Below, piece by piece: positions 1-64,000 of a stretch of 64,000 bases of DNA. The notes under the pieces are model-generated. The model saw only the letters and a list, made by a program, of their open reading frames with translations. It was not told the origin of the DNA and did no database searches. Numbering within the stretch: position 1 is the stretch's first letter; the number at the start of each line of letters is the position of its first letter. The position numbers and the translations under genes were made by a program. The stretch is taken from contig NZ_SNXI01000001.1 in NCBI RefSeq assembly GCF_004362895.1, positions 1 through 64,000 of the forward strand. Reading direction: 5' to 3'. The DNA is from Idiomarina aquatica. GTDB lineage: Bacteria > Pseudomonadota > Gammaproteobacteria > Enterobacterales > Alteromonadaceae.

Positions 1-129
1 TCGGCAATCCGAACAGTGATTTCGGAAAAAGGCTAAAAGTGATCGGATAAAACCGAAACAGGTGATCGGTTTAAACCGAAATGGGTGATCGGATTCAACC
101 GAAATGAGTGTTCGGATTCATCCGAAACA
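1..129. mobile_element. Probable end of an IS21-family insertion sequence (partial)
   Basis: The first ~130 bases contain no gene but carry a run of 23-bp units built around TCGG-N6-CCGA palindromes. IS21-family elements are known to carry several such ~20-bp transposase-binding repeats inside each end. The last unit ends CCGAAACA at 129, compatible with the TG...CA termini of the family. The istA/istB genes would lie outside the window, so the assignment rests only on the repeat architecture. Downstream sequence is more AT-rich and enters a coding frame in mid-gene, consistent with an insertion boundary. Confidence 0.5.
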
Positions 130-130
130 T
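16..130. repeat. Five tandem 23-bp palindromic repeat units
   Basis: Units start at 16 (degenerate), 39, 62, 85 and 108, each exactly 23 bp. Four share GTGWTCGG-N6-CCGAAA; the unit at 62 holds the perfect palindrome TCGGTTTAAACCGA. The exact 23-bp periodicity, about two helical turns, suggests binding sites for one protein on one DNA face, as in IS21-type ends or iterons. Confidence 0.85.
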
Positions 131-864
131 GCATCGTACAAAGAAATTTGAGAGGAATAGAGGCTTTGATGTCCGTCTGGGGCCTTAAGTATATTGATAA
201 GCGGAACTTCGAGATTTCTTGGTTACCTGAAACACAAGAAGAAGAAAGAAAACTTCATATTAAAAATTTCTCTGTTAAATCCGAAAGGATGAGTATAAAT
301 GATGTTCCACCACTTTCTTTTGACCTTGCTGCACGGGCTATTATTAAGTCTTGGGATGGGGCAAGAGAGTCTGTTGTTTCCAGTTTTTACCGAAAAGGAA
401 CAATAGATATGGAGAGTAAAGAATACATTGATGCTATTTACGACTTCTATTTGATTTTAGAATCGAGATTTGGTGATGGTAAATGGCGTGGGAACCAGAT
501 TAAGCAGAAGCTGAAGTGTTCAAATGAACTAAAAGACGCATTTGATCACGCTGTGACTGAGTCACTACAAGGATTACTCAATAAAGAACTATTAGCTAAA
601 CAAGGGACAAATAAAGCTTACAAAAGCTATGACGACTTTATCGATTACATAGTAGATCTTAGAGGAGAACTGCATCATCACAGCGAAAGGAATAAAAAGG
701 CTTGGAATCCAAACAAGCCAGAAGACTATGAATTAGAAGCGATATATCTTCATGCAATTTGTAACCACATCGTTTTCCGTATTACTTGGACGCATATAGA
801 TGAGGAGCCTGTAAAACAAGACTATGAAAATCAGTGCAACGAATTTATTGAAAAGCATGCTTAA
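85..864 (+). CDS. HEPN/ApeA-like protein, 5' end probably lost to IS insertion
   Basis: The open frame can start at GTG 85, but that codon and the first ~15 codons lie in the 23-bp repeats, so the natural 5' end is probably replaced by the insertion element. An in-frame ATG at 169 (MSVWGLKYIDK) is another possible start. The C-terminal half is a helical domain containing LRGELHHHSERNKKAW, which resembles the R-x4-6-H motif of HEPN nucleases as found in ApeA-like abortive-infection proteins; this is a resemblance only. Low-GC codon use differs from the dapD side. The stop codon overlaps an attC-like site, as is typical for integron cassette genes. Whether the remaining protein is made or active is unknown. 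Confidence 0.4.
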   Translation: MIGFNRNECSDSSETCIVQRNLRGIEALMSVWGLKYIDKRNFEISWLPETQEEERKLHIKNFSVKSERMSINDVPPLSFDLAARAIIKSWDGARESVVSSFYRKGTIDMESKEYIDAIYDFYLILESRFGDGKWRGNQIKQKLKCSNELKDAFDHAVTESLQGLLNKELLAKQGTNKAYKSYDDFIDYIVDLRGELHHHSERNKKAWNPNKPEDYELEAIYLHAICNHIVFRITWTHIDEEPVKQDYENQCNEFIEKHA

Positions 865-942
865 CAAGGCCAGGCACGGCGACGGCTTCTCAGTTGCGGC
901 TTCGCCTCCAATACAAAGCCGCGCGTGCTGGCAGCGTTAACG
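859..942 (+). other. attC-like integron recombination site
   Basis: GCTTAAC (859-865) matches the RYYYAAC inverse core and overlaps the stop of the preceding gene. The distal core is GTTAACG (936-942), imperfect against GTTRRRY. Between them is an imperfect inverted repeat: GCCAGGCACG on the left pairs with CGTGCTGGC on the right, leaving one unpaired G, like the extrahelical base of attC sites. The 84-bp length is within the normal range. No integrase gene is in the window. Confidence 0.42.
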
Positions 943-1029
943 TCCGCTCCTGGCACAAAGCCGACCTAGAGCGTGGTGATATCAAGCGAACTACTTCGTT
1001 CCGAATGCGGTTGTTACGGAAACGATATT

Positions 1030-1081
1030 GGCGGCGACGGTAAGAAAAAGCCTAAACTCTTGATTACCGTCAGTTACCGCC
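1030..1081. other. Stem-loop downstream of dapD
   Basis: GACGGTAA (1036-1043) pairs perfectly with TTACCGTC (1064-1071), extended by GGCGG/CCGCC around a 5-nt bulge. It lies ~20 bp beyond the dapD stop on the minus strand. There is no strong T-run on either side, so it is a weak candidate terminator for the map-glnD-dapD transcript or a 3'-stabilising hairpin. Confidence 0.4.
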
Positions 1082-1103
1082 GTTAAACCGTTCTGCCTAT
1101 CTT

Positions 1104-1934
1104 TTACTCAGCGCTACGCAGCAGCGCGTTGATACCTACTTTAGCGCGGGTTTTTGCGTCGACACGTTTAACGATAATAGCTGCATACAAACTGTGTGAT
1201 TTATCTGCAGAAGGCAATGATCCCGGCACTACGACAGCACCTGCAGGAACACGACCATAAAGTATTTTGTCGTTTTCGCGGTCGTAGATACGGGTGCTCT
1301 GACCGATGTAAACGCCCATCGAGATGACTGCGCCTTCTTCGACAATCACGCCCTCTACGATTTCTGAGCGGGCACCGATAAAGCAGTTATCTTCGATAAT
1401 GGTTGGGTTAGCCTGCAGTGGCTCTAATACACCACCGATACCAACTCCGCCCGACAAATGCACGTTTTTACCGATTTGTGCGCACGAGCCGACGGTGGCC
1501 CAGGTATCTACCATAGAACCGTCACCGACATAGGCTCCGATATTCACGTAAGAGGGCATTACCACCACGTTACGGCCAATAAACGCACCTTTACGCACCA
1601 TTGCGGGAGGCACTACGCGCATGCCTTCGGCACGAAAACGTGCGGCGTCGTAATCGGCAAACTTGGCCGGTACCTTGTCCCAAAAACGAGTTTCGCCGCC
1701 TTCCATCAGGTAGTTATCGTTTAAACGGAACGACAATAACACCGCTTTTTTAAGCCACTGATGCACAACCCACTCACCTGAAAGCTTTTCTGCAACACGC
1801 AGCTCACCACGGTCGATTTTATCGATGATATAACGTACGGCTTCGCGCAAATCATCGTCGTCTGACTGCGGCGTTATCTGGTCGCGGTTTTCGAAAGCAT
1901 CAGTAATTTTTTGTTTATAATAATCGATTGGCAT
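1104..1934 (-). CDS. dapD: 2,3,4,5-tetrahydropyridine-2,6-dicarboxylate N-succinyltransferase
   Basis: DapD transfers succinyl from succinyl-CoA to tetrahydrodipicolinate in the succinylase branch of lysine and diaminopimelate synthesis in the cytoplasm. At 276 aa it matches the usual 274 and aligns throughout with the E. coli protein from memory. It has an N-terminal helical domain (1-100), a left-handed beta-helix of hexapeptide repeats (about 105-240) with the conserved stretch [20 protein letters not shown] at 141-160, and a short C-terminal domain. It follows glnD by 8 bp, so it is probably cotranscribed as map-glnD-dapD, linking a nitrogen sensor with an amino-acid pathway gene. Confidence 0.97.
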
Positions 1935-1942
1935 TGTCGCTC

Positions 1943-4585
1943 CTAATAGTCTAATTCTTCGATAATCTGTTGTTTAAGTGCTTCTTTTTGTATCTCTGAT
2001 AAGGCTTCGTTATCGCTTGAAGACACAATAAATAAATCTTCGGCCTGTTCACCGATGGTGGTTATTTTTGCCGCCAGTACACTGACATCTAGGCGCTGTA
2101 AGATGGCCGCCAGTTTAGCGACTAACCCGGGTCGGTCAAGCGTGGTCAACTCAAAAGTCGTGCGGCGTTGATGTTTGCTGGATAAAAACTTAACCCGTGT
2201 TTTTACTTCAAAGTTTCTCATTCGCCGAGACAACGGGCGGTGTGTTTTTGGTATCGCTAAGCGATGATGCAAAACGTCCAGCAGGTGTTGTTTTACTTCC
2301 TCGATGCGCGCTGCACTGGTCAGGGGTTTGCCGTCGCGCTGTAACAGCACAAAAGTATCCATAACAAAGCCATCGCGGGTTGCCAGAATTTGCGCATCAA
2401 GAATACTGAGTTGCTGCGCATCCAGCACGCCGGCGACCGAGGCAAATAAATTTTGCTGTTCTTGATGGTAAATAAACAACTCGGTGGTTCCGTAGTTGTT
2501 TTCATCGCCGATAAGAATTAACGGCAACTGCTCCGGTGCAAGGCTTAAAATATGCTGTGAGTGCCAGCTAATTTGTTCAGGGGTATGGCGAAAAAAGTAA
2601 TCAGCGGTAAAGCGGCCCCACAGCGCATTAATCGCTTTTTCGTCAAAACCGGCACTGAGCAGCAGCGCCATGGCGTTAGCTTTATTCTGTTGGATCTTTT
2701 TACGCACATCCAGTGTCGGTGTACTGCTATTCTGGGACAGCAGGTAGTGGGTGGCATTGTAAAGCTCTTCCAGCAAAGTCGCTTTCCAGTTATTCCATAA
2801 CGACTGATTGGTGGCCCGAATATCTGCAACCGTCAAACAATACAAAAAGTCCAACCGCTCTTTAGTTTGTACCTTGTTGGCAAACTCCTGTACCACCTCA
2901 GGATCATGGATATCTCGTTTTTGCGCTGTAACCGACATGGTTAAATGCTGCTCGACCAGCCAGGCAACCAGCTCTGCGTCGTCATCGCTGTAACCGTGCT
3001 GATGGCAAAAGTTGCGCGCATCCATTGCACCTAACTCGGAATGGTCACCACCGCGCCCCTTGGCGATATCATGAAAAACGCCGGCTAAGTAGAGGCAATA
3101 GCGGCGCTCCATAGCTACCACTAACGATTCGCACAACGGGAACTTACCGGCAAAGTCGGGATCGCTGAAGCGGTATAAGTTGCGCACCAATCTATAGGTG
3201 TGTTCATCCACTGTGTAGGCATGAAACAAATCAAACTGCATTTGTCCGACAATTTGCTGCCATTGGGGTAAATAGCTCGCCATAACACTGTGATGATGCA
3301 TCAGCGAAAATGCGCGGCCGCAGCCCTGGGGATGTTCTATCAAACGGCAAAATAGCTGCCGACATTCGGCATCGTAACTTAACGGCTCGGTTAAATTGGC
3401 ACGTGCATTACGAAGCAGTCGAATAGTGTGCGATTGAATACCCTTGATGTAAGGGTGCTGAGCGATCAGTAAAAAGGCTTTGATCAGGTTTTTGTTATCA
3501 TTGAATACATCGTCGTGGCGCGCGGTCAGCAGCTGTCCGGTAATGGCAAAGTCGTCATCAAGGTCGGACGAATCCAGCAAGTCCTGCGCGCCCAGAATCG
3601 CTTGCTGAAAAAACTGTAACAGCATTTGGTTAAGTTCACTGACCCGCAGAACCACTTTAAAATAGTCCTTCATCATCAGCTCAACCGACTGCTTGCCTTC
3701 GGTGCCATAACCCAGACGCACGGCGACGCCCGGTTGAAAATCAAATAGCAGCCGATCTTCGCGCTTGCCTACCTCCAGGTGCAGTGCAAAACGAATACGC
3801 CACAGCCAATTCATGCAGTCCCGTAACTCAACAAACTCGTCGGCTGTCATATACCCATACTCAACCAGGCTCTCGTCGGAGTGGGTTTGAAAGTGACGTT
3901 TGGCAATCCAGCCGATCGTTTGAATGTCACGCAGGCCACCGGGGCTGGATTTTATATTGGGCTCAAGATTATAAGAGGTGCCGTGATACTGCTGATGTCG
4001 CTGTTCTTGCTCAGCCAGTTTTGCCTGATAAAAGTCACGACTGGACCAGGGAAAGTCACTGACCAACTGTTGCTGAAAGCGTTGGTAAATAGACTCGTCA
4101 CCACACAAATAACGGGCTTCTATGAGGTTGGTGGCGATGGTGATGTCATTGGCTGCTTGCGCAAAGCAGTCATTGACGCTGCGCACCGCGTGGCCGATAT
4201 CCAAATGCAGATCCCACAAAAAAGTCAGAAACTCGGTCAGTTTACCTGCGGCTGTAGCCGACTGCGTGTCATCCAGAATCAATAAATCAATATCGGAACC
4301 GGGGTGCAACGTTTGTCGGCCGTACCCGCCTACCGCGATTAGCGCGACGGTTTCTTTATTCAGTTCAAACTGCTGCCATAAACGTTGCAGTAACTGATCG
4401 AAAAAAGTCGAGCGGTGATGCACTAACTCATCGATGTCGGCGGTAATAAACTGTTGCTCGGCCCATTGCCGGTAACGCTCTAATAGTTGTTGGTAAGTTT
4501 CCCGGTCCGGTGCCTCAGCCACTGCCGGCCACTGACTGTAAAAGTCTTCCTGAGCGAGCTGTTCTGAAGCAACCGGTTGTATCAT
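1943..4585 (-). CDS. glnD: [Protein-PII] uridylyltransferase / uridylyl-removing enzyme
   Basis: GlnD senses glutamine and reversibly uridylylates PII proteins, controlling glutamine synthetase and nitrogen-regulated transcription. The 880-aa length is typical. Domains in order: a nucleotidyltransferase with GGYGR at 86-90 and SDID at 97-100 (the metal-binding Asp pair), an HD phosphohydrolase with HDIAKG near residue 505 that removes UMP, and two C-terminal ACT domains (about 705-785 and 815-880, the second with [16 protein letters not shown]) that bind glutamine. All key motifs are intact. It is 20 bp downstream of map and 8 bp upstream of dapD on the same strand. Confidence 0.97.
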
Positions 4586-4605
4586 GAGTTATCCTTTATG
4601 CTGTT

Positions 4606-5397
4606 TTAGCCGTGACTAATAACACGCGGTAATTCCTGTTCTTCTTCGGCACGCAGCGTTAACACTTCGACACCATCGTCTGTCACCAATAGGGTATGTT
4701 CCCATTGGGCACTCAGACTGCGGTCTTTCGTTAGTACCGTCCAGCCGTCCTTCATTAGCTTGGTATGGCGCTTACCGGCATTAACCATAGGTTCGATGGT
4801 AAAACACATGCCTGCTTTGAGTTCTTCGCCGGTACCTGCTTTACCGTAATGTACTATTTGCGGGTCTTCGTGAAAGACTGCGCCAATACCATGGCCACAA
4901 TATTCTCGTACGATTGAATAGCCGTGGCTTTCGGCGTGCTGCTGGATAACTTCGGCAAAATCACCCAAGCGAATGCCGGGTTTGACCATTTTAATGGCTT
5001 TATAAAGTGACTCCTGGGTAACGCGATTTAAGCGTTCGGCTAAAATTGACGGTTTGCCCACCACAAACATCTTAGAGGTATCGCCATGGTAGCCGTCGAG
5101 CTTGACCGTTACGTCGATATTCATGATATCGCCATCTTTCAACTTTTTTGGCCCCGGAATGCCGTGGCAAACACAATGGTTTACCGATGTACAAATGGAC
5201 TTAGGAAAGCCGTGATAATTGAGCGGAGCAGGGTAGGCGCCGTGGTCGGTGATGTATTTGTGGCAAATATCATCCAACTCTTCTGTGGTAACGCCCGGTT
5301 TAACATAGTCGCCAATCATCTCTAACACGCTGGCAGCTAAACGCCCGGCGGCACGCATCTTCTCAATTTCTTCAGGGGTTTTAATCGATATATCCAT
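4606..5397 (-). CDS. map: Type I methionine aminopeptidase
   Basis: Removes the initiator methionine from nascent proteins; a cytosolic dinuclear metalloenzyme. The 263 aa match the family's ~264. The pita-bread fold residues are visible: His in NYHGFPKSICTSVN, the Asp pair within GDIMNIDVTVKLDGYHGD, the His of GHGIGAVFHEDP and the Glu of FTIEPMVN. It is divergent from rpsB, the classic gammaproteobacterial arrangement, and heads the map-glnD-dapD unit. The ATG start has only a modest purine-rich ribosome-binding region upstream. Confidence 0.97.
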   Translation of the reverse strand: MDISIKTPEEIEKMRAAGRLAASVLEMIGDYVKPGVTTEELDDICHKYITDHGAYPAPLNYHGFPKSICTSVNHCVCHGIPGPKKLKDGDIMNIDVTVKLDGYHGDTSKMFVVGKPSILAERLNRVTQESLYKAIKMVKPGIRLGDFAEVIQQHAESHGYSIVREYCGHGIGAVFHEDPQIVHYGKAGTGEELKAGMCFTIEPMVNAGKRHTKLMKDGWTVLTKDRSLSAQWEHTLLVTDDGVEVLTLRAEEEQELPRVISHG

Positions 5398-5486
5398 TCG
5401 TACGGCTCTCTCTTTATCGAAATTGCAGTCGTTATAATAAAGCCATAGTTTACCAGCCGCGCGGTATTTTCGCTATCCTGTTTATG

Positions 5487-5515
5487 TTGTGTTCGTACGC
5501 TGCTTATGGTATAAA
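5487..5515 (+). promoter_or_regulatory. Sigma-70 promoter of rpsB-tsf
   Basis: The -35 box TTGTGT (5487-5492) and -10 box TATAAA (5510-5515) are separated by 17 bp and followed by a GC-rich discriminator (GCGCGCC), a feature of stringently controlled ribosomal promoters. Transcription would start near 5522, giving an untranslated leader of about 150 nt. Confidence 0.7.
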
Positions 5516-5521
5516 TTGCGC

Positions 5522-5671
5522 GCCTTTTTTGAAGGCTGTCAAAAGACATTTATTAATTAACTTAAACCACACATATACCGGCACGTAATACGGGGTGCTC
5601 TGCAAACCAACAGGTTTCAGGGTCGTGTTATGGGGTATATGGAGGCTTAACCCCTACAAAAGGAAAAGATT
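5522..5671 (+). promoter_or_regulatory. rpsB 5' leader (probable S2 autoregulatory region)
   Basis: The ~150-nt leader precedes a strong ribosome-binding site (AAAGGAAAAG). Near the gene it contains complementary blocks, for example GGGG at 5633-5636 with AACCCC just before the ribosome-binding site. E. coli rpsB is repressed by S2 acting on its leader, and an equivalent role here is inferred; no conserved S2-leader alignment could be made by eye. Confidence 0.4.
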
Positions 5672-6403
5672 ATGGCAAACGTGTCAATGCGTGACATGCT
5701 TAAAGCAGGTGTCCACTTCGGTCACCAAACCCGTTTCTGGAACCCAAAAATGAAGCCGTTCATTTTTGGCGCTCGCAACAAGATTCATATCATCAACTTA
5801 GAAAAAACTGTGCCAATGTTCAACGATGCGTTGAGCTACTTACAGCACGTTGCTTCTAACAAAGGTAAAATCCTGTTTGTTGGTACTAAGCGTGCCGCAG
5901 CTGAGCCAGTTAAAGAAGCGGCTCTTGCTTGTAACCAGTACTTTGTAAACCATCGCTGGTTAGGCGGTATGTTGACCAACTGGAAAACAGTTCGTCAATC
6001 AATCAAGCGCCTGAAAGACCTTGAAACGATGAGCCAGGACGGTACCTTCGAAAAGCTGACCAAGAAAGAAGCGCTGGTTAACACCCGCGAAATGGAAAAG
6101 TTAGAGAAGAGCCTTGGCGGTATCAAAAACATGGGCGGTTTGCCTGACGTATTGTTCGTTATCGACGCTGATCACGAGCACATTGCGGTTAAAGAAGCGA
6201 ACAACCTGGGTATCCCAGTCGTTTCTGTTGTTGATACCAACTCTGATCCAGACAATATCGACTACATCATTCCAGGTAACGACGACGCAATTCGTGCGGT
6301 ACAGTTATACTTGAACGCTGCTGCTTCTGCTGTAAAAGAAGCGGGTTCTGCGCAAGGTGACGTAAAAGACGCTGACGAATTTGTTGAAGCAACTGAAGAA
6401 TAA
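5672..6403 (+). CDS. rpsB: 30S ribosomal protein S2
   Basis: S2 is a late-assembling small-subunit protein that recruits S1. The 243 aa compare with 241 in E. coli. The start [20 protein letters not shown] and the motif [20 protein letters not shown] are diagnostic, as is the segment [20 protein letters not shown]. The C-terminal tail is acidic ([11 protein letters not shown]). It is the first gene after a strong promoter and long leader, and lies 14 bp upstream of tsf, the conserved operon that ends in the terminator at 7333-7370. Confidence 0.99.
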
Positions 6404-6417
6404 TCGAGGATAAAACC

Positions 6418-7296
6418 ATGGCAATTACTGCAGCTCTGGTAAAAGAACTGCGCGAGCGCACTGGCGCTGGCATGATGGACTGCAAAAAAGCATTGCAGGA
6501 AGTCGACGGTGATATGGAAGCGGCGATTGAACTGATGCGTAAAAGCGGTCAGGCGAAAGCAGCTAAAAAAGCGGGCCGTACCGCAGCTGAAGGCGTTATC
6601 TTAGTAAAATCTGAAGGTAACCAGGCAACGTTGGTTGAACTTAACTGCGAAACTGACTTCGTTGCACGTGACGACAGCTTCTTAGCTTTTGGTGACAAAG
6701 TCATCAACGCGGCATTTGCGAGCAAAGAAAACGACGTTGAAAAACTTCGTGAAACTGACATCGGTGGCCAAACCGTTGAAAAAACTCGTGAAGACTTAGT
6801 TGCTAAAATCGGTGAGAACATGGCAGTACGTCGTGTAACAACACTTGAAGATGGCGACTTGGTAGCAACTTATACTCACGGTGCTCGCATCGGTGTTGCA
6901 GTTGCATTGACCGGTGGTAGCGAAGATCTGGCTCGCGATATCTGCATGCACGTAGCAGCAAGCAGCCCGCAATTCGTTAAGCCTGAAGATGTTAACGCTG
7001 AAGTGGTTGAGAAAGAACGCGCAATCCAGGTTGATATCGCTATGCAAAGCGGTAAGCCAAAAGAGATTGCTGAGAAAATGGTTGAAGGCCGTATGCGTAA
7101 GTTTACTGGCGAAATCAGCCTGACTGGCCAGCCGTTCGTTAAAGATCCTTCAATGACCGTTGGTGAATTGTTGAAGAAAGAAGGCGCAGACGTAGTTACA
7201 TTTGTGCGCTTCGAAGTGGGTGAAGGTATTGAGCGTAAAGAAGAAGATTTTGCTTCTGAAGTTCAAGCTCAAGTGGCGGCAGCGAGCAAAGGTTAA
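6418..7296 (+). CDS. tsf: Translation elongation factor Ts
   Basis: EF-Ts is the guanine-nucleotide exchange factor of EF-Tu. At 292 aa it is slightly longer than E. coli's 283. The N-terminal UBA-like domain has the signature [13 protein letters not shown], followed by the core dimerisation domains with [15 protein letters not shown], the loop that contacts EF-Tu. Codon use is biased as in highly expressed genes. It is cotranscribed with rpsB and followed by a strong intrinsic terminator, which separates it from pyrH. Confidence 0.99.
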
Positions 7297-7332
7297 TTCT
7301 TTGTGGCTGGGTCGCAACCCTAAGTGATGAAC

Positions 7333-7370
7333 AAAACCGCGTCTTGATGGTTCAGGACGCGGTTTTTTTT
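7333..7370 (+). terminator. Intrinsic terminator of rpsB-tsf
   Basis: AAAACCGCGTC (7333-7343) pairs with GACGCGGTTTT (7356-7366), with a 12-nt loop and a run of eight T. This is a classic Rho-independent terminator 37 bp after the tsf stop. Confidence 0.92.
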
Positions 7371-7414
7371 AAGTAAATGTGAAACCATTAACAAACAGCT
7401 ATAGCGAGGCGATG

Positions 7415-8155
7415 ATGAGCACCCACCCGAAACCCAGTTATCGACGTATTTTGTTAAAACTCAGTGGCGAAGCGCTAATGGGCGATGAGCCGTTTGGTAT
7501 TGATGCCAAAGTGCTGGATCGTATGGCACAAGAGATAAAAGAACTCGTTGAACTTGGTGTTCAGGTTGGCTTAGTCATTGGTGGTGGTAACTTATTCCGT
7601 GGTGAGGGACTGGCAAAGGCAGGTATGAACCGCGTTGTTGGTGACCACATGGGTATGCTGGCTACGGTAATGAACGGGCTGGCGATGCGTGACGCACTGC
7701 ATCGAGCTTTTGTGAATGCACGCTTGATGTCGGCCATCGAATTGACGGGTGTTTGTGATAGTTATAACTGGGCAGAAGCCATTAGTTTATTAAAGTCAGG
7801 ACGTGTGGTTATTTTTTCTGCTGGTACTGGTAATCCGTTCTTTACCACAGATTCAGCGGCCTGCTTACGCGGTATCGAGATCGAAGCGGAAGTGGTGTTA
7901 AAAGGCACCAAGGTTGATGGAGTATATTCAGCTGACCCGGTTAATAATCCGGATGCAAAACTCTATAGCCACATCAACTATGATGACGTCCTGCAACAAC
8001 AGCTCAAAGTGATGGATTTAGCGGCATTTACGTTAGCACGTGACCATGGTTTACCGATTCGCGTGTTTAACATGAATAAACCCGGTGCACTGCGGTCAGT
8101 GATTCTTGGTGAAGAAGAAGGTACACTGATCAGTAAAGACGCGGGTAACGATTAA
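7415..8155 (+). CDS. pyrH: UMP kinase
   Basis: Phosphorylates UMP to UDP in pyrimidine synthesis; a hexameric member of the amino-acid-kinase fold, activated by GTP and inhibited by UTP. The start at ATG 7415 ([20 protein letters not shown]) is chosen because it aligns with the E. coli N-terminus and lies 5 nt after GAGG. GTG 7379 and ATG 7412 are also in frame. Conserved segments are [25 protein letters not shown] and [17 protein letters not shown]. The 246 aa compare with 241. It is 33 bp upstream of frr, as in most Gammaproteobacteria. Confidence 0.97.
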
Positions 8156-8188
8156 AATTCGTAACAGAATTAAAGAAAGGATAGCAAC

Positions 8189-8746
8189 GTGATAAATGAA
8201 ATTATTAAAGACGCTGAAGAGCGCATGCAAAAAAGCGTTGATTCGCTGCGCGGACAAATGTCAAAAGTACGCACAGGGCGAGCCCATCCCAGCATTCTTG
8301 ATAGTGTCATGGTGAATTATTATGGGGTTGATACGCCGCTTAAGCAGCTGGCCAATATCACTACAGAAGATTCTCGCACACTGGCACTGACGGTATTTGA
8401 TAAGTCATCTACACAAGCGGTAGAAAAAGCGATTATGACTTCAGATCTGGGTTTAAACCCGGCATCTGCAGGCACAGTTATTCGTATTCCTCTGCCTCCG
8501 TTAACTGAAGAACGCCGTCGCGACTTAGTAAAAATTGTGCGTAACGAAGCCGAGCAGGGCCGTGTTGCCGTGCGTAATATTCGCCGCGATGCCAACAGCG
8601 ACGTTAAAGAGTTATTAAAAGAAAAAGAAATAACCGAAGACGAAGAACGCGCTGCTGAGGAACAAATCCAAAAGATCACTGACAAATATGTTAAGCAGAT
8701 CGACGAAGCGCTTAAGGCAAAAGAACAAGACCTCATGGAAGTGTAG
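8189..8746 (+). CDS. frr: Ribosome recycling factor
   Basis: RRF splits post-termination ribosomes together with EF-G. The 185 aa are exactly the family length. The GTG start is supported by alignment of [20 protein letters not shown] with the E. coli N-terminus and by an AAGGA ribosome-binding site. Conserved blocks include [31 protein letters not shown] and [15 protein letters not shown]. It is followed directly by an intrinsic terminator, although uppS-cdsA continue on the same strand. Confidence 0.98.
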
Positions 8747-8771
8747 GGAATAAGCGTATTCATTTGGTGTT

Positions 8772-8809
8772 AAACGCCGTGTAAGATATTCTCGCGCGGC
8801 GTTTTTATT
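8772..8809 (+). terminator. Intrinsic terminator after frr
   Basis: AAACGCCG (8772-8779) pairs with CGGCGTTT (8797-8804), followed by TTATTATTT. It lies 25 bp after the frr stop and just before uppS, so it may terminate or attenuate transcription into the isoprenoid/phospholipid genes. Confidence 0.8.
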
Positions 8810-8824
8810 ATTTATGGCAGAAGC

Positions 8825-9598
8825 ATGACAACACTCCCATCGCTACAGCAATTAGTACCAAAGCACGTAGCAATTATCATGGACGGTAATGGCCGGTGGG
8901 CGAAACAGCGTGGAAAATTACGTACGTTTGGCCACAAAGCCGGTGCTGAAGCCGTGCGGCGCGCTGTGGCGTTTGCCCGCCGCAATGGTATTCAGTCATT
9001 GACGCTATTTGCGTTTAGTAGCGAGAATTGGCAGCGGCCGGAAAAAGAAGTGTCGGTGTTGATGGATTTGTTTATGACAGTGCTTAAACGCGAAGTTAAA
9101 AAGCTGCACGAAAACAATATAAAGCTGACAATTATTGGCGACACAACACGGTTCTCTGAACGGTTGCAACGACAAATAAGGACGGCGGAAGAAAAAACTG
9201 CAGCGAATACCGCACTGACATTAAATATTGCAGCTAATTACGGCGGGCAATGGGATATTGCCAATGCAGCTAAAGCGCTGGCGCAGAAAGTTGAAGACAA
9301 ACAGTTACGCAGCAGTGATATATCGACTGAACTATTTGCTCAACAGTTACAATTAGCAGGGCAACCGTCACCAGACTTGTTGATTCGGACAGGGGGCGAG
9401 TGCCGCATTAGTAATTTTATTTTGTGGCAGGCGGCATATGCGGAGTTGTATTTTACGCCTGTATTGTGGCCAGATTTTGATGATCAGACATTTTCGCAGG
9501 CGATTGCCGAGTTTGCGAAACGTGAGCGGCGCTTTGGTTTAACAAGTGAACAGCTTGACAGTGTCATGCAAACCCTGGAAACCCGGGTAGAGGAATAA
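8825..9598 (+). CDS. uppS: (2E,6E)-farnesyl-diphosphate-specific undecaprenyl diphosphate synthase
   Basis: Makes the C55 lipid carrier for peptidoglycan and O-antigen by cis-condensation of isopentenyl diphosphates onto farnesyl diphosphate. The 257 aa are close to the usual 253. Region I is [15 protein letters not shown] near residues 16-30, with the catalytic Asp and the [14 protein letters not shown] helix. The C-terminal signature [20 protein letters not shown], followed by AELYF, is intact. It is the first gene of the uppS-cdsA-dxr-rseP-bamA unit, whose genes are separated by 3 bp or overlap. Confidence 0.97.
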
Positions 9599-9601
9599 TT
9601 T

Positions 9602-10465
9602 TTGTTAAAACAACGAATACTCACAGCATTGCTGTTAATACCTGTCGCATTATATGCGGTTTTTCTATTGCCACTTTGGGGCTTTTCACTATTTATTCAG
9701 GCGGTCATTATGCTGGGCGCCTGGGAATGGTCACCGTTGATGGGCGTTACCAAAAAGTCCGGCCGCATTGCTTACACGGTAGCTGTAGGGGTCATTATTG
9801 GTGGCCTGAGCTTGTTAGTTCCCTACCAACATTTATGGACCGATGGCAGTCTTGACCCCCTCATTTATTACACTATTTTGGTCGGCGGTATCTGGTGGGT
9901 TTGTGCGTTAGCCCTTATCGTTAATTATCCTTCCAGCCGACGATTATGGTCGCGAACTCGTTCTATAGTCGGGCTATTTGGTTTACTCATTTTTGTTCCT
10001 ACCTGGGCCGCTCTGGTCACTGTCAGATCAATCAATATTGACGTGCAGCCGTATTTTGGCGGTTGGGTGGTGCTATTTATCCTGTTATTGGTTTGGGCTG
10101 CAGATGTTGGCGCATACTTTGCGGGTGTGCGTTATGGTCGCAACAAAATGATGCCTGCAGTGAGTCCGGGTAAAACCATGGAGGGCTTGTGCGGTGGAAT
10201 CAGTTTGGCCTTTGTGGTGATGATGGTAGTTTCGCACTGGACCAAAATACCAGCTGATCAGTTTACCGGATATTACCTAACCGGATTATTTACTGTTGTC
10301 GCGTCTGTATTTGGTGATTTAAACGAAAGTATGTTTAAGCGTGCGGCAGGGGTTAAGGATAGTGGTTCGATTTTGCCCGGCCACGGTGGAATTTTAGATC
10401 GCATAGATAGTCTTACAGCTGCAGTACCTATATTTACGCTTGCTTATCTGGAGTTTCTGCATTAA
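9602..10465 (+). CDS. cdsA: Phosphatidate cytidylyltransferase
   Basis: Makes CDP-diacylglycerol from phosphatidic acid and CTP in the inner membrane, the branch point of phospholipid synthesis. The 287 aa are close to the usual 285. The TTG start is supported by alignment (MLKQRILTALLLIPVALYAV) and an upstream GAGGA. Multiple membrane helices are visible. The C-terminal CDS signature runs through SPGKTMEGLCGG and then GDLNESMFKRAAGVKDSGSI, ending in PGHGGILDRIDS. It sits 3 bp after uppS and 3 bp before dxr, indicating translational coupling. Confidence 0.96.
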   Translation: MLKQRILTALLLIPVALYAVFLLPLWGFSLFIQAVIMLGAWEWSPLMGVTKKSGRIAYTVAVGVIIGGLSLLVPYQHLWTDGSLDPLIYYTILVGGIWWVCALALIVNYPSSRRLWSRTRSIVGLFGLLIFVPTWAALVTVRSINIDVQPYFGGWVVLFILLLVWAADVGAYFAGVRYGRNKMMPAVSPGKTMEGLCGGISLAFVVMMVVSHWTKIPADQFTGYYLTGLFTVVASVFGDLNESMFKRAAGVKDSGSILPGHGGILDRIDSLTAAVPIFTLAYLEFLH

Positions 10466-10468
10466 CCC

Positions 10469-11662
10469 ATGCGCAGTATAACGGTTTTAGGGGCCACGGG
10501 CTCGATAGGTCAAAATACGCTGGACGTGATTCGCCGTCATCGTGAGTCATTCTCTGTGTTCGCGTTAACGGCGATGAACCAATATCAACAACTGGCGCAG
10601 TTGTGTCACGAGTTTAAGCCGCAGTATGCGGTAATCGGTAATGCTGAGCATGCAAAGGCATTAAGTCAGTTGTTGGCAGGCTCAGACACCGAGGTGCTAG
10701 TTGGCTCTGCTCAGCTGGCAGAGGTTAGCTCGGCGGCATCTGTTGATGTCGTGATGGCAGCAATCGTGGGCGCGGCGGGGTTAAAGCCAACGTTAGCGGC
10801 CATCGACAGTGGTAAAACCGTGTTGCTGGCAAACAAGGAAGCGTTGGTTGTCAGTGGCGAGCTTTTTATTCAGCATGCAGCCCGCAGTGGGGCAACGATT
10901 TTACCCGTCGATAGCGAGCACAATGCAATATTCCAGTGTTTGCCTGAGCTACAGCAACAGCAAGTAGGGAAAATGGATTTGGGCGCTGCCGGCATTGATC
11001 ATATTTTGCTTACCGGTTCCGGCGGACCGTTTCGGGACACCCCGTTGACAGAGCTGGCTGCGCAGTCACCGGAAGCCGCTTGTAATCACCCTAACTGGTC
11101 AATGGGACGGAAAATTTCGGTCGATTCGGCCACTATGCTGAATAAAGGTCTGGAATACATCGAAGCCCGCTGGTTGTTTAATTGCACTAAAGAACAGTTG
11201 CAAATAGTCATTCATCCGCAGAGTGTTATTCACTCGATGGTGCAGTACGTAGACGGTTCGGTCATCGCTCAGTTAGGTGAGCCGGATATGAGAACGCCCA
11301 TCGCGCATACGCTCGGCTTTCCTGATCGCATTAAAAGTGGCGTTAAAGGTCTTAACTTTGCCGAACTGGGCGCGCTGACCTTTAAGCAGCCTGGTAGCGA
11401 ACGCTATCCTTGCCTGCAATTAGCGATAGACTGTTGCTGGCAGGGGCAAAGTGCCACCACGGTACTTAATGCCGCTAACGAAGTGGCAGTGGATGCTTTT
11501 TTAAACGGTCATATTGGTTTTACTCAGATTGCAGAAACTTGCGATTGGACATTACAACACCAAACGCTTGCTGTTTGCGACAGTATCGAGGCATTAATGG
11601 ATTTAGACACACTGGCGCGAGAACTTACCAATCAACGTGTTAAGCAGGTGAGCCATGCTTGA
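10469..11662 (+). CDS. dxr: 1-deoxy-D-xylulose 5-phosphate reductoisomerase
   Basis: Converts DXP to MEP with NADPH, the first committed step of the non-mevalonate isoprenoid pathway, which feeds uppS in the same operon. The 397 aa are close to the usual 398. The Rossmann motif [16 protein letters not shown] lies at about 6-21. [15 protein letters not shown] and [13 protein letters not shown] carry active-site residues, and [17 protein letters not shown] the substrate/metal site. The 3' end overlaps rseP by 8 bp. Confidence 0.97.
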
Positions 11663-13010
11663 TTTTATATGGTATGCCGCTGCTTTTGCCGTAACCCTTG
11701 GCATTTTGGTTGCCTTTCATGAGTTTGGGCATTTTTGGGTTGCCCGCCGCTGCGGTGTAAAAGTATTAACCTATTCAGTGGGCTTTGGTCGTGCTATTTG
11801 GTCGCGCACAGCAAAAGACGGGACGCTGTATCAAGTTGGCATCATCCCGCTTGGTGGTTATGTGCGCATGCTGGACGAGCGGGTCGACGAGGTAAAGCCG
11901 GAAGATAAGGCAGTGTCGTTTAACGCGCAGTCAGTTTATAAACGCTTTGCGATTGTTGCTGCCGGTCCCATTGCCAATTTTATTTTGGCAGTGGCGGTAC
12001 TGTGGCTCATGTTTGGTATTGGTGTGCCGACGGTAAAACCCGTTATTGGCGATGTCGCCGCCGGTTCCATTGCTGAGCAGGCTGACTTACAGCGTGGTCA
12101 GGAAATCGTGCGGGTGGGCAACGTCGAGGCTTACGACTGGCAACAGGTTCAGTTAGGTTTAATGTCGGCAATTGGTAATGAACGTGTCGACCTGGTGGTC
12201 AGCTCAGCAGATGGCCAGCAACGCCTGAAGACACTTGATATCGATGACTGGCAATTTGATCCGGAAACCGAGTCAACCTTTGGCAGTTTAGGTATTTCTG
12301 TTTATCAACCGGCTGTTTATACCGAGTTGGCACAAGTGATGGAGCAATCACCTGCTGCTGAAGCTGGCTTGCAGGCAGGCGATACCATCATCCGCGCCGA
12401 TGGCATAGCCATTGATAGTTGGCAGCAATTAACGGATATTATCGCCTCATCGCCGGGCAAAGTATTGAACTTACTGATACAGCGTAATAGCGAAGAGCAA
12501 CAAATTTCTGTGACGGTCGGGGAACGTGAACAGGGTTCCGATGTCATAGGTTACCTTGGCATCGTGCCGAAGACGGAACCGATGCCTGAGGATTATGTAT
12601 TTAATCATCAATATGGTATTGTCGGCGGCTTAATGAAAGGCGCTGAACAGACCTGGAGTCTGATGGTTGTTAGCGTCCAGATGATTGGAAAATTATTAAC
12701 CGGCGATGTATCGGTTAAAAACTTAGCAGGACCGCTAAGTATCGCGGAAGGAGCTGGCGTGAGTGCCGGTAATGGCTTTGTCTATTTTCTTAGCTTCCTT
12801 GCGCTCTTAAGTGTTAATTTAGGTATCATCAACTTGTTGCCCCTGCCGGTTTTAGACGGCGGTCATTTGGCCTTTTTTGTGGTCGAATGGGCACGAGGAA
12901 AGCCCATTTCGGAAAAAGTGCAGGATATTTGCTATCGGATTGGCGCCGCACTTGTTTTTGCCTTAATGGTGCTGGCGATAAGCAATGATATCGTTCGATA
13001 CGCGTTCTGA
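11655..13010 (+). CDS. rseP: Site-2 intramembrane zinc metalloprotease RseP
   Basis: RseP cuts the membrane-spanning part of anti-sigma factor RseA after DegS, releasing sigma-E; it also clears signal-peptide remnants. The 451 aa match E. coli (450). The zinc motif HEFGH is at residues 22-26 in the first membrane helix, two periplasmic PDZ domains span about 115-310, and the distal metal-ligand motif is [10 protein letters not shown] near the C-terminus. Its targets are encoded in this window: rpoE-rseABC begins at 36737. It lies upstream of bamA, whose folding state is monitored by that pathway. Confidence 0.97.
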
Positions 13011-13040
13011 TTTAGAATCAACAATAAGTAGCTATTTATA

Positions 13041-15524
13041 ATGACGTTTAAAAAGCTGTTAGTGAGTGCCTTAGTAGCAGCGGCGGTATCGCCGGTGCAT
13101 GCACAAGAAGAATTTGTCGTTGAAGATATAGAAGTCAAAGGGTTACAACGGGTAGCGCTTGGTGCTGCGTTGACTTACATTCCAGTGCGTGTTGGTGATG
13201 ATGTCAGCGAGATGCAGATCCGCAGTGCCATCAAATCACTGTACTCATCTACCCACTTTGATTACATCGAAGTTAAGCGCGACGGTAATACCTTAGTATT
13301 TCAGGTCAGCGAACGCCCGACTATTGCTGAAATTACGTTTGACGGCAACAAAGACATCAAAGACGAGCAGCTTGAACAAAGTTTGCAAGACAACAATATT
13401 GTTGTCGGCGAGCCGCTTGATCGGACAACCATCTCAGGCATCGAAAAGGGCCTGGAAGACTTCTTCCATAGCGTCGGCAAATATAATGCTCAGGTCACTA
13501 TAGAAGTGGTCGAGCTGCCTCGTAACCGGGTCGAGTTGTTGATGAACTTCGATGAAGGCGATGCGGCTGAGATTGCGCAGATCAATATTGTCGGTAATAA
13601 CGCGTTTCCCGACGAGATGCTACTCGATGCCTTTGAATTGAAGGACGATCTGCCCTGGTGGAATGTTATTGGCGAGAAGCGCTATCAGAAAGAACAGCTT
13701 AGTGGCGACCTGGAGACACTTGAGTCATTTTATCGTGACCGCGGTTATTTGCAGTTTAGCGTGCAGTCAGTGCAGGTCTCGATGACTCCCGACCGGGAAG
13801 GCATTTACATTACCATGAACGTCGATGAAGGCGAAAAATACCGTGTTAGCGGTACCGACGTGATGGGTGATCTAAAAGGCCATGACGAACTGGTTGAGCG
13901 CATTGCCACCATCAAGGAAGGCACGCTGTATAATGCCGCTCAGGTCACCTATATCGAGGATATGATCTCGCGTTTTTATGGCCGCTTTGGTTATGCGTAC
14001 CCGGAGGTACGTGCGATACCTGAGCGTAACGATGCCGATAAGACTGTTAAGTTAACCTTCTCGATAGAACCGGGTAACCGCGTTTATGTTCGCCGTATAA
14101 ATTTTGAAGGTAACAGCCTGACCCAGGATCGTGTTTTACGCCGCGAGATGCGTCAGCTCGAAGGCGCATGGCTATCTGATGACAAGGTTGAACAGGGCAA
14201 AATCCGCCTGGAGCGACTGGGCTTTTTTGAGACCGTCGACAGCTCTACACAAAAGGTAGACGGCCGCGACGATCAGGTCGACATTACTTATAAAGTTAAA
14301 GAGCAACCATCGGGTTCTTTTAATGCTGGTATTGGCTATGGTGACTACTCTGGCTTACAACTTAATGCCGGTATTCAGCAAAATAACTTTTTAGGGACGG
14401 GTAACCGTGCCGGAATTAACGTCTCGACTAGCCGTTTTAATAAGAACTTTAGTGTTTCTTATGCCGACCCGTACTTTACCATCAATGGCGTTAGCCTCTC
14501 CGGCCAGCTTTATATGAGTGAGTTTGATGCGGGTCAGGCGGAAAACTTGATTCGTTATAACCAGAAAACCTATGGTGTTTCATCAAATATCGGCTTCCCG
14601 GTTGACGAAATCAACAGCTTTAACTTCGGTGTTGGCTACAAGCAGCAGGAAGTAAGTAATGTTGATGGCTATGAACAGATCCGTAAGTTTTACTCGGCGT
14701 TCCTGGATCGCGAGAACCCTGACGAAGGTGTAGCTTTCGATATCTATGAGTTTAATGCCGGTTGGCAGCGTATAACGCTTAACCGCGGTACGTTCCCGAC
14801 ATCGGGTTCATCGCAGCGTGCTTCAGTTGAAGTGTCGGCGCCGTTTAGTGATATTCAGTACTTTAAAGCTAATTACGACTTTAAATATTATCTACCATTA
14901 TCTGATGACCAGCAGTGGTCACTGCTTACACGGTTTAATATCGGTTATGGTAACGGTTATGGCGAAGATGATGTCGGTAATGACTTCTTGTTGCCGTTCT
15001 GGGAGTCTTTCCGTGTCGGCGGTCAGGGCGATTTACGAGGTTTTGAACCTAACACCGTTGGTCCGAGAGCTATTTATAGTTTCGCAGACCAAGTGTCCGG
15101 CCCACCAGACTGGACCGGCTTACCGGGGGGCTACCCTGAAGGCGTTGGTGCCGAAAGCGTGCAGGTTAGCCGTTACGCCGTGGGTGGCAATGCTAAGGTC
15201 GTGGGTGGTATTGAGTTAATTGTACCAACGCCATTTATCGATGAGGGTATGCGAAACAGTGTTCGTACCAGCGTATTTGTTGATGTGGGAACAGTGTGGG
15301 ATACTGAATTTGATTATGACCAATATAAAGATCTGGAGTTAATTGGTAACAGCCAGCAGCTATCAGACTACAGCGATCCGGGTGACTTCCGTGTTTCGGC
15401 TGGTGTGTCAGTGCAGTGGATTTCGCCGATGGGGCCGTTAACGTTCTCGTTGGGTCGCGCCCTGAAAGAAGTTGAAGGCGATGAAACACAGGTATTCTCG
15501 TTCAATATTGGTACTACATTCTGA
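13041..15524 (+). CDS. bamA: Outer membrane protein assembly factor BamA
   Basis: BamA is the central Omp85 subunit of the BAM complex that inserts beta-barrel proteins into the outer membrane. The 827 aa are slightly above E. coli's 810. A cleavable signal peptide (1-22, ending SPVHA) is followed by five POTRA domains (to about residue 425) and a 16-strand barrel. The conserved loop-6 motif appears as DLRGFEPNTVGP, and the protein ends in Phe (NIGTTF) as expected for a barrel C-terminal signal. It lies 30 bp after rseP and 51 bp before skp. Confidence 0.97.
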   Translation: MTFKKLLVSALVAAAVSPVHAQEEFVVEDIEVKGLQRVALGAALTYIPVRVGDDVSEMQIRSAIKSLYSSTHFDYIEVKRDGNTLVFQVSERPTIAEITFDGNKDIKDEQLEQSLQDNNIVVGEPLDRTTISGIEKGLEDFFHSVGKYNAQVTIEVVELPRNRVELLMNFDEGDAAEIAQINIVGNNAFPDEMLLDAFELKDDLPWWNVIGEKRYQKEQLSGDLETLESFYRDRGYLQFSVQSVQVSMTPDREGIYITMNVDEGEKYRVSGTDVMGDLKGHDELVERIATIKEGTLYNAAQVTYIEDMISRFYGRFGYAYPEVRAIPERNDADKTVKLTFSIEPGNRVYVRRINFEGNSLTQDRVLRREMRQLEGAWLSDDKVEQGKIRLERLGFFETVDSSTQKVDGRDDQVDITYKVKEQPSGSFNAGIGYGDYSGLQLNAGIQQNNFLGTGNRAGINVSTSRFNKNFSVSYADPYFTINGVSLSGQLYMSEFDAGQAENLIRYNQKTYGVSSNIGFPVDEINSFNFGVGYKQQEVSNVDGYEQIRKFYSAFLDRENPDEGVAFDIYEFNAGWQRITLNRGTFPTSGSSQRASVEVSAPFSDIQYFKANYDFKYYLPLSDDQQWSLLTRFNIGYGNGYGEDDVGNDFLLPFWESFRVGGQGDLRGFEPNTVGPRAIYSFADQVSGPPDWTGLPGGYPEGVGAESVQVSRYAVGGNAKVVGGIELIVPTPFIDEGMRNSVRTSVFVDVGTVWDTEFDYDQYKDLELIGNSQQLSDYSDPGDFRVSAGVSVQWISPMGPLTFSLGRALKEVEGDETQVFSFNIGTTF

Positions 15525-15575
15525 TAAACTATAATTAATCGTGAACAGCGAACAACATTATTTGAGGAGTTAACT

Positions 15576-16091
15576 TTGAAAACTTTAATCAAGACAACCG
15601 CAGTGGCCGTTGCTTTATCAACTACATTATTTGCTGGTGCAGCAGAAGCGCAACAGAAAATTGGCGTAGTCGATATGATGTCGATTTTCCAACAACTGCC
15701 TCAGCGTGAGCAAATCTCACAAGATCTGCAGGCCGAGTTTGAAGATCGTTTTGAAGAAATGCGTCAACTGGAACAGAAAGTTCAGGAGCTTCGCCAGAAG
15801 CAAGAGCGTGATGCAGCTATCATGTCAAACCAAGAGAAAACTCAACTAAACCGTGAGTTAGAGCAGTTGATCTCGGAAGCACAACTTAAGCAAAAAGCAC
15901 TGCAGGAAGACACTCGTCGCCGCCAGCAGGAAGAACGCAATGAGTTGCTGGGTAAAGTACAAAAAGCGATTAATGCCGTTGCTCAGAAAGAGAATTATGA
16001 CTTGGTATTGGAAAGCAACGCAGTTGCCTTCATGAAAGCAGATAACGATCTGTCTGACGAGGTAGTTACACAGATGTCATCAGGTAATTAA
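15576..16091 (+). CDS. skp: Periplasmic chaperone Skp (OmpH)
   Basis: Skp is a trimeric, tentacle-like periplasmic holdase that carries unfolded outer-membrane proteins to BamA. The 171 aa include a signal peptide (about 1-25, ending GAAEA), a short beta segment (KIGVVDMMSIFQQLP) and a long charged coiled coil (about 45-125, rich in Glu, Gln, Lys and Arg) that forms the tentacles. The TTG start follows GAGGAG with 6-nt spacing. It lies between bamA and lpxD, the standard location. Confidence 0.95.
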   Translation: MKTLIKTTAVAVALSTTLFAGAAEAQQKIGVVDMMSIFQQLPQREQISQDLQAEFEDRFEEMRQLEQKVQELRQKQERDAAIMSNQEKTQLNRELEQLISEAQLKQKALQEDTRRRQQEERNELLGKVQKAINAVAQKENYDLVLESNAVAFMKADNDLSDEVVTQMSSGN

Positions 16092-16094
16092 TGG

Positions 16095-17123
16095 ATGGCT
16101 GAGTATACCCTGCAGCAGTTAGCAGATCATGTTGGTGGTAAGGTTCGCGGCGACGCGAACCTTACTATTACTGGGGTGGGTACGTTGCAGTCAGCACACG
16201 CTCATCAAGTGGCCTTTTTGGCAAACAGTCGTTATAAAAACCAACTCGCAGAGTCTGGAGCGGGCGCTATTTTGTTGTCGCCTAAAGACGATGAAGGGAG
16301 TGGTATCAGCCATGCAATAGTGGTCGATAATCCATACGCGGCGTTTGCCAAAGTGGCACAACTACTAGATACAACCCCGGCCCCGGCCGAGGGTATTGCC
16401 GCTTCTGCGAAGGTTAGCGAGCGTGCAATAATTGGTGACAACGTCTCATTAGGCGAGTATGTAGTGATTGAGGCGGGCGCAACTATTGGCGCTAACGTCA
16501 GTATTGGCGCGCATACTCATATTGGTGCCGATGTCGTTATTGGCGACAATACCAAAGTCTGGTCGGGCGTACACATTTATCATCAGTGCCAAATTGGTGC
16601 CGATTGTAATATTCACTCAGGTGCCATCATCGGCGCTGATGGGTTTGGTTGGGCACCAGAAAACGGTAAGTGGCTTAAGATTCCGCAGATTGGCCGGGTT
16701 ATTATCGGCGATCGGGTTGAAATTGGCGCATCAACGACGGTTGATCGGGGTGCGTTGGACGACACCATTATCAGCAACGGTTGTATTATCGATAATCAGT
16801 GCCAAATTGCACATAACGTGTTTATCGATGAAGACACTGCCATAGCCGGGTGCACCGTGTTAGCCGGAAGTTGCCGGATTGGTAAGCGCTGTATGATCGG
16901 TGGAGCTTCGGCGATTAACGGCCATATTAGTGTTTGTGACGACGTGCAGATCATGGGCTTTGCAATGGTGATAAAAGCCATTACGGAACCCGGTGTTTAC
17001 GCCTCAGGTATCCCTGCAGCCGGCCATCGCGAATGGCGCCGCAACGGTGCGCGTTTCCGTCAGTTAGATGATCTGTTTAAACGCGTCAAAACGCTGGAAC
17101 AGCAACAAAATGACAACGAATAA
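16095..17123 (+). CDS. lpxD: UDP-3-O-(3-hydroxyacyl)glucosamine N-acyltransferase
   Basis: Adds the second 3-hydroxyacyl chain, on nitrogen, in lipid A synthesis. The 342 aa match the usual 341. An N-terminal uridine-binding domain (1-100) is followed by a left-handed beta-helix with many [LIV]G-x4 hexapeptides (about 105-290). The catalytic His lies in the region around [20 protein letters not shown]-terminal helix ends in Gln/Asn-rich sequence. The ATG at 16095 begins 3 bp after skp. Confidence 0.97.
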
Positions 17124-17135
17124 CCAGGAGATGAT

Positions 17136-17591
17136 GTGAAAGCCACGGAGTCTGGATTCGATATACAAGGTGTGTTGGACTTATTGCCACACCGTTATCC
17201 TTTTTTATTGATCGATCGCGTTATCGAATGTGATTGTGAGCATGCCATTCATGCGATAAAGAATGTCAGCTTTAATGAACCCATGTTTAATGGGCATTTT
17301 CCCGGTAAACCCATTTTTCCGGGCGTATTGCTGTTAGAGGGTTTAGCTCAGGCGGCAGGGTTACTGGGCTTTAAAATTACTCAGCAGAAATCTGACGCTA
17401 ATGACTTGTACTTGTTTGCGGGTATCGATAATGCGCGTTTTAAGCGCCAGGTAGTTCCCGGCGATACGGTGCACTTTCATGTGACGTTCGAAAAAGAGCG
17501 CCGTGGTATCTGGAAGTTTTCCGGGCGCGCTGAAGTAGACGGCGAATTGGCTGCATGCGCTGATATCATTTGTGCGAGAAGGGAAGTCTAG
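17136..17591 (+). CDS. fabZ: 3-hydroxyacyl-[acyl-carrier-protein] dehydratase FabZ
   Basis: Dehydrates 3-hydroxyacyl-ACP in fatty-acid elongation and competes with LpxA/LpxD for the same substrate pool, which explains its place in the lipid A operon. The 151 aa are the family length. The hot-dog fold motif [20 protein letters not shown] carries the catalytic His and Glu. The GTG start is used because the adjacent ATG at 17134 runs directly into TGA. The stop codon overlaps the GTG start of lpxA by one base. Confidence 0.97.
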
Positions 17592-18358
17592 TGATCCACG
17601 AAACGGCAATCATTGATAGCGGTGCATCGCTTGGCAAAAATGTCCGTGTAGGTCCCTATTCAATCATTGGACCCGATGTCACCATCGGCGATAATTGTGA
17701 TATCCGCTCGCACGTTGTTATTAAAGGGCCGACGACTATTGGTCAGGACAATACCATTTACCAGTTTGCGTCGGTTGGAGAAGATTGCCAGGACAAGAAA
17801 TATGCGGGCGAGCCGACTCGACTTGAAATTGGCGATCGTAACGTAATTCGTGAATCCTGCACTATCCATCGGGGCACCGTACAAGACCAAAGCCTGACCA
17901 AAATTGGCTCAGATAATTTATTGATGGCGTATGTGCACGTTGCTCATGACTGCATTATCGGTGACCATAATATTTTGGCAAATCAGGTGACGCTGGCAGG
18001 GCATGTCCATGTTGGCGATCAGGTTATACTTGGTGGTATGACCGGTGTGCATCAATTCTGTCACATCGGCTCTCATAGTTTTTGTGCGGTAAACTCGATA
18101 GTTGTGCAGGACATTCCGCCGTTTGTTATGGCGCAGGGCCATAACGCCCGACCTCGCACGATTAACAGTGAAGGGTTAAAGCGACGTGGGTTTTCACCCG
18201 AGCAGATCCAAAATATTCGCCGCGCTTATAAATTGTTGTACCGTAATAATTTGACGGTCGATGAAGCACTTGCGCGGATCGCTGAATTAAATGAGCCATC
18301 GTTAGATGAGTTTTGTCAGTTTGTTCAGCATAGCCAACGCGGCATTATTCGGCCGTAA
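17591..18358 (+). CDS. lpxA: UDP-N-acetylglucosamine O-acyltransferase
   Basis: First step of lipid A synthesis: 3-O-acylation of UDP-GlcNAc by 3-hydroxyacyl-ACP. The start at GTG 17591 ([20 protein letters not shown]) aligns with the E. coli N-terminus; a longer in-frame start at 17570 would overlap fabZ. From here it is 255 aa against about 262. A hexapeptide-repeat beta-helix occupies the first ~190 residues, the catalytic His is in [12 protein letters not shown], and the helical C-terminal domain contains [19 protein letters not shown]. Translation is coupled to fabZ by a 1-bp overlap. Confidence 0.96.
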
Positions 18359-18376
18359 CTCGCCTCACATCCCATT

Positions 18377-19546
18377 ATGACGTCAAACAAGTCGCTCACG
18401 ATAGCTATTGTCGCCGGAGAACATTCCGGCGATTTGCTTGGCGCCGGTTTAATGCGCGCTATTAAATCTCAATCAAGTGTGCCTGTTCGTTTTGTCGGTG
18501 TCGGCGGGCCGCTTATGGCAGAGCAGGGCTTAGCCAGCTTCTTTCCAATGGATGACCTGGCAGTAATGGGCATTGCCGAGGTACTTGCTCATTTACCCAA
18601 GCTATTGCGGCACCGTAAAAATCTTGTCAACTATCTGGTAGAGCAAAAACCGGACGTTATGATTGGTATAGATGCGCCGGACTTTAACTTAACGGTTGAA
18701 CGACGCCTAAAACAAAAGGGTATTGCGACCGTCCATTACGTCAGTCCATCGGTTTGGGCATGGCGCAAAGGACGCATTAAAGGCATAAAGAAATCAGTCG
18801 ACCACATGTTGTGCTTGTTGCCTTTCGAAAAGCAGTTTTATGACCAGCATCAATTGCCGGCTACCTTTGTTGGCCATCCATTAGCCGATCAGATCCCGAT
18901 GCAATGGCCGTGTAAATCGGCAAGGGAGGAACTAAATATTCAACTTGAGTCGCCGATGTTAGCGCTACTTCCCGGTAGCCGCACGGGCGAGATCGAGCGC
19001 ATGGGGCCTTTATTTCTGACTGTTGCGGCGCGCTTGCATCAACAACATGCGAACCTGCAATTTATTGCGCCGATGATCAGCGACGCCCGTGCTGAGCAGT
19101 TCAGGGAAATGCACCAACAGCTTGCCGCCGATCTGCCGTTGACGATAACGGTGGGCAACAGTCGCGAAACCATGGCTGCGGCTGATTATTTGTTGCTGAC
19201 GTCGGGTACCGTTGCGCTGGAAGCAATGCTAATTAAGCGGCCGATGGTAGTGGCCTACCGCTTTAGCGCGGTCACGTACTGGTTAATAAAGCGACTTTTT
19301 CACGCGCCGTTTTTCTCGTTGCCTAATTTATTGGCTGGCAAAAAGTTAGTGCCGGAGTTGGCACAGGACGAGGCCACAGAAGAGGCCTTAACCGAGCAGT
19401 TGCAGGCATTGATGCAATCCAGTAATGAGTCGTTGATTAGTACTTTTACTGATTTACATCGGCAGTTAAAAGTAAATGCCAGCGATATCGCTGCAGACGC
19501 TACCCTATCGTTAATTAATTCGAAAAAATCGAACCAAAAAGCCTAA
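18377..19546 (+). CDS. lpxB: Lipid-A-disaccharide synthase
   Basis: Condenses UDP-2,3-diacylglucosamine with lipid X to the lipid A disaccharide; a GT19 membrane-associated glycosyltransferase. The 389 aa are close to the usual 382. Conserved parts are AGEHSGDLLGAGLMRAIK near the N-terminus, GIDAPDFNLTVERRLK, HYVSPSVWAWRKGRIK and the nucleotide-site LLPGSRTGEIERMGPLF, then LLTSGTVALEAMLIKRPMVV. It is the last gene of the envelope cluster here: the rnhB and dnaE genes that usually follow are replaced by an unrelated reductase gene. Confidence 0.97.
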   Translation: MTSNKSLTIAIVAGEHSGDLLGAGLMRAIKSQSSVPVRFVGVGGPLMAEQGLASFFPMDDLAVMGIAEVLAHLPKLLRHRKNLVNYLVEQKPDVMIGIDAPDFNLTVERRLKQKGIATVHYVSPSVWAWRKGRIKGIKKSVDHMLCLLPFEKQFYDQHQLPATFVGHPLADQIPMQWPCKSAREELNIQLESPMLALLPGSRTGEIERMGPLFLTVAARLHQQHANLQFIAPMISDARAEQFREMHQQLAADLPLTITVGNSRETMAAADYLLLTSGTVALEAMLIKRPMVVAYRFSAVTYWLIKRLFHAPFFSLPNLLAGKKLVPELAQDEATEEALTEQLQALMQSSNESLISTFTDLHRQLKVNASDIAADATLSLINSKKSNQKA

Positions 19547-19611
19547 ATTTACCGCTAATAACACTAAAAAATAGACGCTAAACTGTAGCTATTCAAAATG
19601 CAGGAGGTGTT

Positions 19612-20544
19612 ATGGGATTATTAGTCGATGGTCAGTGGCACGATAAGTGGTACGACACCGAAAAACATGGTGGACGCTTCGTGCGGAGCGAATCTCAGTT
19701 TCGTGATCAGATTACTGCCGATGGCCGGTTTAAGCCCGAGTCCGGACGTTATCATTTATATGTTTCTTACGCTTGTCCCTGGGCTCACCGGGCGCTCATC
19801 TTTCGTCAGTTGAAAGGATTGCAACAGCACATCGATGTTTCTGTCGTACACCCACTGATGTTAGAAAATGGCTGGGAATTTGCGGATAAGCCGTTACACG
19901 ACGCACTTTACGACAGCGACTTCATGTATCAGCTATACCTTAAAGCGGATCCAAATTACTCGGGGCGTGTAACCGTTCCGGTGTTGTGGGACAAACAAGA
20001 GCAAACCATTGTTAATAACGAGTCGGCAGAGATTATTCGCATTTTTAACAGTGCTTTTAATGATTTGACCGGAAATTACGACGACTACTATCCCGAGTCA
20101 CTTCAACAGCAGATTGATTCGATTAACGAGTGGGTGTATCACGACATTAATAACGGCGTCTATAAGTGTGGTTTTGCAACCCAGCAAGACGCCTACGAGG
20201 AGGCTTATGAAGCCTTGTTTACCGCGCTTGACCGGGTTGAGGACATTTTATCGAAGCAGACGTTTCTTACCGGCGATCAGCTGACCGAAGCAGACTGGCG
20301 GCTGTTTACCACGTTAGTACGTTTTGATGCAGTCTACTTTGGTCATTTTAAGACCAACCGCCGGCGGATTGTTGATTACCCCGGCACCTGGCGCTTTGTG
20401 CGACAGTTGTACCAGCATCCGAGAGTTGCCGAGACAGTGGTGATGGATCACATTAAACGGCATTATTATGGTAGTCACAAAACTATCAACCCAACACAAG
20501 TCGTGCCGGTTGGTCCGGATATTGATTTCATGCAGCCCGTTTAA
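19612..20544 (+). CDS. Glutathionyl-hydroquinone reductase (Xi-class GST, YqjG/ECM4 family)
   Basis: This family reduces glutathionyl-hydroquinones to hydroquinones using glutathione. The 310 aa are typical. The thioredoxin-like N-terminal domain has the catalytic-Cys motif YACPWAHRA with Cys55, and VTVPVLWD plus NNESAEIIRIFN form the glutathione-binding part. The C-terminal helical domain includes LTEADWRLFTTLVRFDAVY. It has a good ribosome-binding site (GGAGGTGTT) and is followed after 11 bp by a pirin gene, suggesting a two-gene redox/detoxification unit independent of lpxB. Confidence 0.93.
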   Translation: MGLLVDGQWHDKWYDTEKHGGRFVRSESQFRDQITADGRFKPESGRYHLYVSYACPWAHRALIFRQLKGLQQHIDVSVVHPLMLENGWEFADKPLHDALYDSDFMYQLYLKADPNYSGRVTVPVLWDKQEQTIVNNESAEIIRIFNSAFNDLTGNYDDYYPESLQQQIDSINEWVYHDINNGVYKCGFATQQDAYEEAYEALFTALDRVEDILSKQTFLTGDQLTEADWRLFTTLVRFDAVYFGHFKTNRRRIVDYPGTWRFVRQLYQHPRVAETVVMDHIKRHYYGSHKTINPTQVVPVGPDIDFMQPV

Positions 20545-20555
20545 TGAGGTGTGTT

Positions 20556-21410
20556 ATGTCAGATAAAAACAAGCCAGCGATAACAGGTCGTTTTCGGGGA
20601 ATGCCGGCGCAAGACGGTGCCGGTGTTAAGCTAACGCGGGTGATCAATCAACCGGGTTTAAAGCATCAGGATCCGTTTTTGATGCTGGATGAGTTTCGCT
20701 CAGACAATCCGGATGATTACATTGCTGGTTTTCCGCCGCATCCGCACCGTGGTTTTTGCACACTGACCTATATGCTTGCCGGCCAGATGGAGCATAAAGA
20801 TTCGGTTGGCAACACCGGTATCGTGGAAGCGGGCGGAGTGCAGTGGATGAAAGCGGCGCGGGGCATTATTCATGCTGAAATGCCAAAACAGGAAGAAGGC
20901 CTGATGTGGGGTTTTCAACTTTGGGTTAACCTGCCGGCAGCGGAAAAGCTGTCAGACCCTGACTGGCATGATTATCCTGCGGCGACGATACCTGAAATTA
21001 GCACGCCCGACAGCCGCATACGTGTAATTGCCGGCGATTATGCTGATAAAACAGGTCCGGTTAGCGCGCCGGGTCGTGAGTTTTTAATGCTGGATGTGAT
21101 ATTACAACCTCATGCGAAGGTCAGCTTACCATCACAGGGCCAGCAACAGCGTCTGGCCTATGTTTACAAGGGCTCAATCGACCTCAATGGCGAGCGCGTT
21201 GAGCGTGGTGAGTTATTACAACTTGATACCGAAGCAGCACTAACGTTGACGGCGCAAGATGAAGCCGGGGTAGTGCTGCTGGCAGCAAAACCCATTGGCG
21301 AGCCAATTGCTCAATATGGCCCGTTTGTAATGAACTCGTCGGCAGAAATTGAACAGGCTATTAACGACTATCAACGCGGGACGCTGGCGGCCAACCAGAA
21401 ATTAGCGTAG
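20556..21410 (+). CDS. Pirin family protein
   Basis: Pirins are bicupin iron proteins, some with quercetinase activity and some regulatory. The ATG at 20556 (MSDKNKPAITGRF) is preferred because GAGGT lies 5 nt upstream; ATG 20544 overlaps the preceding stop. Of the 284 aa, the N-terminal cupin carries the metal-binding set within FPPHPHRGFCTLTYML and ARGIIHAEMP, and a C-terminal cupin spans about 170-260. The gene is convergent with the following receiver-TPR gene and overlaps its 3' end by 9 bp. Confidence 0.92.
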   Translation: MSDKNKPAITGRFRGMPAQDGAGVKLTRVINQPGLKHQDPFLMLDEFRSDNPDDYIAGFPPHPHRGFCTLTYMLAGQMEHKDSVGNTGIVEAGGVQWMKAARGIIHAEMPKQEEGLMWGFQLWVNLPAAEKLSDPDWHDYPAATIPEISTPDSRIRVIAGDYADKTGPVSAPGREFLMLDVILQPHAKVSLPSQGQQQRLAYVYKGSIDLNGERVERGELLQLDTEAALTLTAQDEAGVVLLAAKPIGEPIAQYGPFVMNSSAEIEQAINDYQRGTLAANQKLA

Positions 21411-23045
21411 GCCGAGGCTGCTGGTTTGTTCCTGTAAATAGTTATAACGCTGTTTGTGACTGTCCGATAGCGGCAGTCCCTGCAGCGTTTTAAAACAATT
21501 GGCGCATTCCCGCTTCAACACTTCCAGTTCGACTTTGCCGGTATTCTGACAATAACTTACAGCGGTTTGAATATAGTTCAGCGCTGCACCACTATTTAAA
21601 GGAGCCAGCTGTTGTGCCTCTTTAAACGTGGCCAATGCTTCTTTATATTTATGTTGTTCGTACAAACGAATACCGCGCTGGTGAACATCTCTGAAGGCGG
21701 CCTCGGTTTTTGCTGCCAGCTCACGCCGCTCTGACAACAGTTTGCGGGTGTAGGAATCGATTACATCGTCGCCGTCAGCTGCAGCAGCTAATTCATTAGC
21801 TTTTTCAAATTCGCCGAGGTCGAGTAATACAATAATAACGTCGGCCAACAGCTCGGTTGGCACCGGGTTGTTGTTAGATAAATCATCACCGACTGCCTTA
21901 TTAAGCAACTGCTGTGCTTCACGCAAACGACCATTAAAGGCATCGATTCGTGAGACCAGGACTGACTCGAGTGTTTCAAACGACAGCTCAGAATACACCA
22001 CATTCTCGTCATATCGTGACCGTTGCAGCTCCATGGTTGCCTCGGTTTGATATTTTGCGACTTTTTGGCGTGTTTCGGCATGCTCGGCAGCATCTAATAT
22101 CGCACGAAGATAATTACACAGGTGTTGAACGTTTCTGAAGACGGACGTACGTGCTATCTGTAACACGTTATTCATTGCTTGTTTGGCAATCTCAAAGTCG
22201 CCGTTATCACGAGCAATGTTAGCTAGCTGCGTCTGGCGATTTATCGAGAACGGTGCCATATTAATCGATTGCCGCGCGCTGCTAAGTGCTTCTTCGTTGT
22301 TCTCTAATAGCAAATAGCATTGTGTTTTAATGTCCTGGGCTTCGATAGCATTGGGCAATTTCTTTAACACAGCTTCGGCAATCTGCAGGGCATCTTCGGG
22401 GCGCTTTTGCGATAGGCGGACTTCAGCCAGTTTTAGCTGAACCCACGGTTGTTTGCCTTCTGCCATCACCTGTTTAATCGCGGCTTCGGCCTGTTCCAGT
22501 CGCCCGGTTTTATTAAACAGTTCAATTTGCAGCTTTTGACAGTAGCCCGAGTAACGGCTTTGTGAATCAATATGGCGCTGACAGGCATTAATACAGGCAT
22601 CGTAGTCCTGCTGATACAGTGAACGGAAAACATCTTTAAGCCACATTCTGCGCTTGTAGGCACGCACTAAGCGCGAGCGCAGTACGCGATGCGAGAATGG
22701 CTTTGTCAGGTAATCATCGGGTTGGTGTTCGAGGGCACTCAGCACCATGGGGCGGGTATTATCACCGGTGATAATAAAAAATATCGTGTCTTCTTTTAAA
22801 ACACCGCGGTGCTTAAGCTCTTCCAGTACCTGACGGCCATTTTTACCGCGGCCAAGGTTGTAGTCCACCAACATAACGTCGAATGGTCGCCGCACATAGG
22901 CAGCGATACCCGCTTCGCCGGTACGTTTAGCTTCAACTTCCTTGGCGCCAAGGTTCAGTAGTAATCCCTTTAACATCACCTGAAAAGCTTTCTGATCTTC
23001 TATAATCAAGACGCGCTTATCGGCGAGTTCGACAGACTCACTCAT
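21402..23045 (-). CDS. Response regulator with C-terminal tetratricopeptide repeats
   Basis: Of the 547 aa, an N-terminal receiver domain (about 8-125) has the acidic pocket in LIIEDQK, phosphoacceptor Asp61 in MLVDYNLG, the conserved Thr in ITGDNT and the Lys in YLTKPF. The rest (about 135-540) is helical TPR-like sequence with repeats such as QLAPLNSGAALNYIQ. There is no DNA-binding or enzymatic output domain, so signalling is presumably through protein-protein contact. No histidine kinase is adjacent. It is transcribed alone, divergent from the quinone oxidoreductase and convergent with pirin. Confidence 0.88.
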   Translation of the reverse strand: MSESVELADKRVLIIEDQKAFQVMLKGLLLNLGAKEVEAKRTGEAGIAAYVRRPFDVMLVDYNLGRGKNGRQVLEELKHRGVLKEDTIFFIITGDNTRPMVLSALEHQPDDYLTKPFSHRVLRSRLVRAYKRRMWLKDVFRSLYQQDYDACINACQRHIDSQSRYSGYCQKLQIELFNKTGRLEQAEAAIKQVMAEGKQPWVQLKLAEVRLSQKRPEDALQIAEAVLKKLPNAIEAQDIKTQCYLLLENNEEALSSARQSINMAPFSINRQTQLANIARDNGDFEIAKQAMNNVLQIARTSVFRNVQHLCNYLRAILDAAEHAETRQKVAKYQTEATMELQRSRYDENVVYSELSFETLESVLVSRIDAFNGRLREAQQLLNKAVGDDLSNNNPVPTELLADVIIVLLDLGEFEKANELAAAADGDDVIDSYTRKLLSERRELAAKTEAAFRDVHQRGIRLYEQHKYKEALATFKEAQQLAPLNSGAALNYIQTAVSYCQNTGKVELEVLKRECANCFKTLQGLPLSDSHKQRYNYLQEQTSSLGLR

Positions 23046-23156
23046 GATGTCTTATTGTTATCCTTTTAACTCACTGACCATGTTAGGTTAATCGCTATTG
23101 CGTCGCTTTACTACGGTACTTATCGACTTTTTGCTTAAAAAGCTGAGGGGTTTTTT

Positions 23157-24146
23157 ATGTTAGCAGCCCAGATAAAAGATGGACAGATTGAATGGCAGAC
23201 CGATGCCGATGTACAACCGCAACAATTAGCGGCGGATGAGGTGCAAATTCGTATCGCGTTTGCCGGCGTTAATCGTGCCGATCTTATGCAAGTAGCCGGC
23301 GCCTATCCGCCGCCTGCCGGGGCATCATCGGTGCCGGGATTAGAATGTTCGGGAATTGTGACCGCAGTGGGCAGCGATGTAACCAAGTTAAACATTGGTG
23401 ATCGCGTCGCGGCTTTGTTGGCCGCCGGTGGCTATGCCGAGTCGGTAATTGTTAGCCAGCACCAGGTATTAACATTGCCGCCAAGCTGGAGTCTGGCGCA
23501 AGGTGCTGCCTGGCTGGAGACCTTTGCTACTGCTTATTTAAATGTCTTTATGCTGGCTCAACTAAGCACGACCGATGTGGTGTTTGCGCACGCGGGTGCC
23601 AGCGGTGTTGGTAGTGCGCTGATACAGTTATGCCGAGAGCAAGGCAATCCTATTTATGTTACCGCGAGTGGTGACGATAAGTGTGCTTTTTGCGAAACAC
23701 TTGGCGCCACCAAAGCGATAAATCGGCAGCAACAGGATTACGTTGAGATCCTCAAAGCACATGGCGGTGTCGATGTTATTCTCAACCCTGTTGCAGGTGA
23801 TTCGATTGCACGGGATCAAAAAATTCTTAACCAGGACGGCCGCATTATATTGATTGGCTTGATGGGCGGTCGCGAAGGTTCCGTCGATTTTGGTCGCATG
23901 TTAATGAAGCGACAGCAGCTAATGGGGTCAACGCTAAGGGCCTTGCCCAGTGCTCGAAAAGGGGAAATCTTGACTGCAATGTGGCAGCAGTTTGCAGAAG
24001 CATTCAGTGCTGGGCGGGTCAGGCCAATACTTGATAAACAGTTTGATGCGCGCGAAATCAATGATGCGCTAGCCTATTTAAAAGGCAATAACAGTCAGGG
24101 CAAAGTCGTTGTGAAAATAGCTGAATTGGAGGATAGCCAGAACTGA
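23157..24146 (+). CDS. Zinc-independent NAD(P)H quinone oxidoreductase (PIG3-like MDR family)
   Basis: A medium-chain dehydrogenase/reductase of 329 aa, probably reducing quinones with NADPH. The N-terminal GroES-like domain contains AGVNRADLMQVAGAYPPP, the PIG3/quinone-reductase signature, then PGLECSGIVTAVG. The nucleotide-binding motif is HAGASGVGSALIQL at about 144-157. The structural zinc cysteines of alcohol dehydrogenases are absent. It is monocistronic, with the convergent tRNA-Tyr gene 14 bp downstream. The substrate is not deducible from sequence. Confidence 0.88.
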   Translation: MLAAQIKDGQIEWQTDADVQPQQLAADEVQIRIAFAGVNRADLMQVAGAYPPPAGASSVPGLECSGIVTAVGSDVTKLNIGDRVAALLAAGGYAESVIVSQHQVLTLPPSWSLAQGAAWLETFATAYLNVFMLAQLSTTDVVFAHAGASGVGSALIQLCREQGNPIYVTASGDDKCAFCETLGATKAINRQQQDYVEILKAHGGVDVILNPVAGDSIARDQKILNQDGRIILIGLMGGREGSVDFGRMLMKRQQLMGSTLRALPSARKGEILTAMWQQFAEAFSAGRVRPILDKQFDAREINDALAYLKGNNSQGKVVVKIAELEDSQN

Positions 24147-24160
24147 CCTAAAAGAAAGCG

Positions 24161-24245
24161 TGGTGGAGGGGGCAGGATTCGAACCTGCGAAGGCTGAGCC
24201 GTCAGATTTACAGTCTGATCCCTTTGGCCACTCGGGAACCCCTCC
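24161..24245 (-). tRNA. tRNA-Tyr (GTA anticodon)
   Basis: Read on the minus strand it folds as an 85-nt class II tRNA. The acceptor stem GGAGGGG pairs with CCCCTCC, the discriminator is A and CCA is encoded. The anticodon loop is ACTGTAAAT with anticodon GTA, followed by a long variable arm, and the T-loop is GGTTCGAATCC. It closely resembles E. coli tRNA-Tyr. It stands alone rather than in the tRNA cluster with tufB found in E. coli. Confidence 0.97.
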
Positions 24246-24258
24246 ACACGAGGCGCGT

Positions 24259-24286
24259 ATCATAGCAGTCTGATTGGTTGTGTAAA
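24259..24286 (-). promoter_or_regulatory. Promoter of tRNA-Tyr
   Basis: On the minus strand, TTTACA (24286-24281) and TATGAT (24264-24259) are separated by 16 bp and followed by a GC-rich discriminator (ACGCGCC), 14 bp before the tRNA 5' end. Confidence 0.65.
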
Positions 24287-24360
24287 GGGCTAAAAAGAAA
24301 AACTTAAACAATTGCTGTCGTTGCCGATAACCCGGTTAAGGTTCTTGGGTTAGCGGAATT

Positions 24361-24849
24361 ATGCCAGTAAACACGTCAGCAGCACACACAGTTGAATCCA
24401 GCGCACAGGCTTTTTTTGACCACCGGGCCAGTGCGGCTATGGCAGAGGGGCATGGTGCCGAGTTTGCATTGTGGTTAGCTGCTATGGGCGAGCAACCGAT
24501 AAACGATGACGCGCCCGAATCCATTAACTGGACCAGGGAAATCGGTGCTGCCCGGGCTCGACCATTAGGCTATGATCAAGCAACAGTAGTAGCCTCCGGG
24601 GTTTACAATCAGGCAAACCAACTGAGTGATTTTAAATTACAGGATGCTGTACACCCGCAGCCGCTTATTGCCAATAGCGATCCGCAACGCTTACCACTGG
24701 AACTCATCGCAAACCTCGACTGGCAAACGCTACAACGACGCAAACGCAAGCAGCAACCCGAGGCGTTGCCTAAGCGCCGCCGCGATCCGGCCCAGCTTTA
24801 TGATGTATTGCAGCAACTGGGGATAGAACCCAATCAACAGCTGATGTAA
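24361..24849 (+). CDS. Conserved-looking hypothetical protein
   Basis: This 162-aa protein was not recognised. It lacks a signal peptide and membrane segments. The C-terminal third is very basic (LQRRKRKQQPEALPKRRRDP), suggesting contact with nucleic acid or an acidic partner. The middle holds ALWLAAMGEQP and PLGYDQATVVAS. It is 44 bp upstream of xerD on the same strand and 115 bp from the divergent tRNA-Tyr, so it could share a transcript with xerD. Codon use resembles the neighbouring core genes. Confidence 0.6.
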   Translation: MPVNTSAAHTVESSAQAFFDHRASAAMAEGHGAEFALWLAAMGEQPINDDAPESINWTREIGAARARPLGYDQATVVASGVYNQANQLSDFKLQDAVHPQPLIANSDPQRLPLELIANLDWQTLQRRKRKQQPEALPKRRRDPAQLYDVLQQLGIEPNQQLM

Positions 24850-24892
24850 GCTTAGCCATATTAACTAACTATCGATAAGTTGTTGTATTGGC

Positions 24893-25795
24893 ATGAGCCA
24901 GGTTCACCCGCAAGATGACGATAAGATAGATGCGTTTGTGGAACACCTATGGTTACATCAAGGGGTGAGTCAGAACACTCAGGCATCCTACCGCAGCGAT
25001 TTAAGACGTTATTGCGATTATCTCGGGCAATGCAAACTACGGTTGCTCGACACCACAACCGAGGTGCTGCAGGATTATTTACTATGGCGCCGGAGCCAGG
25101 GGCTGTCGCCGCGGAGTACCTCACGTTTTTTAAGCGCAATAAAAAAGTTCTGCCAGTTTGCGGTTAAGCAAAGCTGGCTCAGTAACGATCCAAGCGCAAA
25201 ATTAAAACGCCCGAAACTTCCCCAGTCAATTCCTCATTCATTAAGCGAGCAGGATGTCGAATCGCTATTGAATGCGCCTGATACCGACAGCGAATTGGGT
25301 TTACGCGACCGCACCATGTTAGAAGTACTTTATGCCAGCGGACTGCGTGTGACCGAGTTGATTCGTTTGCAGTTGCAGCAGGTATCACTGCAGCAGGGCC
25401 TGGTACGTATTATTGGTAAAGGTGATAAAGAGCGACTGGTGCCGCTAGGTGAAGAAGCACTGGACTGGTTGCAACGCTACTTAAAACATGGGCGTCCGGC
25501 GCTTTCAGGTAAGTCCAGCCCATGGATTTTTATTACGCAACGCGGTACCTTACTGACGCGCCAGGCGTTCTGGTACCGTATAAAACATTATGCTCAGCTT
25601 GCGGGGATACAGGCTCATCTGTCACCGCACACGCTGCGCCATGCTTTTGCAACGCATTTACTGAACCACGGAGCTGATCTTCGCGTGTTACAAATGCTGC
25701 TGGGGCACAGTGATTTATCCACCACACAAATTTATACTCAGGTAGCGCGGGAGCGGTTGCAGAGCCTGCACTCACAGCATCATCCGCGCGGTTAA
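24893..25795 (+). CDS. xerD: Site-specific tyrosine recombinase XerD
   Basis: XerD acts with XerC at dif to resolve chromosome dimers under FtsK control. The 300 aa are typical. It has an N-terminal SAM-like core-binding domain (about 10-95) and a catalytic domain with Arg152 (GLRVTEL), Lys176 (GKGDKERLVPLG), His246 and Arg249 (SPHTLRHAFATHLLNHG), His272 (LGHSDLSTTQIY) and nucleophile Tyr281. All are intact. The neighbours dsbC and recJ downstream reproduce the xerD-dsbC-recJ-prfB-lysS order of Gammaproteobacteria, which favours XerD over XerC. Confidence 0.95.
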   Translation: MSQVHPQDDDKIDAFVEHLWLHQGVSQNTQASYRSDLRRYCDYLGQCKLRLLDTTTEVLQDYLLWRRSQGLSPRSTSRFLSAIKKFCQFAVKQSWLSNDPSAKLKRPKLPQSIPHSLSEQDVESLLNAPDTDSELGLRDRTMLEVLYASGLRVTELIRLQLQQVSLQQGLVRIIGKGDKERLVPLGEEALDWLQRYLKHGRPALSGKSSPWIFITQRGTLLTRQAFWYRIKHYAQLAGIQAHLSPHTLRHAFATHLLNHGADLRVLQMLLGHSDLSTTQIYTQVARERLQSLHSQHHPRG

Positions 25796-25822
25796 TTACG
25801 AGCAGGCAGTTACGAGGACACT

Positions 25823-26527
25823 ATGAAACGAATTTTTTTTGCAGCACTGGGGATTAGCAGCTTATTAGGCTTAAGTTTGTCAGCGTCTGCTCAGCAGCCA
25901 GATACCAGTCGCCTGGAAGCGCTCGGTATTCAGGTCGCCGGTATTGCCGAAACCTCCATTGATGGGCTCTATGAAATTACCTCTAATCAAGGCATTTTTT
26001 ATGTTTCTGAAGATGGTACCCGGCTTATCGCCGGTAATCTTTTTGACGTAACACAAACGCCGCCCAACAACCTAACCGAATCCGCCATGGCGAACTTACG
26101 TAAGGCTGAAATCGAGAAAATTGAAGACGAGATGGTGGTCTATCCGTCATCTAAAGAGCAATATGCGATTACTGTGTTTACCGATACGACCTGCGGTTAT
26201 TGCCAACGTATGCACGAAAACTTGGGACAATACCTCGATAAGGGGATCACGGTTCGTTATTTGGCTTTTCCCCGCGGCGGTTTAAATAGCAAAGGCGGGC
26301 AGCAGTTGCAGGCGGTGTGGTGTGCAGAAAAACCAAAGCAAGCACTCACGGCCTTTAAAAATGGTGACTCGGTTAACAGCCCGAGCTGTGATAACCCGGT
26401 AGAAAAACACTATCGTATGGGACAGGCATTTGGTGTTACCGGTACCCCCGCTGTTGTTCTGCCTGACGGGCGTATGTTGCCGGGACTGCGTACCGCCGAC
26501 GCATTGCTTGAAGCCATGCAGAATTAA
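25823..26527 (+). CDS. dsbC: Thiol:disulfide interchange protein DsbC
   Basis: A periplasmic disulfide isomerase kept reduced by DsbD. Of the 234 aa, a signal peptide (1-23, ending SASA) precedes an N-terminal dimerisation domain and a thioredoxin fold with active site CGYC at 124-127 (TDTTCGYCQRM), plus a second structural Cys pair further on (VWCAEK ... SPSCDNP). The cis-Pro loop is GVTGTPAVVLPDG. It sits between xerD and recJ, 8 bp from the latter. Confidence 0.96.
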   Translation: MKRIFFAALGISSLLGLSLSASAQQPDTSRLEALGIQVAGIAETSIDGLYEITSNQGIFYVSEDGTRLIAGNLFDVTQTPPNNLTESAMANLRKAEIEKIEDEMVVYPSSKEQYAITVFTDTTCGYCQRMHENLGQYLDKGITVRYLAFPRGGLNSKGGQQLQAVWCAEKPKQALTAFKNGDSVNSPSCDNPVEKHYRMGQAFGVTGTPAVVLPDGRMLPGLRTADALLEAMQN

Positions 26528-26535
26528 TCAGCGCG

Positions 26536-28245
26536 ATGACTGATTTTGTAATTAGGCGGCACGCGCGCGTAGATGACAGTCATTTACCTGAAACTCTGCC
26601 GCCATTAATCCGTCAAATCTATGCCCGGCGCGGGGTCGAGAGTGCTGAGCAGCTGCAGTTGTCGGCAAAAGGGTTGTTGCACTTTGACAGCCTGCAAGGT
26701 GTCGACAAGGCGATTGACATTCTGGTGCAATCGCAGCATCGGCATATCACTATCTGTGGTGACTTTGATGCCGATGGCGCCACCAGCACGGCGTTATTGG
26801 TTACCGCACTAACTGAGCTTGGCTTTACCCGGGTCAATTACCGTGTACCAAACCGAATGACCGAGGGTTATGGTTTGTCGGTTGCCATGGTTGAACAATT
26901 AGCAGCACGCGGCACTGAGATCATTATAACGGTCGATAATGGTATTGCCGCCAACGAGGCTGCCGAGCGAGCTCAGCAGCTAGGGTTGCAGGTAATTATT
27001 ACTGATCACCATTTGGCGCCGGCAACCTTGCCGCCAGCCGATGCCATCGTTAACCCTAACCAGCCCGGCTGTAACTTTGCCAGTAAAAATTTAGCCGGCG
27101 TCGGCGTTGCCTTTTATCTGATGTTGGCTTTGCGCGCACGCTTTCGGGAGCTGGGCACAGAGCAATTACCGAGTTTGGCTAACTGGTTAGATTTAGTTGC
27201 TTTGGGCACGGTGGCTGACGTGGTACCGCTGGATTACAATAACCGGATCATGGTACAGCAGGGATTAGCGCGAATTCGGCATGGGGTTTGTCGCCCCGGT
27301 ATTGCGGCGCTGTTAGAGGTGGCCGGGCGCGATAGAGCGCAGCTACAGGCGGCAGATTTGGGCTTTGCGTTAGCCCCACGAATTAATGCCGCGGGCCGAC
27401 TGGATGATATCAGCCTTGGCATCGAGTGTTTACTGGCTGACGGCGAGCGAGCTGCTGAGCTCGCGCAACAACTTGACCAGTTAAACCGCGAACGCCGGTC
27501 TATCGAGGCAGGGATGCGTGAGCACGCCGAGCAAATTGTCAGTCAGTTACAGTTTGATAATCAGGGCCAGGTGCCGGATCTGCTTACCTTATACGAACCT
27601 GACTGGCACGCTGGTGTTATCGGTATCGTAGCGGGCCGGTTAAAGGATAACGTGAATCGTCCGGTGGTCGTATTTGCCAGTGAAGACGAAGAAACGTTAA
27701 AAGGCTCCGCGCGTTCGGTTAAAGGCTTGCACATCCGCGATCTACTGGAACGCATAGACACAGTAGAACCTGGTATAATTACACGTTTTGGCGGCCACGC
27801 AATGGCAGCTGGCTTAACCTTACCAAAGCACAAATTAAGTGAGTTTACCCGTGTCGCCCAGGCAATCGCCAGTGACTGGCTTACCGAAGAGCAAAAAGAA
27901 GCGGTCTATTGGTCTGATGGTGAGCTAAACGACGACCAGTTAAGTTTAGATAGCGTATTACAATTGCAGCAAGCCGGTCCCTGGGGGCAAGGGTTCCCGG
28001 AGCCGTTATTTGACGGTCAGTTTTATGTGGTGTCGCAACGCATCGTAGGCTCACAACATCTAAAATTAGTGTTGCGTAGCCCTGCTGGGGGCGTGCTTGA
28101 TGCCATCGCTTTTAACGTTGATACACAAGTGTGGCCTAATGAGAGCATTAGCCACGTTGAAATTCTATACAAGCCGCAATTAAATCACTTTAGAGGTCGT
28201 ACAAACGTGCAGTTGCTGGTAGAGCAAATTCGCCAAGTGCGATAA
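26536..28245 (+). CDS. recJ: Single-stranded-DNA-specific exonuclease RecJ
   Basis: A 5'-3' ssDNA exonuclease of RecF-pathway recombination and mismatch repair. The 569 aa compare with 577. DHH-superfamily motifs are CGDFDADGATSTALL (DFDADG 76-81), ITVDNGIA, and ITDHHLAP near 155. The DHHA1 domain contains RFGGHAMAAGLTLP near 420, and a C-terminal OB-like domain follows. It is 8 bp after dsbC and 42 bp before prfB, the conserved order. Confidence 0.96.
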   Translation: MTDFVIRRHARVDDSHLPETLPPLIRQIYARRGVESAEQLQLSAKGLLHFDSLQGVDKAIDILVQSQHRHITICGDFDADGATSTALLVTALTELGFTRVNYRVPNRMTEGYGLSVAMVEQLAARGTEIIITVDNGIAANEAAERAQQLGLQVIITDHHLAPATLPPADAIVNPNQPGCNFASKNLAGVGVAFYLMLALRARFRELGTEQLPSLANWLDLVALGTVADVVPLDYNNRIMVQQGLARIRHGVCRPGIAALLEVAGRDRAQLQAADLGFALAPRINAAGRLDDISLGIECLLADGERAAELAQQLDQLNRERRSIEAGMREHAEQIVSQLQFDNQGQVPDLLTLYEPDWHAGVIGIVAGRLKDNVNRPVVVFASEDEETLKGSARSVKGLHIRDLLERIDTVEPGIITRFGGHAMAAGLTLPKHKLSEFTRVAQAIASDWLTEEQKEAVYWSDGELNDDQLSLDSVLQLQQAGPWGQGFPEPLFDGQFYVVSQRIVGSQHLKLVLRSPAGGVLDAIAFNVDTQVWPNESISHVEILYKPQLNHFRGRTNVQLLVEQIRQVR

Positions 28246-28287
28246 ACTGTGCGCTTTCAAAATTTCTGTAGACAAAATCGGGTGATC

Positions 28288-29386
28288 ATGTTCGAAACTA
28301 ACGCGACTTATAATCAGATTAAAGACATGCGTGAGCGCAGTGAAGCGCTTAGGGGGTATCTTTGACTACGATACCAGGAAAGAACGCTTAGAAGAAGTTA
28401 CGCGCGAGTTAGAGCAGCCGGAAGTATGGGATGATCCCCCCAAAGCACAAGCGCTGGGTAAAGAGCGCGCCGCGCTCGAACAAGTGATAGAGACTTTAGA
28501 TACCCTCACACAGGGTCTTGATGATGTCGAAGGCCTGGTTGAGTTGGCGGTTGAAGCCGAAGACGAAGATACGTTTAATGAAGCTGAGGCGGAACTTGCC
28601 GAACTGTTAAAAGCGTTGGAAAAGCTTGAATTCAGGCGGATGTTTTCGCGCGATAATGACGATTCCGATTGCTATGTCGATATTCAGTCTGGCTCGGGCG
28701 GCACCGAAGCGCAGGACTGGGCGAATATGTTGTTACGCATGTATCTGCGCTGGGCAGAGGCGCACGGTTTTACTACCGAAATAACCGAGTTGTCAGAAGG
28801 TGAGGTTGCCGGTATTAAATCAGCCACCGTGCGGATCGCCGGTGAATACGCCTATGGTTGGCTGCGCACGGAAACCGGTGTGCACCGGTTAGTGCGAAAA
28901 TCACCGTTTGATTCAGGCAATCGTCGCCATACGTCGTTTGCATCGGTATTCGTTTATCCCGAAGTTGACGACGATATCGAAATAGAAATTAATCCGGCGG
29001 ACCTGCGCATTGATACCTATCGTGCCTCAGGTGCAGGCGGACAGCACGTTAACCGTACCGACTCGGCAGTGCGGATCACGCACGAACCGTCAGGTATTGT
29101 GGTGCAGTGTCAGAGTGACCGTTCACAGCATAAAAACCGTGACTCGGCAATGAAGCAGCTAAAAGCGAAATTGTTCGAAATGGAGCTGCAGAAGCAAAAT
29201 GAAGACAAGCAGGCACTGGAAGATACCAAGTCGGATATTGGCTGGGGCAGTCAAATCCGTTCCTATGTGCTGGATGATGCGCGCATTAAAGATCTGCGCA
29301 CCGGCGTAGAAAATCGAAATACCCAAGTGGTGCTTGACGGCGCCCTGGATCCATTTATTGAAGCCAGTTTAAAAAGTGGCTTATAA
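28288..29386 (+). CDS. prfB: Peptide chain release factor 2 (programmed +1 frameshift)
   Basis: RF2 reads UAA and UGA stops. Translation starts at ATG 28288 ([20 protein letters not shown]). Codon 25 is CTT (28360-28362) and codon 26 an in-frame TGA (28363-28365). A +1 shift resumes at GAC (28364), giving 365 aa, exactly the E. coli length. The internal Shine-Dalgarno AGGGGG lies 3 nt upstream of CTT. The catalytic GGQ is in [11 protein letters not shown]. The frameshift lets RF2 regulate its own synthesis. It is followed 23 bp later by lysS. Confidence 0.97.
28351..28366 (+). promoter_or_regulatory. prfB programmed +1 frameshift site
   Basis: AGGGGG (28351-28356), then TAT, then the slippery CTT followed by TGA C. 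This is the canonical RF2 autoregulatory element with 3-nt spacing between the internal Shine-Dalgarno and the shift codon. Confidence 0.96.
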
Positions 29387-29409
29387 GCGACCGAATAGAG
29401 GAAGACAGT

Positions 29410-30921
29410 ATGACAGATAAATCGCAATCACCCGACGTCGACGTAAACGAGCAAATCGCACAGCGAAAAGCGAAACTGACGGCGCTCCGTGATAAGGGCA
29501 TTGCGTTTCCTAATGATTTTCGTCGCGACTCGCTAGCTAACGATTTACAAGCCGAATACGGCGAGGCAACAAAAGAAGAACTGGAAGCTCAGGGTGTTCG
29601 GGTAAAAGTTGCCGGACGCATGATGACCCGTCGTATTATGGGTAAGGCAAGTTTTGCCACGATCCAGGATATGAGTGGTCGTATTCAGTTATATGTTGCG
29701 CGGGATAACCTGCCTGAAGGCTACTACAACAGCGAATTTAAAAAATGGGACCTGGGTGACATCGTCGGTGCCAGCGGTACACTGTTTAAAACCAATACCG
29801 GTGAGTTGAGTGTGCAGGTGGATGACGTGCGGTTATTGACCAAAGCACTACGACCGTTACCCGATAAGTTCCATGGTCTGGCCGATCAGGAAACACGCTA
29901 TCGTCAACGCTACCTTGATTTGATTACTAACGAAGCGTCGCGCAATACCTTTGTGGTGCGTTCAAAAGTTATCGAATACATTCGTCGCTTTTTGACGGAG
30001 CGTGAGTTTTTAGAAGTTGAAACACCGATGATGCAAACCATCCCCGGCGGCGCTTCTGCGCGTCCGTTTAGCACCCATCATAATGCGCTGGATATGGAAT
30101 TATTCCTGCGGATTGCACCGGAACTGTATTTAAAACGTTTGGTTGTGGGTGGCTTCGAGAAGGTATTCGAAATTAACCGTAATTTCCGCAACGAAGGTTT
30201 ATCGACTCGTCATAACCCTGAGTTCACCATGCTGGAGTTCTACTGGGGCTATGCGGATTATCATGATTTGATGGATATCACCGAGCAAATGCTGCGCGGT
30301 ATCGCCGAGTCTGTGCTGGGCACCACTACTTTCACCAGCCAGGGCGTTGATTACGATTTCGGTAAGGCGTTTGAGCGGATGACGGTACTGGAAGCAATTC
30401 TTAAGTACATGCCGGAGCTAACCCCAGAGCAATTACAGAGCCGTGAGTCGGCGGTACAAATTGCCGAAGAGGCGGGTATTGAGGTACAGCCGGGCTGGGG
30501 CTTGGGTAAAATTCAAATCGAAATTTTCGAAGAAGTGGCCGAACATAAGTTAATTCAGCCAACGTTTATCACGGCATACCCGGCCGAAGTATCACCGTTG
30601 GCACGCCGTAACGATGACGATCCGTTCGTTACCGATCGTTTTGAGTTCTTTGCAGGCGGCCGCGAACTGGCTAACGGTTTCTCGGAGCTTAACGATGCCG
30701 AAGATCAGGCGCAGCGTTTCCGTGATCAAGTAGAAGCTAAAGAAGCGGGCGATGACGAAGCGATGTTCTACGACGAAGATTACGTTACGGCGCTGGAGCA
30801 TGGTATGCCACCAACGGCGGGCGAGGGGATCGGTATCGATCGTCTGGTGATGTTATTAACCGATTCACCATCGATTCGCGACGTGCTGCTGTTCCCGCAC
30901 ATGCGTCCAAAGGCTGACTAA
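29410..30921 (+). CDS. lysS: Lysine-tRNA ligase (class II)
   Basis: Charges tRNA-Lys. The 503 aa compare with 505. An N-terminal OB-fold anticodon-binding domain (about 60-170, with [20 protein letters not shown]) is followed by the class II catalytic core: motif 1 around [19 protein letters not shown], motif 2 [20 protein letters not shown] and motif 3 [16 protein letters not shown]. It forms the prfB-lysS pair and is followed by the large inverted repeat at 30951-31115, which may terminate it. Confidence 0.98.
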
Positions 30922-30950
30922 ATAAACTTGCTTTAAGGCGCAGCGTGATT

Positions 30951-31115
30951 GGGGCTTTGGTTTCTGTTGCTGCGTGCAGGGTTTAGGGTAGGCTCGCCAA
31001 AGGGTGTTGGAGGCCATGGATGGCCGGAAACAAGCGTACATGGATGTACTTGCAGCGTCCCTTTGGCGAGCCTACCCTGAACACTGCAAAACGCAGCGGC
31101 AGAGACCAAAGCCCC
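30951..31115. repeat. Long near-perfect inverted repeat with two inner hairpins (MITE/BIME-like)
   Basis: The left arm (30951-31004) and right arm (31059-31115) are inverted copies with about five mismatches and one 3-nt gap, including a 23-bp perfect outer-loop-proximal block from AGGGTAGGCTCG to GCCAAAGGG. The 54-bp centre holds two further palindromes, GGCCATGGATGGCC (31012-31025) and GTACATGGATGTAC (31036-31049). The whole can fold as a cloverleaf of three stems. It lies exactly between convergent lysS and the APC permease, so it may act as a bidirectional terminator; its architecture also suggests a small mobile repeat. Short open frames inside it are treated as spurious. Confidence 0.85.
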
Positions 31116-31134
31116 CTACATCCAGCCACGCCCT

Positions 31135-32301
31135 CTATGCCAACGCCGCCAGCACGACAAGCCCAAAACAGCTGATCAAACCAATTACCGAAACCCACTT
31201 CGGAATAAAACGCTGCTCACTGCTCACTTTCAATGCCGCGATGTTGGTAATGCCGTAGTAAACCAGTACCGTAAAGGCGCTGAGTGTCCAGGCGGACTCT
31301 ATACCACCGAGTAGCGCAATAATTGCCATTACGGCAAAGGTTGCCCAGGTGGCTGCGGGGGCGGATTGATTATCGTTGCTCAAATGGGCTAGTGATTGTG
31401 GCAAGTCACCGCGGCGACCCATGGCTAACACTACGCGTGACACGCCTAATACCAGGTTCAATACCACGCCACTCATGGCGACTACACCGCCAAGGACGAC
31501 TAGCCAACGCCAGCTTGGGTCGCTAATGAGATTGGCAATATTGAAGTTACTTTGCTCGAACGATGCGATACCGCCGAGGTGTAAAATTGCCAGTCCGACG
31601 GCGATATAAATGGCGCTGACTACGGCCAGGGTTAGGACTACGGCTTTAGGAATATTGCGGCGCGGCTCTGTAATTTCTTCACCCATGGTGGCGATGCGGC
31701 CGTAACCGGTGAAGGCGACAAACATGAGTGCGGCGGCGTGGAATAACGACAATGAATCGACTGATACTGTTGCTGAGTTTGTGGTTTTTTGTGCACTAAA
31801 CGTTGCGATTATAAAGGCTGTCAGACCTGCCAGACTTATCAGCACCAGAACGATATTAAGCCAATTGGTGCGACGTACGCCGGATAAAACAAAGATCGTT
31901 AATAGTATTAACAGTCCAACTGCTATGAGATTCACGATCCATGCGCTAAGACCCATTGTCACGCTGATATACCATGCTACCGCCAAAGCTGCGGTGGCGG
32001 CTGATGCGCTCTTGGCAATAATGAATAACCAACCTGCAATACGGCCGCTCAGAGGGTTTAAAAAGTGGTAGCCGTATTCGTAGGTTCCGCCGCTGACCGG
32101 GTGCGCGGCAGCAAGTTGTGCTGATGACAGGCCATTGCATAGGGCGGTAAAGGCAGCAATTACAATCGCCCACACCAGCAAACTGCCTGCGATGCTGGCG
32201 CTCAAACCAACGCTGACATAAGCACCGGTGCCTAGAATTGAGCCTAAGCCAATAACAAGCGCACCACCTAAGCCGGTATTTCTAATAAGTTTAGCTGTCA
32301 C
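31135..32301 (-). CDS. APC-family amino acid permease
   Basis: An inner-membrane secondary transporter of 388 aa. About ten to eleven hydrophobic helices are visible. The first helix carries the APC substrate-backbone motif GLGSILGTGAYVSVG, followed by HPVSGGTYEYGYHFLNP. TGYGRIATMGEEITEPRRNIP matches the conserved helix 6-7 loop region of the family. The length is at the short end of the family, and the protein stops soon after the last helix. The substrate cannot be assigned. It is divergent from ogt and transcribed alone. Confidence 0.85.
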   Translation of the reverse strand: MTAKLIRNTGLGGALVIGLGSILGTGAYVSVGLSASIAGSLLVWAIVIAAFTALCNGLSSAQLAAAHPVSGGTYEYGYHFLNPLSGRIAGWLFIIAKSASAATAALAVAWYISVTMGLSAWIVNLIAVGLLILLTIFVLSGVRRTNWLNIVLVLISLAGLTAFIIATFSAQKTTNSATVSVDSLSLFHAAALMFVAFTGYGRIATMGEEITEPRRNIPKAVVLTLAVVSAIYIAVGLAILHLGGIASFEQSNFNIANLISDPSWRWLVVLGGVVAMSGVVLNLVLGVSRVVLAMGRRGDLPQSLAHLSNDNQSAPAATWATFAVMAIIALLGGIESAWTLSAFTVLVYYGITNIAALKVSSEQRFIPKWVSVIGLISCFGLVVLAALA

Positions 32302-32483
32302 TCCTAAACCTCGACATGATGTAAAAGTAGCAAGCTGTGAGAATACCTAATGCCTTGATAAATGTCGAAGGAGCCGGTAAGAATATGTATATTCAAAAAA
32401 ATTCGAAAAAAAACTGGCAAAAAGGCTGATAATCGTTCAAATTTATGTATAGTTGAACACTCACTCAGCAGGACAAGGCCAAT

Positions 32484-32963
32484 ATGCATCATATCGAATT
32501 TACTACACCATTAGGTCATATGGTGGCCATTGCTGATGATCGTCATTTGACCGGGTTGTATTATCGCGACCAAAAGAATTTACCGGATTTATCAACGTCG
32601 AATAAAGCGACCGATCATCCGGTGCTGTTACAGACACGAGAACAGCTGGAACAATACTTTGCCGGAAAACGGCAGCGGTTTAGCTTGCCATTGCGCGTGC
32701 AGTCGACGGAATTTCAGTCCGAGGTTTTACAGCAATTGCAAAAAGTCGAGCCTGGAAGAACGTTATCTTACAAAGAAATTGCGGAAAAGATTGGTAAACC
32801 CAAAAGCGTGCGGGCAGTTGCTAATGCGATTGCGAGAAACCCTCTGATTATTGTTATTCCGTGTCATCGGGTGATTGGTATTAAAGGCGAGCTGCGCGGT
32901 TTTGCTGCGGGTATTGAGCGCAAAAAAGCGTTGCTTGAGCAAGAAGGGTGCAAAGTCGTTTAA
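32484..32963 (+). CDS. ogt: Methylated-DNA-[protein]-cysteine S-methyltransferase
   Basis: A suicide repair protein that removes alkyl groups from O6-alkylguanine. The 159 aa match the Ogt type. The active site IVIPCHRVIG has acceptor Cys127, the helix-turn-helix is around GRTLSYKEIAEKIGKPKSVR, and the N-terminal ribonuclease-like domain is reduced as in Ogt. No AraC-type Ada domain is fused. It ends at a strong bidirectional terminator shared with the convergent FKBP gene. Confidence 0.92.
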   Translation: MHHIEFTTPLGHMVAIADDRHLTGLYYRDQKNLPDLSTSNKATDHPVLLQTREQLEQYFAGKRQRFSLPLRVQSTEFQSEVLQQLQKVEPGRTLSYKEIAEKIGKPKSVRAVANAIARNPLIIVIPCHRVIGIKGELRGFAAGIERKKALLEQEGCKVV

Positions 32964-32969
32964 GCACAA

Positions 32970-32997
32970 AAAAATACCGCCATCCGGCGGTATTTTT
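32970..32997. terminator. Bidirectional intrinsic terminator (ogt / FKBP)
   Basis: AAAAATACCGCC (32970-32981) pairs with GGCGGTATTTTT (32986-32997) around a 4-nt loop. The A-run and T-run flank a perfect 12-bp stem, so it can terminate transcription from both sides of this convergent pair. Confidence 0.93.
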
Positions 32998-33019
32998 ATA
33001 ACTAACAGCAACTTATCAA

Positions 33020-33502
33020 TTAATGATCTTCGCCATCAGCGTGCACATGACCGTGCTCTAACTCTTGTTCAGTCGCATCGCGAACTTCGACTACTTCAAC
33101 GTCAAAGTTAAGGTCAACGCCGGCTAATGGGTGGTTACCATCAACAGTCACTTCGTCATCGTTAACTTCTACGATAACAACAGACTGATCGCCTTGATCG
33201 GTGCTGGCGCGGAATTGCATGCCAGGCTGAACTTCGTTCTCACCGAACAAGTTACGCGGTACGGTTTGGATTAAACCGTCGTGACGGTCGCCATAAGCTT
33301 CGTCAGGCTTAACTTCTGCGGTGAACTGGTCACCCACGTTTTTGCCTTCTAATGCGTTTTCCAAACCTGGAATCAGCATGCCACGGCCGTGGATGAAAGT
33401 CAGAGGATTGCCTTCCTTAGATTGGTCTAAAGTCTGGCCTTCTGCAGTCTTTACTGTGTAGTTGATAGCCACAACTTTGTTAGGGGCAATTGCTTCGCTC
33501 AT
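33020..33502 (-). CDS. FKBP-type peptidyl-prolyl cis-trans isomerase (SlyD-like)
   Basis: A cytoplasmic prolyl isomerase/chaperone of 160 aa. The FKBP core is split by an insert-in-flap domain as in SlyD: LTFIHGRGMLIPGLENALEG, then EAYGDRHDGLIQTVPR, the IF chaperone insert (about 75-125), and NHPLAGVDLNFDVEVVEV. A short His-containing tail (HGHVHADGEDH) may bind metal but is much shorter than the E. coli SlyD tail. It is 6 bp downstream of ygfZ on the same strand, so the two are probably coexpressed. Confidence 0.92.
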   Translation of the reverse strand: MSEAIAPNKVVAINYTVKTAEGQTLDQSKEGNPLTFIHGRGMLIPGLENALEGKNVGDQFTAEVKPDEAYGDRHDGLIQTVPRNLFGENEVQPGMQFRASTDQGDQSVVIVEVNDDEVTVDGNHPLAGVDLNFDVEVVEVRDATEQELEHGHVHADGEDH

Positions 33503-33508
33503 AAATAG

Positions 33509-34399
33509 TTAACCTAATTGATACGGCAGTGAGTGTATTTCCAGAAGACTATCGTCGTCACCTTTAACCCGAATCGGCGTATCTTGCTCGATATCGCTTG
33601 GCAATACCGCCAGCAGGTCAAATGATTGTGGAGAACGGTTCACTGCCATAATGACCGTTCCTGCACGACGCCAGTTATCGCCAACTTTACGCTCCAATTC
33701 TGTTGCAGGCTTCACCTCGGCGGCTTTGCCTGACAAACGGAATAACGCACGTTTCTGCTTGCCCAGGTATTTCATCCGGGCAATTGTCTCCTGGCCGATA
33801 TAACATCCCTTGTTAAAGCTGACTCCGTCCAGTGCCTGAATATTTAACATCTGCGGCACAAATTGCTGACTATTTTCCGCTGTCAGCTGTGGACGAACGC
33901 GTTCAATCTCCAATGCATCCCAGTAACTCTGCGGATACTCCGTAGAAATCGTTGTTTGGCTTACAACCAACGCTTGTTTGGGTTGCTCGCCAAGCATTAT
34001 TACGTATGTATTTTCATTAACATCAGGTAGGGCAATCGATTCACCAAAATGACCACTAATATGCCATTGATCAGTTACGTCGGTTATCTCGACCTGATTA
34101 AATACACCGTACTTTTTAAATTGCGCTAATGAACCGCTAATGGCGCTTTTATTCATGATCAATAAAAAGCCTTGCGCGGAACGAACCAACCAGAACACGC
34201 TAAACGCTTTGCCGGTGGGGTCGCAATGCGCACCATATAAAAACGGCTGCTCGCTGAGGCGATTAAGATCGCAGGTTAACTGACCCTGCAAAAAACTCTC
34301 AGCATCTGCACCAATGAGCTCAATGATACCATAATCATCCAGAGTTGCCGAAATCGCATCGGGCTGTTGTTGGGTAAAAAGCGTATCTAAAGCAATCAC
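33509..34399 (-). CDS. ygfZ: tRNA-modifying / Fe-S cluster assembly folate-binding protein YgfZ
   Basis: YgfZ uses tetrahydrofolate and helps assemble or repair Fe-S clusters in enzymes such as MiaB. The 296 aa are slightly shorter than E. coli's 326. The family signature KGCYIGQE is at 197-204 with the essential Cys199, followed by TIARMKYLGKQKRALFRL, the aminomethyltransferase-like fold. It is divergent from sdhE, another respiratory-enzyme assembly gene, which matches the conserved ygfZ-sdhE-ygfX neighbourhood. Confidence 0.94.
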   Translation of the reverse strand: MIALDTLFTQQQPDAISATLDDYGIIELIGADAESFLQGQLTCDLNRLSEQPFLYGAHCDPTGKAFSVFWLVRSAQGFLLIMNKSAISGSLAQFKKYGVFNQVEITDVTDQWHISGHFGESIALPDVNENTYVIMLGEQPKQALVVSQTTISTEYPQSYWDALEIERVRPQLTAENSQQFVPQMLNIQALDGVSFNKGCYIGQETIARMKYLGKQKRALFRLSGKAAEVKPATELERKVGDNWRRAGTVIMAVNRSPQSFDLLAVLPSDIEQDTPIRVKGDDDSLLEIHSLPYQLG

Positions 34400-34475
34400 G
34401 GGCGCTCCTTATTTAACGACTTCATGCTAATATTAGGGCACGAAATTATTTTTCAAGGCGAAATGTGGAGTTGTC

Positions 34476-34748
34476 ATGCTGCCATTCAAACAATCTGAAG
34501 ATGCATTAAAAGATAAGCGCCGATTAAAGTGGGCCTGTCGCCGAGGTATGCTCGAGTTAGATGTACTTTTTGAACCCTTTGTAGAGCAAGCTTACGATGA
34601 GCTTAGCGAGGAAGACAAAGCTATCTTTCGACGCTTGGTTACCTGTGACGATCCCGATTTGTTTGCTTGGTTTATGGGACATAAGGAATGTCCGGATGCG
34701 GAGCTAACGAAAATGATCGACTTTATGTTGTCACGGGTCAAAGTTTAG
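34476..34748 (+). CDS. sdhE: FAD assembly factor SdhE
   Basis: Promotes covalent attachment of FAD to succinate dehydrogenase and fumarate reductase. The 90 aa are the family size. The RGM motif lies in LKWACRRGMLELDVLFEPF near residues 20-26, and the acidic DDPDLFAWFMG segment is also conserved. It is divergent from ygfZ by 76 bp and followed directly by a shortened ygfX-like gene whose longest possible frame overlaps it. Confidence 0.95.
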   Translation: MLPFKQSEDALKDKRRLKWACRRGMLELDVLFEPFVEQAYDELSEEDKAIFRRLVTCDDPDLFAWFMGHKECPDAELTKMIDFMLSRVKV

Positions 34749-34750
34749 CG

Positions 34751-35008
34751 TTGTTACGCATTCGCCTGCAAAAACCGCAACGTTTACTGTCTGTATCTGA
34801 AGATGGTCACTTGTGGCAAATAAATGACGACACTTATCAGTTATTAGCCCCACCGATTATCTTGTGGCGTTTTGGACTGGTAGTACCGTTAGTTAATGCC
34901 GGCGAACGGCAGTGGTTTTGGTTGTGGTGGTTTCAATTATCTGCAGCGCAACTGGCGCAGCTGCGCTGCTTATCGTTAGTTGCCGGGCAGATTTCCGCGC
35001 GGCGTTAG
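34751..35008 (+). CDS. Shortened YgfX (CptA)-like protein
   Basis: This 85-aa frame from TTG 34751 matches, from memory, the C-terminal half of E. coli YgfX, a small membrane protein encoded after sdhE (LRLRS/LWLA-type strands; here [20 protein letters not shown] and [17 protein letters not shown]). The N-terminal two-helix membrane region is missing. An alternative start upstream (34688) would lie inside sdhE and still add no membrane segment. The 3' end overlaps the convergent nadB gene by 33 bp. It may be a degenerate remnant or a naturally short lineage-specific form. Confidence 0.5.
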
Positions 35009-36592
35009 CCGGGTAGGCTTAGCTTCCGGCAGTAAGTCGGGATAGTCCAGCGTATAGTGTAATCCACGACTTTCCTTGCGTGCCATCGCACTGTGCACAA
35101 TAAGTTCAGCCACTTGCACAAGGTTACGTAACTCCAACAGGTTATTGCTTACCCTGAAGTTGGCGTAATAATCATGGATTTCCTGTTGTAACAACTGAAT
35201 GCGGTGTAAAGCGCGCTCCAGTCGTTTTGTGGTTCGCACAATTCCAACATAGTCCCACATAAAGAGTCTTAATTCGTGCCAGTTATGCTGAATAACGACC
35301 TCTTCGTCAGAGTTGCTGACCTTGCTTTCATCCCAGGCGGGTAAAGTGGCCAGAGGAGCCTCGCCGGCCGGTTTAGCTAAAATGTGTTTGGCTGCAGCAC
35401 GGGCAAATACCAGACATTCCAATAATGAATTGCTGGCCATACGGTTAGCGCCATGCAAGCCGGTGTAAGCGACTTCACCAACCGCGTATAAACCCGGCAC
35501 GTCAGTCTCGGCATCCAGCGTTGTGGTAACACCACCACAGGTATAATGTGCGGCGGGTACAACAGGCATAGGCTGTTCGCTAATATCAATACCCAGCGAC
35601 AGACACTTATCAAAAATGGTCGGAAAGTGCTGCTGCAAAAAATCTCTGGATTGATGGGAAATATCCAGATACATGCAATCGGCGCCCAAACGTTTCATTT
35701 CGTAGTCAATAGCGCGGGCAACGACATCACGTGGTGCCAGTTCGGCCAATTCATGAAACTCATCCATAAAGCGCGAGCCGTCGGGGCGACGCAATACTGC
35801 GCCTTCACCGCGTAATGCTTCGGTTAATAAAAAACTATGCGCGTTTGGATGGTATAAACAAGTCGGGTGAAATTGATTAAATTCCATGTTGGTGACACTG
35901 CAGCCGGCACGCCAGGCCATTGCAATACCATCACCGCTGGCCACATCAGGGTTGCTGGTATATTGGTAAACCTTACTGGCACCGCCGGTTGCCAACACAA
36001 CAAAGCGTGCCGAGGCTGTTTCGACGCGTTCACGGGCGCGGTTCCACAAATAAGCGCCATAACAGCGATGTTCTTTATGCAAGCGCTTACCGGTGATTAA
36101 GTCGACCGCATTAAAACGCTCCAGCACCTTAATATTGGGGTGTTGCAGAACTTTTTGCTGTAAAGTTGTTTGCACTGCGCGCCCGGTTGCATCCGCCGCA
36201 TGCAAAATACGGCGATGGCTGTGTCCGCCTTCGCGATTTAAATGGTACTCTGGCTTGCTATCATCGGTGTTGACACGATCGAAGCCCACACCAGCGTCAA
36301 TTAGCCATTGCAGGGCATCGCGGGCATTGCGTGTGGTAAACTCTACGGCATGACGTTCGCATAAACCGCCGCCGGCGTTGAGCGTGTCTTCGACGTGGCT
36401 TTCGATACTATCGTTTTCGTCAAACACAGCGGCAATGCCGCCCTGAGCATAATAAGTAGAGCCTTCGGTTAACGGACCTTTACTGACGACGATAACGCTA
36501 ACATGGTCAGCTAGTTGTAATGCGGTGGTTAAACCGGCGGCACCTGACCCAATGATCAAGACATCTGATTGATAATTTGCTGCAGGTTCCAT
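34976..36592 (-). CDS. nadB: L-aspartate oxidase
   Basis: A flavoprotein that oxidises aspartate to iminoaspartate, the first step of de novo NAD synthesis. The 538 aa match the usual 540. The FAD-binding motif is [19 protein letters not shown] near 10-28. The active-site region of the fumarate-reductase/succinate-dehydrogenase fold is seen in [12 protein letters not shown] and [20 protein letters not shown], with [20 protein letters not shown] near the end. It is divergent from rpoE, the standard gammaproteobacterial arrangement. Confidence 0.97.
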
Positions 36593-36645
36593 AAAGTACT
36601 CATTAAGAATTTTGAATGATTTTACGCATTTGCATAATTATTTGC

Positions 36646-36672
36646 GAACTTTTTACTAAACGGTCTGTCACA
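36646..36672 (+). promoter_or_regulatory. Candidate sigma-E autoregulatory promoter of rpoE
   Basis: GAACTT (36646-36651) is followed after 16 bp by TCACA (36668-36672), resembling the sigma-E consensus GGAACTT-N16-TCAAA/TCTGA. It lies ~65 bp upstream of rpoE. E. coli rpoE is autoregulated from such a promoter; here the -10 is imperfect. Confidence 0.45.
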
Positions 36673-36736
36673 GTTTGTAACAACTACAGCGGGCCGTCAG
36701 TTCACGCAGTTCCTTGGCTAGGGAGAACAGGCTCGG

Positions 36737-37315
36737 ATGAGCGAGAAACTTACAGACCAACAACTGGTCGAAAGGGTACAACAAGGAGATAACCGCGCGT
36801 TTGACTTGCTGGTAAAAAAGTATCAGCACAAAGTGATGAGCTTGATCTCACGCTATGTCAAACAGCAGGGTGACGTGGCTGATGTAGCACAAGAAGCTTT
36901 CATCAAAGCCTACCGCGCGCTCCCTAAGTTTAGGGGTGATAGTGCATTTTATACTTGGTTGTATCGTATTGCGGTCAACACCGCTAAAAATTATTTGGTT
37001 GCGCAGGGGCGTAAACCGCCGGCATCTGATGTTGATGCTGAAGACGCCGAGTACTTTGAAGGTGCAGGGGCGCTAAAAGATTCCGCGACACCGGAACGAC
37101 AGTTGCTAACCGACGAAATTCAGACAGTCGTGTTAAAAGCGATAGAAGAATTGCCTGATGATTTACGGCGAGCAATAACGTTACGGGAAATTGACGGTTT
37201 AGGTTACGAAGAAATTGCGATAGAAATGGATTGCCCGATCGGTACAGTTCGCTCTCGGATTTTCAGAGCGCGGGAAGCCATTGATAATCAGTTAAGACCG
37301 TTGTTAGAACGGTGA
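36737..37315 (+). CDS. rpoE: RNA polymerase sigma-E factor
   Basis: The ECF sigma factor for envelope stress. The 192 aa are nearly identical in design to E. coli's 191: region 2 with DLLVKKYQHKVMSLISRYVK and DVAQEAFIKAYRALPKFRGD, the linker, and region 4 with LREIDGLGYEEIAIEMDCPI then GTVRSRIFRARE. It heads rpoE-rseA-rseB-rseC. Its regulon normally includes bamA, skp and lpx genes, which lie at 13041-18358 in the same window. Confidence 0.98.
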   Translation: MSEKLTDQQLVERVQQGDNRAFDLLVKKYQHKVMSLISRYVKQQGDVADVAQEAFIKAYRALPKFRGDSAFYTWLYRIAVNTAKNYLVAQGRKPPASDVDAEDAEYFEGAGALKDSATPERQLLTDEIQTVVLKAIEELPDDLRRAITLREIDGLGYEEIAIEMDCPIGTVRSRIFRAREAIDNQLRPLLER

Positions 37316-37332
37316 TTTACAGAGGGTAAACT

Positions 37333-37980
37333 ATGTCTCAGGACAATCGGTCAACAGACGCTAAGTTGGTAGACGAAACAGAAGCAACATCAGCGTTTTT
37401 TGATGAAGAATCAGCTGAGCAGCAATCGATCGACGCTTGGTTAGCCGATGAAGAAACGGCACAGCGTTGGCATCGCTACAGCATTATTAGTAGCGTCATG
37501 AAAAGCGATGTGACAGTTTCGGTTGATATCAGTGAACGTGTCAGTGCTGCTGTCGCGGCAGAGGGGCAACACAATAATGTTGTGTCTGTTGCAGCTGCCA
37601 GCCGGTCAAAAGCAGCGCGTAAGGCGGCCAGCCGTTGGTATCAGCCTGTCGCAAAAGTTGCAGTTGCAGCCGGAGTTGCTGTGGTCGCTGTAATGACGGT
37701 GCAGTCGGTACAATCGCCCGATACCGTGCCGGCAGCGCAGGAACCAGGTTTTATTACGAATCCTCTTGGTGGGCGTCAACCGGTTAGTTATTCGCCGTCA
37801 GTAAATTCGGCATCTGCTGGTGCACAAGAACAACAGGACGTGCAGCTAAGACGTCAGGCGCAATCATACCTGATTGATCATCAGCAACAGATTTTATTAT
37901 TACAAAATGCATCGGAAACTGGCGCGGAAAAAGTCGACAAGGGCGCTAACGATGGCGCAGAGTCAACGCAGCAACACTAG
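37333..37980 (+). CDS. rseA: Anti-sigma-E factor RseA
   Basis: An inner-membrane anti-sigma factor that holds sigma-E until cleaved by DegS and RseP. Of the 215 aa, the N-terminal cytoplasmic sigma-binding domain (about 1-80, with WHRYSIISSVMK) precedes a single membrane helix (about 105-124, VAKVAVAAGVAVVAVMTVQS) and a Gln/Ser-rich periplasmic domain ending in coiled sequence. The C-terminus is Asn/Glu/Gln-rich. It lies 17 bp after rpoE and 23 bp before rseB. Confidence 0.93.
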   Translation: MSQDNRSTDAKLVDETEATSAFFDEESAEQQSIDAWLADEETAQRWHRYSIISSVMKSDVTVSVDISERVSAAVAAEGQHNNVVSVAAASRSKAARKAASRWYQPVAKVAVAAGVAVVAVMTVQSVQSPDTVPAAQEPGFITNPLGGRQPVSYSPSVNSASAGAQEQQDVQLRRQAQSYLIDHQQQILLLQNASETGAEKVDKGANDGAESTQQH

Positions 37981-38003
37981 CTTTTAATGAAGAGGGTAAG
38001 CGC

Positions 38004-39008
38004 GTGATAAAAGTAGTCCTCGCCGCACTTGTCACCTGTATTGCTCTCACGGCTCTGCCGGCAGGCGCTCAGGTGGCACCCACTGGCCAACAGGCTGCCA
38101 CACAAGAAACCGCCGCACAAGAAACCGAAAATAGCGACGGCCAGCGCTGGTTTAACTTGATGTCGAAAGCCCTCAACGAGTTAAACTTTGAAGCCTCTTT
38201 TGTTCACGTACAAGGCGACCGGATAGAACCTTATCGCTGGGTTCATGGAATCGATAAACAAGGCCGTCAGTACGAATGGTTAATGCAAATGAACGGCCCG
38301 GGTTTTAGGGCGTTACGTATCGATAACGTGGTTTCACATTTTCATCCTGCGTCGACTAGTTACTCATTGCGCTCGCGTTCCATCTCCACCATGATCCCTA
38401 CAGCTTTCAATCAATCGTTTGAGCAAATATCCGATAACTACCGTGCTGTAGCGGTTGGCGGTGCCCGCATACTGGATCGCAAAGCCCAGCATATTCGCCT
38501 TATTAGCAAAGATAACCAGCGCTATGGTTTTTCACTTTGGCTGGACCGTGACAATGGTATGCCGCTTAAAATGCTGATGGTTAACCATGACGGCGAAGTA
38601 CTGGAGCAATTGCAACTGACCAGTTTGACGTTACGAGACGTAGCCGCCGATACCATTGCAGAATTAAGTCGGGTGGACCGGCCGCCGATGTTAGAAGAAT
38701 TACAATCCCAACAATCACCGCTGCTAAAACAACAGCCGCGTTGGGCGCCCGCCGGATTTAATTTGCTTAAAGCACAACATCACCGCTTAGTTCTGGAAGG
38801 CACTCCGGTTGATCATTATTTATTTTCTGATGGCCTGGCAGAGTATTCTGTCTATATATCAGACCAGACGGTAAGTTCGTCAGGTAAAGCTATTTCAGTA
38901 ACCGGGCCACATACATTGCATAGTCAACCTGCAGGGCAGTTAATGGTCACGGTAGTGGGTCAAATCCCGTTAGCTGTCGCCAAACAGGTCGCATCTAGCG
39001 TACAATAA
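38004..39008 (+). CDS. rseB: Sigma-E factor regulatory protein RseB
   Basis: A periplasmic protein that binds RseA and protects it from DegS, and senses mislocalised lipopolysaccharide or lipoproteins. Of the 334 aa, a signal peptide (1-23, LPAGAQ at the end) precedes a large LolA-like domain (about 45-220, with NELNFEASFVHVQGDRIEPY and RWVHG) and a smaller C-terminal domain. The GTG start follows GAGGGTAAGC. It lies 4 bp before rseC. Confidence 0.94.
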   Translation: MIKVVLAALVTCIALTALPAGAQVAPTGQQAATQETAAQETENSDGQRWFNLMSKALNELNFEASFVHVQGDRIEPYRWVHGIDKQGRQYEWLMQMNGPGFRALRIDNVVSHFHPASTSYSLRSRSISTMIPTAFNQSFEQISDNYRAVAVGGARILDRKAQHIRLISKDNQRYGFSLWLDRDNGMPLKMLMVNHDGEVLEQLQLTSLTLRDVAADTIAELSRVDRPPMLEELQSQQSPLLKQQPRWAPAGFNLLKAQHHRLVLEGTPVDHYLFSDGLAEYSVYISDQTVSSSGKAISVTGPHTLHSQPAGQLMVTVVGQIPLAVAKQVASSVQ

Positions 39009-39012
39009 TGCC

Positions 39013-39444
39013 ATGAAAGAAAGAGCTGAAGTCGTTGCTATAGATGGGCAACGCATTACCCTCTCAACACAATTAAAAACGGCTTGTTCTGGCTGTACGC
39101 ACAACACTACCTGTGGTGCGGGCATCCTGAGCAAGGTGTTTGCCGATCGTAATGCGCGTTTTACCGTCGAAAGTGATTTGCCCGTTAACCTGGGTGATCG
39201 TGTTGAAGTGGTCATGGACGAGAGTGATTTTACCCGATATGCGCTGTTGCTTTACGGATTGCCGATTGTCGGGTTGTTACTGATAGCGGCGTTACTGACT
39301 CACTTCAGTCCGCTTACTGAGGGGATTGTCATTTTGCTGGCCTTTAGTGGTTTTGGTGCCATCTTTGTGGGATTAAAGCATTGGTTTAGGCAACGTGATG
39401 TTAAGGTTCAGCAACTTATCCAAATTAATGTCGCCGCAGCGTAA
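39013..39444 (+). CDS. rseC: SoxR-reducing system / sigma-E regulatory protein RseC
   Basis: An inner-membrane protein linked to the SoxR-reducing complex and to sigma-E control. Of the 143 aa, the N-terminal part carries Cys25, Cys28 and Cys34 (ACSGCTHNTTCGAG), which may bind an Fe-S cluster, followed by two membrane helices (about 75-95 and 100-120). It is the last gene of the sigma-E operon and is separated from lepA by its own promoter. Confidence 0.92.
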   Translation: MKERAEVVAIDGQRITLSTQLKTACSGCTHNTTCGAGILSKVFADRNARFTVESDLPVNLGDRVEVVMDESDFTRYALLLYGLPIVGLLLIAALLTHFSPLTEGIVILLAFSGFGAIFVGLKHWFRQRDVKVQQLIQINVAAA

Positions 39445-39470
39445 AAGGCATGGTTAGCGCGTTAAAACAT

Positions 39471-39498
39471 TTGTGCTTTGCGGCAACATCGGTATGAT
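39471..39498 (+). promoter_or_regulatory. Promoter of lepA-lepB
   Basis: TTGTGC (39471-39476) and TATGAT (39493-39498) are separated by 16 bp, about 65 bp before lepA. The leader contains a short palindrome, GCTTGCTCAGCAAGC, just downstream. Confidence 0.6.
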
Positions 39499-39563
39499 CG
39501 ACGCTATTTATGGCGCTTGCTCAGCAAGCACATGCAGAATCTTAAGTTTTAGAGGTGTCATCA

Positions 39564-41375
39564 ATGCCGCAAAGGGCGTTTAATCAAAAGAATATTCGTA
39601 ACTTTTCTATTATTGCGCATATCGACCACGGTAAGTCGACGCTCTCCGACCGACTCATCCAGCATTGTGGTGGATTGACTGACCGCGAAATGGCTGAACA
39701 GGTTCTTGACTCAATGGATCTTGAGCGTGAACGTGGCATCACCATCAAAGCGCAAAGTGTAACGCTATATTACACGGCAAAAGACGGCGAGACCTACCAA
39801 CTTAACTTTATCGATACGCCCGGGCATGTCGATTTTTCCTATGAAGTATCGCGTTCATTGGCAGGCTGTGAAGGTGCGTTGCTAGTGGTGGACGCTGCAC
39901 AGGGTGTCGAAGCACAAACACTTGCTAATTGTTACACCGCCATTGATATGGACTTAGAAGTTGTTCCGATCCTTAATAAAATCGACTTACCGCAGGCGGA
40001 TGCCATGGGTGTTGCGCAGGAAATCGAAGATATCGTAGGTATTGAAGCGGTTGATGCGGTGCAATGTTCAGCCAAAACCGGTATCGGCATTGAGGAAGTG
40101 TTGGAACGTATCGTTCGGCAGATTCCGCCGCCGCAGGGCGAAGTCGAAAAACCGCTACAGGCACTTATTATTGATTCGTGGTTTGACAATTACCAGGGGG
40201 TTGTATCCTTGGTTCGGGTTAAAAACGGAACCCTGAGAGCAGGCGATAAAATGACCGTTATGTCGACCGGACAAACCCACTTAATAGATAAAGTCGGCTA
40301 TTTTGACCCTAAACCGCACGAGACCGGTATCTTGCACACCGGCGAAGTTGGCTATGTGATTGCCGGCATCAAGGATATTCTTGGTGCGCCGGTGGGCGAT
40401 ACGCTAACCAATAGCAAGAACCCGGCGAAAGAGCCGGTACCAGGGTTTAAAAAAGTAAAACCACAAGTTTATGCAGGCATGTTCCCTATCAGTGCCGATG
40501 ACTATGAGGGTTTCAGAGATGCCTTGGGTAAATTATCACTCAATGATGCCTCGTTATTTTACGAACCAGAAAACTCAGCAGCACTGGGCTTTGGTTTCCG
40601 CTGTGGCTTCCTTGGCATGTTGCACATGGAAATCATCCAGGAACGTCTGGAGCGTGAATATAATATTGACCTAATCACGACGGCGCCTACGGTAGTTTAT
40701 GAAGTAGAAACCACCAAAGGAGAGATGGTAAAAGTTGATAACCCCGTTAACTTACCGGCGGTCAACGATATCGAAACAATTTATGAGCCCGTGGTAGAAG
40801 CGAACATTTTAGTGCCGCAAGAGTTCCTCGGCAACGTGATTACCCTCTGCGTAGACAAGCGGGGCGTACAAACCGCGATGAACTACCACGGTAAACAGGT
40901 GTCAGTTACCTATGAGTTGCCGATGGCAGAAGTGGTCATGGACTTTTTTGACCGTTTAAAATCTACCAGCCGCGGTTATGCATCACTGGATTATCAGTTT
41001 AAGAAATTTCAGGCAGCCGATATGGTTCGCGTTGATATTTTGATTAACGGTGATCGCGTTGATGCGTTGGCGATGATTACCCACCGCGAACATGCTGAAA
41101 GTCGCGGTCGTCTGCTGGTTGATAAGATGAAAGAATTGATTCCGCGGCAAATGTTCGATATCGCGATTCAGGCAACCATTGGTAATCACGTTATCGCGCG
41201 CTCAACGGTTAAACAGTTACGTAAGAACGTAACTGCCAAATGTTACGGCGGTGATGTGAGTCGTAAAAAGAAACTGTTACAGAAACAGAAAGAAGGTAAG
41301 AAACGCATGAAGAATCTGGGCAATGTCGAGGTTCCTCAGGAGGCTTTTCTGGCAGTGTTAAAAGTCGGAAAATAA
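39564..41375 (+). CDS. lepA: Elongation factor 4 (LepA)
   Basis: A translational GTPase that back-translocates or rescues stalled ribosomes and aids 30S biogenesis. ATG 39564 ([14 protein letters not shown]) is preferred over GTG 39555 because GAGGTG lies ~7 nt upstream. The 603 aa compare with 599. G1 is [16 protein letters not shown]3 is [16 protein letters not shown] and G4 is NKIDLP. The LepA-specific C-terminal domain ends [20 protein letters not shown]. lepB follows 50 bp later. Confidence 0.98.
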
Positions 41376-41425
41376 CGGCCGTCACGATAAAACGGATAAA
41401 TAAGAGATAACAACAGGGTTGGGCA

Positions 41426-42283
41426 ATGGCCAATTATTTTTCGATTTTATTAACGCTGGTTACGTTAATAGCCGGGCTTTTGTGGCTATTTGATGCATTG
41501 GTGCTAAAGCCAAAGCGCAAACAGGGTGAAGCACAAAATACCATTACTGAATTTGGGCAGTCGGTATTTCCGGTACTGGCAGCGGTGTTGGTTTTACGAT
41601 CTTTTTTGTACGAACCTTTCCAAATACCTTCAGGCTCGATGATGCCGACCTTGCTAAAAGGCGACTTCATTCTGGTAGAAAAGTTTGCCTACGGAGTCAA
41701 AGATCCGGTATTTCGCAAGCAAATTATCGAAACCGGCAAACCCGAACGTGGCGATATTGCGGTGTTTAAATATCCGCTGGAGCCGAACGTCGACTATATT
41801 AAACGTATAGTGGGGCTACCGGGTGATCGCATTGTTTACCGCGATAAACAACTTTTTATCCAACCACAATGCGGTAATGCCAGTGAATGTCCGCCGTTGG
41901 ATGTTAAGCGTAACGCGGTAGACGCCGAACAAACCTATTTTTCTGGTGGCGGCTCGTTAAATGTCTATCAGGAAACCCTGGGTGATATTAAGCACAGGAT
42001 TTTACTGGACCCCCGTGTGCGCTCACGAGTGCCGCTATTTTACGAGCAGCCGGGTACTGACTCCGGCGAATTTATTGTTCCCGAAGGGCACTATTTCGCC
42101 ATGGGCGACAACCGCGATAACTCGCAGGACAGTCGTTACTGGGGATTCGTACCAGAAGAGTATTTGGTCGGTCGTGCGTTTTTTGTGTGGATGAGTTTTG
42201 AAATGGATCGCAGCCCGGATAGCGTGCTGCCACAATGGGTACCGACCGGAGTGCGTTTTGAACGATTGGGGAGTATAGAGTGA
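41426..42283 (+). CDS. lepB: Signal peptidase I
   Basis: An inner-membrane protease that removes signal peptides from exported proteins. The 285 aa compare with 324 in E. coli. Two N-terminal membrane helices (about 5-24 and 46-62) precede the Ser/Lys dyad: Ser71 in [14 protein letters not shown] and Lys126 in [11 protein letters not shown]. Box E is [18 protein letters not shown]. The stop codon overlaps the GTG start of rnc by 4 bp, giving tight translational coupling. Confidence 0.97.
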
Positions 42284-42969
42284 GTTTACCAAAACCACCG
42301 CTCGAACAACTCGAAAATGTTATAGGTTATCAGTTTGAACAGCGAGAGCTGTTAAAGCAGGCGCTGACCCACCGCAGCGCCCACGCCAACCACAACGAAA
42401 GGCTTGAGTTTTTAGGCGACTCAATACTCGGTGTAGTGATTGCCGAAGCCTTATTCCAACGTTTCCCAAACGTTGCGGAAGGGGATTTAAGCCGAATGCG
42501 CGCCGCCATCGTTTGTGGCCGCTCGTTGGCAAAACTGGGTCGTAAGAAAGAGGTTGGCGATTACCTTTGGCTTGGCCAGGGTGAATTAAAAAGCGGTGGC
42601 TATCGACGTGAGTCGATTTTAGCCGATGCGATGGAAGCTATTATTGGCGCGGTTTACCTTGATAGCGACATGGCTACTGTAAAAACAATGGTATTACAGT
42701 GGTTTACCGAACAATTAGAAACCATCAAGCCCGGCGCTAATCAGAAAGACCCTAAGACACGTCTGCAGGAGTGGCTTCAGGCGCGGCAACGTCCGTTACC
42801 TGAATATGATGTGGTTGCAACGCAAGGCCAGGCGCATAACCAACAGTTTACGGTGACTTGCCTGGTTGAGGGGCTTGATAAGCCCTTAAAAGGTAGTGGA
42901 ACCAGTCGCCGCAAGGCCGAACAGGCGGCAGCGACTGCCGCACTAGAGAAATTACAGGAGTCATCATGA
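42280..42969 (+). CDS. rnc: Ribonuclease III
   Basis: Cuts double-stranded RNA in rRNA precursors and regulatory duplexes. The 229 aa compare with 226. The catalytic signature [19 protein letters not shown] begins at about residue 40, with the distal acidic residues in [16 protein letters not shown], and a C-terminal dsRNA-binding domain (about 155-225, ending [17 protein letters not shown]). The GTG start overlaps lepB, and its stop overlaps the era ATG by 4 bp. Confidence 0.98.
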
Positions 42970-43913
42970 ATCTTGACGATATGATCAAACAGTCACTGGG
43001 CGATGATGGCTTAATTGACGAGAATAAACACAGTGGCTTTGTCGCTATAGTCGGTCGACCTAACGTGGGTAAATCGACCTTACTGAATTATTTGTTAGGA
43101 CAAAAAATCAGTATTACATCTAACAAGCCACAGACCACGCGCCACAAAATCTTAGGTGTTGATACCGACGGTGATTGCCAGGCCGTTTATGTCGATACAC
43201 CGGGTATGCACGTAGAAGAAAAACGTGCGATTAATAAAGTGATGAACCAGACTGCTGCGGCTGCCATTAACGACGTCGATCTGATTTTGATGGTAGTAGA
43301 AAATACCAAATGGACTGACGACGACAAAATGGTGCTGGAAAAGCTGGCCAGAACTGAGCGCCCGGTGGTGCTGTTAGTCAATAAAGTTGATGAAGTTAAA
43401 GACAAATCGAAGTTATTGCCTCATTTACAGTGGCTAAGTGATCAGCGCGAATTCAAAGATATCTTACCGATTTCCGCAAAAAATGGTGACAATATCGACG
43501 CGTTACGCAAGGTGGTTAAAGCACACTTGCAACCGGGCTTTCATTTTTATCCCCAGGACTATGTCACCGACAGGTCTGTACGGTTTATGACCGCCGAGAT
43601 TATTCGCGAAAAATTGATGCGTTTTACCGGCGAGGAATTACCTTACGAGACGACCGTAGAAATTGAACAGTTTGGTAAGTCAGAGCGTGGTACAACGCAC
43701 ATTCATGCGTTGATTTTAGTTGAGCGTCCAGCGCAAAAGCGCATGGTAATTGGCGAAGGCGGCAGTAAATTAAAAACCATTGGCACCGAAGCCCGACGAG
43801 ACCTGGAAAAACTCCTAAGCAGTAAGGTTAACCTCAAACTGTGGGTGAAAGTTAAATCGGGTTGGTCTGATGACGAGCGAGCGCTGAAAAGTCTGGGTTA
43901 CCGCGAGGATTAA
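42966..43913 (+). CDS. era: GTPase Era
   Basis: Binds the 3' end of 16S rRNA during 30S maturation and couples it to the cell cycle. Of the 315 aa, the N-terminus is about 14 aa longer than E. coli's. G1 is [12 protein letters not shown] (30-41), switch region KPQTTRH, G3 DTPGM and G4 NKVDE. The C-terminal KH domain contains [20 protein letters not shown]. It is in the rnc-era-recO unit; recO starts 2 bp later. Confidence 0.98.
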
Positions 43914-43915
43914 CG

Positions 43916-44626
43916 GTGCCACAAGCGGCCTATGTTTTGCACCGTCGCGACTATCAGGAGTCCAGTTTACTGGTTGATTTATTAACCGTAAATGAAGGGC
44001 GCGTAAGAGTGATAGCCAAGGGCGCTAAACGTAATAAAAATCCCTGGCGAGCGGTATTACAAGCGTTTAATCCTTTGCAGGTAGAATATAGCGGTCGCCA
44101 TGACTTAAAAACACTCACGCTGGCGGAGTCACCTGGCACGCCGCTTAGCCTCAGCAGCCACTATTTGTATAGTGGCTTTTACTTGAATGAGCTGCTGCAA
44201 CGCCTGTTGCCGCAGTACGCTGAAGTCTCAGAGTTATTTCTTGCCTATGAGTCAGCGCTAAGCGCACTGGCAAAAAAGCAGGATATAGAAACGGTTTTAC
44301 GTTGGTTTGAGTGGCAATTACTACAACAATTGGGACATGCATTTGATTGGCGAAGCGAAGCTGAAACTGGCATAACGCTGGATCAGCAGGCGCACTGTTA
44401 TTTTGATCCCGAGCGTGGCTTTTTGCACGAGAACCCTATGCCCGATGCGACCCCACTGGATACGCAGTTGGTGATGTCGTTAGAGCAACTTAGCCAGCAA
44501 CCGCTGGTGTCGGATCAGGTGTTAGATCCGGCACAACGCAAATTATGTAAATTAATTATGCGCGAAGCATTGGCAATTCATTTAGGCACTAAGCCCTTGC
44601 GCTCGCGAGAACTTTTTAAACGCTAA
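43916..44626 (+). CDS. recO: DNA repair protein RecO
   Basis: Helps load RecA on SSB-coated single strands in the RecFOR pathway. The 236 aa match the usual 242. An N-terminal OB fold ([20 protein letters not shown] and [13 protein letters not shown], about 5-45) is followed by the helical RecO domain ([15 protein letters not shown]). It uses a GTG start 2 bp after era. Many RecO proteins carry zinc cysteines; these are not obvious here, as in other Gammaproteobacteria. Confidence 0.94.
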
Positions 44627-44648
44627 CGCGCTAACAAAGGAGCAGGTA

Positions 44649-45377
44649 ATGAGTAACTTACGCTTAGGCGTGAATATTGACCATATTGCGACATTGCGAA
44701 ATGCCCGCGGCGTGCGTTACCCCGATCCGGTACATGCAGCGGCGATCGCCGAACAGGCTGGCGCGGATGGCATCACTATCCACCTACGGGAAGATCGTCG
44801 GCACATTATGGACCGCGATGTCCGTATGTTGAAACAAACGCTTAACGTACCGATGAACCTGGAAATGGCAGTGACTGACGAGATGTTAGCTATTGCTGAG
44901 GAGATTAAACCGCGCTATTGCTGTCTGGTGCCGGAAAAGCGTGAAGAACTTACGACGGAAGGCGGGTTAGATGTTGCTGGACAGCTGAACACGGTGACGG
45001 CTGCGGTTGAACGGTTAGCTGCGGCGGGTATCACGGTATCGCTGTTTATTGATGCAAACGAACAACAAATTGATGCGGCAAAGGCTAGCGGCGCACCGCT
45101 GATTGAGCTTCACACCGGACAGTACGCTGAAGCTGAAACACTTGTGGAGCAAGCTACAGAACTACGTAAAATAGCCGAAGGCGCTCGTTATGCCGCAGGT
45201 TTAGGGCTACAGGTTAATGCCGGCCATGGCTTGCACTACCATAACACCCTTGAAATTGCGCAAATCGCAGAGATTGAAGAGCTAAACATTGGTCATGCAA
45301 TTATAGCCCGTGCGGTGCTAGTCGGGTTGGAAACCGCAGTCCGTGATATGAAAAATATTTTAAACAAGGCGCGTTAA
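44649..45377 (+). CDS. pdxJ: Pyridoxine 5'-phosphate synthase
   Basis: Condenses DXP with 3-amino-1-phosphonoacetone to pyridoxine phosphate. The 242 aa are typical of this TIM-barrel enzyme. The N-terminal signature [16 protein letters not shown], then [15 protein letters not shown] and [10 protein letters not shown], carry the active-site residues. DXP is also the substrate of Dxr encoded at 10469. The stop codon shares its last base with the start of acpS, the standard pdxJ-acpS pair. Confidence 0.97.
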
Positions 45378-45754
45378 TGGCAATTTTTGGCATCGGTACG
45401 GATATCGTTGAAGTGGCAAGGATCCAAAACTCATTGAGTCGTGGGCAACAGTTGGCAAAACGTGTTTTAACACCGCTTGAACTGGATGAAATGCAAGGTG
45501 ATGCCAGTCCGGATCACTTTCTGGCAAAACGCTTCGCAGCAAAAGAAGCGTGCGCGAAAGCTTTTGGCAAAGGCATCGCTGAAGGGCTGTCGTTTCAGGA
45601 TATGCAAGTAACACACGACGAATGGGGCAAACCCGAGTGGATTTTTAGTGGTACTGCCGCGCAGTGGTTTGATGAGCTCAACTTAACTGCGGCATTTCTG
45701 AGCATCAGTGATGAAACGCGATATGCAGTCGCGACGGTTGTGCTCGAGCGTTAG
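45377..45754 (+). CDS. acpS: Holo-[acyl-carrier-protein] synthase
   Basis: Transfers 4'-phosphopantetheine from CoA to apo-ACP. The 125 aa are the family length. Conserved motifs are IGTDIVEVARIQ with the metal-binding Asp near residue 8, and FLAKRFAAKEACAKAFGKGI with the metal-binding Glu. It is translationally coupled to pdxJ by a 1-bp overlap and ends 8 bp before rlmD. Confidence 0.96.
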   Translation: MAIFGIGTDIVEVARIQNSLSRGQQLAKRVLTPLELDEMQGDASPDHFLAKRFAAKEACAKAFGKGIAEGLSFQDMQVTHDEWGKPEWIFSGTAAQWFDELNLTAAFLSISDETRYAVATVVLER

Positions 45755-45762
45755 GTTAACCA

Positions 45763-47097
45763 ATGGTTCAATTTTTTAAAGCCAGTAAAAAAAACGATAA
45801 ACAACCTCGTAAAGGTATTGTTGCTGCGCTCGACCACCAATTACAGGGCGTCGTTAGAGAGCACAATGGCGGCACCCGTTTTGTTGCAGGGGCATTGCCC
45901 GGCGAACAGATTACCTATAAGCCGCTGAGTAAGTTCAGCGCTGAATTATTATCGGTAAAATCGGTCTCGACTGAGCGTATCGAGCCGCCATGCCCTTATT
46001 ATCAAGCGTGTGGCGGATGCGACGTACAACACCTGAATGAGTCAAACCAGCAGACTTATAAACAAGCCGCGGTGGCCGGATTATTGCAGAAATTCGCCCA
46101 AACCGAACAGTTATCATGGCAGCCGACCTTAATGGCCGACGCATGGGGCTACCGACGCAAAGCGCGCCTGGCGACCTTTTGGGATGGCAAGCGGCAGCAT
46201 CTGAGGCTTGGTTTTAGAGCGGCGAAGAGTAAACAAATAACCGAAATTGCGAACTGTCCGGTGTTGCGACCCTCGTTATCGGCATTAATTGAGCCGCTAC
46301 GACAGCTTATATTCAATACAGGACTTGGGCGAACTCTGGGGCATGTTGAGTTAATTCAGGCCAATGTTGTGCACGTGGTTTTGCGGGTGCTCAAGCCTTT
46401 ATCGGCGCAACAAAAGCAAGAACTGACAGCTTTCGCCGAACAACACTCGCTGGCGTTCTGGTTGCAGGACGATAACTCGGTAGCATCGGTTACGACAGCA
46501 AAGGAATGTAATGACGCTTTCTGTTATGACCAAAGCATTGATGGTGACCGATTATATTTCACCCCGGGTGACTTTATTCAGGTAAATGCCGACGTTAACG
46601 AACAAATGGTGCGGCAGGCACTAGCGTGGCTTGCGCCGGAGTCTGATGCGGTGGTGCTGGATTTGTTTGCCGGCGTGGGGAATTTTTCATTGCCACTGGC
46701 ACGGCGCGTAAAACAGGTTATTGCCATCGAGGGGGTTGCGGGCATGAGCCAACAACTGGCCGCTAATGCCCAAGCAGCAGGTTGTGATAACCTGATTGCC
46801 GAAACCCAAGACTTGAGTCAGATTGGTGCTAAAAAGCTGGCTTCCTATAACGCGACTCACTGGCTGTTAGATCCGGCCCGTGCCGGTGCTGATAAAATTG
46901 TCGAGCAGTTAGGCCAATTGCCTGAGCAGCGCAAGCCCAAGCGCATTGTCTATGTGTCTTGTGCGCCGGATACGCTGGCCCGAGACAGTAAGTGTATTTT
47001 AGCTGCCGGCTACCGGCTTAAACAGCTCGGTTTAGTTGACATGTTCCCGCAAACCCATCACATTGAAACCATGGTGTGTTTCGAAAGAGTGGCGTAG
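45763..47097 (+). CDS. rlmD: 23S rRNA (uracil(1939)-C(5))-methyltransferase RlmD
   Basis: A SAM-dependent methyltransferase acting on U1939 of 23S rRNA. The 444 aa compare with 433. An N-terminal TRAM domain is followed by the 4Fe-4S cysteines Cys77, Cys83 and Cys86 (CPYYQACGGC) and a fourth in NCPVLRPS. The SAM site is LDLFAGVGNFSLPLARR and the catalytic nucleophile Cys is in VYVSCAPDTLARD. It lies 3 bp before relA, matching the rlmD-relA-mazG order of enterobacteria. Confidence 0.95.
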   Translation: MVQFFKASKKNDKQPRKGIVAALDHQLQGVVREHNGGTRFVAGALPGEQITYKPLSKFSAELLSVKSVSTERIEPPCPYYQACGGCDVQHLNESNQQTYKQAAVAGLLQKFAQTEQLSWQPTLMADAWGYRRKARLATFWDGKRQHLRLGFRAAKSKQITEIANCPVLRPSLSALIEPLRQLIFNTGLGRTLGHVELIQANVVHVVLRVLKPLSAQQKQELTAFAEQHSLAFWLQDDNSVASVTTAKECNDAFCYDQSIDGDRLYFTPGDFIQVNADVNEQMVRQALAWLAPESDAVVLDLFAGVGNFSLPLARRVKQVIAIEGVAGMSQQLAANAQAAGCDNLIAETQDLSQIGAKKLASYNATHWLLDPARAGADKIVEQLGQLPEQRKPKRIVYVSCAPDTLARDSKCILAAGYRLKQLGLVDMFPQTHHIETMVCFERVA

Positions 47098-47100
47098 ACA

Positions 47101-49278
47101 ATGGTCCATGTACGCAGTACCCACGTGGATGACCCCAATTACAATGATGACCAACAACATTGGTTGCACGATGTTGCCCAGCCCGAGGTAGTGAAGCAGC
47201 ACGCAGCCGAGCTTGCTAAAGCTCACCCAAAGCATGCCCAGGCACTGCTCAAGGGCAAGGAAATGGTCGAAATTCTGGCGCCGCTCAACCTTGACACCGA
47301 ATCACTGGTCGCCTCGCTATATGCACCGCTAATCGAAGCCGGTGCGATTAATCTAGATAAATTGCCGGACGACACATCTAAAACGCTGCGCGTGTTATTG
47401 CAGAACGTTCACCAGATGCAAAGTATTTCTGATTTACAGCACTTTCAGCATGGTCAACCGGATGGTAACCAGATCGATAACGTGCGACGCATGTTGTTAT
47501 CCATGGTGGAAGACGTCCGCGCTGTACTCATCAAGTTAGCTGAGCGTATCTGTTACCTACGTGAGGTTAAAAATGCCGACGAAGAAACACGGGTGTTGGC
47601 AGCTAAAGAGTGCGCTGAAATCTATGCGCCGCTGGCAAACCGCTTAGGCATTGGGCAGTTAAAGTGGGAGCTGGAAGATATCTCGTTCCGCTACCTGCAT
47701 CCACAAACCTATAAAGCGTTAGCAAAACAGTTAGATGAACGCCGCCTGGATCGTGAAAATTACATCAGCGCCTTTGTCGAAGAATTACAGCAACTGTTAC
47801 GCGAACAAGATATCGATGCAGAGGTTTATGGCAGGCCAAAACATATTTACTCGATTTGGCGCAAAATGCAGAAAAAGCATCTGCAGTTTGATCAATTATT
47901 TGATATCCGCGCGGTGCGCATCCTGACCGATTCGTTAAAAGATTGCTATGGTGCATTAGGCGTCGTACACACGCGGTGGCGGCATTTAGCGTCTGAGTTT
48001 GACGACTACGTTGCTACCCCTAAACCGAACGGTTATCAGTCGATACATACCGTGGTGGTGGGGCCGGACAATAAAAACGTCGAGATTCAAATTCGCAGTC
48101 ACGATATGCATGATGACGCGGAACTGGGCGTTGCTGCGCACTGGATGTATAAAGAAGGTGCCAGTGCCGGTAAACGTCATGGTTTTGAAGAAAAAATTTC
48201 CTGGTTGCGGAAGCTACTGGCCTGGCACGAAGACATGGCGGGCAGCGACTCGTTGGTTGATGAAATTCGCTCGCAAGTTTTTGAAGATCGGGTTTACGTA
48301 TTTACCCCCAAGGGCGAGGTGGTCGACTTGCCGGCGGGCTCAACGCCACTGGACTTTGCTTATTACATTCATAGCCAGGTTGGTCACCGTTGCGTGGGCG
48401 CAAAAGTGGATGGACGGATTGTGCCGTTTACCTATCAGTTGCAAAACGGTAACCGCGTTGAAATCCTTACCCAGAAAACCGCCAAACCGCGCCGCGATTG
48501 GCTTAACCCGCAAATGGGCTATCTGCACTCGGCACGGGCACGGGCTAAGGTACACACTTACTTTAAAAAGCAGGACCGCGACAAGAATATAATCGCGGGT
48601 CGTGAACTGCTGGAAAACGAATTACATAAACACAACCTGCCACTAAGCAAAGCGAGCGATGCGCTGGAGCGTTTTAACGTGAGTTCGCTGGATGATCTGT
48701 TAGCAGCAATCGGTGCCGGCGATGTGCGTTTGCATCAGGTGGTTAACTTTTTAAAACCGCAAACCAGTGATGCCGAAAAAGTCGAACAGCTTAAGAAGCG
48801 GGCAAAGGTCAATAAACGTAAAGTCGGTGGTACCTCAGAAGTAGTGGTTGAGGGTATCGGTAACCTGATGATGCAGTTTGCTAAATGCTGCGAACCACTG
48901 CCGGGTGAGCCCATTATGGGCTTTATCACTCAGGGGCGGGGCGTCTCTGTACACCGCCGCGACTGTGAACAGCTTGCGAACTTGTTGCATCAACATCCGC
49001 AGCGCGCTATTGAGGTTAACTGGTCACGGGAAACCAAGCAGGATTACCGTGCCGGTATTCGTATTTCTGCATTGGATCGTAACAGCTTATTGCATGACAT
49101 CACCAGCGTATTATCAAACGAAAAAGCCGCTGTTTTACAAATGGATAGTGACGCGGATGGTACCTCACAAACCGCGACTATCGTGCTGCAGGTGGCGGTA
49201 AAGGATAGTGAAAGTCTGCAGCGTATTAGTCAGCGCTTGCGACAAATTAATGGTGTTGAACAAGTACAACGGGTGTAA
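47101..49278 (+). CDS. relA: GTP pyrophosphokinase RelA
   Basis: Makes (p)ppGpp on ribosomes carrying uncharged tRNA. The 725 aa compare with 744. The N-terminal HD-like domain lacks a clear HD catalytic pair, as expected for a synthetase-only RelA. The synthetase core has VYGRPKHIYSIWRKMQKK, FDIRAVRILT and YVATPKPNGYQSIHTVVVGP. It continues with TGS (VYVFTPKGEVVDLPAGSTPL), zinc-finger (AKCCEPLPGEPIMGF) and a C-terminal ACT domain. It is 3 bp after rlmD and 10 bp before mazG. Confidence 0.97.
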   Translation: MVHVRSTHVDDPNYNDDQQHWLHDVAQPEVVKQHAAELAKAHPKHAQALLKGKEMVEILAPLNLDTESLVASLYAPLIEAGAINLDKLPDDTSKTLRVLLQNVHQMQSISDLQHFQHGQPDGNQIDNVRRMLLSMVEDVRAVLIKLAERICYLREVKNADEETRVLAAKECAEIYAPLANRLGIGQLKWELEDISFRYLHPQTYKALAKQLDERRLDRENYISAFVEELQQLLREQDIDAEVYGRPKHIYSIWRKMQKKHLQFDQLFDIRAVRILTDSLKDCYGALGVVHTRWRHLASEFDDYVATPKPNGYQSIHTVVVGPDNKNVEIQIRSHDMHDDAELGVAAHWMYKEGASAGKRHGFEEKISWLRKLLAWHEDMAGSDSLVDEIRSQVFEDRVYVFTPKGEVVDLPAGSTPLDFAYYIHSQVGHRCVGAKVDGRIVPFTYQLQNGNRVEILTQKTAKPRRDWLNPQMGYLHSARARAKVHTYFKKQDRDKNIIAGRELLENELHKHNLPLSKASDALERFNVSSLDDLLAAIGAGDVRLHQVVNFLKPQTSDAEKVEQLKKRAKVNKRKVGGTSEVVVEGIGNLMMQFAKCCEPLPGEPIMGFITQGRGVSVHRRDCEQLANLLHQHPQRAIEVNWSRETKQDYRAGIRISALDRNSLLHDITSVLSNEKAAVLQMDSDADGTSQTATIVLQVAVKDSESLQRISQRLRQINGVEQVQRV

Positions 49279-49288
49279 GGTTTTATAA

Positions 49289-50071
49289 ATGAGTGAATTT
49301 AATGGTGTCGCCGAATTAACAGAAGTCATGCGTCGGTTGCGCGACCCCGAGGGTGGCTGCCCCTGGGATTTAAAGCAAAACTTTGAGTCACTGCTGCCTT
49401 ACACCATAGAAGAAACCTACGAAGTGGTTGATGCGATTCAATCGGGTGACATGGCCGCGATAAAGGACGAGCTCGGTGACTTGCTGTTCCAGGTGGTGTT
49501 TTATGCACAGCTGGCGAAAGAGCAGGGCGACTTTATGTTTGACGACATTGCCGCACATACCGCCAATAAGTTGATTAGCCGCCACCCTCATGTATTTGGC
49601 AGTGATGCCGAACGCAACTTGTCCGATGCTGAAATTAAAGCCCAATGGGAACAAATAAAGCAGCAAGAGCGTACAGAGAAAAATGCCCGTGGCTCTGTGT
49701 TTGACGACATACCCAGTCAGTTGCCGAGCATTTTAAAAGCCGCCAAACTGCAAAAGCGTGCGGCTTCGGTGGGTTTCGACTGGCCAGAAGCCGAGCCGGT
49801 ATACGACAAAATTGAAGAGGAAATACAAGAAGTAAAAGAGGCGACAGACCAAGAGCACATCGAAGAAGAAATTGGCGACTTACTGTTCGCTGTTGTTAAC
49901 CTCGCACGCCACAAACAAGTGAACCCAGAAGCAGCTCTGCAACGCGCTAACGAAAAATTCAAAAGCCGCTTCCAAAACATAGAGCAACGTCTAAGCGAGC
50001 GAGACAAGCATCCCACTGACTGCAATTTAGATGAGCTCGAAGCTTTGTGGCAACAGGCTAAGAAGGCTTGA
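49289..50071 (+). CDS. mazG: Nucleoside triphosphate pyrophosphohydrolase MazG
   Basis: Hydrolyses NTPs and dNTPs to monophosphates; in E. coli it limits ppGpp-related starvation effects. The 260 aa match the usual 263, with tandem MazG domains: the first with LRDPEGGCPWDLKQNFESLL, EETYEVVDAI and ELGDLLFQVVFYAQ, the second with KIEEEIQEVKEA and EEEIGDLLFAVVNLARH. It follows relA as in E. coli, but no mazEF toxin-antitoxin pair lies between them. Confidence 0.97.
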   Translation: MSEFNGVAELTEVMRRLRDPEGGCPWDLKQNFESLLPYTIEETYEVVDAIQSGDMAAIKDELGDLLFQVVFYAQLAKEQGDFMFDDIAAHTANKLISRHPHVFGSDAERNLSDAEIKAQWEQIKQQERTEKNARGSVFDDIPSQLPSILKAAKLQKRAASVGFDWPEAEPVYDKIEEEIQEVKEATDQEHIEEEIGDLLFAVVNLARHKQVNPEAALQRANEKFKSRFQNIEQRLSERDKHPTDCNLDELEALWQQAKKA

Positions 50072-50081
50072 CTGAGCTCTC

Positions 50082-50522
50082 ATGTATAAACTAACCGAAG
50101 CTATTTCTTTTAGACTGACGCAAGACTTGTCTAAATCAGCCGCAATCACTTACGACAATATGCGCTCGTATTACGAACATTACGGAGTTGGTTGGCAAGA
50201 ATCTAAAATACTGGAACAAATTGTCGACTTAGATAATTGGGATATTTTGTGTGACGGTCAACTAATTGGAGCGTTGCGCCTTTCATTTGATGGTGATTCT
50301 TGCTGGTTAAGAGATCTTCAAATTATCAAGGACTTTCAGAACAAAGGTATTGGCAGGGCGGTGTTGGCCGAAGCAAAACGAAGAGCTGAAGAGCCTGGAG
50401 CTTACAGGCTAATGCTGAAGGTATTCAAAATTAGTCCTGCATATCGCTTATATGACAAGTTCGGCTTCACGCTGACTAACGAGGACGACCGATTTTATTA
50501 TATGGAGTTAAACGTGTCCTAA
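50082..50522 (+). CDS. GNAT-family N-acetyltransferase
   Basis: A small acetyltransferase of 146 aa of unknown substrate. The acetyl-CoA binding motif A is DFQNKGIGRAVLAEAKRRAE (about 86-105), preceded by the strand LRDLQIIK and followed by YRLYDKFGFTL (motif B). It begins 10 bp after mazG, so it may be read through from the relA-mazG transcript, but its lower GC content marks the start of the accessory segment that runs to 53226. Confidence 0.85.
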   Translation: MYKLTEAISFRLTQDLSKSAAITYDNMRSYYEHYGVGWQESKILEQIVDLDNWDILCDGQLIGALRLSFDGDSCWLRDLQIIKDFQNKGIGRAVLAEAKRRAEEPGAYRLMLKVFKISPAYRLYDKFGFTLTNEDDRFYYMELNVS

Positions 50523-50597
50523 GACCCTTTTAAGAAGTTAAATTAGTGGTGATTTAGTCACTAAAAGTAATAAGCTTTTAAACAAGGGAGAATAATA

Positions 50598-50768
50598 ATG
50601 AAAAACGCATTACTCACCGGCCTGGGAATTGGTGTTGGTGTGGCTATTTATGAAGTATTGACTAATGGGCTCTCTGGTGCTGACTTTTATCGCGCTATTT
50701 TTGTTGGTGTATTTTGCACGGTCATTTTTGCGGTTTATAACTCTCTGAAACCTAAATCAGAAGGCTAA
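50598..50768 (+). CDS. Small two-helix membrane protein
   Basis: A 56-aa protein (MKNALLTGLGIGVGVAIYEV ... NSLKPKSEG) with two predicted membrane helices (about 4-20 and 30-49) and a positively charged C-terminus. A clear ribosome-binding site (AAGGGAG) lies upstream. It is not recognised as a known family; the layout resembles small stress-associated or envelope peptides. The upstream intergenic stretch contains an inverted repeat (TTAGTG ... CACTAA) that may be a terminator-like or operator structure. Confidence 0.6.
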   Translation: MKNALLTGLGIGVGVAIYEVLTNGLSGADFYRAIFVGVFCTVIFAVYNSLKPKSEG

Positions 50769-50773
50769 ACGCC

Positions 50774-50800
50774 TAAGTATTAATCAAAGCCTGCCGATAA
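50774..50800 (+). promoter_or_regulatory. Sigma-28 (FliA)-like promoter upstream of the DUF5610 gene
   Basis: GCCGATAA at 50793-50800 is an exact match to the FliA -10 consensus. TAAGTATT at 50774-50781, exactly 11 bp upstream, agrees with TAAAGTTT at five of eight positions. A sigma-70 -10-like TATACT also lies at 50813-50818, so two start sites are possible. Confidence 0.4.
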
Positions 50801-50855
50801 TAAGGTTACGGACTATACTGAAAGTCAGTGATAGCCGACTTTGCAGGAGTCCATC

Positions 50856-51470
50856 ATGCCTATTAATCCAACCAACTCCGTAACAGGCTCTGGTAAGCCT
50901 AGCCCTAATAGCGTAAGAGCAGAAGCTAATGCTGATAATCGCGGTGTTAACGACGTAAAGGCGGAATCGAAAAAGGCCTATAACGCTGCGATATTAGCGG
51001 CGCATGAAAAGGTCTCATTAAATAGTAACAATGAGTCATTAAGCTTGCTGTACAAGACCGCACTCGAAGGCATTAATGCTGAGCTTGATCCTGTCATGGG
51101 CAAGAACGCAGCGAAGAAAATTTACGAGTCCGGCGTCGACACTTCCCCTAAAGCCACGGCTGATCGCATTGTCTCCTTTGCCACCAACTTTTACAGCCGT
51201 TACAAAGAATTAAACCCTGGCGACTCAGAAGAAGAGACGCTGAATAACTTTCTGGAACTGATAAAAGGCGGCATCGACAAAGGATTTAACGAAGCGGTGA
51301 CTATTTTGCAAGGCCTACAAGTTTACGAGGGCAAAGTAGAAAGCGATGCTGATGAAACCTACAAGCTAATAGAGCAAGGTCTTGAAAGCTTCCGTGAGCA
51401 AGTACTTGAAGAAGCCAAGAAACAAGGCGATTCTGATAGTGAAACTGAGCGCGGCCCTGAAAGCGACTGA
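50856..51470 (+). CDS. DUF5610 domain-containing protein
   Basis: The ATG at 50856 (MPINPTNSVTGSGKPSPNSV) is preferred, with GGAG 8 nt upstream; the result is 204 aa. The N-terminal ~45 residues are polar and probably disordered (Asn/Ser-rich). The DUF5610-like core has SLLYKTALEGINAELDPVMG, then GVDTSPKATADRIVSFAT and IKGGIDKGFNEAVTILQGLQ, with a helical C-terminus ending in acidic Ser/Asp/Glu residues. The function of DUF5610 is unknown. There is no signal peptide. The preceding FliA-like promoter hints at co-regulation with flagellar genes. Confidence 0.75.
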   Translation: MPINPTNSVTGSGKPSPNSVRAEANADNRGVNDVKAESKKAYNAAILAAHEKVSLNSNNESLSLLYKTALEGINAELDPVMGKNAAKKIYESGVDTSPKATADRIVSFATNFYSRYKELNPGDSEEETLNNFLELIKGGIDKGFNEAVTILQGLQVYEGKVESDADETYKLIEQGLESFREQVLEEAKKQGDSDSETERGPESD

Positions 51471-51504
51471 AGGCAACAAGCTCGGCTAACTGGAACATAA
51501 AGAG

Positions 51505-51532
51505 TTGCGCACTGTAGAAGTAGTGTTATAGT
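51505..51532 (+). promoter_or_regulatory. Promoter of the toxin-antitoxin operon
   Basis: TTGCGC (51505-51510) and TATAGT (51527-51532) are separated by 16 bp, 38 bp upstream of the antitoxin ATG. The -10 overlaps the first copy of the repeat ATAGTTATAAACA described separately, a possible antitoxin operator. Confidence 0.5.
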
Positions 51533-51569
51533 TATAAACAGTCTTTAAAAAGTCTTTTTGAGGCCTTTT

Positions 51570-51788
51570 ATGAAAACTGAAACGGTTACTTATCTAAAAG
51601 AAAACGCTAATTCTCTTGAACTCAATGAAGAGTTGCTTGTTACTAAAAAGGGCAAACCCGCTTACGTGGTTCAGTCTTTTGCCGATTATGAGTTTCAACA
51701 AGAAACTCTAGCACTTTTGAAGCTTCTCAAGCTATCCGAAAAGTCGTTGGGTGACAAAAGGTTGAGCCTTGATGAAGCATTCGAGTGA
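51570..51788 (+). CDS. Type II antitoxin, Phd/YefM family
   Basis: A 72-aa protein with the Phd/YefM pattern: N-terminal TVTYLKENANSLELNEELLV, then TKKGKPAYVVQSFADYEFQQ (DNA-binding dimer domain) and a C-terminal toxin-neutralising tail (SEKSLGDKRLSLDEAFE). ATG 51570 is preferred over upstream 51558 because it gives the standard N-terminus. It overlaps the toxin gene by 17 bp, ensuring coupled translation. Confidence 0.85.
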   Translation: MKTETVTYLKENANSLELNEELLVTKKGKPAYVVQSFADYEFQQETLALLKLLKLSEKSLGDKRLSLDEAFE

Positions 51789-52125
51789 GTTTTATGTAGT
51801 AGAAGCCTCTCGTGTCTTTAAGTTGTCTACCAGACGCTTCCGTAGCTTCATAGAACACAATTATTCAGAGTCGATTGCTGATAAAGTGATTGCCAACATA
51901 AAACACAGGATTAAAGAACAACTGCCAGTTAGCCCTAAAATAGGCCCCATTAGCGAGCGACTGCTTAGTCTTGGGATCACTGATTATAGGCAGTGGTTGG
52001 TTGATGACTATAACCTTGTATTTTATAAAGTTGATGAAGCTAATCAAAAAGTCGAACTCTTGTTATTAATGTCGACTAAGCAAAACATCCGCAAGCTGCT
52101 CTTCGAAGTAAACCTTTTGATTTAG
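51772..52125 (+). CDS. Type II toxin, RelE/ParE superfamily
   Basis: A 117-aa protein from ATG 51772 (MKHSSEFYVVEASRVFKLST). It fits the RelE/ParE fold: an N-terminal helical pair, PVSPKIGPISERLLSLGITD, then the beta sheet with YRQWLVDDYNLVFYKVDEAN and VELLLLMSTKQNIRKLLFE. ParE members inhibit gyrase and RelE members cut mRNA; sequence alone does not separate them here. The frame is intact, so the module is probably functional. Confidence 0.82.
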   Translation: MKHSSEFYVVEASRVFKLSTRRFRSFIEHNYSESIADKVIANIKHRIKEQLPVSPKIGPISERLLSLGITDYRQWLVDDYNLVFYKVDEANQKVELLLLMSTKQNIRKLLFEVNLLI

Positions 52126-52286
52126 ATAGTTATAAACAATCAGTTAGCCACGGTTTACCGCTCTTACCGCCACTTATTTGCTTTTCTGAGTTAAAGAAAT
52201 TATCGTAGTTAACGTTTTTATAACGACTCGCTTAGCTCTTCTCGGGTGCTGGGCGAGGCTACCTCATAGAGCACATAGGAAGTGGC

Positions 52287-52756
52287 ATGACTAAACGCTT
52301 TACCATTGGTTCTTTATCAGCATTTTAGTAATTAGTGGTTGTGCAACTACTAGCACTAACATTGAATACCCCAACTTACCGGTTGTGGATAATGAACTTG
52401 GCAAATCGAAGTGGGCGCAATTAGAACGGTTCCCGGCAAGATATCCTCAGCAAGCCGTTATTAATTCGCTAGAAGGTTGCGCTACCGTTGAATACGTAAT
52501 AACGTCAGACAATAACATCAAAGACGTCGTGGTTGTTAAGTCGACTAATAAACACTTTTCAGCCGTAGCCAAAGACGTTGTTACCAACTGGAAATGGAAT
52601 AAGCTTCCCAAAAACATTACTTCTGAGCCTGTGAAAACCCAAACTCGTTTTGACTTCTGTTTCGATAAAGCTAACCAGTCCTGCTCAACAATAGAGCCGG
52701 AATATTCCTGCCCGGGTGAGGATACTATTTATTCACGCGGTATGATGGTGCGTTAA
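52287..52756 (+). pseudogene. Frameshifted lipoprotein with TonB C-terminal-like domain
   Basis: ATG 52287 gives MTKRFTIGSL and then stops after 13 codons. In the -1 frame, without any start codon, the sequence continues as FFISILVISGC ATTS, a perfect lipoprotein lipobox, and runs on to 52756. One missing base near 52305-52315 would restore a continuous 150+ aa lipoprotein. The mature part, with RFPARYPQQAVINSLEGCAT, VEYVITSDNNIKDVVVVKST and VVTNWKWNKLP, matches the TonB_C domain. Internal initiation at GTG 52385 would give only a cytosolic 123-aa product. It could be a true mutation or a sequencing error in a T-rich run. Confidence 0.7.
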
Positions 52757-52769
52757 CTGGAAGTAAGTA

Positions 52770-52997
52770 ATGAAAGATTTAAAAGATTCTCTTTTATTTA
52801 TAGTCGCTGTTGTTTGTTTATTAGTTTTCATCGGAGCAGTGATTGATATCGTTTTCTACTGGTCTGATACCGGTTTTGACTGGATGTTTTTAGGTAAAAA
52901 TGTGCTTTATGCAATTGCAACTGGCTATTGGGTTTGGAGGCTTTTAATCCGGCCTTATTGGAAACGTAAAGCACTTGGCGCGTTTGATATTAATTAA
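52770..52997 (+). CDS. Small two-helix membrane protein
   Basis: A 75-aa protein starting MKDLKDSLLFIVAVVCLLVF, with two hydrophobic helices (about 7-28 and 39-60) separated by an acidic, aromatic loop (YWSDTGFDWMF), followed by a basic C-terminus (RPYWKRKALGAFDIN). No known family was recognised. It begins 13 bp after the TonB-like gene, so the two may be cotranscribed. Confidence 0.55.
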   Translation: MKDLKDSLLFIVAVVCLLVFIGAVIDIVFYWSDTGFDWMFLGKNVLYAIATGYWVWRLLIRPYWKRKALGAFDIN

Positions 52998-53021
52998 GTG
53001 CTTGAAGTGTAGGAGAGTCTC

Positions 53022-53165
53022 ATGAGCGAGACAACAAAGCGGTCAACGATTTACTTTGACCCTCAATTACATGCTGCGTTAGCAGAAGATCAAGAAGATC
53101 TAGCCGCTTTTGAGGACCGAGTAGCCGAGCCAACGATAAGTTATGAAGCTTTATTAGCTGACTAG
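53022..53165 (+). pseudogene. CopG-type antitoxin remnant with internal deletion
   Basis: A 47-aa frame. The N-terminus MSETTKRSTIYFDPQLHAAL is a typical ribbon-helix-helix strand, and the tail AEDQEDLAAFEDRVAEPTIS then YEALLAD is the usual C-terminus of such antitoxins. About 25 residues that normally form the two RHH helices are missing between them, in frame. DNA binding is therefore probably lost. No toxin gene follows. Confidence 0.65.
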
Positions 53166-53175
53166 GCGGTATGCT

Positions 53176-53226
53176 ATGAAAGTAGAGCTTGTTACAAGTC
53201 TAAAACGTCAGGCGACAAAACCGTAG
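53176..53226 (+). pseudogene. Phd-type antitoxin remnant
   Basis: ATG 53176 encodes MKVELVTSLKRQATKP and then TAG. MKVELVTSLKRQATK is the recognisable N-terminus of many Phd/YefM antitoxins (normally continuing ILADL...). The rest of the antitoxin and the toxin are gone. It lies 10 bp after the CopG-type remnant. Confidence 0.6.
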
Positions 53227-53350
53227 TCTGAACGCCTATCTACGAATAAATTTTACGCTTTTTTTATACCCCCGAGCTAAAATTTGACGGCAATTTTATA
53301 CCAGCTTTGGTTAGGCTATAAGTAAATAATGTGCTAACCGGGTTGGTCTC

Positions 53351-54802
53351 GTGAATTTTAATGCAACGGTGCGATTACTGTTTTGGCCGGTCGTTTGGAT
53401 TGCAGGTATTCAATGGCTGTTTGCAGTATTGGCGTTATTTGTTTTTAAAGACAAAACCGTTATTCAATTTATTTACTCGGGTCTAATTGGCTTTGCATTC
53501 GCAATTCTCTTATATGTGCGATATCACCGCGCAAAGTTAACCAAACTTTTCTATCGTGAAGCACTCGCTTTTGCATCATTCACTTGGGTTGTGGTGGGTG
53601 TCTTAGGCGCATTACCCATTTGGTTTATCACCGGGGTTAGTTTTACCGACGCAACTTTTGAATCGATTAGTGCAATGACGACCACTGGCGCAACCATATT
53701 GGTCGGCCTTGATGATATGCCACGAAGTTTTCTGTTGTACCGCCAGTTTTTGCAGTGGATGGGTGGTTTAGGGATCGTTATTTTTGTAGTAGCCATTCTG
53801 CCGATGTTGAACGTCGGCGGCATGAGACTGCTGCGGGCAGAAACACCAGGCCCGATCAAGAACGATAAATTAGCGCCGCGCGTAAGCAGCACATCACGCT
53901 ATCTATGGGCAGTTTATGTTGTATTGACAGTGAGTTGTGGGCTAGCTTACTGGTTAGCAGGCATGGAAAGCTTCGATGCAATAGCTCATGCCTTTACGAC
54001 CGTGTCCACCGGCGGATTCTCCCCATATGATGGCAGTATGGGACATTTTGATAATCATTATATTTTAGCCGTGGCCGATGTGTTTATGATTTTGGGCGCA
54101 ATAAGCTTCGCCTTACATCATAATAATTTCACTCGCCGGTCATTAAGCGGCTATATCAAGGACGAAGAAACACGATGGATGCTGTTGAGTATTCTTATTC
54201 TCGGCGCAATTACCACCTTGTTTGTTTTATCCACAAATACTCATGAGCGTGTTAGTGAAACAATTAGCCAGTCAGTGTTTCATGTTATTTCGTTTATGAC
54301 CAGCACAGGCTACGGTGCTGATGACCTATCTGCCTGGCCCGCAGCAACAGCTGGGTTATTGATTTTTGCCAGCTATTTAGGCGGATGTGCGGGTTCGACC
54401 GCCGGTGGTAATAAGTTTATCCGCAATATTCTGACGGTGAAAATCTTACGTCAGCAAATGATGCAGGCGATTCACCCGCAGGCTATTCTGCATGTTCGCT
54501 ATCAAGGAAAAGTCGTTAAAAACGATGTCATTTTGGCGGTAATGGGATTTATGTTGTTAGTCGCCATTAGCTCACTCGTGTTGACTGTTTTGTTGACTAT
54601 GACGGGGTTAGATTTTTTTAGCGCTTTTACTGCTGTTGTCGCATGTATTAATGTATTGGGGCCGGGCTTTGGTGAAGTTTCCAGCAACTTTATTCCAGTA
54701 TCTGATACGGGCACTTGGTTGTTATCATTCGCGATGATTTTGGGTCGGTTGGAATACTTTACGGTATTAACATTATTGCTGCCGAAGTTTTGGAGAGACT
54801 AA
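53351..54802 (+). CDS. trkH: TrkH family potassium uptake protein
   Basis: A K+-translocating subunit in the inner membrane, 483 aa, the TrkH length. Four MPM repeats carry the filter-like loops: ESISAMTTTGATILVG, HAFTTVSTGGFSPYDG, ISFMTSTGYGADDLSA and AVVACINVLGPGFGEVSS. A long loop before the third repeat contains FALHHNNFTRRSLSGY. The GTG start is likely. The RCK partner TrkA is not encoded here. It is followed after 1 bp by the histidine kinase, so its expression is tied to the two-component genes. Confidence 0.92.
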   Translation: MNFNATVRLLFWPVVWIAGIQWLFAVLALFVFKDKTVIQFIYSGLIGFAFAILLYVRYHRAKLTKLFYREALAFASFTWVVVGVLGALPIWFITGVSFTDATFESISAMTTTGATILVGLDDMPRSFLLYRQFLQWMGGLGIVIFVVAILPMLNVGGMRLLRAETPGPIKNDKLAPRVSSTSRYLWAVYVVLTVSCGLAYWLAGMESFDAIAHAFTTVSTGGFSPYDGSMGHFDNHYILAVADVFMILGAISFALHHNNFTRRSLSGYIKDEETRWMLLSILILGAITTLFVLSTNTHERVSETISQSVFHVISFMTSTGYGADDLSAWPAATAGLLIFASYLGGCAGSTAGGNKFIRNILTVKILRQQMMQAIHPQAILHVRYQGKVVKNDVILAVMGFMLLVAISSLVLTVLLTMTGLDFFSAFTAVVACINVLGPGFGEVSSNFIPVSDTGTWLLSFAMILGRLEYFTVLTLLLPKFWRD

Positions 54803-54803
54803 T

Positions 54804-55856
54804 TTGAGTCACTTATCTATCTGGAAGCGCTCTTTGGTTGCGGCACTGGTCCTGGCGGTTTCAACCACCGTGCTTTTTTATCTTGAAGCTTGGCTATTAC
54901 CGACAGCCGGTGTTGCTTTATTGCTGTTGCTAACAGTCGTGGTGGTGGCATTTATAACCAATTTCATCGGTGCCTTGATAACGACGGTTTTGGCAATTCT
55001 GGCATTTAATTTTTTATTTAGTGAGCCACGTTACACGTTACACATGACGGATGCCGATGAAATGGTAACGGCATTGGTCTTTTTTCTGGTTGCGGTTGCC
55101 ATTAGTCATTTGACTACATCTTTTAGAGTTCAACGGGAACGCTTACGACAGTCTCAGTTACGCTCTAATATTTTACTCAGTGTATCGCATGATTTGCGTA
55201 CCCCATTAGCAACCATTATGGGTAACCTAAGCACGTTGCAGTTGTACCATGGTAAACTGCTACCTGACGATCGGGAAGATTTGATACAGGGCGCCATAGA
55301 TGAGAGTGGGCGACTGCATCGCTATATAGAGAATTTGTTGCAGGCAACCCGGCTGCAACACGGCGTTACTAACGTCCAGTTATTTGAGTTTGACATTCAG
55401 GCATTACTTGGGCGAGTCAAGCAACGGTTTGTAGCGCCTAAGAAGTTGGTTATACACAGCGACGACGATGAACTGTTGGTCGCGATGCAAACGACACTGC
55501 TTGAACAAGCCTTTTTTAATATTATCGATAATGCATATCAGTATGCCGGCACAAGCCAGCCGGTAGAGATAACAATATCAAAGCAAGGAACAAATGCTGT
55601 TGTCGATATTATCGATTCGGGACCCGGTGTTAATAAGTCTGAACGAGCGCAAATTTTTGATGTATTTTATTCGTCTCGTCAGCGCGATTCCGGAACCGGA
55701 GGTACGGGCTTAGGCCTACCTGTCAGTAAAGGGATTATTGAACTACATAAAGGTTCTATTGAGCTTGTTGATGCGAGCAGCGGGTGTCACATTCGGGTAA
55801 TACTTCCGCTAAGTAGTGAGTCTGAAGGAGGTCATGGTGATGCGGCCGCCGTTTAA
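54804..55856 (+). CDS. DUF4118-type sensor histidine kinase (KdpD C-terminal-like)
   Basis: This 350-aa kinase resembles the C-terminal half of KdpD. A four-helix DUF4118 membrane domain (about 10-105) is followed by HisKA with phosphoacceptor His129 in SVSHDLRTPLATIMG, then HATPase_c with FFNIIDNAYQYAG, DIIDSGPGV and GGTGLGLPVSKGIIELHKGS. The N-terminal KdpD sensor and USP domains are absent. The TTG start follows GGAGAG by 6 nt. It overlaps the regulator gene by 17 bp. No kdpFABC is nearby, so it probably controls the flanking TrkH/KtrB genes. Confidence 0.88.
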   Translation: MSHLSIWKRSLVAALVLAVSTTVLFYLEAWLLPTAGVALLLLLTVVVVAFITNFIGALITTVLAILAFNFLFSEPRYTLHMTDADEMVTALVFFLVAVAISHLTTSFRVQRERLRQSQLRSNILLSVSHDLRTPLATIMGNLSTLQLYHGKLLPDDREDLIQGAIDESGRLHRYIENLLQATRLQHGVTNVQLFEFDIQALLGRVKQRFVAPKKLVIHSDDDELLVAMQTTLLEQAFFNIIDNAYQYAGTSQPVEITISKQGTNAVVDIIDSGPGVNKSERAQIFDVFYSSRQRDSGTGGTGLGLPVSKGIIELHKGSIELVDASSGCHIRVILPLSSESEGGHGDAAAV

Positions 55857-56553
55857 AGTTCTAGTGGTTGATGACGAACCTCAGATTCGGCGATTCATGA
55901 AAGTGTCGCTGTTGGCTGAGGGCTATACTTTTTTTGAAGCTGCCAACGCCGATGACGCTTTAAAGCAGGCATCCCGGCATACTCCTCACGTGGTAGTGCT
56001 TGATTTAGGCTTACCGGATAGTGATGGTTATGAGGTACTACAAAAGTTAAGGGGATGGAGCAATGTTCCTGTTCTGGTGCTGACAGCAAGAGATGAAGAA
56101 GCGGAGAAAGTAAAACTGCTGAGAGCCGGCGCTAATGATTATTTGACTAAGCCGTTTGGTATCAGCGAGTTTATGGCTCGACTCTATGTGTTGATTCGTG
56201 ACTCTAACCAGGAAACCAGCCAACAGCAGCAAGCCATATTAACCTTTAAAGGGTTAGAAATTAATCGTGAAAGCCACCGGGTTAAACTCGATAGCGAATG
56301 GTTGTCTCTGTCACGAAAAGAATTTGCGCTACTAAATTATTTAGCAAGTCATGCTAATAAGTTGGTGACTCAGGAGCAATTGCTGCGTGAAATTTGGGGG
56401 GTGTCACATCAAAATGATACACATTATCTGCGTATTTTTATTAGCCAGTTACGAAAAAAATTAAAGGATAATATCAGCGCTCCCCGTTTTATAGAAACAG
56501 AAGCTGGGGTAGGCTATCGGTTTATTGCGGCTAAACTTGATGACGTCAACTAA
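55840..56553 (+). CDS. OmpR/KdpE-family response regulator
   Basis: The ATG at 55840 (MRPPFKVLVVDDEP) lies 8 nt after AAGGAGG and is preferred over 55816 or 55834. Of the 237 aa, the receiver domain has phosphoacceptor Asp55 in VVVLDLGLPDSDGYEVL and the conserved Lys in YLTKPFG. The C-terminal winged-helix has LSRKEFALLNYLASHANKLV, then QEQLLREIWG and HYLRIFISQLRKKL, the KdpE pattern. It is translationally coupled to the kinase and lies 12 bp before the KtrB-like gene. Confidence 0.92.
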   Translation: MRPPFKVLVVDDEPQIRRFMKVSLLAEGYTFFEAANADDALKQASRHTPHVVVLDLGLPDSDGYEVLQKLRGWSNVPVLVLTARDEEAEKVKLLRAGANDYLTKPFGISEFMARLYVLIRDSNQETSQQQQAILTFKGLEINRESHRVKLDSEWLSLSRKEFALLNYLASHANKLVTQEQLLREIWGVSHQNDTHYLRIFISQLRKKLKDNISAPRFIETEAGVGYRFIAAKLDDVN

Positions 56554-56565
56554 GAGGACTGACCT

Positions 56566-57906
56566 ATTATAAGTAACCCGGTAGCGGCTCGCTCAGGTAA
56601 TCTAAAACTTAGTCCTCCAGCCATCCTGGCGCTTAGCTTCTTAATGTTAATTGTGGTTGGCGCTGGGCTGCTATTATTGCCGTTTGCGACCCATCAAAGT
56701 ATTGGTGTTATTGATGCGCTGTTTACGGCAACCTCGGCGGTTACAGTAACCGGTTTGGTGGTTGTTGATACAGGTGCAGACTTTACGCTTTTTGGGCAGA
56801 CTGTTATTGCCTTGCTAATCCAATTTGGCGGGCTCGGTTTGATGACCTTTGCGGTGGTAACGCTTATAGCAATAGGTGGTAAAATTGGTGTGTTCCATCA
56901 ACAAGTTGCTGCCACAGCTTTTAATCAGACCAAGCTGGCGACGGTTACTTCTACCGCCAAATCAGTTGTTTTATTTGCGCTCATGGTTGAAAGCTTAGGA
57001 ATGGTGCTGTTGTTTATATGCTGGATAGATGAAATGCCTATCGCAGATGCGCTATTCCATAGCTTCTTTTATGCGATTTCTGCCTTTAATAACGCAGGCT
57101 TTGCATTATCCTCCGACAGTTTGTCAGCCTACGTAGGCGACCCGGGGACTAATCTAATTATTACTGGATTATTTATTACCGGTGGGCTGGGCTTTGTTGT
57201 CTGGATCGATCTTTATCGCCAGCGTCGTTGGCATAAGTTGAATCTTTACAGTCGCGTCATGATCATCAGCACAGTCATAATCAATGTTGTTGTCATGTTA
57301 TTGTTTTTGTTGCTGGAGTGGAATAACTCCGCGACCCTGGGTGCACTGGCCGAAAGTGAACGTTGGTGGGCAGCCTGGTTTCATGCCACCACGCCGCGAA
57401 CCGCAGGCTTTAATACATTGGATGTTGCAGGTTATAACGATGGAACCACCATCTTAACGATACTACTGATGTTTGTGGGAGCAGGGTCAATTAGTACGTC
57501 TTCAGGTATAAAATTAATGACTTTTGTGGTGTTAATTTTGTCAACTTACGCGTTTTTGCGGCAGCGTGAGGAAATACGTATTTTTAATCGTAGTATTCCC
57601 GAACATACGGTTAGAAAAGCATTTGCTTTGACGGTGATATCGGTATCGCTGATCTGGATTGCATTCTTTTTGCTGTCTGCTACGCATAATTTGCGGTTCA
57701 TCGATGCTATTTTCGAGGTGGTCTCTGCATTTGGCACAGTCGGACTTTCGCGTGGAATTACCGGTGAGCTCAACCCATTTGGTCAGTTCTTAATCATGTT
57801 CCTAATGTTTTTCGGACGCATCGGTCCGCTAACGCTAGGTTATTTGTTGGCAAAACCTAAGCGAAACAGGGTGCGCTATCCTTCTACCGAAATTCCCATC
57901 GGTTAA
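56566..57906 (+). CDS. KtrB-like potassium transporter subunit (AUU start proposed)
   Basis: A Trk/Ktr K+ channel-like subunit. From ATG 56644 the first membrane helix would be cut. The frame is open upstream to 56563 and encodes NLKLSPPAILALSFLMLIVV, the expected KtrB N-terminus. No ATG, GTG or TTG exists there, but ATT at 56566 lies 7 nt after AAGAGGA, so AUU initiation (446 aa) is proposed. Filter loops are TATSAVTVTGLVVVDTG, YAISAFNNAGFALSSDS, ATTPRTAGFNTLDV and EVVSAFGTVGLSRG. No KtrA partner is adjacent. Confidence 0.8.
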   Translation: MISNPVAARSGNLKLSPPAILALSFLMLIVVGAGLLLLPFATHQSIGVIDALFTATSAVTVTGLVVVDTGADFTLFGQTVIALLIQFGGLGLMTFAVVTLIAIGGKIGVFHQQVAATAFNQTKLATVTSTAKSVVLFALMVESLGMVLLFICWIDEMPIADALFHSFFYAISAFNNAGFALSSDSLSAYVGDPGTNLIITGLFITGGLGFVVWIDLYRQRRWHKLNLYSRVMIISTVIINVVVMLLFLLLEWNNSATLGALAESERWWAAWFHATTPRTAGFNTLDVAGYNDGTTILTILLMFVGAGSISTSSGIKLMTFVVLILSTYAFLRQREEIRIFNRSIPEHTVRKAFALTVISVSLIWIAFFLLSATHNLRFIDAIFEVVSAFGTVGLSRGITGELNPFGQFLIMFLMFFGRIGPLTLGYLLAKPKRNRVRYPSTEIPIG

Positions 57907-57924
57907 TTGGCTAGTGCTTTTCGA

Positions 57925-57953
57925 TTGTCGTTTAGTCGGTCTTTCGGTATACT
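57925..57953 (+). promoter_or_regulatory. Promoter of pyrG
   Basis: TTGTCG (57925-57930) and TATACT (57948-57953) are separated by 17 bp, about 53 bp upstream of the pyrG ATG. Confidence 0.6.
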
Positions 57954-58002
57954 GTTTTCCCGTCTTAAAGAAATCCCTACATTGACCTGACCAACTGGGT
58001 AA

Positions 58003-61591
<3,589 letters not shown>

Positions 61592-61595
<4 letters not shown>

Positions 61596-62407
61596 AGGCT
61601 ATTGGCTTCTAGCTCGATACGTGACGCTGCACCATAGATGCGACTGGCATCGCCCTCAACGGTACCTGCGGGCGTCGTGGTTGGCCATAATGACGTTAAA
61701 CCCTCAATAATACGACGCGTTTCGGCTATCTCAGCGGCAGCTTTTTCCTGCTCAGATTTGTTGATGGCATCCAGCCTTGCCAACGTGATTTGCTGAAAAC
61801 CAAAGGCATCTTGGTACTCATGAACATTACTAACCTCGCCGCTAGTAATTCCAATAGCATACTCGTCGGCAGCAATAACTAACATACTTGAAATGCTTTT
61901 AAGCACCTGTTCTGCCGACATTTGTTGAATGGGCTCGTTAGCGCTGATCGCATGCTGAAGTGCTTGATACGCGTTATTAACGGTTTCAGCACTGTTGTCA
62001 TTATTAACTGCGTCGGCCAACGCCTGTAACTCATCAGCAAAGCCCGGCAGGTCGCGAGCTTCAAACGCGCTTACCAAACCAGCGTATAATTCGTCACCGG
62101 GGTGCTTCATATGGGTTTTAGCCATATCGATGTGGCCCTGCTCATAAAGTTTCATACCGACCCAGAGGTGACCACGGATGAGACCGAGCTGGGCAAGAAA
62201 TTGCGCGTCATTCTCGGCTAAATTGACACTGACCGCACCTTCGCCTTCACCTTCTCCGCCTTCGCCTTCCATCACCGGACCAGGCGCAACGACTGCGGTG
62301 GATGGACTGTAATGAGTGGGGCTGTCAGCTACTGCCTGACCAGTAACCAGCGTGCTGGCAAGAGCAGAACCAACGCCTAACCAGACTTTACGCTTCTCGT
62401 TCATCAT
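61592..62407 (-). CDS. Exported protein of unknown function (probably iron-regulated)
   Basis: A 271-aa protein. A signal peptide (about 1-27, ending GQAVA) is followed by a flexible acidic Gly/Glu linker (EGEGGEGEGEG, about 48-58). The helical domain begins DAQFLAQLGLIRGHLWVGMK and continues with MAKTHMKHPGDELYAGLVSA; spaced His residues (HL, HMKHP) are noticeable. The conserved pattern RGHL...HMKHP...LYAGL recalls a family of uncharacterised periplasmic proteins, but no function is known to me. It is divergent from the PKHD-type dioxygenase across a Fur-box-like site. Confidence 0.65.
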
Positions 62408-62470
62408 AGAATCCTCGTTATTGTTTGTTAAGGTAGGTTTACCTTTTAACTCGCGGTATAATCTCAGAAA

Positions 62471-62485
62471 TGAGAACGATTCGCA
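62471..62485. promoter_or_regulatory. Fur-box-like operator in a divergent promoter region
   Basis: TGAGAACGATTCGCA matches the Fur 7-1-7 core TGATAATNATTATCA at 10 of 14 defined positions. It lies 8-10 bp after a TATAAT at 62456-62461 on the plus strand and overlaps a -35-like TTGCGA with a 17-bp-spaced GATTAT on the minus strand. It could therefore repress both flanking genes. Confidence 0.5.
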
Positions 62486-62518
62486 AATAATCGCTTAACC
62501 TAACAGGTAGCTTGAACT

Positions 62519-63175
62519 ATGATCCTTCACTTAAAACAGGTTATTGATCCGGGTACTCTGACTGCCGTGCGCGAAAAACTGGCCGGGCAGACGTTTACCG
62601 ACGGCAAACTAACCGCCGGGTGGGCAGCTAAAGAGCTAAAAAATAATCAGCAACTAGAAAAAACTAAGGCGGCCGACGGTATTATCGAGCTACTACTAAA
62701 ACGAATGCGCGCCGCGTCAGGCGTTGATTCAGCCATGCGGCCTAAACAGTTTGCCCGCGTTATGATCAACCGGTATGCGGAAGGAGAGTTTTATGGAATG
62801 CACATGGATGATGCATTAATGGCGGGCATCCGTACTGACATTTCATTTACCCTGGGTCTTACCTCGTTGCAGGATTATACAGGTGGAGCGCTGACGATTG
62901 ACGATAGTTCGGGTCAACGCAGCTGGCGGCTGGATGCCGGCGATTTATTAATTTATCCCTCGCATTATTTGCATCAAGTTGAGCCTGTCGAACACGGCGA
63001 GCGCTTAGCGATGGTGGGTTGGGTACAAAGTCTGGTGCGCGATCCGCAGCAACGCGAAATTCTTTTTGATCTGCAGGCTGCAGTAAAAACAGAGCATGAA
63101 TTGAACGGCCACAGCGAACAATTTTTCCGCCTAACCAAAAGCTACCAGAATCTGTTACGACGGTGGGTATCATGA
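62519..63175 (+). CDS. PKHD-type Fe(II)/2-oxoglutarate-dependent hydroxylase (PiuC/YbiX family)
   Basis: The 218 aa are the usual family length. The iron-binding facial triad is His95-x-Asp97 in YGMHMDDALM and His152 in YPSHYLHQVEPV, with 2-oxoglutarate-binding Arg162 in HGERLAMVGW. Family members are often next to TonB-dependent siderophore receptors and iron-repressed; here a Fur-box-like site lies upstream but no receptor gene is adjacent. The substrate is unknown. It overlaps the next GNAT gene by 4 bp (ATGA). Confidence 0.9.
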   Translation: MILHLKQVIDPGTLTAVREKLAGQTFTDGKLTAGWAAKELKNNQQLEKTKAADGIIELLLKRMRAASGVDSAMRPKQFARVMINRYAEGEFYGMHMDDALMAGIRTDISFTLGLTSLQDYTGGALTIDDSSGQRSWRLDAGDLLIYPSHYLHQVEPVEHGERLAMVGWVQSLVRDPQQREILFDLQAAVKTEHELNGHSEQFFRLTKSYQNLLRRWVS

Positions 63176-63675
63176 TAGAAACGGAACGTTTACTGATTAA
63201 GCCGCTGACTAAAGAGGACGGGGCGTTTATCTTACGACTATTAAACGAACCAACGTTTATCGAAAATATTGCTGATCGCGGTGTCCGAACCCAAGCCGAT
63301 GCGATTGATTATATTGCAAAAGGGCCTCAGGCAAGTTACCGGCAATATGGAATCGGTTTATGGAAAGTTGAACTGCGTGATAGCGGAGAAGCGATTGGAT
63401 TGGCCGGCTTGTTGCAACGCGATTACTTGCCTGAGCCGGATCTGGGGTATGCGCTTTTACCCGAATTTACCGGCAAAGGCCTGGCGTTTGAGGCCAACCA
63501 GGCGGTAGTAAACTGGGCTAAAGCGCAGGCCTACGGTTCGTTATTTGCGATCTGCAATCCGACCAATACGGCATCAATTGGACTGTTGTATCGGCTCGGC
63601 TTTGTGCTCGACGGAGAGGTCGTGCCGCCCGGTGAGGCACAACCGATCAATCGTTATTATTTGTCGCTAACCTAG
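63172..63675 (+). CDS. GNAT-family N-acetyltransferase (RimJ/RimL type)
   Basis: A 167-aa protein from ATG 63172 (MIETERLLIKPLTKEDGAF), which overlaps the preceding stop by 4 bp; the upstream GTG at 63163 is less likely. The N-terminal ETERLLIKPL strand is typical of the RimJ/RimL group. The acetyl-CoA site is around GYALLPEFTGKGLAFEANQA (about 98-117), and the C-terminal part contains NPTNTASIGLLYRLGF. Substrate unknown. Coupling to the dioxygenase gene suggests coexpression. Confidence 0.88.
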   Translation: MIETERLLIKPLTKEDGAFILRLLNEPTFIENIADRGVRTQADAIDYIAKGPQASYRQYGIGLWKVELRDSGEAIGLAGLLQRDYLPEPDLGYALLPEFTGKGLAFEANQAVVNWAKAQAYGSLFAICNPTNTASIGLLYRLGFVLDGEVVPPGEAQPINRYYLSLT

Positions 63676-63679
63676 CAAC

Positions 63680-64000
63680 TCAGTTAACACGCGTTAACCA
63701 GCCGTGTGTATCCTCAGCTTCGCCCCACTGAATCGCATTTAACGCTTTGCGCAACTTCTCAGTGACTGGGCCACCTTCGCCGCTACCGACGGTTATCGTT
63801 TTATTGTTGTGTATCAGTGAGCCGACCGGCGTCAGCACCGCAGCTGTGCCGGATAGCGCCGCTTCGGTGTTGGGTTTAGCAGCTCGTTCAATCAATTCAT
63901 CAACGCTCAATGCACGTTCACTCACTGTCATCCCCAGATCGCGGGCTAACGTCAGGATTGAGTCTCTTGTAATGCCATGTAAAAAGCTACTGTCGAGGTC
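63680..64000 (-). CDS. ilvE: Branched-chain amino acid aminotransferase (class II type), C-terminal part
   Basis: Only the last ~106 codons are in the window; the gene continues past 64000. The visible part, in frame from the window edge, contains FLHGITRDSILTLARDLGM and VSERALSVDELIERAAKP, then GTAAVLTPVGSLIHNNKTIT and GGPVTEKLRKALNAIQWGEA with an EDTHGWLTRV end. This is the C-terminal half of the PLP domain of the longer, eukaryote-like (class II) BCAT group rather than the short IlvE. The catalytic Lys lies in the unseen part. It is convergent with the GNAT gene, with a 4-bp gap. Confidence 0.9.
   Translation of the reverse strand, partial: DLDSSFLHGITRDSILTLARDLGMTVSERALSVDELIERAAKPNTEAALSGTAAVLTPVGSLIHNNKTITVGSGEGGPVTEKLRKALNAIQWGEAEDTHGWLTRVN

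Follow-up and report, generated by a model that had tools for sequence, protein, structure and literature searches.

Small RNAs of the CsrB and RsmX-Z type are encoded by one to a few genes, each carrying many GGA sites. Palindromic repeats of the REP, REPIN and BIME kind are extragenic, often stand behind genes as single copies or inverted pairs and reach many copies per genome, and MITEs are short, non-coding and dispersed elements whose presence varies by species. A further RNA, TwoAYGGAY (RF01731), is placed in clan CL00106 together with CsrB and rsmX. It was listed as a candidate RNA by Weinberg et al. 2010 (PMC2864571). In the sections of a later paper that deal with it (PMC4333381), its outer stem is described as not well conserved, one stem contains tandem G.A, CsrA binding is proposed from motif matches and, as of 2014, its function is treated as unknown. 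The CsrA idea is therefore prior to our work. Following the analyses below, we regard the element behind lysS in Idiomarina aquatica as related to TwoAYGGAY without being a formal member of that family, and we think it probable that it is a spreading repeat whose RNA, at the 3' end of transcripts, binds CsrA; transcription, binding and route of spread are what we infer from the sequences compared.

The window, a stretch of 64,000 nucleotides, carries this element on the plus strand at 30951-31115 as a near-palindrome of 165 nt. It lies behind lysS (29410..30921, plus strand), whose stop codon ends 29 bp ahead of it, and faces a convergent amino-acid permease gene (31135..32301, minus strand), whose stop codon starts 19 bp past it. 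The first-pass annotation had described inverted arms of about 55 bp matching at about 90%, and the arm alignment confirms them: a 5' arm of 54 nt with locus-specific sequence (30951..31004) and a 3' arm of 57 nt (31059..31115), both on the plus strand, align with 49 Watson-Crick pairs, 4 G.U, 1 other mismatch, 0 A.C and 3 gap positions, and the 3' arm contains a 3-nt A bulge (31088..31090) about 29 nt from the core. Between these two sides of the rod lies a core of 54 nt (31005..31058), similar across the copies in the genome and consisting of two GGA-loop hairpins with linkers. Hairpin 1 is the palindrome GGCCATGGATGGCC (GGCC-ATGGAT-GGCC, 31012..31025), flanked by a tandem G.A-like GGA/GGA and a GTT/AAC stem, and hairpin 2 is the palindrome GTACATGGATGTAC (GTAC-ATGGAT-GTAC, 31036..31049). 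The two perfect palindromes with an ATGGAT core had been noticed at the outset; their likeness to CsrA sites had not been mentioned. RNA from 30940-31125 is predicted to fold at -123.4 kcal/mol; 200 dinucleotide shuffles average -67.5 (sd 4.3), and none of them equalled it (z -13). The predicted shape is not a tRNA-like cloverleaf, as the earlier word might suggest, but a long rod that ends in two small hairpins.

GGA is found in both loops of 66 out of 66 copies, 23-25 nt apart, in a set that was found by a GGA-containing model. Some loops in this set read AGGGAT, AAGGAT or AGGGAC rather than AYGGAY, and in 7 of the 66 hairpin 2 is GTACAGGGATGT, which we take to resemble the CsrA consensus. 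Conservation per column amounts to about 1.4-1.5 bits across the hairpin regions, compared with 0.5 across the modelled arms. Most of the 24 aligned copies, L023 and L025 excepted, share with the window copy the GGA/GGA adjoining hairpin 1, and an A-rich bulge motif, AAAGC, is present 20-40 nt from the core in 17/31 right (3') arms of the own genome. Median arm length is 53 bp for the Idiomarina set, compared with 28 bp for Marinobacter/Halomonas.

The window copy has two adjacent AYGGAY-loop hairpins inside an outer stem, as TwoAYGGAY does, and the tandem G.A in a stem is represented, by sequence, as GGA/GGA. Of the Rfam families it matches TwoAYGGAY best, on the sense strand, with 30.0 bits against a gathering score of 43. 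Four of the 20 own copies scanned gave such a match (the window copy, none of 8 copies in six loci at E 1, and three of 11 in five loci), the three besides the window copy at 27-31 bits, and 5/15 loci from other genera matched at 34-37.6 bits. The gathering score was reached by no tested copy, the best being 37.6 bits, and a search of the own genome with TwoAYGGAY at E 0.001 gave no match. Unrelated microRNA families also match these long hairpins, one of them at 61 bits, above TwoAYGGAY. Given that long hairpins attract chance microRNA matches, the Rfam evidence is modest and the two-hairpin layout weighs more.

Copies are numerous and dispersed, as the first-pass annotation had suspected. 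BLAST with the window element gave 25 matches in the own genome, including the window copy and its own reverse complement; the remaining 23 cover the core and the innermost arm and not the full arm length. At E 0.001 this search matched nothing but copies of the element, and the idea that the arms act as guides to other genes was rejected on that result. A covariance model (R1) built from 24 own-genome copies finds 32 copies in this genome, 31 of which were located, and 8 to 28 copies in each of 13/18 congeners; it finds 0 in the remaining five (G008, G009, G012, G013 and G018). With R1 the element was found in 13/42 genera of a 60-genome set, and the class-wide survey found it in 46/274 genomes and 41/222 genera (own included), which are lower bounds because at most 15 candidates were scored per genome under strict filters. 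An exact 24-base core pattern gave 29 stretches, from Idiomarina aquatica, I. seosinensis, many Marinobacter and one Halomonas MAG. Copies frequently stand behind genes in many related marine bacteria, and the sites that they occupy vary by species.

The annotation had offered "structured RNA" as one possibility, and this was upheld by the way in which the arms vary. Across the 24 own copies, all 15 modelled arm pairs vary on both sides and 95.4% of the cells still pair, with a covariation score of 0.599 compared with 0.175 when shuffled and at most 0.162 when the partners were slid. In the 66-copy set, whose alignment is fitted to the model, 95.1% pair and the score is 0.719 versus 0.197 shuffled, while double-change pairs and further pair types, two of the five measures of covariation, are not above the shuffles. 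The mismatches that do occur in the arms of 123 copies, read on the ATGGAT strand, are 314 G.U versus 73 A.C; per copy, G.U exceeds A.C in 88, is the fewer in 4 and ties in 31, a count that includes orthologues and therefore non-independent copies. The same holds for the Marinobacter/Halomonas set (G.U 32 versus A.C 2), comprising 42 of 43 copies, one copy having given no arm and been dropped, from 23 loci, which are all the non-Idiomarina loci among the 29 exact-pattern stretches. Since A.C is what G.U becomes on the opposite strand, pairing is most likely kept in RNA from the ATGGAT strand, and the structure most likely selected as an RNA read from that strand, while a mutational strand bias could contribute to the G.U excess. 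For the analyses of arm identity, mismatches and pairs, the partial matches L155:2469, L158:2215 and L182:2004 were removed by a length filter and L117/L118 were omitted as duplicates of L172/L163-L164.

We propose that a copy would be read from the ATGGAT strand, probably because transcription of the gene ahead of it (here lysS) continues into the element, and that the transcript would form a rod with about 50 bp of stem and the two GGA loops at its tip, where a single CsrA dimer would bind them. Each copy could then dock CsrA on the 3' end of an mRNA, and together the 32 of them, offering up to 64 sites, might act as a diffuse CsrA decoy. As DNA, the element behaves like a repeat whose sites often lie behind genes and hold either one copy or an outward-facing pair, and transposition is the presumed spreading route. 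A sigma-70-like promoter of its own was considered and rejected: in a scan of 122 copies with sigma-70-like position weights, the mean score was 4.97 upstream and 4.60 downstream compared with 5.17 for shuffled sequence (p 0.086 and 0.57), which is no upstream enrichment. A T5 within 40-75 nt of the core is found in 8/123 right arms versus 10/123 left arms, and the window copy has no T-run past 31115. With neither promoter enrichment nor T-run there is no sign of a free-standing sRNA gene, and for this reason read-through is assumed.

The regulator required by this reading is available, as a CsrA gene is found in 40 of the 40 genomes searched, own and non-carriers included. CsrA genomes without the element exist, the 5/18 congeners among them, so the element is dispensable. 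The five element-free congeners have two or three CsrA-family matches each and 8/13 carriers have one, a difference that may reflect kinship only. CsrB (RF00018) has no above-cut-off match in the 13 Idiomarina genomes searched, the own genome among them, with a search that may miss diverged RNAs, and none in the window stretch; there is one sub-threshold RF00018 match, in the non-carrier G012, and RF00166 matches both the own genome and G012 at sub-threshold scores, where again diverged RNAs may be missed. Perhaps the dozens of two-site rods, standing behind genes at places that vary by species, amount to a network of CsrA sites across the genome that grew out of a mobile repeat; it would set the free CsrA pool and tie individual mRNAs to it, replacing a CsrB-type RNA or working beside it. 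We offer this extension tentatively and hold it to be clearly less probable than CsrA binding by a spreading 3'-end element.

The arrangement of neighbouring copies is regular. In the filtered set, close copies face outward in 34/34 pairs, with a median gap of 100 bp between the model ends, and the Marinobacter/Halomonas set adds 10/10; among the matches filtered out, the partial L158 would be a (+)(+) exception and L182:2004/2163 a further (-)(+) pair. By a mechanical ORF caller, and with copy L119:199 left out of this count and of later analyses, 28/44 clusters lie between convergent ORFs and 1/44 between divergent ones; for the Marinobacter/Halomonas neighbours the same kind of caller gave 9/33 convergent, 12/33 both minus, 5/33 both plus, 2/33 divergent and 5/33 with one neighbour unseen. 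Where copies form an outward pair, transcription from the closest convergent gene would run through the copy next to it in the antisense direction. In some cases outward-facing copies lie 1-1.6 kb from each other and enclose genes. One such interval, between copies about 1 kb apart in G003 (L172 15110-15724), holds a small two-gene pair that we take to be toxin-antitoxin-like, and another in G005 (L151 14669-15781) holds a transposase gene, presumably IS110-like. At L098 (3580-3970), four tRNA genes stand in a row just ahead of an element pair, and in the I. aquatica comparison genome the intergenic piece that holds this pair is inverted. A second short palindromic repeat, CTCGCGCC..GGCGCGAG, was seen by eye behind genes beside the element or instead of it, at the own loci L006, L007, L098 and others and at the lysS end of G004 (L027).

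The occupants of individual sites differ between species. No element follows lysS in any of the 18 congeners, and this, together with the 32 own copies, contradicts a single-copy lysS terminator conserved in all relatives, the outcome that the first-pass annotation had named as contrary to its proposal. Between the own genome and the I. aquatica comparison genome, 7/9 of the copy-bearing stretches fetched match own copy-bearing stretches by their flanking genes; by eye, one site has like arms in an inverted intergenic piece, and other sites have different arms, a turned occupant or a chimera-like remnant. In closer species (flanks about 84-97% alike), eight elements in the same orientation have arms 0.87-0.98 alike, with lower same-orientation cases at L159/L169 (0.80 and 0.68) and L155/L165 at 2.5 kb (0.60 and 0.57), and with the left arm lost at L160/L170 at 4.4 kb. 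Where orientations at a site are opposite, arm likeness is only 0.58-0.80 in the seven best matches. On the comparison with the 0.87-0.98 of same-orientation elements, other same-orientation pairs being lower, plain in-place inversion was rejected as the general cause of opposite orientations; replacement by another copy explains them about as well as inversion. One site that in G017 is occupied by a pair, about 370 bp in all, is empty in G003; at the sole empty site read closely (L172 versus L182), any target duplication is at most 2 bp and not convincing. At L176/L179 a pair and a single copy lie within the same boundaries, and at another site G017 has two elements, of which G005 has one and G016 and G003 the other. 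As we read these unpolarised comparisons, copies are probably gained, lost, turned or replaced between species.

In 10/11 same-element orthologue pairs, chosen from the best arm-identity matches, two 50-bp core windows are 92-100% alike, mostly above the flanks; no clear conservation peak is seen at L162/L185, with core windows at 92 and 84%, or at L172/L182, where the flanks are equally alike. Within a genome, arm identity between copies that share the same core has a median of 0.39 and a 95th percentile of 0.725 (370 pairs). An origin of the arms from the target site was dropped because same-site copies in diverged species retain their arms and the likeness of arms at different sites is graded up to 0.86. 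At three sites (L207, L214 8600-8830 and L215 11690-11990, in G003, G016 and G005) the element of a sister species has as its counterpart another short repeat, with CCTGA(T/C).. palindromes, and families of palindromic repeats may replace one another at the same sites.

The consistent outward pairs, the presence of a pair where a relative has an empty site or a single copy, and same-site occupants that differ or oppose in orientation are also what would be expected of a mainly selfish DNA repeat. Its mobile unit, comparable to a MITE or REPIN, would be the outward pair, mobilized in trans by a transposase, and the hairpins that resemble CsrA sites would be a by-product or work to the element's own benefit. 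We consider this possible and on the whole rather unlikely, given that the one-strand G.U bias indicates RNA and that the arms differ so much between copies of the same core. Neither is a vehicle or a mover evident: 72,556 plasmid and 50,697 phage records gave 0 matches at E 1e-5 and an exact 23-base pattern is absent from the viral contigs searched, so that phage or plasmid carriage was rejected, and among transposases the search for Y1 enzymes gave no link. Seven of the 13 carrier congeners are without a Y1 match and 4/5 non-carriers have one, so that in the genus Y1 presence does not follow the repeat as it would for REP/REPIN elements with a RAYT, and on the pattern across the 18 congeners a REP/IS200 transposase was rejected as general driver. 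The own genome has two Y1 transposase matches, and a local role is therefore possible. The "non-autonomous mobile repeat" of the first-pass annotation accordingly survives as far as occupancy differs between species, and the link that it drew to an IS200/IS605 or REP-associated transposase is not supported.

A still less probable reading, which we doubt, is a two-way terminator or mRNA 3'-end stabiliser for convergent genes, with GGA loops of little weight. The convergent neighbours here and at most clusters would suit it, and plain terminator-like hairpins were seen by eye after lysS in several congeners. Against this, the lack of a T-run after the arms does not agree with an intrinsic terminator, separate terminator-like hairpins adjoin some copies (by eye), and the double GGA at near-fixed spacing in every one of the 66 copies is left unexplained. 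Finally, an attC-like recombination site of structured single-stranded DNA that gathers cargo between pairs, as the enclosed two-gene pair and transposase and the differing or turned occupants might suggest, is very improbable given the G.U versus A.C asymmetry, which favours RNA over DNA pairing, and a typical gap in the close pairs that is too short for a gene.

Returning to CsrA binding by a repeated 3'-end element, the comparison with known systems can be summarized as follows. Like MITEs, the element is short, non-coding, dispersed and variably present; it differs from them in that pairing is kept by changes on both sides, in the lack of a clear target duplication at the one empty site, and in that no parent element was found among the Y1 transposases searched. 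It shares with REP, REPIN and BIME sequences its palindromic form, its place behind genes and its many single or paired copies, and departs from them in having no Y1 pattern in the genus, about 165 nt with a two-hairpin core, and arms that are mostly locus-specific. With CsrB and RsmX-Z it shares GGA loops on hairpins, and would share CsrA binding and titration, but it offers two sites per copy in many dispersed copies and has no promoter signal. As a palindromic RNA element that moves without an obvious transposase, it provides a system for studying such movement; if the proposal is true, a repeat family is spreading regulator-binding sites through bacterial genomes, and if the relatives of TwoAYGGAY are a dispersed, turning-over double-GGA repeat, that family becomes directly testable. 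A repeat of this dispersed, paired and turning-over kind is not described in the open-licence literature searched, including the relevant portions of PMC2864571, PMC4333381, PMC11701678, PMC5864184, PMC9788540 and PMC4383904. The closest likeness is to TwoAYGGAY itself, in the two neighbouring AYGGAY-loop hairpins within an outer stem and in the match of the window copy on the same strand, whereas the element is sub-threshold, has up to 32 copies per genome, bears locus-specific arms of about 28 bp or 50 bp, forms outward pairs and differs in occupancy. What is new here is that the repeat is dispersed, paired and turning over, that its wobble pairs favour one strand, and how far it is distributed in Gammaproteobacteria.
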